This document shows positions 1-23,027 of a stretch of DNA of 23,027 bases, piece after piece (the first letter of the stretch is position 1; every line of letters starts with the position of its first letter). The translations under genes were made by a program, and so were the position numbers. The DNA is from a virus, in IMG/VR virus record IMGVR_UViG_3300034198_023098, positions 1 through 23,027 of that record, one strand, 5' to 3'. The notes under the pieces are model-generated. The model was not told where the DNA came from and ran no database searches. It was given only the letters and a program-made list of their open reading frames with translations.

Positions 1-75
1 CCCCAACGAAACACAAGAGAGGATAATCCCTAACACATACCAAAACCAAACATTAAATTCGCATCTTCTTTTCAT
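1..75 (-). CDS. Partial small membrane or exported protein, C-terminus off window
   Basis: An ATG at 75-73 opens a minus-strand frame that stays open to the window edge (25 codons seen). The start reads MKRRCEFNVWFWYVLGIILS: a positively charged tip followed by a hydrophobic stretch, so a membrane anchor or signal peptide. It follows the 118-aa gene at 94-450 by 18 bases, the same tight packing as the other small genes here. The family is not recognised. Only the N-terminus is visible, so reality as a gene is likely but not proven. Confidence 0.5.
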   Translation of the reverse strand, partial: MKRRCEFNVWFWYVLGIILSCVSLG

Positions 76-93
76 AACTAACTTTTTTAAAAT

Positions 94-450
94 TTAAAAT
101 TTAATTGAATCTTTATCAACTTCATACGCTTTCCTTTCTAGATACAGAGTTTCAACCATATCAAAAGGCATAGACATAATTAGCTGCCTTAACATCTGGT
201 CTTCCATCCCAAGTTCCTTTAATAAGGCTTGAGTCTGTTCACCATCAGTAGGTAATGGAATTGTTATTAAGTCAACAGGTTCTAAGTACTCTTCCTGTAT
301 GTTCATGTAATACCTAGTATCCTCAGTACACCTGTAAAAGGTGCCGGAAAGAATACTTACTATCTCCACTACATCCCCTTGAGCATAACCTGAGGAGTTA
401 GGGTTCTCTACTACTACTTTCACTTTTTGACCTACTCGATACTTGTGCAT
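94..450 (-). CDS. Hypothetical protein with SH3/KOW-like N-terminus (118 aa)
   Basis: Unrecognised phage protein. Residues 1-50 are rich in short beta strands with a G-Q-K-V-K-V start and a G-D-V-V-E-I turn, the look of a small SH3-like or KOW-like barrel; this is a resemblance only. The C-terminal half (about 65-118) looks helical and ends with charged residues. The ATG lies in an A/T-rich context typical of Bacteroidetes genes. It belongs to the run of small co-oriented genes at the left end. Confidence 0.75.
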   Translation of the reverse strand: MHKYRVGQKVKVVVENPNSSGYAQGDVVEIVSILSGTFYRCTEDTRYYMNIQEEYLEPVDLITIPLPTDGEQTQALLKELGMEDQMLRQLIMSMPFDMVETLYLERKAYEVDKDSIKF

Positions 451-490
451 AACTTGTTTTTTTTATTTAATTAAAAGAATACTACCTATC

Positions 491-619
491 CTACAAACAA
501 TAAGAAGCAACATCTCTATACCTATACTTACCACTGACAATAATAGAACCCTTATACAAAACAGTATAAGTACTACCATCAAATACAATAGAGTAATAAC
601 CTTTTGAAGATACTACCAT
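491..619 (-). CDS. Small hypothetical protein (42 aa)
   Basis: ATG at 619-617, stop TAG at 493-491, 43 codons. The predicted protein alternates hydrophobic and polar residues in several short beta strands (for example YYSIVFDG, TYTVLYKGS, IIVSG), which suggests a real small folded protein rather than a random frame. It lies in the same direction as its neighbours and fills the space before the 118-aa gene. Family unknown. Confidence 0.55.
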   Translation of the reverse strand: MVVSSKGYYSIVFDGSTYTVLYKGSIIVSGKYRYRDVASYCL

Positions 620-687
620 AACTGAAATAATTAATTTAAAGGGTTAAAAATATATAGATATATAAAAAGCCAGCTTTCAGGTGGGAG

Positions 688-771
688 AAAGTGGTAAAAA
701 GTGGGAGGGGGAGGGAGGGTATCTGCTTTTTGAGAATATCTTACCAAAAATTAATAATATTTTACCACTTT
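688..771. repeat. 12-bp inverted repeat enclosing a G-quadruplex motif
   Basis: AAAGTGGTAAAA (688-699) and TTTTACCACTTT (760-771) are perfect inverted complements with 60 bases between. Just inside the left arm, 703-719 reads GGGAGGGGGAGGGAGGG, four G-runs of at least three with single-base A loops, a strong predicted parallel G-quadruplex on the plus strand. The stretch 681-719 is nearly all purine plus a few T. It sits between the small minus-strand genes at 780-917 and 491-619, so the minus-strand RNA would carry the C-rich version. The sequence features are certain; function is unknown. Confidence 0.8.
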
Positions 772-779
772 ATATAAAA

Positions 780-917
780 TTAATCCTCATCACCTTCCCT
801 AGCAAGCAATACTCCCAGGAGAAAAGCCACGACTCCTCCTTCAACTCTGTTGTGTAAACACATTATTATCCCCAGTACCATTAGGGATACACCTATCAGT
901 TTTATAATACTAATCAT
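780..917 (-). CDS. Small two-segment membrane protein (45 aa)
   Basis: ATG at 917-915, TAA at 782-780, 46 codons. The protein begins MISIIKLIGVSLMVLGIIMC, a hydrophobic segment, then a short polar turn (HNRVEGG) and a second hydrophobic segment (VVAFLLGVLLA), ending acidic (REGDED). This is a hairpin membrane topology like several other small proteins in the window. No known family is recognised; such proteins in phages can be holin-like, lysis-modulating or superinfection factors, but nothing here decides that. Confidence 0.65.
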   Translation of the reverse strand: MISIIKLIGVSLMVLGIIMCLHNRVEGGVVAFLLGVLLAREGDED

Positions 918-1016
918 TTTTAAGACTTATTAAGGGCTATTAAATAAAAGAGTAAGGTAATCACCCTACTCACACACCTAAAGTCTAACCTTGAGGCTAG
1001 AATCCATCAAAAAAGG

Positions 1017-1190
1017 CTATCGTTTAAAGACAACCTCAGTCCATTTATTAAATAATTCAGGGGTAATTTCCCTTTCTTTTACCTTTATTTTATTAAATTT
1101 CAGTCTATTTCTCCTAGGTTTTATACCAAAGAGTAGTAGTAAAGCATCGTTTTTAAGGCGTATAACCTTACATTTTATTCTTCTTTTCAT
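1017..1190 (-). CDS. Small basic protein (57 aa)
   Basis: ATG at 1190-1188, TAG at 1019-1017, 58 codons. The product is strongly basic (MKRRIKCKVIRLKND start, IKPRRNRLKFNKIKVKERE middle), which suggests nucleic-acid binding; this is inferred from composition only. The opposite-strand 72-codon frame over the same bases (991-1209) is best read as its shadow. Two copies of a GATACTTTT(T)AAG repeat lie 31-64 bases upstream and may be operator sites. Confidence 0.55.
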   Translation of the reverse strand: MKRRIKCKVIRLKNDALLLLFGIKPRRNRLKFNKIKVKEREITPELFNKWTEVVFKR

Positions 1191-1511
1191 AAAGTTGTAT
1201 ATTTATTAATGTAGGAATCACTTAAAAGTATCTTATAAGTTCTTAAAAAGTATCAGCTGTAGGTAGTATAAACAGGTTAAAGCGAATGGTCCACAGTGTC
1301 CTGTTAAGTAGCAACAACAACCTAAGAGTCACAGCACGATATAATAACAAGAACCGTTTCACAAGTGTTTCATTGGTTTGTCATCGGAAGAAGGCGTTCA
1401 ACTGGTAAGGCTCCAGAGTCAGTATGATGGATCAGACATAAACAATAGACCTCCTCCATTTACTTGGGTAAGGGTATCTATATCCCAGGAAAGCCTACCC
1501 TAATCAGTAGG
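1191..1511. other. Intergenic stretch with direct repeat, no convincing gene
   Basis: No minus-strand frame longer than about 29 codons with a plausible start is seen. CTTAAAAGTATC at 1221-1232 and CTTAAAAAGTATC at 1242-1254 form a direct repeat 21 bases apart, two helical turns, upstream of the 57-aa gene. AACAGG (about 1270-1275) and CCTGTT (about 1300) could pair. A block at 1393-1411 resembles a tRNA D arm but no matching anticodon, T arm or acceptor stem follows. It may be a leader or an untranslated RNA. Confidence 0.5.
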
Positions 1512-1513
1512 CT
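1492..1513 (-). terminator. Hairpin at the stop codon of the 106-aa gene
   Basis: AGCCTAC (1492-1498) and GTAGGCT (1507-1513) form a 7-bp stem with an 8-base loop. On the minus strand the hairpin begins inside the stop codon of the 1512-1832 gene and is followed by only TTT then CC, so it is a weak intrinsic terminator or an RNA 3' stabiliser. Confidence 0.45.
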
Positions 1514-1832
1514 ATAAGCGTTTATATACCCTATCAATTAATTCAACCCTCTTAGCTATCGCCTGTAATACCTTCTCCTTAGTATGCATATCAGAGGCAT
1601 ACTCGAAGTAGTACCTATTCCCCTTAGATACCTTCTTTATTACATCAAATATGCCACCCTCGTATTCATCCCTATGATAGCCGGCTCTCATAATTAAATA
1701 CCAACACAGACCCATGCCTATGTCGTACTTATGGGCATAGTCTATCATCTCCCCTACGTCACTCATCCCTTCCATAAGGTCCAGGTGGAATGTATAATGC
1801 TTCCTGGCCTGTTCTAATATATCTTTATACAT
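1512..1832 (-). CDS. Hypothetical protein (106 aa)
   Basis: Unrecognised. The sequence looks all-helical, rich in Tyr, His, Met and Cys (for example YDIGMGLCWYLIMRAGYHRDEY) with a basic C-terminus. It starts 8 bases inside the end of the 142-aa gene upstream, so the two are probably translationally coupled. The shape is that of a small globular helical phage protein; no catalytic pattern is visible. Confidence 0.75.
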   Translation of the reverse strand: MYKDILEQARKHYTFHLDLMEGMSDVGEMIDYAHKYDIGMGLCWYLIMRAGYHRDEYEGGIFDVIKKVSKGNRYYFEYASDMHTKEKVLQAIAKRVELIDRVYKRL

Positions 1833-2253
1833 GTGCTAGTGCTTTTGCTTGAAAATAAGGAATACATTTTCTCTGTGCTGCCTCATACACCTTCCTTCCA
1901 CTAGGGATAGAGTTGATACAAGATGTATGTATAGACTGGATCCTTTTTCTTAGCTTCTTCTTAGGCTTATCTAGATAGCCATTCAAGGCTCTATACTCAG
2001 TGAGTATCTTACCTTCTACTAACTGTATGTCCTTTACCTTCTCTAAGGGAATATACCTATCTCCTTCCTTATGGGGAATAGGACGACCATACACTCTCTC
2101 AGCGGTTTTTTTCCACCAAGATAACTCCAATGTGTTAACCTTCTCTATTACTAGTTCTTTCTTAGTAGGTTCATATACAACCTCACTATTATTGCTTCCC
2201 TTAGCAAGGGATTGTTTTTCGAGATTGAACTCGAACTTAGTCATCTTTTCCAT
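1825..2253 (-). CDS. Hypothetical basic protein (142 aa)
   Basis: Unrecognised. The N-terminal 50 residues are polar and probably flexible; the middle has a WWKKTAERVYGRPIPHKEGDRYIPL segment split by loops; the C-terminal third is strongly basic (KPKKKLRKRIQS) with scattered Cys and His. This could bind nucleic acid, inferred from charge only. Its 3' end overlaps the start of the 106-aa gene, so both form one transcription unit. Confidence 0.7.
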   Translation of the reverse strand: MEKMTKFEFNLEKQSLAKGSNNSEVVYEPTKKELVIEKVNTLELSWWKKTAERVYGRPIPHKEGDRYIPLEKVKDIQLVEGKILTEYRALNGYLDKPKKKLRKRIQSIHTSCINSIPSGRKVYEAAQRKCIPYFQAKALAHV

Positions 2254-2298
2254 ATACTAATTATTGTGTTCAACTATGTGAACGGGTTTAAAAATTAT

Positions 2299-2484
2299 TT
2301 ACATTAACTCTATATAATATGGGTTAACCTCCCAATAAGAGGATACCTCATCTTCATAACATTTACCACATAGGATTTTATCCCCTGCCTCAGTTAGATA
2401 CTGAGTACTACTACAACAAGCACACCTTTCCTTCTTAGGAGGTTCAGGTAGTACTATTCTACCTAGAATCTTAGGTAATTCCAT
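2299..2484 (-). CDS. Small zinc-ribbon protein (61 aa)
   Basis: Two CxxC pairs, C21-x-x-C24 and C39-x-x-C42, separated by 14 residues, form a classic zinc-ribbon knuckle pair. The rest is short: a Pro-rich, basic N-terminal arm and an acidic/aromatic C-terminus (SSYWEVNPYYIEL). Zinc ribbons of this size commonly bind nucleic acid or a protein partner such as RNA polymerase; which applies here cannot be seen. It lies in the run of small minus-strand genes between the 142-aa gene and the probable lipoprotein. Confidence 0.75.
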   Translation of the reverse strand: MELPKILGRIVLPEPPKKERCACCSSTQYLTEAGDKILCGKCYEDEVSSYWEVNPYYIELM

Positions 2485-2541
2485 AACAATTTAATTTAAG
2501 CCTAATATAGGCGGTTAAAAGATAAAACAATACATACATAC

Positions 2542-2585
2542 TAGCCACCCTAGTAAAGGGCAGCCTTGAGCCTCCTAGTGGGCTA
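2542..2585 (-). terminator. Possible terminator hairpin after the small lipoprotein gene
   Basis: TAGCCAC (2542-2548) can pair with GTGGGCTA (2578-2585) with one bulged G, over a structured loop containing CCC/GGG pairing. On the minus strand the hairpin starts around the stop codon at 2575-2577 and is followed by a T-rich but not continuous run. Weak call. Confidence 0.35.
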
Positions 2586-2781
2586 ATTTGTACCTAGGAG
2601 TAATCCTACCACTGTAGTAATCGTGGTAGTGGTAATGAGCCGCACAATCGTACTCGTGGTAAGAACACGAAGTTAAAGTAAACGCAATCATCACTATAAT
2701 GATTATCACTAGGGCAGTCTTTTCCCTAGATGACATTTTCTCAGGGTACTCATACCCCTTTAGATCCAAATTCTTTTTCAT
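2575..2781 (-). CDS. Small putative lipoprotein, His/Tyr-rich tail (68 aa)
   Basis: A hydrophobic segment (TALVIIIIVMIAFTL) ends in L-T-S-C with Cys39, a good lipobox, so the mature protein would be a short lipid-anchored peptide. The tail is striking: SYHEYDCAAHYHYHDYYS, rich in His, Tyr and Asp, which could bind metal. The first Met gives a 22-residue lead before the hydrophobic core; a start at Met16 would give a more standard signal peptide, and either is possible. The lipobox reading is more likely than a plain membrane anchor. Unknown family. Confidence 0.65.
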   Translation of the reverse strand: MKKNLDLKGYEYPEKMSSREKTALVIIIIVMIAFTLTSCSYHEYDCAAHYHYHDYYSGRITPRYKLAH

Positions 2782-2784
2782 ATA

Positions 2785-2934
2785 CTATATTTTATTTAAT
2801 AAGTCTCTCCATCCAAATACACAACCTATACCTACGAATGTGGCTATAGCGCACAATTCAGGTATCACAGTACTAGCCATCCATATACAGAATGCAGTGC
2901 CTACAATCAATAAAAATAAATCTCCTTTTTCCAT
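2785..2934 (-). CDS. Small two-segment membrane protein (49 aa)
   Basis: I place the start at the ATG 2934-2932. It gives MEKGDLFLLIVGTAFCIWMA, a hydrophobic segment, then a second one (ATFVGIGCVFG) and a basic end (WRDLLNKI). The frame stays open upstream to 3024, but that extension has an odd composition and runs into the structured noncoding region, so it is probably not translated. It ends three bases before the lipoprotein start. Family unknown. Confidence 0.6.
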   Translation of the reverse strand: MEKGDLFLLIVGTAFCIWMASTVIPELCAIATFVGIGCVFGWRDLLNKI

Positions 2935-3054
2935 ACATAACTTTTTAAGGAGTAACCAATGTACCCCCTTGTTAAAAACACCCCTTGTAAATTGTATACA
3001 AGAGGACACACACCCGAAAGGCAAGAGTGCTCAATCCAGGCGGTTTGTGGTAGC

Positions 3055-3071
3055 GAGGGACTCGAACCCTC
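3055..3071 (-). other. tRNA-like T-arm, incomplete tRNA or tRNA relic
   Basis: On the minus strand this reads GAGGG-TTCGAGT-CCCTC, a perfect T stem-loop with the conserved TTCGA. Before it TGCAA and TTGCA could form a long variable arm, and 3100-3116 can form a 5-bp stem with a 7-base loop. CTACCAC after the T stem could pair with GTG(A)GTAG near 3145-3152 with one bulge. The D arm lacks the usual GG, so I do not call a functional tRNA. Confidence 0.4.
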
Positions 3072-3103
3072 TGCAAGCCCACTACACTATGTTTGCAGAC
3101 ATA

Positions 3104-3213
3104 CAAGTCTATTGTACAACCTTTACCCTTCTTGCGGGGATTAACCTACTCACATAGGTAGCCTTTCGACTGCAAGTTTATTATAGTTGTTTTACCCTTC
3201 TTGTGGGGATTAA
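3104..3213. repeat. Two diverged copies of a 69-bp tandem unit
   Basis: Bases 3122-3144 and 3191-3213 match at 22 of 23 positions (TTTACCCTTCTTG, then C or T, then GGGGATTAA). Exactly 69 bases apart as well, 3104-3116 and 3173-3185 match at 10 of 13 (CAAGTCTATTGTA against CAAGTTTATTATA). The whole segment is therefore a duplicated unit, not just a short repeat. The conserved block has a CRISPR-repeat-like look, but the shared 'spacer' sequence argues against a CRISPR array. Confidence 0.65.
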
Positions 3214-3262
3214 ACACGTTACTGCATACGTGTTATGTATTAACATTTTTGTAGTTGCTTGA

Positions 3263-3364
3263 CTACCTTACCATTATAACTATGGTTCCATTAATATCTC
3301 CTTTACCACTTGTATCCATACAGAGGTGGTTCATATCCCAATAGTGTTTAGAGATAAAATACAT
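3263..3364 (-). CDS. Possible 33-codon gene in the structured region
   Basis: ATG at 3364-3362, TAG at 3265-3263. The peptide has a beta-strand-like end (GDINGTIVIMV) and no low-complexity run. A TATGTTTG box lies 40 bases upstream at 3404-3411. The frame also contains an inverted repeat (TGTAT/ATACA within ACCAC/GTGGT), so it could be RNA structure instead. Low confidence. Confidence 0.3.
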   Translation of the reverse strand: MYFISKHYWDMNHLCMDTSGKGDINGTIVIMVR

Positions 3365-3403
3365 ACATACGACTCCTTTCGGGAACGGTCAATATGCAGA
3401 GGT

Positions 3404-3411
3404 CAAACATA
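3404..3411 (-). promoter_or_regulatory. Weak Bacteroidetes-type -7 box
   Basis: Minus-strand TATGTTTG fits TAnnTTTG, but no TTTG is seen at the right distance upstream. If used it would transcribe toward the 33-codon frame and the 69-bp repeats. Confidence 0.25.
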
Positions 3412-3519
3412 GTAAACGTAAAGGTAGATAGATTATTTATGTAAACCTACTCATTTACTACTCCAATACCTAATCTAATAACCAACGTACTTTATTAGGG
3501 ATTACATAAAACAGTTTTT

Positions 3520-3546
3520 CTGAAGGGGACATACGTATCCCTTCAG
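3520..3546. other. Long hairpin in noncoding region
   Basis: CTGAAGGG (3520-3527) pairs with CCCTTCAG (3539-3546); the 11-base interior is itself partly palindromic (ATACGTAT). No T-run follows on either strand, so it is not an ordinary terminator; it may be an operator or part of an RNA. Confidence 0.6.
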
Positions 3547-3610
3547 CAATGTGTACTGATACACCTACTTTTATTTTTACTATTATGTTTACAACTTAGA
3601 TTAACGCCCT

Positions 3611-3839
3611 TACTTATAAATTACTTACAAGGCATTACGCCCAAAACAGCCCACAAAAAAGACTATTTAATAATTCTTTTAACCCTTATTTTAATTTCGT
3701 TTATACATAGCTTCGCCCCCTCGTATTCATTACATAAATAGCTACATAAAGCAAATATCTTTGCCCCGAAAAAATAAACATTTATGTCAAATAACTTCGC
3801 CCCGTTTTACTTATAAATTACTTACAAGGCATTACGCCC
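3611..3839. repeat. Perfect 32-bp direct repeat, two copies
   Basis: Bases 3611-3642 and 3808-3839 are identical: TACTTATAAATTACTTAC, then AAGGCATTACGCCC. They lie 197 bases apart and each ends in the ACGCCC motif. Both copies are preceded by another CGCCC element within 12 bases. Confidence 0.85.
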
Positions 3840-3920
3840 CGACTATTCAAAACATAGTCAATAAAACAGTTTAAGGGTATCCCCTTTGGCTTCGCCCCCC
3901 TCTAATATTACGATATTAAC

Positions 3921-3939
3921 CCCCTACTTTGCATAGGGG
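3921..3939 (-). terminator. Hairpin downstream of the 226-aa gene
   Basis: CCCCTA (3921-3926) and TAGGGG (3934-3939) form a 6-bp stem with a 7-base loop, 23 bases after the stop codon of 3962-4642 on the minus strand. The following bases are A/T-rich but not a T-run, so termination is plausible, not certain. Confidence 0.4.
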
Positions 3940-3961
3940 TAAAGGGGGGTAAAATTACGCC

Positions 3962-4642
3962 CTACTTGTTAGTCGTGTCACTTAAATACTTAGTAATAAA
4001 ATCAACAAAAGCAATAGGCGTGAAAATAGCCGTTTCGCCCCCGTTAAACCTTTCCCGACGTGCAGCATTTATATAGGGTAAAATAGTAGGCAATTGTAAA
4101 GTGTCTAATGTTTCGCCCTTTCTAAATAGCTTCGCAAATTTGCCGTTTTGTTTCATTTTGCGAAGGGCTATTTTGAAGCAATAAGAAGGGCTATATATCT
4201 CGCCCTTTATTTCGCCTTTAGTTTCCTTTTTGGCAATTGTTACATCTTTACTTTTCGCCCCTTCTGTCAGTGCTTCGCTAATCTTGCCCCCTACATTAAT
4301 ATACTTCTTAAAAGTATTGGTTGAAGTGTCCAAAAAATAATCATTGCCCCCTACAAACTTAATAGGTTCAACCCCTTCTTTTCTAAGTAGTAACCCCGTT
4401 TGCGTTTCTGTTTCAGTGGTTACTAGCTTGTTTCCTTCTATATTAGTAACTTTACTTTTAACCACTTCTTTTACTAAGTTGTAGCCCTCGAACCCATCTA
4501 CCTTTAAACCTGTTTCCCTTTCTATGGTTTCAGTCTCAATGATAGGGTAGCGACTAAGTAGTGTTTCAATACTAACCACTTCTTTTACTTGTTTTGTAGC
4601 TTCTTTACTTACTTCTTTTACTACATTCTTTACTTCATTCAT
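3962..4642 (-). CDS. Unknown 226-aa protein embedded in motif array
   Basis: Unrecognised. The N-terminal 25 residues are an amphipathic Lys/Glu/Val helix (NEVKNVVKEVSKEATKQVKE). Residues 35-140 are Thr/Glu/Lys-rich and strand-like, and the C-terminal 80 are helical and basic (FKIALRKMKQNGKFAKLFRKG), which could contact DNA. It stands alone in the hairpin-rich region with its own structured leader and likely promoter. Its coding strand carries repeated GGGCGAA, often read as Gly-Glu but in other frames too. Possible roles are an origin- or array-binding protein or a virion-unrelated early factor; neither is shown. Confidence 0.7.
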   Translation of the reverse strand: MNEVKNVVKEVSKEATKQVKEVVSIETLLSRYPIIETETIERETGLKVDGFEGYNLVKEVVKSKVTNIEGNKLVTTETETQTGLLLRKEGVEPIKFVGGNDYFLDTSTNTFKKYINVGGKISEALTEGAKSKDVTIAKKETKGEIKGEIYSPSYCFKIALRKMKQNGKFAKLFRKGETLDTLQLPTILPYINAARRERFNGGETAIFTPIAFVDFITKYLSDTTNK

Positions 4643-4779
4643 AACTTTTAATTTGCGGCTATTATAGCCTTTTAATTAATACCATACTTTAATTGTAAAA
4701 GTATGGGCAATACTTTACCCGTCACCCCTTAAGGGTGTTTTTAGTGGGTAATGGTATGGCATGGCGAAGATAGGGGTTG
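4643..4779 (-). promoter_or_regulatory. Highly structured 5' leader of the 226-aa gene
   Basis: Between the predicted transcription start (about 4773) and the ATG lie three hairpins. CACCC (4723-4727) pairs with GGGTG (4733-4737), nested inside TTACCC (4715-4720) with GGGTAA (4746-4751). CCATACTTT (4682-4690) pairs with AAAGTATGG (4698-4706), 9 bp. GGCTAT (4657-4662) pairs with ATAGCC (4664-4669). On the plus strand the CACCC hairpin is followed by TTTTT, so it could end a plus-strand transcript. Confidence 0.55.
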
Positions 4780-4787
4780 CAAAGTTA
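4780..4787 (-). promoter_or_regulatory. Promoter -7 box for the 226-aa gene
   Basis: Minus-strand TAACTTTG matches TAnnTTTG. The region upstream has a run of nine A on the minus strand (plus-strand T at 4798-4806); the nearest TTG is 28 bases away, further than usual, so the -33 element is weak. Confidence 0.45.
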
Positions 4788-4864
4788 CTAGACAAACTTT
4801 TTTTTTGCTTTTTTCCAATATCGTAAATTTCAATCGTTTTCGTTTTATTTTTTTCGTAAAAAAC

Positions 4865-4910
4865 CTGGATTTTTCGTAACTAGCGAAAAAATTTCGCTGG
4901 AGGAATCCAG
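4865..4910. repeat. Nested inverted repeat (hairpin within hairpin)
   Basis: Outer arms CTGGATT (4865-4871) and AATCCAG (4904-4910), 7 bp; inner arms AGCGAAA (4882-4888) and TTTCGCT (4892-4898), 7 bp. The two stems would stack with short internal strands. No T-run follows on either strand. Confidence 0.75.
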
Positions 4911-5079
4911 CAGATTGCCTCTCTAACCCCACCCCAAATCCCCCAAATCTAAAAAAATATATAAATATATAATTATATAAAATAACCCTAAGATCTGCTC
5001 TGGCTGCCCTTCCCCCTGGACCTAAGGTTAAACCCTTCTACCCTAACTACCGGCCAAGATACCCTCACTTCACTATACT

Positions 5080-5105
5080 AAACAACAAAGGGACAACTAT
5101 GTCCC
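5080..5105 (-). terminator. Intrinsic terminator ending the minus-strand block
   Basis: GGGACA (5090-5095) and TGTCCC (5100-5105) form a 6-bp G/C-rich stem with a 4-base loop; on the minus strand the stem is followed by TTTGTTGTT. It lies 45 bases after the stop of the 5150-5368 gene, the last gene of the block, so it fits as the operon terminator. Confidence 0.7.
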
Positions 5106-5149
5106 CCTGTTAAACTCCTTCACCCCTGACTAGCCTATTTAACCTCTTG

Positions 5150-5368
5150 TTAATTCGGGGTATCCTCACCTTTAAAAAACTTACCGTTTATGTATAGGTC
5201 ATAGTCTTTTATTTCTTGCATTCCTTCGTACTCAATCACCTGGACTTCGTATTCACCCAGTTTATAATTCCTAGTCTTTATACTCCCTACTGACCAACTT
5301 TGTACATTCATTTCTGTATGTGGTAAATTGTTTAGCATTAGATGTGTCAATAATACCCTGTTTTTCAT
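5150..5368 (-). CDS. Hypothetical protein (72 aa)
   Basis: Unrecognised. The second half is strand-rich with a turn typical of a small beta sheet (NYKLGEYEVQVIEYEG and DYDLYINGKFFKGED). Its ATG overlaps the stop codon of the 70-aa gene by one base, indicating translational coupling. It is the last gene before the intrinsic terminator at 5080-5105. Confidence 0.7.
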   Translation of the reverse strand: MKNRVLLTHLMLNNLPHTEMNVQSWSVGSIKTRNYKLGEYEVQVIEYEGMQEIKDYDLYINGKFFKGEDTPN

Positions 5369-5580
5369 TAGCTTACTTCTTTATAAGTGTACTTTCTATT
5401 TTTTCTAGCTAGTTCTTTTGCTTCATTCTCCTTCCATGTTTCTATGTGGTCTAGTGCTTTTTCTTCTGTTTTGTAGTGATACATAGATTCCATCCATAGA
5501 CTCCACCAGTTAGGTTTACACTCTGCTACGTAATAGGTAGTACCATCGTAGCCTACATAGCTTTTTATTCTGTATTTCAT
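5368..5580 (-). CDS. Hypothetical protein (70 aa)
   Basis: Unrecognised. It starts with beta-strand pattern MKYRIKSYVGYDGTTYYVAE, a Trp-rich middle (NWWSLWMESMYHY) and a charged C-terminal helix (HIETWKENEAKELARKNRK). This layout is common in small phage accessory proteins. It overlaps the 61-aa gene by four bases (ATGA) and the 72-aa gene by one, so the three are a coupled set. Confidence 0.72.
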   Translation of the reverse strand: MKYRIKSYVGYDGTTYYVAECKPNWWSLWMESMYHYKTEEKALDHIETWKENEAKELARKNRKYTYKEVS

Positions 5581-5762
5581 ATTCTGTTAATTAAATCTTC
5601 TTCATCATAGTTAGGCCTGGAGCTTTCCTCTAGGGCCTTTAGTACATCTAGGATAGCTTCTGCCTCTATGGTTGCTTCAGACATAGGTCTGTCTTTGTTG
5701 TTATTCAGTTTTACAAGAGCCTGGGCTCTTATAGTATTGAATAGATTTTCGTCTATGTACAT
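5577..5762 (-). CDS. Hypothetical acidic helical protein (61 aa)
   Basis: Unrecognised. Predicted to be mostly helical and acidic (EATIEAEAILDVLKALEESS, then DEEDLINRI). The TGA stop overlaps the next ATG as ATGA. It is the first gene after the inverted repeat at 5797-5835. Confidence 0.65.
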   Translation of the reverse strand: MYIDENLFNTIRAQALVKLNNNKDRPMSEATIEAEAILDVLKALEESSRPNYDEEDLINRI

Positions 5763-5796
5763 ATCCCCTACCCCCCTTTTTTTATTGTTAAAATAT

Positions 5797-5835
5797 CAAA
5801 GGGGATTTTACCTTTGAAAGGCTATTTCCCCTTTG
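5797..5835 (-). terminator. Nested inverted repeat between SPFH gene and downstream trio
   Basis: CAAAGGGGA (5797-5805) pairs with TCCCCTTTG (5827-5835), 9 bp; inside it CCTTT (5811-5815) pairs with AAAGG (5817-5821). On the minus strand it follows the SPFH stop by 19 bases and is followed by ATATTTTAAC, so it may be a partial terminator that lowers expression of 5150-5762, or an operator. Confidence 0.5.
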
Positions 5836-5854
5836 AAAAAATTTTTGGAAAATT

Positions 5855-6718
5855 TTACTTGATGTTGAGAATCATTCCTGATCCACCACCTGTTACTGTA
5901 GGTAATACTCCATTCCAGCGTTGTGCTTTTACAAGCTCAATGTATTGAGGTGATTGACGTAATGCTTCTTGTTTAACTGTGATTTCTTTAGCTTCTGCTA
6001 AGGCTTCAATCACTCTTGATGCACTGTCACCTCTTGCTTTTGCTATACGCTTATTAGCTTCAGCTATACTGCTTTGTAGTTCTGTTACAGCACGTTCAGC
6101 ATCTTGCTTTGCTTGTATCTTAGAAGCGATAGACTTAGCCAGATTAGGGTCTGTAGGTGTAGGTTGCTTTAGTACACTGAACATAAGTGTGATACCTTGT
6201 GGTTCTAATTGTTTATTCAGTAGGTCATTTACAGCATGCTCATAAGCCGGTAGGTTTATTAGTATACTATCTACAGTGATAGTACCGGATACATCCTGCA
6301 TAGCTCTTCTTACTGTGTTTCTTAGAAACCCATTAGTAATGGTCTTTAGGTTGTCTGTTTTATATTTCAGGTATAGCTTAGAGGCTTTATTGGGTATAAT
6401 CTGATAGTTAACACCTACATCCATCTTAAAGCCGGCACCTCCGCTACATGCTACTGTGATTGCTTCATCAGTTGGGCTACCTTCTGTTTCACTTTCAGTC
6501 CATACTACGTGTTCCTGTGTTGTTGGTAACGTTACGATGTAACTACCACCTGGCATGTAAAACTGCCAACCTGTTAATAGTGGTAAACTATCTATGCCTC
6601 TATAATCACCGGCATTGTCAATTCGAAATCCTACTTCAGTTGGAGATATTCTCGTCATACAACTGGTTAAACTACTCATTAGCATAATGAATGCTAGAAA
6701 ACTTACGATGTTTTTCAT
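5855..6718 (-). CDS. SPFH / prohibitin-like lipoprotein (287 aa)
   Basis: SPFH-domain proteins (prohibitin, stomatin, HflK/HflC) form ring or cage assemblies at membranes and often control membrane proteases. Here residues 1-20 are a lipoprotein signal ending L-T-S-C (Cys20), so the protein would be lipid-anchored on the periplasmic side rather than spanning the membrane. Residues about 25-200 fit the SPFH fold, 205-255 are an Ala/Lys/Glu coiled coil (SKIQAKQDAERAVTELQSS and on), and the end has the WNGVLP...GGGSG pattern common at prohibitin-like C-termini. No Bacteroidetes surface-export signal is seen after Cys20. It stands upstream of the small trio and downstream of two small membrane proteins, suggesting an envelope-acting module. 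The family call is strong; the role in the phage (membrane-protease control, superinfection exclusion) is inferred. Confidence 0.85.
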   Translation of the reverse strand: MKNIVSFLAFIMLMSSLTSCMTRISPTEVGFRIDNAGDYRGIDSLPLLTGWQFYMPGGSYIVTLPTTQEHVVWTESETEGSPTDEAITVACSGGAGFKMDVGVNYQIIPNKASKLYLKYKTDNLKTITNGFLRNTVRRAMQDVSGTITVDSILINLPAYEHAVNDLLNKQLEPQGITLMFSVLKQPTPTDPNLAKSIASKIQAKQDAERAVTELQSSIAEANKRIAKARGDSASRVIEALAEAKEITVKQEALRQSPQYIELVKAQRWNGVLPTVTGGGSGMILNIK

Positions 6719-6748
6719 CTTTTTTGTTTTTTTTTTAATTGTTAATTA

Positions 6749-6982
6749 CTATTTGTTGAAAAATTTTTCTGATTTTTTACGTACTAGCCTGAATAGTAAT
6801 ATCACTGGCAGAAAGATAGGCCAGAGTATGGAACCTATACCCGCTAAAAGCATATAACCTAATTCCCAGGTGTTACCGTACTCATCCCAGTATTTACTAT
6901 CACCTTTTTTACTGTCCATAAATGCAAAGAAGCACCCTAAATGTACTATTACCAATACTATGTATATTATCAGTATTATCAT
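6749..6982 (-). CDS. Two-segment membrane protein (77 aa)
   Basis: A hydrophobic N-terminus (IILIIYIVLVIVHLGCFFAF), a polar loop (MDSKKGDSKYWDEYGNTWE) and a second hydrophobic span (LGYMLLAGIGSILWPIFLPVILLF) ending basic (RLVRKKSEKF). A hairpin inner-membrane protein with both ends probably cytoplasmic, from the positive-inside rule. Overlaps the 85-aa gene by four bases. No known family; its partner is likely the neighbouring membrane protein or the SPFH lipoprotein. Confidence 0.75.
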   Translation of the reverse strand: MIILIIYIVLVIVHLGCFFAFMDSKKGDSKYWDEYGNTWELGYMLLAGIGSILWPIFLPVILLFRLVRKKSEKFFNK

Positions 6983-7236
6983 GATTTTTGCTTTTTATTT
7001 ATTCTTTGAATAAACCATTTAATGTAGTAATATCCACTTAAAAATACAAAGGTAAGTATCACTAATCCTGTGAAGTTAAGTATGTCGTTACTTGCGTTCA
7101 TTAGTGAAAAGGCTTCCCTTACTACCTTGTGTAGTATAAATAAAACTGCTATTACTTCAAGTGTCCTCAGATAGGACTTGGCTAATTTCTTTAACATTGA
7201 ATTAATATACCTTTTGTTTACTATAATTTTACCCAT
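6979..7236 (-). CDS. Two-segment membrane protein (85 aa)
   Basis: Hydrophobic spans at about 25-40 (LEVIAVLFILHKVV) and 52-72 (ILNFTGLVILTFVFLSGYYY) with basic flanks. The first ATG overlaps the 158-aa gene by 16 bases; a second ATG at 7197-7195 follows an A-rich leader more typical of Bacteroidetes starts, so the true protein may be 72 aa. It is four-base coupled to the 77-aa membrane protein. Unknown family. Confidence 0.7.
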   Translation of the reverse strand: MGKIIVNKRYINSMLKKLAKSYLRTLEVIAVLFILHKVVREAFSLMNASNDILNFTGLVILTFVFLSGYYYIKWFIQRINKKQKS

Positions 7237-7697
7237 TTTTGAGTTTTTACCATCTCGTCTATGTAGTCTTGGGTGTAGTTTACACTTTCTGATATTTTCA
7301 CTTCGGCCATTCCACTATATGTGGATGAACCTATGTTTGTACCTATGATAATTTTTCTATTCTTACTTGGATGTGTTTTATCCATGAAGTTACAGAAGGA
7401 GTAGTCAACTTCAGCTTTTTTAGCTGGTTCTACTTTTACATCTTCATGGAGTGCCTCTAGGTTTTTAAGCCTGTTCTCTAGCTCTGTTACCTTTTGTTTC
7501 AGGGCTGTTACTTCTGATTCTAACTCTTCTTCTTCTTCGCCTTGCAGGTCGAATAAGTCCAGGTAGTCAGCTAGATATTCTATCATGTCTGCTTCTTTTT
7601 CTGTCATTGGTTTCAATGAGTTAATTGCTTCATTTAATTCTTCTTCGAACTCTTTGTAAGAGCTGATGGTAGTCGTGTAGTTTTTGTTTGTATACAT
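7221..7697 (-). CDS. Coiled-coil protein (158 aa)
   Basis: Unrecognised. Residues about 50-95 form an acidic coiled coil (LESEVTALKQKVTELENRLK), which predicts a dimer or trimer; the C-terminal 60 residues look like a small mixed domain. A TATCTTTG promoter box 17-24 bases upstream of the ATG gives a very short leader. It opens the membrane-module genes and may be their soluble partner. Confidence 0.75.
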   Translation of the reverse strand: MYTNKNYTTTISSYKEFEEELNEAINSLKPMTEKEADMIEYLADYLDLFDLQGEEEEELESEVTALKQKVTELENRLKNLEALHEDVKVEPAKKAEVDYSFCNFMDKTHPSKNRKIIIGTNIGSSTYSGMAEVKISESVNYTQDYIDEMVKTQKWVKL

Positions 7698-7704
7698 GTT
7701 TATT

Positions 7705-7950
7705 TTATTTATGCAAAGATAGGTATTTTCTGATTACCAAAAATATTTCTTTTAGGTTTGTGAACCTAAACTCATTTTCATCTCTTATACTCATAAACCC
7801 AATAGTGAAGTAATGATCACTTTGGTATATTTCAGTTACTCTGTTACCATTTACAGTGTCTAAATATACCCATGGGTAATTAGATGACATGCCTATTTCT
7901 ATACCTATCTTACTTAGTCGTTCTCTCAAAGCTATTAATGGATGTCTCAT
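7705..7950 (-). CDS. Hypothetical protein (81 aa)
   Basis: No known domain assigned. The N-terminal helix (HPLIALRERLSKIGIEIGM) is followed by strands (WVYLDTVNGNRVTEIY, YFTIGFMSIRD) and a C-terminal helix (LKEIFLVIRKYLSLH): a compact alpha-beta fold. It overlaps the 72-aa gene by four bases. It looks like a small accessory protein of Bacteroidetes phages, but I cannot name its function. Confidence 0.75.
   Translation of the reverse strand: MRHPLIALRERLSKIGIEIGMSSNYPWVYLDTVNGNRVTEIYQSDHYFTIGFMSIRDENEFRFTNLKEIFLVIRKYLSLHK
7714..7741 (-). promoter_or_regulatory. Possible promoter for the coiled-coil gene
   Basis: Minus-strand TATCTTTG (7714-7721) fits TAnnTTTG; a TTTG lies at 7738-7741 with a 16-base spacer, shorter than the usual 19-22. 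It overlaps the 3' end of the 81-aa gene and sits 17 bases from the ATG at 7697. Confidence 0.45.
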
Positions 7951-8165
7951 ACACTAAAGAATGTTATTTTAGGGATTTCAGGGCCGGTTTGTTCATTTAT
8001 TAACTTTATTTCAGATACTCCCAGGACTGGGTATGGTTCATCCCCTAGTGATAGGTTTATGGGATTAAGGAAATCATAATATAACCAGTCCAGTTCTGCC
8101 TGGGTTGGAGGGGTACTTATGAAGTTTTCTCCTACATCTACCTTTAGTTTTAACTCTAGAAGCAT
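7947..8165 (-). CDS. Hypothetical protein (72 aa)
   Basis: Unrecognised. It begins with a strand (LLELKLKVDVGEN), has a Pro/Asp/Leu-rich middle (TQAELDWLYYDFLNPINLS) and a second strand (VLGVSEIKLINEQ). Overlaps the methyltransferase gene by ten bases at its start and the 81-aa gene by four at its end, so it is translationally coupled on both sides. Confidence 0.7.
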   Translation of the reverse strand: MLLELKLKVDVGENFISTPPTQAELDWLYYDFLNPINLSLGDEPYPVLGVSEIKLINEQTGPEIPKITFFSV

Positions 8166-8788
8166 CTTTTATATTTTATTACGTAGTCTGAATACTGCTT
8201 TGCTATTGCTTTCGCAATACCTGGGTAGGTCTTAGACCTTATTTTAGACCTTTCTGGGCTAGGTGGTACATTATGTGACCTAGCTACCCTACCTGATACT
8301 ACATCCGTAGGGCTTAGTATGGGTAGGTTCCTAGTCCATAGGCAGGTAGCCTTAACTTCCCCATGACCAAATTGCCATGGTTGTAGTATCTGATTAGGCT
8401 TACGGAAGGCACTACTCATCACTCCTATGGAGTTTTCTATTGCAATATGGGGAATATCGCAGTTATATAGCTTCATAAAGAACTCTATAGCCTCTTTTTG
8501 GGCTATTCTGCGAGGTTCTCCTACTAATACACCAGATTTACGCTCAGGCTGGTCTTTCAGCCATTTATTGGCTGTACAGGTCAAATAAGTGCAATCTGGG
8601 TGGAATATAGCTAAATCCCAGCAGTTTATCTTGATAACTTCGAGTACATCACCCTTAATATGCCATTCTGGGTGTCCACCTGAGCAATCTTGTAAGTCAT
8701 TACTGTATGCTTCGTGACCTAGTTCCCTGAATGCCTTTGCTATCTCTTGTGATTCTTCACAACCAATAAGTACTCTTAGTCTGTTCAT
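8156..8788 (-). CDS. DNA cytosine-5 methyltransferase-like protein (210 aa)
   Basis: Resembles the short phage cytosine methyltransferase family that transfers a methyl group from S-adenosylmethionine to DNA cytosine. Motif I-like start LRVLIGCEESQEIAKAF (cofactor loop), then HPDCTYL with Cys66 at the place of the catalytic Pro-Cys motif IV (here Asp-Cys), and IENSIGVM with Glu118-Asn119 for motif VI (usually Glu-Asn-Pro). The later FGHGEVKATCLW and PPSPERSKIRSKTYPGIA blocks are typical of this family. The Pro-to-Asp and Pro-to-Ser changes are unusual and leave activity uncertain. No partner restriction enzyme is evident, so an orphan enzyme protecting phage DNA is the simplest reading. Confidence 0.75.
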   Translation of the reverse strand: MNRLRVLIGCEESQEIAKAFRELGHEAYSNDLQDCSGGHPEWHIKGDVLEVIKINCWDLAIFHPDCTYLTCTANKWLKDQPERKSGVLVGEPRRIAQKEAIEFFMKLYNCDIPHIAIENSIGVMSSAFRKPNQILQPWQFGHGEVKATCLWTRNLPILSPTDVVSGRVARSHNVPPSPERSKIRSKTYPGIAKAIAKQYSDYVIKYKRCF

Positions 8789-8791
8789 TTA

Positions 8792-9454
8792 TTAAAAAGG
8801 TATATTTAACTTAGGGTAATATTTTAAAATCAAATCTCGGATAAACACAATGTCTTTTTTGTATCTTGTATAGTCTGAGTTATTAGTAAACTCATTTGGA
8901 CACACCCACCCTTCTATTTTTCCGTTGTATTTTATTACCTTCCAGTAATAATCTGGTACAGGTACATCCTTCATCTTTTCATTACCATATAAACATCCTG
9001 TATAGACATATATTGAGTCAAAATCAGGGGCAAGTTCTTTAAGTATATGCTGCTCTAAACGCTCATAAGGGTGCTCATTAAAGAAGGAATACTGCGGAGC
9101 TGTGTTTGTATACAACATAGATTCCTTTGCAGCTGTTAAGTCGAAATAGAATGCACTGTATGGAGCCAGGTGCCCTTTATCATATTTACCATTGTTCAGG
9201 TATTCCTTGTCAGTGGCTACCTGATACTTAGGGTTAATTAAAGGGTCTTGATGGAAAGATGCAACTGTCTTACGGTCTATCTTATTTGTACTCTTTTCAT
9301 GAGCAGTTGTCTGTATATACCAACTAATCAAAGGTGACTTAATACACGTGTCATATTCTAAGGTGTAATAACTGTGCTTTACAGTTATGGTGTGTTGTGC
9401 AAAAAGTATTGTGCAAAAAATGCACATTGCAAATGTTAATAGCATCTTTTTCAT
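8792..9454 (-). CDS. Exported DNA/RNA non-specific endonuclease (220 aa)
   Basis: Belongs to the endonuclease G / NUC1 family (beta-beta-alpha metal, HNH-like), which cuts DNA and RNA without sequence preference. Motif YDKGHLAP (Asp92-Lys-Gly-His95) is the DRGH catalytic site with Lys for Arg; Asn117 in TNTAPQ and Asn126-Glu127 with the following Glu/Arg helix give the metal site. Residues 1-20 (MKKMLLTFAMCIFCTILFAQ) are a signal peptide, so the enzyme should act in the periplasm or outside, not on host DNA in the cytoplasm. No inhibitor gene is seen next door, which export would make unnecessary. Likely roles are scavenging nucleic acid or destroying DNA injected by competing phages; inferred. 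Confidence 0.88.
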   Translation of the reverse strand: MKKMLLTFAMCIFCTILFAQHTITVKHSYYTLEYDTCIKSPLISWYIQTTAHEKSTNKIDRKTVASFHQDPLINPKYQVATDKEYLNNGKYDKGHLAPYSAFYFDLTAAKESMLYTNTAPQYSFFNEHPYERLEQHILKELAPDFDSIYVYTGCLYGNEKMKDVPVPDYYWKVIKYNGKIEGWVCPNEFTNNSDYTRYKKDIVFIRDLILKYYPKLNIPF

Positions 9455-9505
9455 TGTTTTCTTTTTTACTAATATTCAATTACTTTATAATTTATAGTTT
9501 TAATT

Positions 9506-9775
9506 TTATTGTGCGTGTTTTTCAATAGCAGCTCTCCACTTCTCGTAGAGTGCTCCGGCTATAAATGAATTAATTACTGTCTGCTGGTCTTCACCGGCAT
9601 CTAGGTCTAGGTAGTATTCTACGGCTACTTTGTTTAACACCTCATCCCTTAGCTTTTCATCTAGGTACTTATACCTTTCTCTGATGAGCTCTATCTGATC
9701 TTTTGTTTGCCCGCCTAGTTCTTTTTCTAGGACGGGCTTTATTCTACCTTGTAGTTTTTCTTTTATTAATGACAT
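9506..9775 (-). CDS. Hypothetical helical protein (89 aa)
   Basis: Unrecognised. All-helical, charged (LKEKLQGRIKPVLEKELGG... type pattern) with a C-terminal segment EKWRAAIEKHAQ. I choose the ATG at 9775-9773. The frame can be extended to a TTG at 9799, but that TTG is part of the promoter -7 box at 9797-9804 and would lie upstream of the expected transcription start near 9790, so it cannot be used from this promoter. Confidence 0.7.
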   Translation of the reverse strand: MSLIKEKLQGRIKPVLEKELGGQTKDQIELIRERYKYLDEKLRDEVLNKVAVEYYLDLDAGEDQQTVINSFIAGALYEKWRAAIEKHAQ

Positions 9776-9796
9776 ACTGTATCTATTTTTTTGATG

Positions 9797-9827
9797 CAAA
9801 TGTATTGATTAAGACTCTTTAACCAAA
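9797..9827 (-). promoter_or_regulatory. Bacteroidetes-type promoter for the 89-aa gene
   Basis: TTTG (9824-9827, minus strand), 19-base spacer, TACATTTG (9797-9804). This is a near-ideal TTTG/TAnnTTTG pair. It sits in the 3' end of the 106-aa gene and its 5' gap and settles the start codon of the downstream gene. Confidence 0.75.
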
Positions 9828-10129
9828 ATATATTTTTCCTTAATCATAAAATCCCATAATGAATCCAAATCCCAATATAAAGGTTCTTCAGTCTCTGAAT
9901 CCCAGCACATAGGCTTCTCACGAGAGTATACTTCTTTCCTACTCATCTCAAAATTAGATACATGGTCCCACCCAAATTTTCCAAATAATTCTTCACCTAA
10001 TAATTCTATTATAAGGTAGAACTCATTGTCGTAGTCTATCAAGTCTACACCGTTCTTGTAAAGGTTACTGTACCTTTCTGATATACCCTGTTGTAACTTA
10101 AAATACTCTTTAAATTTCTCTTTTGTCAT
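9809..10129 (-). CDS. Hypothetical acidic protein (106 aa)
   Basis: Unrecognised. Mostly helical, aromatic and acidic (LIDYDNEFYLIIELLGEELF, then EPLYWDLDSLWDFMIKEKYI). It overlaps the HicB-domain gene by four bases (ATGA-type junction), so the two are made together. The acidic, Trp-rich surface could suit a protein- or DNA-mimicking inhibitor, but that is speculation from composition. Confidence 0.72.
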   Translation of the reverse strand: MTKEKFKEYFKLQQGISERYSNLYKNGVDLIDYDNEFYLIIELLGEELFGKFGWDHVSNFEMSRKEVYSREKPMCWDSETEEPLYWDLDSLWDFMIKEKYILVKES

Positions 10130-10560
10130 AATTCATCGATTGTTTGTAAATAATCTTCTACTGCTTGTTCAAAATCTTTTATCAACTCTTCGAAGGATTC
10201 TCCTTCTGCTCTGATGTATGTCACACTATCTATACCTACTGCCTTAGCATGCCACAACTCCTCTGATTCATCATACTCAGCAATACCCTTAAACCCTTTG
10301 TGCTCTAATTCACCAAAGCCTCCACGATTGGAATTGTAGTACTCGTCTACCGAATCATAAAAAGGTTTATTCAATTTCTTCAGGAGAGTACCTAATTCAA
10401 GCAGTACATAATCACTATAACAACCTTCACCCGGCTCAGGCCAGAAGCCGTAACAACCATCTACATCTAGGGCAAATTTACCAAAAATATCACCAGATTT
10501 TATAACCTTCACTTCGTAGTAATTACCTTTGTCTACTTCTTCTAATTCAAATAGTGCCAT
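10126..10560 (-). CDS. HicB-like domain protein with extra N-terminal domain (144 aa)
   Basis: Residues about 90-140 follow the HicB antitoxin pattern: G-F-K-G-I-A-E-Y-D-E-S, then VGIDSVTYIRAEGESFEEL and a helix FEQAVEDYL. HicB proteins neutralise the HicA RNA-cleaving toxin and often carry a DNA-binding tail. Here the domain is C-terminal to about 80 residues of a different, strand-rich region (GNYYEVKVIKSGDIFGKF, DVDGCYGFWPEPGEGCYSD). No HicA-type gene lies beside it; the neighbours are an unknown acidic protein and the T5orf172 protein. It could be an orphan antitoxin blocking a host toxin; that is inference. Confidence 0.7.
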   Translation of the reverse strand: MALFELEEVDKGNYYEVKVIKSGDIFGKFALDVDGCYGFWPEPGEGCYSDYVLLELGTLLKKLNKPFYDSVDEYYNSNRGGFGELEHKGFKGIAEYDESEELWHAKAVGIDSVTYIRAEGESFEELIKDFEQAVEDYLQTIDEL

Positions 10561-10566
10561 GTTATC

Positions 10567-11049
10567 CTATTTTGTTAAATATTTCTGACCTAATTCTTTT
10601 ATTACTTCAATAGCTCTTTCAGAGCTTATCTCAAACCCTTCTCTGCGCGGAGATACACGGGTTCCGCGATCTTCTAAGTACTGGTGTACTTCTTTCTCTA
10701 GCATGAATGCATTTCCAACTTTCAGACTATATACAGGATACCAAGGTGTGATACTACTAGTCTGTGAAGATAATTCCCTAGCACGTTGTGTGACACTAGT
10801 TGTGGTTGCTCCCACTTTAACCGTATTTGGGATTGAGGGGTTCACCATCACATACACCCATTGGGGTTTTAATACTGAATTGGTTGGATCTGTAAAACTT
10901 TCTCCAAAATATGTGACATTCTCCCAAGGGTGTGGGTCTGTCTCTGTTAGAGTGAAGGCTACTGCACAATCCATACTATATCTGAAATCCTTCTCAGGAT
11001 TCAGCAGCCGGTAATTCTTTGACTCTTCGTGGGTGATTCTTTTTATCAT
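10567..11049 (-). CDS. T5orf172 / GIY-YIG-like domain protein (160 aa)
   Basis: Residues about 62-155 match the T5orf172 family, a GIY-YIG-related nuclease fold: WVYVMVNPSIPNTVKVGATT (the YV...VKVG pair replacing GIY-YIG), then QRARELSSQTSSITPWYPVY, a VHQYL helix with His, and REGFEISSERAIEVI. Family members are DNA-binding or nuclease modules in phages. The first 60 residues are a separate segment without known match. It has its own well-formed promoter at 11066-11097, and its ATG lies about ten bases after the predicted transcription start. Whether it still cuts DNA is not decided by sequence alone. Confidence 0.78.
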   Translation of the reverse strand: MIKRITHEESKNYRLLNPEKDFRYSMDCAVAFTLTETDPHPWENVTYFGESFTDPTNSVLKPQWVYVMVNPSIPNTVKVGATTTSVTQRARELSSQTSSITPWYPVYSLKVGNAFMLEKEVHQYLEDRGTRVSPRREGFEISSERAIEVIKELGQKYLTK

Positions 11050-11065
11050 AACTCATTGTTTTCAG

Positions 11066-11097
11066 CAAAGATAATGTGATTACTCAACTTCCTCAAA
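11066..11097 (-). promoter_or_regulatory. Bacteroidetes-type promoter for the T5orf172 gene
   Basis: TTTG (11094-11097, minus strand), 20-base spacer, TATCTTTG (11066-11073). It overlaps the 3' end of the MmcB-like gene and leaves a leader of only about ten bases. Confidence 0.75.
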
Positions 11098-11724
11098 ATT
11101 TATTTTTTCATCCGAGTCTGTATCTTCAAATAACAGCTCAAAGTTACCTAGTAACATCTGCCTATACCTCCAGGCTAACTTCCTGAATATCCTATCCTTC
11201 ACCTTACTATATACATCATTCTTATGTATGAATGGTGCCTCTTTAGTTATGGTACAGGTAAGATTACCTTCCTCATCTCTTATAGCCTCTATGAGACCTG
11301 CGTATTTTGGTACCTCAGAGCTTAATAGCAGCCCTCTGGGCGCACAGTAATAGAATTTGTTAGGGATTATCTCCCAGGAGGTTCCTTCGAGCAATAGCTT
11401 ATGTTTCTTAGGTTTCCCAGTGATATCCTCAGCAAAGTCACTCCGGCTCACCTTCACCTCAATCTCACCTAGGTAACCACTATCGAATAGGGTTACGAAG
11501 TCGTTTTCAAACTTGTCGTTAAACACATAACAATTATTTATCTGCACTTTATGATGCTGGAAGTAATTAGCTAAAGCCAATACCACCTCTTTAGTACCTA
11601 TATCCCCTTTCTTACCGCTTTTTATCCTCTGTTGGATAGATTGCTTCACTCTAGGCCTATACTGGCTAGAATCGTCCGGTTTCGGCTCTTTTACTAATTT
11701 ACTGAAATCTATTAGTGAATTCAT
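11080..11724 (-). CDS. MmcB / PD-(D/E)XK-like nuclease-fold protein (214 aa)
   Basis: Residues about 40-150 resemble the MmcB family, a PD-(D/E)XK nuclease fold linked to DNA repair. Asp81 (TLFDSGYLGE) and Glu89-Val-Lys91 in GEIEVKVSRSDFAED provide the D...ExK pattern, followed by KKHKLLL, a FYYCAPRGLL strand and SEVPKYAGLI, the usual order in this family. The N-terminal 40 residues are basic and flexible and the C-terminus is acidic (FEDTDSDEKINFEEVE). It lies between the helix-turn-helix gene and the T5orf172 gene, so a DNA-processing role in early infection is likely; the substrate is unknown. Confidence 0.72.
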   Translation of the reverse strand: MNSLIDFSKLVKEPKPDDSSQYRPRVKQSIQQRIKSGKKGDIGTKEVVLALANYFQHHKVQINNCYVFNDKFENDFVTLFDSGYLGEIEVKVSRSDFAEDITGKPKKHKLLLEGTSWEIIPNKFYYCAPRGLLLSSEVPKYAGLIEAIRDEEGNLTCTITKEAPFIHKNDVYSKVKDRIFRKLAWRYRQMLLGNFELLFEDTDSDEKINFEEVE

Positions 11725-11758
11725 CTGCTGTCAATTTATATACCTTTTAATAGCATCG

Positions 11759-12583
11759 TTAGCTCATATGTAGTTGCTGATCCTGTGATATTAATTCAAT
11801 TCTACTTCCCTTATACACATTAAAGGACTTATTCCCAGAGTAAGGTAATACTGTAAACTTAGGATACTTAGCCCTAAGTAAGTCAAAAGAGTCATTACTA
11901 TATCCTAACTTAGATACATTAAACTTAATGACTGTCCTTTTGACAGTATTATCCTTTATCATATCCTTCAAGAGATTAATCCCTGTAGAAGGAGAAAGCC
12001 CTAGTAGCTTAGATAGATGATACTTACCTGTCTTAATGGAATCCTCGGTAGGTTGTAATTCTTTTAGTAAGATACTATCACAGTATTCTAAAGTAGAGAG
12101 GTTATGGTACCTTGCATTCTTAGTGATATGCTTGACCATAGCTCTATCCTTAGCGGATGCTATATTTCTGTTCTTACGAATCAATTTAGTAACTCTCTTG
12201 AGATCCTTATTCTTATTTGTGTTATGCTGTTGTTGCTTGAAGTTGTTTAGGGTGATACCCTTTATTATGGTATCGTAGACACCGATGAGTGTCCTGTCTG
12301 CATGCTTACATTTATTGAAGAAATGAACATGTTTGTTTATCTTGGTGAGCCCCAGTACCTGGATGCACTGTTGGATATCGATGTATCTGTCGTGACCGTT
12401 TTCTATTTTGCATAATCCTAGTTCTAGGCATATTTTCCGGTACTTCTTATATGAGTTGTATGAAATACCAATCTTAGCTGCGAAGTCTCCTAGATGAGCA
12501 TCCATATCCACAACGGAGTTCTTCCTCTCAAGTTTGATGAGAGTGATGAAAGCCAGAGTGCGGTATTTTGCTAATTGCGTCAT
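11759..12583 (-). CDS. Helix-turn-helix DNA-binding protein (274 aa)
   Basis: Probable regulator or replication-type DNA-binding protein. Residues about 28-60 (LGDFAAKIGISYNSYKKYRKICLELGLCKI, broken by loops) form a winged-helix/HTH, and a second HTH-like unit lies at about 185-215 (YHLSKLLGLSPSTGINLLKDM). The part between, about 110-165, is strongly basic (NTNKNKDLKRVTKLIRKNRN). It is driven by a near-ideal promoter at 12737-12768 and has a long structured leader with a terminator hairpin directly before the ATG, so expression appears to be controlled by attenuation. It is the first gene of the 5150-12583 block and may regulate it. Family not named with certainty. Confidence 0.72.
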   Translation of the reverse strand: MTQLAKYRTLAFITLIKLERKNSVVDMDAHLGDFAAKIGISYNSYKKYRKICLELGLCKIENGHDRYIDIQQCIQVLGLTKINKHVHFFNKCKHADRTLIGVYDTIIKGITLNNFKQQQHNTNKNKDLKRVTKLIRKNRNIASAKDRAMVKHITKNARYHNLSTLEYCDSILLKELQPTEDSIKTGKYHLSKLLGLSPSTGINLLKDMIKDNTVKRTVIKFNVSKLGYSNDSFDLLRAKYPKFTVLPYSGNKSFNVYKGSRIELISQDQQLHMS

Positions 12584-12664
12584 AGTAGAAAAAGAAAAAG
12601 CCCCGAATTCTAGAAGCAGCTAGAGTCAGGGCTTCGGAGTAGTTTGTATCTCTCTCCTACTATG
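12581..12664 (-). promoter_or_regulatory. Attenuator and start-codon-masking leader RNA
   Basis: On the minus-strand RNA: CATAGTAG (12664-12657), then CTACT (12642-12638), then a terminator stem AAGCCC (12634-12629) with GGGCTT (12603-12598) enclosing TCTAG/CTAGA (12624-12620, 12613-12609), then TTTTTCTTTTT (12599-12588), then CTACTATG (12588-12581), which contains the start codon. CATAGTAG can pair with the nearby CTACT (5 bp) or with CTACTATG (8 bp, perfect), and these are mutually exclusive. A further hairpin CCGT/ACGG sits at 12703-12716. Confidence 0.65.
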
Positions 12665-12736
12665 TTAAAAGTATGTTACGCTCTTAATTTTTTTACCTTC
12701 GTCCGTCTGCTTACGGTACTAATAATAAATATAAGG

Positions 12737-12768
12737 CAAAAGTAATACTAATTATTTACACTACCAAA
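12737..12768 (-). promoter_or_regulatory. Bacteroidetes-type promoter for the HTH gene
   Basis: TTTG (12765-12768, minus strand), 20-base spacer, TACTTTTG (12737-12744). The predicted start is near 12730, giving a leader of about 147 bases. The upstream box is inside the end of the 78-aa gene. Confidence 0.75.
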
Positions 12769-12984
12769 TCTATTTTCATAAATTGCATTTAAGCAGGCAA
12801 TCTCTGCTTCTTCGTATGTTCTGTACAGGTCTGATGAAGATACTATATCTATCCATTCAAAACTATCCTTACCTGAAATATACTGGGAGATTGAGTAACA
12901 GAACTTAGGTTCCATAGTCTGATCAACCAATATGGAGTGGTATATATTTTGATTGTCCCGAAACCATTTGAAATCTATATTCAT
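12748..12984 (-). CDS. Hypothetical protein (78 aa)
   Basis: Unrecognised. An aromatic, acidic small protein (MNIDFKWFRDNQNIYHSILV start, then SFEWIDIVSSSDLYRTYEEAE with a C-terminal helix). One-base overlap with the 61-aa gene upstream, so they are coupled. Its 3' end carries the -33 box of the HTH gene promoter, meaning readthrough and new initiation would both feed the 5150-12583 block. Confidence 0.7.
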   Translation of the reverse strand: MNIDFKWFRDNQNIYHSILVDQTMEPKFCYSISQYISGKDSFEWIDIVSSSDLYRTYEEAEIACLNAIYENRFGSVNN

Positions 12985-13169
12985 TATTTTTCGATTATTT
13001 CATAGGGCCATCTCTGGATAATCCCATCTTGTTTTATATTATCCTTGAAGAACTTGTCTATTAGGTTCTTCTTCTGAAGCTCTGTGGCACCCTTAGGTGC
13101 CTTTACCTCAAATATGGACACTACCGGCTGTCTGTAACCGTTATATCTCACTTGGAACTTTACTTTCAC
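12984..13169 (-). CDS. Hypothetical protein, GTG start (61 aa)
   Basis: Unrecognised. The frame has no internal Met, so it must start at a GTG (13169-13167), giving a strand-rich beginning KVKFQVRYNGYRQPVVSIFEV and a helical middle (GATELQKKNLIDKFFKD). This layout resembles small phage proteins that handle surface or nucleic-acid contacts, but no family is evident. It overlaps the 81-aa gene by 29 bases in another frame, a longer overlap than its neighbours have. Confidence 0.62.
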   Translation of the reverse strand: MKVKFQVRYNGYRQPVVSIFEVKAPKGATELQKKNLIDKFFKDNIKQDGIIQRWPYEIIEK

Positions 13170-13386
13170 TTTTTAGAATTATTTTGCCGGTGTATTTTAA
13201 TTTCTCTCCTGGGAACATAAGACTTTGCTTCTTATCACTCCATACTACGTAGCCTTCCTTACCTTCTAGGAATTCTTTGAAGTTCAATAATGGTGGGACT
13301 GTAATCCTGCCTTCTGATGGCATTATCGAGAATGATATACCGTTTGTTTTTAAGATTTTATATCCTGGTTTAAGTGTGCCGTTCAT
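13141..13386 (-). CDS. Hypothetical beta-rich protein (81 aa)
   Basis: Unrecognised. Mostly predicted strands with many Gly, Lys and Ser (TLKPGYKILKTNGISFSI, GEKLKYTGKIILKSESKV). It is the first gene of the three-gene minus unit next to the divergent region, with a TATATTTG box 26-33 bases upstream of its ATG. Confidence 0.68.
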   Translation of the reverse strand: MNGTLKPGYKILKTNGISFSIMPSEGRITVPPLLNFKEFLEGKEGYVVWSDKKQSLMFPGEKLKYTGKIILKSESKVPSEI

Positions 13387-13411
13387 GTTATATTCTATTT
13401 TAGATATGATG

Positions 13412-13419
13412 CAAATATA
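13412..13419 (-). promoter_or_regulatory. Promoter -7 box for 12748-13386 genes
   Basis: Minus-strand TATATTTG fits TAnnTTTG; upstream at the expected spacing is only TTTT rather than TTTG. It is back to back with the plus-strand promoter at 13447-13480. Confidence 0.5.
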
Positions 13420-13446
13420 GTATGAATAATTAACCTAAAAAAATTA

Positions 13447-13480
13447 TTTGTAAAATATTCAATTATTTGTTATACCTTTG
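13447..13480 (+). promoter_or_regulatory. Bacteroidetes-type promoter reading the plus-strand genes
   Basis: TTTG (13447-13450), 22-base spacer, TACCTTTG (13473-13480). Predicted start about 13487. It is the only convincing host-type promoter found for the plus-strand block. Confidence 0.7.
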
Positions 13481-13488
13481 CATTACAT

Positions 13489-13519
13489 AAGGCAATGAGT
13501 GTCCACTCTGAGGCCTTTT
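13489..13519 (+). terminator. Terminator-like hairpin in the leader of the HD gene
   Basis: AAGGC (13489-13493) pairs with GCCTT (13513-13517) and, inside, GAGTG (13497-13501) pairs with CACTC (13504-13508), followed by TTTTATTT. It lies right at the predicted transcript start and 40 bases before the ATG, so it looks like an attenuator or a 5' stabilising hairpin. Confidence 0.5.
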
Positions 13520-13559
13520 ATTTAAAACTTAATTTAGAAACAACTTAAAATTTACATTT

Positions 13560-14222
13560 ATGATTGACGAAAAGAAAATTGAACAGAACTGGGAAAGATT
13601 CACAGATTTAGCTAAACAATTCTGTCCGGAGAATCCAGAGCAAAAAAACAGATGGAATAAGCTTTCAGACTTATTTGAAAAATATGCTAACAGGTTAGCC
13701 CTTATGCCGGCATCATCTAAAGTATCTTATCATAGTGCTTATGTAGGAGGGTTCGTACAACATACTCTTAATGTGTATGATGCAGCTGTATCTCTCACCA
13801 AAGTATGGAGTAAGCAGGGTGCAGAGATAGACTTCAGCATAGAAGAATTGACTTTTGTATGCTTAACTCACGACTTAGGTAAGATGGGTGATGATCAACA
13901 TGAGTTCTATATAGAGCAGAAGGATAAGTGGAGACTTGAGAAGTTAGGTGAAGTTTATGGTTTCAACTCTAAGCTATCTTTTATGAAGGATCATGACAGG
14001 ACTATATTCCTGCTTATGCAGCATGGAATAGAGGTATCTGAAACTGAGTATCTTTCTATTAAGCTTCAGGCCGGTCTGTACGATGAAGGTAACAAGTCTT
14101 ATTTGATTTCACATTCACCCGAATACAAATTACACAGTAACCTGCCTTATATCATTCATCAAGCAGATTCTATGTCAGCTAGGATAGAATCTATGGGTGA
14201 TTTAAGATTAACTAAAAAATAA
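13560..14222 (+). CDS. HD-domain phosphohydrolase-like protein (220 aa)
   Basis: HD-domain enzymes are metal-dependent phosphohydrolases, often acting on nucleotides. The signature is present: His68 (GGFVQHTLNVYDAA), His104-Asp105 (CLTHDLGKMGDD) and Asp203 (IIHQADSMSARIE), the usual H...HD...D set; the GGFVQHTLNVY segment is typical of phage members. The N-terminal 55 residues are a helical cap. It is the first gene after the plus-strand promoter, so it is likely made early among the rightward genes. Substrate unknown; nucleotide clearing or alarmone removal are both possible. Confidence 0.82.
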   Translation: MIDEKKIEQNWERFTDLAKQFCPENPEQKNRWNKLSDLFEKYANRLALMPASSKVSYHSAYVGGFVQHTLNVYDAAVSLTKVWSKQGAEIDFSIEELTFVCLTHDLGKMGDDQHEFYIEQKDKWRLEKLGEVYGFNSKLSFMKDHDRTIFLLMQHGIEVSETEYLSIKLQAGLYDEGNKSYLISHSPEYKLHSNLPYIIHQADSMSARIESMGDLRLTKK

Positions 14223-14230
14223 ACTATATA

Positions 14231-14644
14231 ATGATTACAATCAATCTTGCTCAAATCGGAGTTGCACTATTAACCCTTCTAGCTATGGCTGGATGGGCAG
14301 TTGCTTATCGGCAGTATAAAACCCTTTCAGATAAGTTTAAACAAGACTTGTCTAAGATTGAATCTGACAATGATTCAGAACTAAAAGAGCTTTCTGATTT
14401 AGCCGACTCAAGGATAAAAGAATTAGAAAATGAGTACATACCTGCTATAGAATTGTATGAGAAATACATAACTAGTATTGATATGCTTATACAAGTATCA
14501 TCTCAAAAAATAAGAGAAGTTGATGCTAAAGGGTCATTCAAGACTGACGATGAAGTTGAATTCTTCTTCGAAACCTTGAAAGAAATACAAGCAAACCTTG
14601 ATAAATTCCAGATTGAGAAACAAGATCTGGATTCTAACCAGTAA
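14231..14644 (+). CDS. Membrane-anchored coiled-coil protein (137 aa)
   Basis: Residues about 3-25 (INLAQIGVALLTLLAMAGWA) are one transmembrane segment, followed by a long charged coiled coil from about 30 to 130 (SDKFKQDLSKIESDNDSELK, KIREVDAKG and on). The layout of one N-terminal membrane span plus a coiled coil recalls an inner-membrane spanin or a scaffold-like factor, but the gene is far from the lysis cassette, so neither is secure. It follows the HD gene by eight bases. Confidence 0.72.
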   Translation: MITINLAQIGVALLTLLAMAGWAVAYRQYKTLSDKFKQDLSKIESDNDSELKELSDLADSRIKELENEYIPAIELYEKYITSIDMLIQVSSQKIREVDAKGSFKTDDEVEFFFETLKEIQANLDKFQIEKQDLDSNQ

Positions 14645-14674
14645 AGATAATAAAAACCAAAATCCTAATGAAGA

Positions 14675-15598
14675 TTGCAAACAGAAAAGAAACAGCTCGA
14701 CTTGGAGTTATACACCAAGGAGGGTAAACCACGTAAAAGAAAACGTAAGAAACCTAACCAGGAATACTTCACTAAAGAAACAGATGAGGCCATCGTACTA
14801 TACAATGTATCCGATGACCCCATTCTGCGTAATAAACTATTCTCAGAAAAGATATTTCCTGCTTTCTCAAAGTTAGCGGAGAATAACATAAATGGGAATG
14901 GTTTTGAATATGCACAGGAGCATGCCGGAGGCTATGAGGACTTAAAGCATGAAGTTATCTGCAAGTTGATGCAGGAGATGCCTAAGTTTGACAGAGAAAA
15001 AGGTATGAAAATCAGTGAAGACAGATCTGAAGTTAAGTATACTAAAGGAACCTTAGGGTTCGGATACTTCAACATTATCACTAAAAGATTCCTGATTCAA
15101 TACAACGATAAGCAGTACAAGCTTCATAAAAACCGTCAAGACTTAGAATCACAAGAAGACGAAGAGAAGGTAGATAAGATAAGGCACGAAGGTGAAACCG
15201 ATGATAATCTACAGGAGTTTACACAGGAGTTTGCCGATTGGGTAGAAGAAGGTATAGATAATTGGTTCTACATAATAAGAGATGAAAAAGAAGAAGCTAT
15301 AAAGTTTTCGGAATCCGAAAAAATAATAGTACGATGCATCATCAAGTTTTTCAGAGCTGTAGAAGACCTAGAGATATTCTGGAAGCCGGCATTCTATTTG
15401 CAAATACGTGAGGAGACTCTGCAGAAAACACAGGATATAACCAGAGTGGTAAATATACTAAAGGAAGCTTTCCATGAGCAATTGTATGAGTTCCATCATA
15501 GAGGAGAACTTAATATCAAAAAAGAAGGTATTTTCCCTAACAGGTACAAAGATCCAACAAAATTAGAAGAGCCTGATTTTGAGGAATATTTTACCTAG
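14675..15598 (+). CDS. Possible T4 gp55-like late sigma factor (307 aa)
   Basis: The central region (about residues 55-155) has the layout of phage late sigma factors: a helix with EHAGGYEDLKHEVICKLMQE, KFDREKG, then a YFNIITKRFLIQYNDKQYK segment like region 2 with its basic recognition helix. This resembles T4 gp55, which directs host RNA polymerase to late promoters; similarity is by pattern, not by close identity. The start is TTG at 14675 because no in-frame ATG precedes the conserved part; an ATG at 14668 is in another frame and stops after 19 codons. The first 40 residues are basic (GKPRKRKRKKPNQ). Its place just before the baseplate genes fits. The protein is longer than T4 gp55. Confidence 0.55.
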   Translation: MQTEKKQLDLELYTKEGKPRKRKRKKPNQEYFTKETDEAIVLYNVSDDPILRNKLFSEKIFPAFSKLAENNINGNGFEYAQEHAGGYEDLKHEVICKLMQEMPKFDREKGMKISEDRSEVKYTKGTLGFGYFNIITKRFLIQYNDKQYKLHKNRQDLESQEDEEKVDKIRHEGETDDNLQEFTQEFADWVEEGIDNWFYIIRDEKEEAIKFSESEKIIVRCIIKFFRAVEDLEIFWKPAFYLQIREETLQKTQDITRVVNILKEAFHEQLYEFHHRGELNIKKEGIFPNRYKDPTKLEEPDFEEYFT

Positions 15599-15616
15599 TG
15601 ATATTTATAGACGATT

Positions 15617-15997
15617 ATGAGTGAAGCTTTAGGAACTGTAATATTTAAAAAGAAGACTTTAAGTGACATCTTAGAGGAGATACATAGTAACTCCCGAAAG
15701 AATGATGAGAGGATTGTAGGGTTGATTGAACAGTTGAAGGATTTAATAAGTACTATTGGTGATGCACAGCAAATAGCACCTATTATAGCCAGCTATATGA
15801 AGCTTATTCTTGATAACAATGAACATTTGATCAAGATGGCACAGATTGCTCAGAAATGCATGGATAAAGGTAAGGAAACAGGTGACTTTATGTTTTCAGA
15901 TGAAGACAGGCAACAACTACTGTTATTGTCAGAACAAGCTGAACAAGACTTAAAATTACCATCAACACAACAAAAACAACTAGACAAAATAAAATAG
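15617..15997 (+). CDS. Hypothetical helical protein (126 aa)
   Basis: Unrecognised, all-helical with heptad-like stretches (LEEIHSNSRKNDERIVGLIE, LSEQAEQDLKLP). It follows the possible sigma gene and ends one base before the hub gene, so it may be a structural or assembly factor of the baseplate. The sequence gives no direct support beyond position. Confidence 0.7.
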   Translation: MSEALGTVIFKKKTLSDILEEIHSNSRKNDERIVGLIEQLKDLISTIGDAQQIAPIIASYMKLILDNNEHLIKMAQIAQKCMDKGKETGDFMFSDEDRQQLLLLSEQAEQDLKLPSTQQKQLDKIK

Positions 15998-15998
15998 A

Positions 15999-17597
15999 AT
16001 GGCAATAGAAGGTGTAAATTCTATATATACAGGTCAATATAAAGGGGGTGGAGTTGATTCCGGAAACACCCAGATGATTGGTCGTGTCATATATACATTA
16101 CTTACCGATGACCCTGAACAGCTTGCAAAGATGCAAGTCCCATCTGGCTCTATAGGTGCTATTCAATTCAGGATGATCTATAATGGCATCGAATATGGAG
16201 GAACCAATTCCTTAGTTGCCTATCCTTTAGGTCATATAAAGAAGTACCCTGTACAGAACGAGCTTGTAAATATCGTATCAAGAGCTTCTAACAAAGCTTC
16301 AAATGCTGCCGGTAATACAATACCTACTTATTACTATGACGACATAATTCCTTTATTTGATTCACCTGAGCATAATGCACTACCAAGTGATAAATTCTTC
16401 AGTGGAAGCAACCAAGCATCTATTACAGGCCCATTTGTTGAAAAGGGTAACATTTACAAGCTTCAACATCTTCCTGGAGATAGTGTAATAGACGCCAGGT
16501 TCGGACAATCAATTAGATTCGGTAACTCACATCCAGATTTCTCTAGTGCACCTTGGAAAGGTCCTCAGGGAAATCCTGTACTGACTATAACAAACGGTCA
16601 GAAAAAACAGACAGCATCTAACATATCTGCGGTATACGAAGACATAAATGGAGATGGTTCTTCTATTTGGGCATTGAATAATCATAAGATTCAGTTCGTG
16701 CCGGCCAGTACCAACTTCCTATCTTATGGCCCAGGAACTACATCTACAGTATCTAAGAATAATATCATAGTTGCTAATAACCAAGTAGCCTCAGCTGCTA
16801 CTTCATCTTTAGATAACACTGATAAAGTACCTGTGAAAGATACTCCACCTGTTGTATATCCTACACAAACTAAAACAGTAGACTCCCCAACTCCAGAAGA
16901 TGAGGTAGCCTTTTTACCAGATAAAGAGGAACCGGAGTATACACAGGAGATTGGAGACTTAGTCGTAGAAGTAAGGCAGAGCTTTGTACAATTCCCTACT
17001 GCATATACCCTAAAAGGTAATGCAACCAATAAGGGTGGTAAGTTGTACTTCAATAAGGCTGATGCAGAAGCTGCTATAAAAAAGGGAGCTTACCCAGATT
17101 TACCAGTTTTAAATTTTGAGTATACCTCTTACGGTTACAAAGCTTTTGCTGATGCTCTGAAAAAGTATGTGGATTCAGGAGCTATTTCAAAAAACATTGC
17201 TAGAAGTATACTAGCTACAGGTATAAATGAACAAACTCATGGTCACAATATAATCAGAGGATTTAATAATGATTTCTTCGGAATACAATCTGATTTAAAA
17301 ACAAGATGGAGTTTGGGACCTAAATATCCTAATGTAAAACTTTCAGGACAAGTATTTGCATTAGAAGGTCAAACTAAATCATTCAGAGGATATATCGCAT
17401 TTGCTAGTTTAGAGGATGCAATACAATTTGCAATAGATAAATTTTATAAAAAAGGATTTGATACTATACCTTATGATAATTCAGACTCTGTTAAATATGC
17501 TGAGAAATATGTATCAACTTGGTATGGAGCCCCTATGACGCCTAAATTACAAGCCGAAAAATCAGCTGGATATGAAAAGGCAAAAATATACATATAA
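15999..17597 (+). CDS. gp5-like baseplate hub with C-terminal glucosaminidase-like domain (532 aa)
   Basis: Central hub of the contractile-tail baseplate, which helps the tail pierce and digest the cell wall. The N-terminal 270 residues look like the gp5 OB-fold hub region (IGRVIYTLL, HLPGDSVIDARFGQSIRFGN, NGDGSSIWALNN). A Pro/Thr/Asp-rich linker covers about 275-325. Residues about 369-532 are a peptidoglycan hydrolase domain of glucosaminidase type: SILATGINEQTHGHN with the likely catalytic Glu near residue 410, then NNDFFGIQSD, a typical NxFFGI signature. T4 gp5 instead carries a lysozyme domain in the middle and a beta-helix at the end; here the helix is a separate gene (17604-18020). Confidence 0.8.
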   Translation: MAIEGVNSIYTGQYKGGGVDSGNTQMIGRVIYTLLTDDPEQLAKMQVPSGSIGAIQFRMIYNGIEYGGTNSLVAYPLGHIKKYPVQNELVNIVSRASNKASNAAGNTIPTYYYDDIIPLFDSPEHNALPSDKFFSGSNQASITGPFVEKGNIYKLQHLPGDSVIDARFGQSIRFGNSHPDFSSAPWKGPQGNPVLTITNGQKKQTASNISAVYEDINGDGSSIWALNNHKIQFVPASTNFLSYGPGTTSTVSKNNIIVANNQVASAATSSLDNTDKVPVKDTPPVVYPTQTKTVDSPTPEDEVAFLPDKEEPEYTQEIGDLVVEVRQSFVQFPTAYTLKGNATNKGGKLYFNKADAEAAIKKGAYPDLPVLNFEYTSYGYKAFADALKKYVDSGAISKNIARSILATGINEQTHGHNIIRGFNNDFFGIQSDLKTRWSLGPKYPNVKLSGQVFALEGQTKSFRGYIAFASLEDAIQFAIDKFYKKGFDTIPYDNSDSVKYAEKYVSTWYGAPMTPKLQAEKSAGYEKAKIYI

Positions 17598-17603
17598 AAT
17601 AAC

Positions 17604-18020
17604 ATGGACTTTAATAATTATACAGGACATCAATGGATTATGAATTCAGATAGGTTGGTATTAAACTCCAAGTCTGATAATATATTCATACTAGCTGCAA
17701 AAGACTTTACAGTATCTACCCAAGGTGATGTCCATATAAACACAAACAATGTTATTGTTAATGCAAAAGCAGTTCAAATAGGGCTAGATAATGTAAATCT
17801 GGAGCCAGTAGCAAAGGCCACCTCAACTGTTAATACATTGAATGCAATACTTAATTCATTGTTAGAATTGGCAACATCACTTTCGTCTGCAACAGGCCAG
17901 GGTATAGGTGTTATAAATTTGTTACAAGTTAATACAGCAGCGAGTAAGTTGTCATCTCAGATACAACAAATACAAAAAGATGTAGATAAAATTAAGTCAA
18001 AAATAGTATCAATAAACTAA
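17604..18020 (+). CDS. Baseplate spike, beta-helix protein (138 aa)
   Basis: Residues 1-65 have the repeating short-strand pattern of the membrane-piercing beta helix of gp5/VgrG spikes (NSDRLVLNSKSDNIFILAAK, STQGDVHINTNN, NAKAVQIG). The rest is helical (LNAILNSLLELATSL, KLSSQIQQIQKDVDK). It starts six bases after the hub gene, which lacks such a helix, so the two likely assemble as one needle. The T4 equivalent is the C-terminal part of gp5. Confidence 0.72.
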   Translation: MDFNNYTGHQWIMNSDRLVLNSKSDNIFILAAKDFTVSTQGDVHINTNNVIVNAKAVQIGLDNVNLEPVAKATSTVNTLNAILNSLLELATSLSSATGQGIGVINLLQVNTAASKLSSQIQQIQKDVDKIKSKIVSIN

Positions 18021-18938
18021 ATGAATCAACTAACAGACTCCGCTGTAAGCGGTATATCAAGTACCATTTCATCGGTAACTACAAATGCAACTTCTGCTGC
18101 GATACTTAATAATGCAAAGAAGGGCATAGGCATTTCTATGCCTGACCCGATAGGAGCTTTAGTTAAAAAATCCCTTACTTCTATCAATAGCATTTCAAGC
18201 ATAGCTACTGATCGTATTAAAAAATTAGAAGAAGATATAGTAAAATCCGTAGACAATACGGGAAAAGTTAAATTATCCGGTAATACAATAATCATAACAG
18301 TTGACCCAAAGGATGCTGCTTTGGTGCCTATATATCAGGCAAAGATACAAAAAGACCTAACTAGCATACAGTCTACATTAACTAAAATGCAGACACTCAT
18401 AGCAACCTTATCTGTAATAGCCAATACCGCTAATACACTAAAGGCGGTTTTAGATGTACAAGAGGCTTTACTAACTATAAACCCTGTTTCAAAAGCAAGT
18501 TTATCTGTAATGAAAATAGGCCTAAAAATATTAACATACAAAGACACACTAAGCGATTACATCAGAATTCTGCAAGGAGAGGTTGCACAAAACGCACAGG
18601 TATTTCAAGAATTAGTAAAAGCAATAACTAGTATTAATGTAAAATTTACAGTAGACAATGCAGCTAACCAAGGAAATATCATAACCCAACAACAGGCTCT
18701 CAATTCTATAGCCAGTTCAAGTATAGTTGCATCACCATCCAGCAAATCAAATACAGAAACATACACCGACCAATCAGGAAATACTTACTTTTTGAAAGTA
18801 GAGCCTTACGGTACAGGAGAACTAATAGCTAAGGCAATAGATCAATTCTCAGGATTAACAAAGGTAGAAACTGCCCCAAGCTACATAGCAACACCAGATC
18901 AACTTATTTCAGAATTAAAAGCCATTATTGGAGCATAA
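18021..18938 (+). CDS. Probable tail/baseplate structural protein (305 aa)
   Basis: Unrecognised. Ser/Ala/Ile-rich N-terminal region, then a long helical part (SIQSTLTKMQTLIATLSVIA, LKILTYKDTLSDYIRILQGEV) and a strand-rich C-terminus (TYTDQSGNTYFLKVEPYG). It starts on the base after the spike gene's stop and is followed by gp25-like and gp6-like genes, so it is presumably part of the baseplate or tail tip. Confidence 0.68.
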   Translation: MNQLTDSAVSGISSTISSVTTNATSAAILNNAKKGIGISMPDPIGALVKKSLTSINSISSIATDRIKKLEEDIVKSVDNTGKVKLSGNTIIITVDPKDAALVPIYQAKIQKDLTSIQSTLTKMQTLIATLSVIANTANTLKAVLDVQEALLTINPVSKASLSVMKIGLKILTYKDTLSDYIRILQGEVAQNAQVFQELVKAITSINVKFTVDNAANQGNIITQQQALNSIASSSIVASPSSKSNTETYTDQSGNTYFLKVEPYGTGELIAKAIDQFSGLTKVETAPSYIATPDQLISELKAIIGA

Positions 18939-18971
18939 TCTAATTTTCATAACCACTTATATTTATACACA

Positions 18972-19334
18972 ATGACATCAACAGAAATCAATTTATTAGC
19001 AGAAGTACTGAAAATCCATACTGAAGTAGCAGTAACAAAAGCTATAGCACCTTTAAAAGAGGAACTGAAGAAAATCAAGGCACTTAACGCTCAGATTTTA
19101 AAAGAGGGAAGACAAGCACCTCAACAAGAGTATTCACAAACTTCACCTAGATTAACATTGCTAGGTAAGCCACAAAGCTATGATGAAGACATCATAACAG
19201 AAGGTAGAAGGCCGGCAGCTGACGCTCCTAGTATATACGATGATCCATCATTAAAGTTGGCATCTATGCATGCAAAAGCAAGTGAAGGTCTTCCGGATGT
19301 AGATTTACCGATTCCGAATATATTTAAAAAGTAA
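18972..19334 (+). CDS. Hypothetical tail-region protein (120 aa)
   Basis: Unrecognised. A helical start (EINLLAEVLKIHTEVAVTKA, coiled-coil-like) followed by a Pro/Glu/Asp-rich, probably disordered tail with PLPIPNIF-like ending (VDLPIPNIFKK). It sits between the 305-aa protein and the gp25-like gene; a connector role in the baseplate is possible. Confidence 0.66.
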   Translation: MTSTEINLLAEVLKIHTEVAVTKAIAPLKEELKKIKALNAQILKEGRQAPQQEYSQTSPRLTLLGKPQSYDEDIITEGRRPAADAPSIYDDPSLKLASMHAKASEGLPDVDLPIPNIFKK

Positions 19335-19338
19335 ATAA

Positions 19339-19737
19339 GTGAGACGTCAAAGGATTCAAACAAAAGTATACCCTATAGATACCCAAAAGGCAGTTGCCGT
19401 AGGGTTGAGGCTTCCTTTTGACGCACCGGCAATTTTTGGTCAAAACTACACTACTCAAGACCAATTAAAAACGAATCTCATAAACTTTATGCTAACCAAT
19501 CCAGGTGAGAGGTTATTTAACCTTTCGTTTGGAGCTGGTATTAGAGATTTACTTTTTAGCCCAGATGATGACCTTCAAGCTATAGATAACGCTATAAGAA
19601 CAGCTGTATCCAATCAGTTTCCACAGATCAATATAAATAGCTTGACTGTAACTTCACCTGACAATACTCATACACTGTATATAACCCTGAAGTACAGCTT
19701 TAATAATACCGATAACCAAATAACTATAAGTGTATAG
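19339..19737 (+). CDS. gp25-like baseplate wedge protein (132 aa)
   Basis: Matches the T4 gp25 / GPW family by length (T4 gp25 is 132 aa) and by the core NPGERLFNLSFGAGIRDLLF, which contains the conserved GERxxxPxFG-type block. In contractile systems this protein clamps the wedge around the hub and starts sheath contraction. The start is GTG (19339). It precedes the gp6-like gene by two bases, the same gene pair as in T4-like and other contractile phages. Confidence 0.88.
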   Translation: MRRQRIQTKVYPIDTQKAVAVGLRLPFDAPAIFGQNYTTQDQLKTNLINFMLTNPGERLFNLSFGAGIRDLLFSPDDDLQAIDNAIRTAVSNQFPQININSLTVTSPDNTHTLYITLKYSFNNTDNQITISV

Positions 19738-19739
19738 AC

Positions 19740-21632
19740 ATGGCCACAACCTCACCTAATATTGACATAAAGTACCTTAACAGAGACTTCAACAGCTTCA
19801 AACAAGCCTTGATTAACTTTGCTCAGGCCTATTTTCCTAATACGAACAATGACTTCTCGGATGCTTCTCCGGCTACTATGATTATAGAGCAAGCATCTGT
19901 TATTGGAGACATCTTGTCTTTGTACACAGATAGGTCTGTACAGGAAAACTTTTTGGAGTTTGCGGTGCAAAAAGACAATATAATGTCTCTTGCATATACT
20001 CAAGGGTATAGACCTAGAGTAACCAGTACTGCTGTAGTTATTTTAGACGTATACCAACAGATACCGGCATTAGTAAGCGGAGGTACAACCTCACCAGATT
20101 ATAGTTACGCTGTAAATATAGCAACTAACGCAAAGATAAATTCAAAGTCAAACAGTAATGTTACGTTCATTACTCAGGCACCTGTAAACTTTGCTCATTC
20201 TTCTTCTTCAGACCCTACAACAGTATCTGTATATTCAGTCAACTCTAACACAAGTCAACCTGAATATTATTTATTGAAGAAACAGGTGCAAGCTATTGCC
20301 GGAACTATAAACACACAAACTTACTCTTTTGGTAATCCAGTTAAGTTTGATAGTGTAACATTACCTGATACAGACATAATAGAGATATTATCTGTGGTTG
20401 ATAGTGATGGAAATACCTGGTATGAAGTACCTTACTTAGCTCAATCAACTATATATGACACTGTACCTAACATTCCATTAAATGATCCAACTATGGCTCA
20501 GGATAACGGGACAGTACCTTACATACTGAAGTTGAGAACAGTTCAGAGAAGGTTTGCGACAAGGTACAATGGAGATTCAACCCTTACAATGTATTTTGGA
20601 GCAGGTGTTGTAAGCCAGCCTGATGAGACAATTATACCCAATACAGAGAATGTAGGCATGGGTCTAATTGACAGTATATCGATGTTGAACACTGCATTTG
20701 ATCCTGCAAACCCTTTGTATACAAAGCAATATGGTTTAGCACCTAGTAATACCACATTAAACATAACCTACATAAATGGAGGAGGTGTTACAACAAATGT
20801 TCCTGCGAATGATATCACTACTGTATACTCCATAACTAAGACCGCTGCAAACAGTAATCCTAATTCTATAAACCAGGCTTTGTTTCAACAGATAAGTAAC
20901 AGTGTTACTTTTACTAATGAAAATGCAGCTTCTGGTGGTGGTGCCGGTGATAGTGTAGATGACATACGTCTGCATGCCATGGCAGCTTATCCTACTCAAT
21001 TGAGATGTGTTACCAATGATGACATAGTAACCAGAGCAGTATCACTTCCATCTCAGTATGGAGCTGTTGCTAAGGCATATGCTACAAGTGACTATGCATT
21101 AGCTACTGATAATACATTTGTAAACAGTAACCCTTTAGGTATTTCATTGTACATCCTTAGCTATGATGCAAACCAGAATTTGACCACAGCTAGTAATGCT
21201 CTTAAAGAGAACCTGAAAAACTATCTTAGCCAATATGCTATGCTAGGGGATGGGGTGTCTATTAAGGATGCGTTTGTGATAAACATACAAATAGGCTTCA
21301 GTATATCAATACTTCCTTCATACAATTCACAACAGATATTAAGTCAATGTTTAAACAACATTGCTGATTACTATGGGGATTACAATACAGCTATAAATCA
21401 ACCAATAATACTTGCGGATATTTACACATTGATATTGAAAGTAAAAGGTGTTCAAAGTGTATTGGATGTAAATGTAAACAACGTATCAGGAGTTAACGAT
21501 GGCTATTCCCAGTATGGTTACGATATTGTAGGGGCCACCAAAAACGGAATTATCTATCCATCTAGGGATCCTAGTATATTCGAAATCAAATACCCTTCTA
21601 TAGACATTAAAGGTAGGATAGTAACAAAATAA
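19740..21632 (+). CDS. gp6-like / baseplate J-type wedge protein (630 aa)
   Basis: The largest baseplate gene here; length is close to T4 gp6 (660 aa). The N-terminal block SPATMIIEQASVIGDILSLY, TDRSVQENFLEFA and LAYTQGYRPRVTST is typical of gp6-like proteins. The core GAGDSVDDIRLHAMAAYPTQ and RCVTNDDIVTRAVSLPSQYG is the conserved baseplate-J signature. Two of these pair with gp25-like and gp53-like units to build each wedge and anchor the sheath. Mutually adjacent to gp25 as in other contractile phages. Good confidence for the family. Confidence 0.88.
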   Translation: MATTSPNIDIKYLNRDFNSFKQALINFAQAYFPNTNNDFSDASPATMIIEQASVIGDILSLYTDRSVQENFLEFAVQKDNIMSLAYTQGYRPRVTSTAVVILDVYQQIPALVSGGTTSPDYSYAVNIATNAKINSKSNSNVTFITQAPVNFAHSSSSDPTTVSVYSVNSNTSQPEYYLLKKQVQAIAGTINTQTYSFGNPVKFDSVTLPDTDIIEILSVVDSDGNTWYEVPYLAQSTIYDTVPNIPLNDPTMAQDNGTVPYILKLRTVQRRFATRYNGDSTLTMYFGAGVVSQPDETIIPNTENVGMGLIDSISMLNTAFDPANPLYTKQYGLAPSNTTLNITYINGGGVTTNVPANDITTVYSITKTAANSNPNSINQALFQQISNSVTFTNENAASGGGAGDSVDDIRLHAMAAYPTQLRCVTNDDIVTRAVSLPSQYGAVAKAYATSDYALATDNTFVNSNPLGISLYILSYDANQNLTTASNALKENLKNYLSQYAMLGDGVSIKDAFVINIQIGFSISILPSYNSQQILSQCLNNIADYYGDYNTAINQPIILADIYTLILKVKGVQSVLDVNVNNVSGVNDGYSQYGYDIVGATKNGIIYPSRDPSIFEIKYPSIDIKGRIVTK

Positions 21633-21647
21633 TTAAAAGAAAATAGT

Positions 21648-21950
21648 ATGATTAAATACCCAGACATTAGTCAATTCTCTTTTAAAGAGGCCTTCAATAA
21701 TAATTCAGGTAAAACAGAAATGTCACTGATATGTGCATTCTTAATGATAGTAACAGCATGCTTCGGATTTGGATGGGCACTGGTAATTAAGTACGAAATT
21801 GCTATGAACCTGTCAATAGCATTTGCTACACTCGGTGCCGGCTTGCTTGGTATCAGAAGGTTCACCCAAGAGAAGGGACTAACCTTGATGGGCAGTGACG
21901 AAAAACCTAATACAGAAACACCACAACCTACTGAAAATGCAACTAACTAA
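21648..21950 (+). CDS. Putative holin (100 aa)
   Basis: Two hydrophobic spans separated by a short turn (SLICAFLMIVTACFGFGWAL, then IAMNLSIAFATLGAGLLGI), with a polar N-terminus and a charged, Thr/Pro-rich tail (EKPNTETPQPTENATN). This is a common holin topology, and the gene lies directly before a cell-wall hydrolase, overlapping it by 14 bases. Holins form the inner-membrane lesion that releases endolysin. The call rests on topology and position, not on a known motif. Confidence 0.65.
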   Translation: MIKYPDISQFSFKEAFNNNSGKTEMSLICAFLMIVTACFGFGWALVIKYEIAMNLSIAFATLGAGLLGIRRFTQEKGLTLMGSDEKPNTETPQPTENATN

Positions 21951-22578
21951 ACAACAATTAAAGTCTATTTGTCCCAACATTAAAGATGATAGGGCACAGG
22001 TAATGGTGGATTTAATCAACAAAATCTGCCCTAAATATAACATAGATACAGCACCTAGATTGCAAGCTTTTTTAGCTGAGGTACTTCATGAGAGTGGAGA
22101 ATTCACGATAAAAACTGAAAGTTTATTCTACACTCATGCTGAACGTATAGTCGAAATATGGCCTAGCAGGTTTAACCTAACAGGTATTAATGGTAAACTA
22201 AATGCAAATGAATATGTAAAGAATGCCCAAAAATTAGCTAATACTGTCTATGCTAACAGGATGGGTAATGGTGACTTTGCAAGTGGTGATGGATTTAGGT
22301 ATAGAGGAGGCGGTTATTTACAACTTACAGGCTTTGAAAGTTATAAAGCCTACGCAGACTACCTTAAAAAACCTGTAAGCGATACATCTGACTTGGTACA
22401 TTCTTCAGATGAATATGCTTTAGATGCAGCTTGTTGGGAATATGCAGTAAATAAGAAATTACTTGATGAGTCAGATAGTGGTGACTTAGTAACAATTACA
22501 AAGAGAATAAACGGAGGATTAATAGGGCAAGCTGAAAGGAAACGCTATTATGACTTATGCAAAAAATATATAGTATAA
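21937..22578 (+). CDS. GH19 chitinase-type endolysin (213 aa)
   Basis: Peptidoglycan hydrolase of the glycoside hydrolase 19 type. The catalytic start LAEVLHESGEFTIKTE has Glu52 (His-Glu-Ser) and Glu61; then the FRYRGGGYLQLTGFESY block (about 120-137), the hallmark of GH19 phage lysins, and TKRINGG near 188-194. I take the ATG at 21937, inside the holin end; the frame extends to 21895, but that lies within the holin gene and gives an uncharacteristic extension. No signal peptide, so it needs the holin to reach the wall. Confidence 0.87.
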   Translation: MQLTKQQLKSICPNIKDDRAQVMVDLINKICPKYNIDTAPRLQAFLAEVLHESGEFTIKTESLFYTHAERIVEIWPSRFNLTGINGKLNANEYVKNAQKLANTVYANRMGNGDFASGDGFRYRGGGYLQLTGFESYKAYADYLKKPVSDTSDLVHSSDEYALDAACWEYAVNKKLLDESDSGDLVTITKRINGGLIGQAERKRYYDLCKKYIV

Positions 22579-23027
22579 ATGGCAGTATATAAAATATTCC
22601 CTACTCAAGACACGACTTTGTACAGCGAAGTAAATAATGCCAATCTAGGCTTAGATGCATTATTATACCTATCTAAAAACGCGTCTTTATTGTACGCATC
22701 TCAATCTACCTACGCTAGACCCTTAGTCCAATTCTCAACCGATGACATGAGGGATGTAATGACAAATTATATAGGCACATCCTCGTATCAGTCATACTTT
22801 AAGATGTATCTATGTGAGGCTTATGGTATTCCAACAAATTACACCGTAGAGCTACGCCCTTCCTATCAAAAATGGGATATGGGTACCGGAAAATTAAATG
22901 ATAACCCTGTCAATCAATCAGGGGCAACATGGAATTTCCCCACTGCATATAGTTCCAGCTATTGGGTTACTTCAGGATTTCCTTCTGGAGTGACAGGGTC
23001 GTTTATTAGCACTAATCCTGGAGGGGG
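22579..23027 (+). CDS. Partial tail-fibre/adhesin-type protein, C-terminus off window
   Basis: The ATG lies directly after the endolysin stop (no gap) and the frame is open for 149 codons to the window edge. The beginning AVYKIFPTQDTTLYSEVNNA and YLSKN...RPLVQFSTDD resemble DNRLRE-type beta domains used in surface and fibre proteins, with a strand-rich follow-on (VELRPSYQKWDMGTG). Likely a tail or fibre structural component; the family call is by resemblance of the first 100 residues. Confidence 0.6.
   Translation, partial: MAVYKIFPTQDTTLYSEVNNANLGLDALLYLSKNASLLYASQSTYARPLVQFSTDDMRDVMTNYIGTSSYQSYFKMYLCEAYGIPTNYTVELRPSYQKWDMGTGKLNDNPVNQSGATWNFPTAYSSSYWVTSGFPSGVTGSFISTNPGG

Follow-up and report, generated by a model that had tools for sequence, protein, structure and literature searches.

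A one-strand array of short words across a fast-diverging phage gene and its structured 3′ tail, tentatively read as recognition sites in RNA

The window analyzed here is an entire IMG/VR record of 23,027 bases, and we refer to its phage as W. Relatives were found through the baseplate protein; the three that matter most are G001 and G002, which share the gene order of W, and G005, which is more distant. The features of the locus are given below in the order of the minus strand, on which its gene lies.

5083..5112, minus strand: terminator-like hairpin of 13 pairs, upstream of the leader, between the locus and the gene at 5150-5368
4643..5130, minus strand: noncoding leader preceding the gene, conserved at about 85% identity along its length in G001 and G002
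4765..4796, minus strand: predicted Bacteroidota-type promoter, TTTG-N20-TATCTTCG, 122 nt before the ATG
3962..4642, minus strand: 226-aa orphan gene that diverges fast among relatives
4346..4350, minus strand: outlying variant word GGGGC (in GTAGGGGGCAA)
4286..4290, minus strand: outlying variant word GGGGC (in GTAGGGGGCAA)
3605..4260, minus strand: array of 11 GGGCG words (CGCCC on the plus strand) with the core GGGGCGAA, evenly spaced at a mean of 65 nt
3807..3839, plus strand: 33-bp exact direct repeat, copy 2, with one word inside
3763..3767, minus strand: variant word GGGGC (in CGGGGCAAAG)
3610..3642, plus strand: 33-bp exact direct repeat, copy 1, with one word inside
3276..3961, minus strand: structured noncoding 3′ tail, holding the downstream half of the array
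3891..3949, minus strand: three-way junction RNA of 20 pairs, 12 nt past the stop codon, covarying in G001 and G002
3042..3275, minus strand: tRNA-like domain with an acceptor stem, a long closing helix, a T arm (GAGGG-TTCGAGT-CCCTC) and an insert
2981..3005, minus strand: intrinsic terminator (CCTCTTGTA/TACAAGGGG, then TGTTTTT), its stem compensated in G002

A preliminary description of this DNA had reported a dense one-strand array of TTCGCCC/ACGCCC motifs, and the array is real. CGCCC occurs 13 times on the two strands of the window, and 11 copies lie on the plus strand within 3605-4260 (at 3605, 3638, 3714, 3798, 3835, 3893, 3958, 4036, 4114, 4201 and 4256). The description had noticed about two copies elsewhere, and there are exactly two, at 11338 (minus) and 22855 (plus). 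Its figure of at least 12 copies needs adjusting, as exact copies number 11 and the total reaches 14 sites if the minus-strand variant GGGGC is included, and its spacing of 12-78 bases is replaced by a measured range of 33-87. The comparison with a shuffled background that it proposed bears out the excess: 100 dinucleotide shuffles of the window gave a mean of 6.07 CGCCC and a maximum of 10, against the 13 observed. The 226-aa gene is transcribed from the other direction, on the minus strand, so that the word is best given in that sense, as GGGGCGAA(G). GGGCGA occurs 7 times on this strand within 3276-4584, against 0.21 expected from dinucleotide shuffles, and its reverse complement does not occur; the locus contains 7/7 GGGCGA and 5/5 GGGGCGAA of the 23-kb fragment. 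When the window was scanned in sliding steps, the array region had the strongest word by far, with a z of about 40 that depends on a very small expected value. The heptamer GCGAAGC is also overrepresented on the minus strand of 3710-4280 (4 versus 0.03 expected); it is an unusually stable DNA mini-hairpin.

The 11 sites are spaced more evenly than at random (mean gap 65, CV 0.29, P=0.00045). The same is true of the 14 sites that include GGGGC (P=0.00035), and evenness falls to P=0.03 when the shorter GCGAA is also included. Aligned on the core, the 14 sites have an identity of 0.77 over 8 core columns, and both flanks are at background (0.29 versus 0.28 expected). The 33-bp exact repeat holds just one pair of word copies. 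A CRISPR or tandem-repeat array was considered and rejected because identity is limited to 8-9 nt, the flanks are at background and there is only the one 33-bp pair.

The preliminary description had interpreted the array as binding sites or as an origin or packaging signal, and only the first part of this interpretation is supported. Even spacing, a short core without flank similarity, one-strandedness and an excess over codon usage all favor an array of binding or recognition sites. An origin or packaging signal is disfavored by the lack of 10.5-bp phasing, by the lack of a skew turn at the array and by surrounding evidence that points to RNA. If the words were DNA iterons of a replication origin, lying in or behind the gene of an initiator whose specificity is private to each phage, we would expect what is indeed seen in part, namely direct repeats that lie within an orphan gene and next to it, a gene and sites that diverge fast together, and an AT-rich stretch in the leader. 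However, the array has no helical phasing at 10.5 bp (R 0.02; the best of 11 periods tried was 11.0 bp, p about 0.04), and its 8-nt cores are 33-87 apart. The GC-skew check suggested earlier places the cumulative minimum near 13 kb, away from the array, no initiator-like domain was found, and the same region is occupied by a terminator, a tRNA-like domain and RNA structure that covaries, so that we regard an iteron origin as improbable. A DNA packaging or partition site would likewise explain dense direct repeats restricted to one place in the window, but relatives with 82-97% identity in the surrounding aligned blocks do not have the word, the context is one of coding and RNA, and no partition gene was found among the window proteins scanned. 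This last possibility we consider very improbable indeed.

Within the gene, GGGCG occurs four times in two frames, in agreement with the earlier statement that the copies fall in more than one reading frame. Synonymous recoding with the codon usage of the genome gives 0.24 expected copies and reached four in 0/1000 trials, and when the synonymous codons of the gene itself are permuted, 1.21 copies are expected (P=0.017). The gene is shifted in its glycine codons: 15/17 are GGC/GGG and 2 are GGT/GGA, versus 74/317 GGC/GGG and 243 GGT/GGA among the other genes counted in the window (Fisher P=8e-8). Searches for relatives of the 226-aa protein in IMG/VR (peptide patterns), in phage records (tblastn) and in the eight relative records returned none; it has no PHROGs family and no Pfam match at E<=1, and nothing credible was found in the PDB, where the sole match was a nanobody (E 0.6). 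For the W and G002 proteins, single-sequence modeling reached a mean pLDDT of 36, too low for the models to be usable.

The unusual glycine codons could mean that the segment 3605-4355 was imported horizontally from a donor rich in the word, and it fits this idea that the interior of the locus does not align with close relatives. Yet the G+C of the region (0.36) equals that of the window, the protein has a distant relative at the equivalent position of G001 (pairwise E 3e-5, from a four-protein search that applied no composition correction), the junction is shared and donor searches found no donor, all of which makes import a poor prospect. In the donor search, a three-word pattern run over genome contigs gave at least 119 stretches, of which 13 of the listed loci were inspected by script and the contexts of three displayed. 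The contexts viewed were tandem or coding repeats, and the array-donor candidates were rejected; the remaining stretches, many with CRISPR-like spacing, are taken as unrelated. The 19-nt core of the 33-bp repeat occurs in 0 IMG/VR contigs. Dense TTCGCCCC arrays are present in L114 and L141 (uncultured Lachnospiraceae contigs), with recurring 26- and 48-base spacings in low-G+C DNA, and as far as seen these are unrelated to the W locus.

A conserved frame surrounds a diverged interior at this locus. G001 and G002 have 82-97% DNA identity to W in aligned blocks in the left half of the window, but inside these conserved flanks their gene and tail are largely unalignable with W, and in window 3275-4584 blastn aligns just a 51-bp piece, in G001. 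The leader is close to identical in G001 and G002 as far as the start codon, where similarity collapses. In G005 the leader, gene and tRNA-like end are kept in order, and the leader is partly recognizable. Pattern searches with the leader, the leader hairpin and the tail returned G001, G002 and G005 again and nothing further, a search with the 214-aa neighbor protein found the same three phages only, and neither the locus (by blastn) nor the G005 protein had a match in phage records. Elsewhere in the window, an SPFH/Band 7 lipoprotein gene (5855-6718, minus) is 89% identical to one in G008 and was not found in G001 or G002, and it appears to be a mosaic insertion. A T5orf172-domain protein (10567-11049, minus), GIY-YIG-like in type, is 81% identical in G005.

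The preliminary description had held that absence of the motif from homologous regions of close relatives would count against it, and this tells against it in part, because GGGGCGAA occurs in 0/8 relative records. Other words take its place to differing degrees. In G005 the strongest window of 54 is this very locus (GTATGTGT, 14 versus 0.7), and its tail contains GTGTAT 10 times versus 0.97 expected with 0 in reverse, GTGTATG not being confined to the locus (5/13 within it). In G002, AAGGCAGC and GCAGC mark the second-highest place in the genome; GCAGC occurs 10 times in the gene versus 3.7, to which the tandem N-terminal repeats of this gene contribute, and once in the tail. The G001 words are weak. 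Same-strand 8-mer repetition in the tail has z values of 9.0 in W, 8.8 in G005, 3.9 in G002 and 0.8 in G001, and the tail words of G001 and G002 are weak and on both strands. Within their own genomes the z of 16 reached by G002 and G005 is high, but it is not exceptional in general, as the controls G003 and G008 reach 22 and 15 at other places. G005 thus clearly carries a tail word of its own, G002 carries a gene word, and G001 has little of either.

The predicted promoter upstream of the gene follows the Bacteroidota consensus, which the excerpt of PMC7366714 gives as TTTG near -33 and TAnnTTTG at -7. The relatives have TTTG-N19/20-TATCTTTG, exact in G001, G002 and G005, and W differs from it by one change. 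Counts of the exact pattern are 3, 4, 7 and 3 in the four records versus 2, 0, 1 and 1 in reversed controls, which falls short of proof. The leader also carries several terminator-like hairpins and a G-rich stretch, GATTTGGGGGATTTGGGGTGGGG (minus strand), beside an AT-rich tract. In G005, a strong terminator-like hairpin lies between gene and tail, which would allow the two to be separate RNAs in that phage.

Just past the stop codon (7-12 nt in W, G001 and G002), the tail forms a three-way junction with an outer stem of 8 pairs, a linker of 2, a hairpin of 6 pairs, a linker of 2 and a second hairpin of 6 pairs. All three sequences form 20/20 pairs. Pairs changed on both sides number 5 between W and G001, 8 between W and G002 and 7 between G001 and G002, and pairs changed on one side number 0, 1 and 1, respectively. 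The junction was drawn from these three sequences before searching, and therefore the evidence lies in its rarity and compensation and not in its fit. It occurs once in each of the three genomes, and with slightly wider loops the pattern had 4 matches in 2.10 Mb searched on both strands, namely W, G001, G002 and L078, the last of which we take as chance. The three-way junction is missing from G005, where the terminator-like hairpin follows the gene in its place. Beyond the junction, compensated helices are also seen in the comparison of W with G005 and of G001 with G002, all RNA covariation here being based on n = 2 to 4 sequences.

In W, G001 and G002 the 3′ end takes on a tRNA-like fold, with an insert that carries a hairpin and an AATCCCC..GAAGGG module. 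The domain with its long insert is located at 3042-3275 (minus) in the window, L086 7004-7176 (minus), L092 1893-2126 (plus) and L111 12766-12949 (plus). The TTAATCCCC.CAAGAAGGGTAAA module is present twice in W and G002, and G001 lacks the second copy. A covariance model of the domain picks out 4 of 96 sources at E<1e-29, these being the same four phages from which it was built, and the next best value is 0.06. In the next-best matches, L068 and L033, the acceptor and T arm alone aligned, and they resemble ordinary tRNAs. RNAalifold finds 6/37 pairs changed on both sides, and in its alignment G005 breaks several pairs of both the closing helix and the hairpin, which makes the tRNA-like fold less certain than the junction. 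ARAGORN and Rfam named no tRNA-like domain in W, G001 or G002. ARAGORN did call a tmRNA in G008 (L098 5659-6103, minus), a virus contig in which the SPFH/Band 7 gene of the window is also found.

The words of each gene may be linked to the junction of the same phage. After codon 30, the W gene contains 29 5-mers of its own junction 3′ arm versus 14.7 expected, a count reached in 0/300; the G001 gene contains 16 of its own 5′ arm versus 7.3 (P=0.003), and the G002 gene 21 of its own 5′ arm versus 13.1 (P=0.02). With 6-mers the W (0/300) and G001 (P=0.027) signals hold and that of G002 does not (P=0.27). Pairings of arms and genes across phages are mostly at expectation, with the exceptions of the W 5′ arm in the G001 gene (12 versus 5.0, P=0.007) and in the G002 gene (P=0.043). 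Because the likeness was noticed before testing, and in three phages only, the link between words and fold counts as a lead and is best called possible. Single-stranded RNA sites were rejected, since in predicted folds the words are no more unpaired than other bases in W (0.35 versus 0.47) or G005 (0.25 versus 0.44).

Neutral self-similarity is a serious rival to recognition, in which fast turnover by template switching, micro-duplication and drift would build up short words that nothing recognizes. Among 154 ORFs, the three syntenic genes take ranks 1-3 for 6-mers that recur across frames beyond synonymous recoding, the window holds a 33-bp exact duplication, G002 has tandem N-terminal repeats, and the words differ among relatives. 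However, that ranking owes much to the N-terminal repeats; without the first 45 codons the excess drops to z 2.5 in the G001 gene and 1.5 in the G002 gene, and the G005 gene has none (z 1.5). A cross-frame excess was accordingly rejected as a general property, being largely dependent on these repeats. Furthermore, only the 8-nt core is common to the copies, the spacing is too even, and the W and G005 words are one-stranded. We judge neutral turnover unlikely on balance, yet it deserves weight.

The reading that we prefer, and hold tentatively at somewhat short of even confidence, is that the array is a set of repeated recognition sites in a rapidly diverging RNA locus with a putative co-evolving partner. 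The locus would be a single minus-strand transcription unit, with the promoter near 4780, the 226-aa gene, the 3′ RNA, the tRNA-like domain and the terminator at ~2981. The GGGGCGAA words would act in this RNA as evenly spaced sites recognized by a partner that changes along with them, giving each phage a private code. The partner may be a protein, most obviously the 226-aa product, or alternatively the words may pair with one arm of the three-way junction. Recognition in RNA is suggested by the strand bias, confinement to the locus, even spacing, background flanks and codon-usage excess of the gene copies, by conserved flanks around an interior that is largely unalignable in G001 and G002, by the junction, tRNA-like domain, promoter and terminator, by the different one-strand word of G005 in the same place and by words that match their own junction arm. 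Against it stand the absence of GGGGCGAA from all eight relatives, the weak words of G001 and G002, the G005 gene without excess, words that are not more accessible, the G005 gene-tail hairpin and the W 5′ arm scoring in the G001 gene.

A bolder version, which we think rather unlikely, is a self-recognizing particle in which the messenger's fast-evolving protein, the folded 3′ RNA and the tRNA-like end would form one unit. The private words would be an identity code copied from one arm of a junction stem and would pair with the junction or compete for it, and protein, words and stems would change together in each lineage while the fold is kept. If true, such turnover with a kept fold would fit discrimination between own and foreign phage RNA or escape from RNA-directed defense.

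Among the titles and abstract starts listed for initiator iterons, for tmRNA-like RNAs of phages and for related phage RNAs, we found no description of this locus, and Rfam has 0 matches in the window at the gathering threshold. Iteron origins, such as those of plasmid Rep and lambda O, have direct repeats within or next to a gene that evolves fast, and W differs from them by its short core, its RNA context and direct repeats that are neither phased (R 0.02 at 10.5 bp) nor next to a recognizable initiator domain. In Cluster A mycobacteriophages, according to the excerpt of PMC6550527, stoperators are short, asymmetric sites that face one way with respect to transcription; they are genome-wide and DNA-bound, and their consensus and the repressor diverge together between phages. 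The W words are likewise short, asymmetric and in one orientation relative to predicted transcription, but they are confined to one locus (7/7 GGGCGA) and tied to structured RNA, and dispersed oriented sites were not found within the 23-kb fragment. With tmRNA, the 3′ end of W shares an acceptor stem and a tRNA-type T arm that close a long insert with helices. The tmRNA layout has a D-loop stretch between acceptor and closing helix, whereas W has only 2 nt there, and neither ARAGORN nor Rfam called a tmRNA in W, G001 or G002.

There is also a likeness to GOLLD and ROOL, large ornate phage RNAs; in GOLLD, as the excerpt of PMC12286853 describes it, the 3′ part is conserved, the 5′ part less so, and tRNAs are sometimes inside. 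Like these, W carries a phage-borne noncoding RNA of several hundred nt with many helices, the junction and further ones being compensated between relatives (n = 2 to 4 sequences). GOLLD and ROOL are not among the Rfam matches up to E 10 at the W, G001 and G002 loci, and the W RNA differs in that it trails an orphan gene, ends in a tRNA-like domain and carries a phage-specific word array. GOLLD and ROOL have a known structure and no known function, and the W locus is another candidate large phage RNA, this one associated with a gene, promoter, terminator and tRNA-like end. Its sequence is replaced almost completely, with the fold kept, between phages whose neighboring DNA is ~90% identical, and its phage-private word array would offer a concrete, testable handle on what large phage RNAs recognize.
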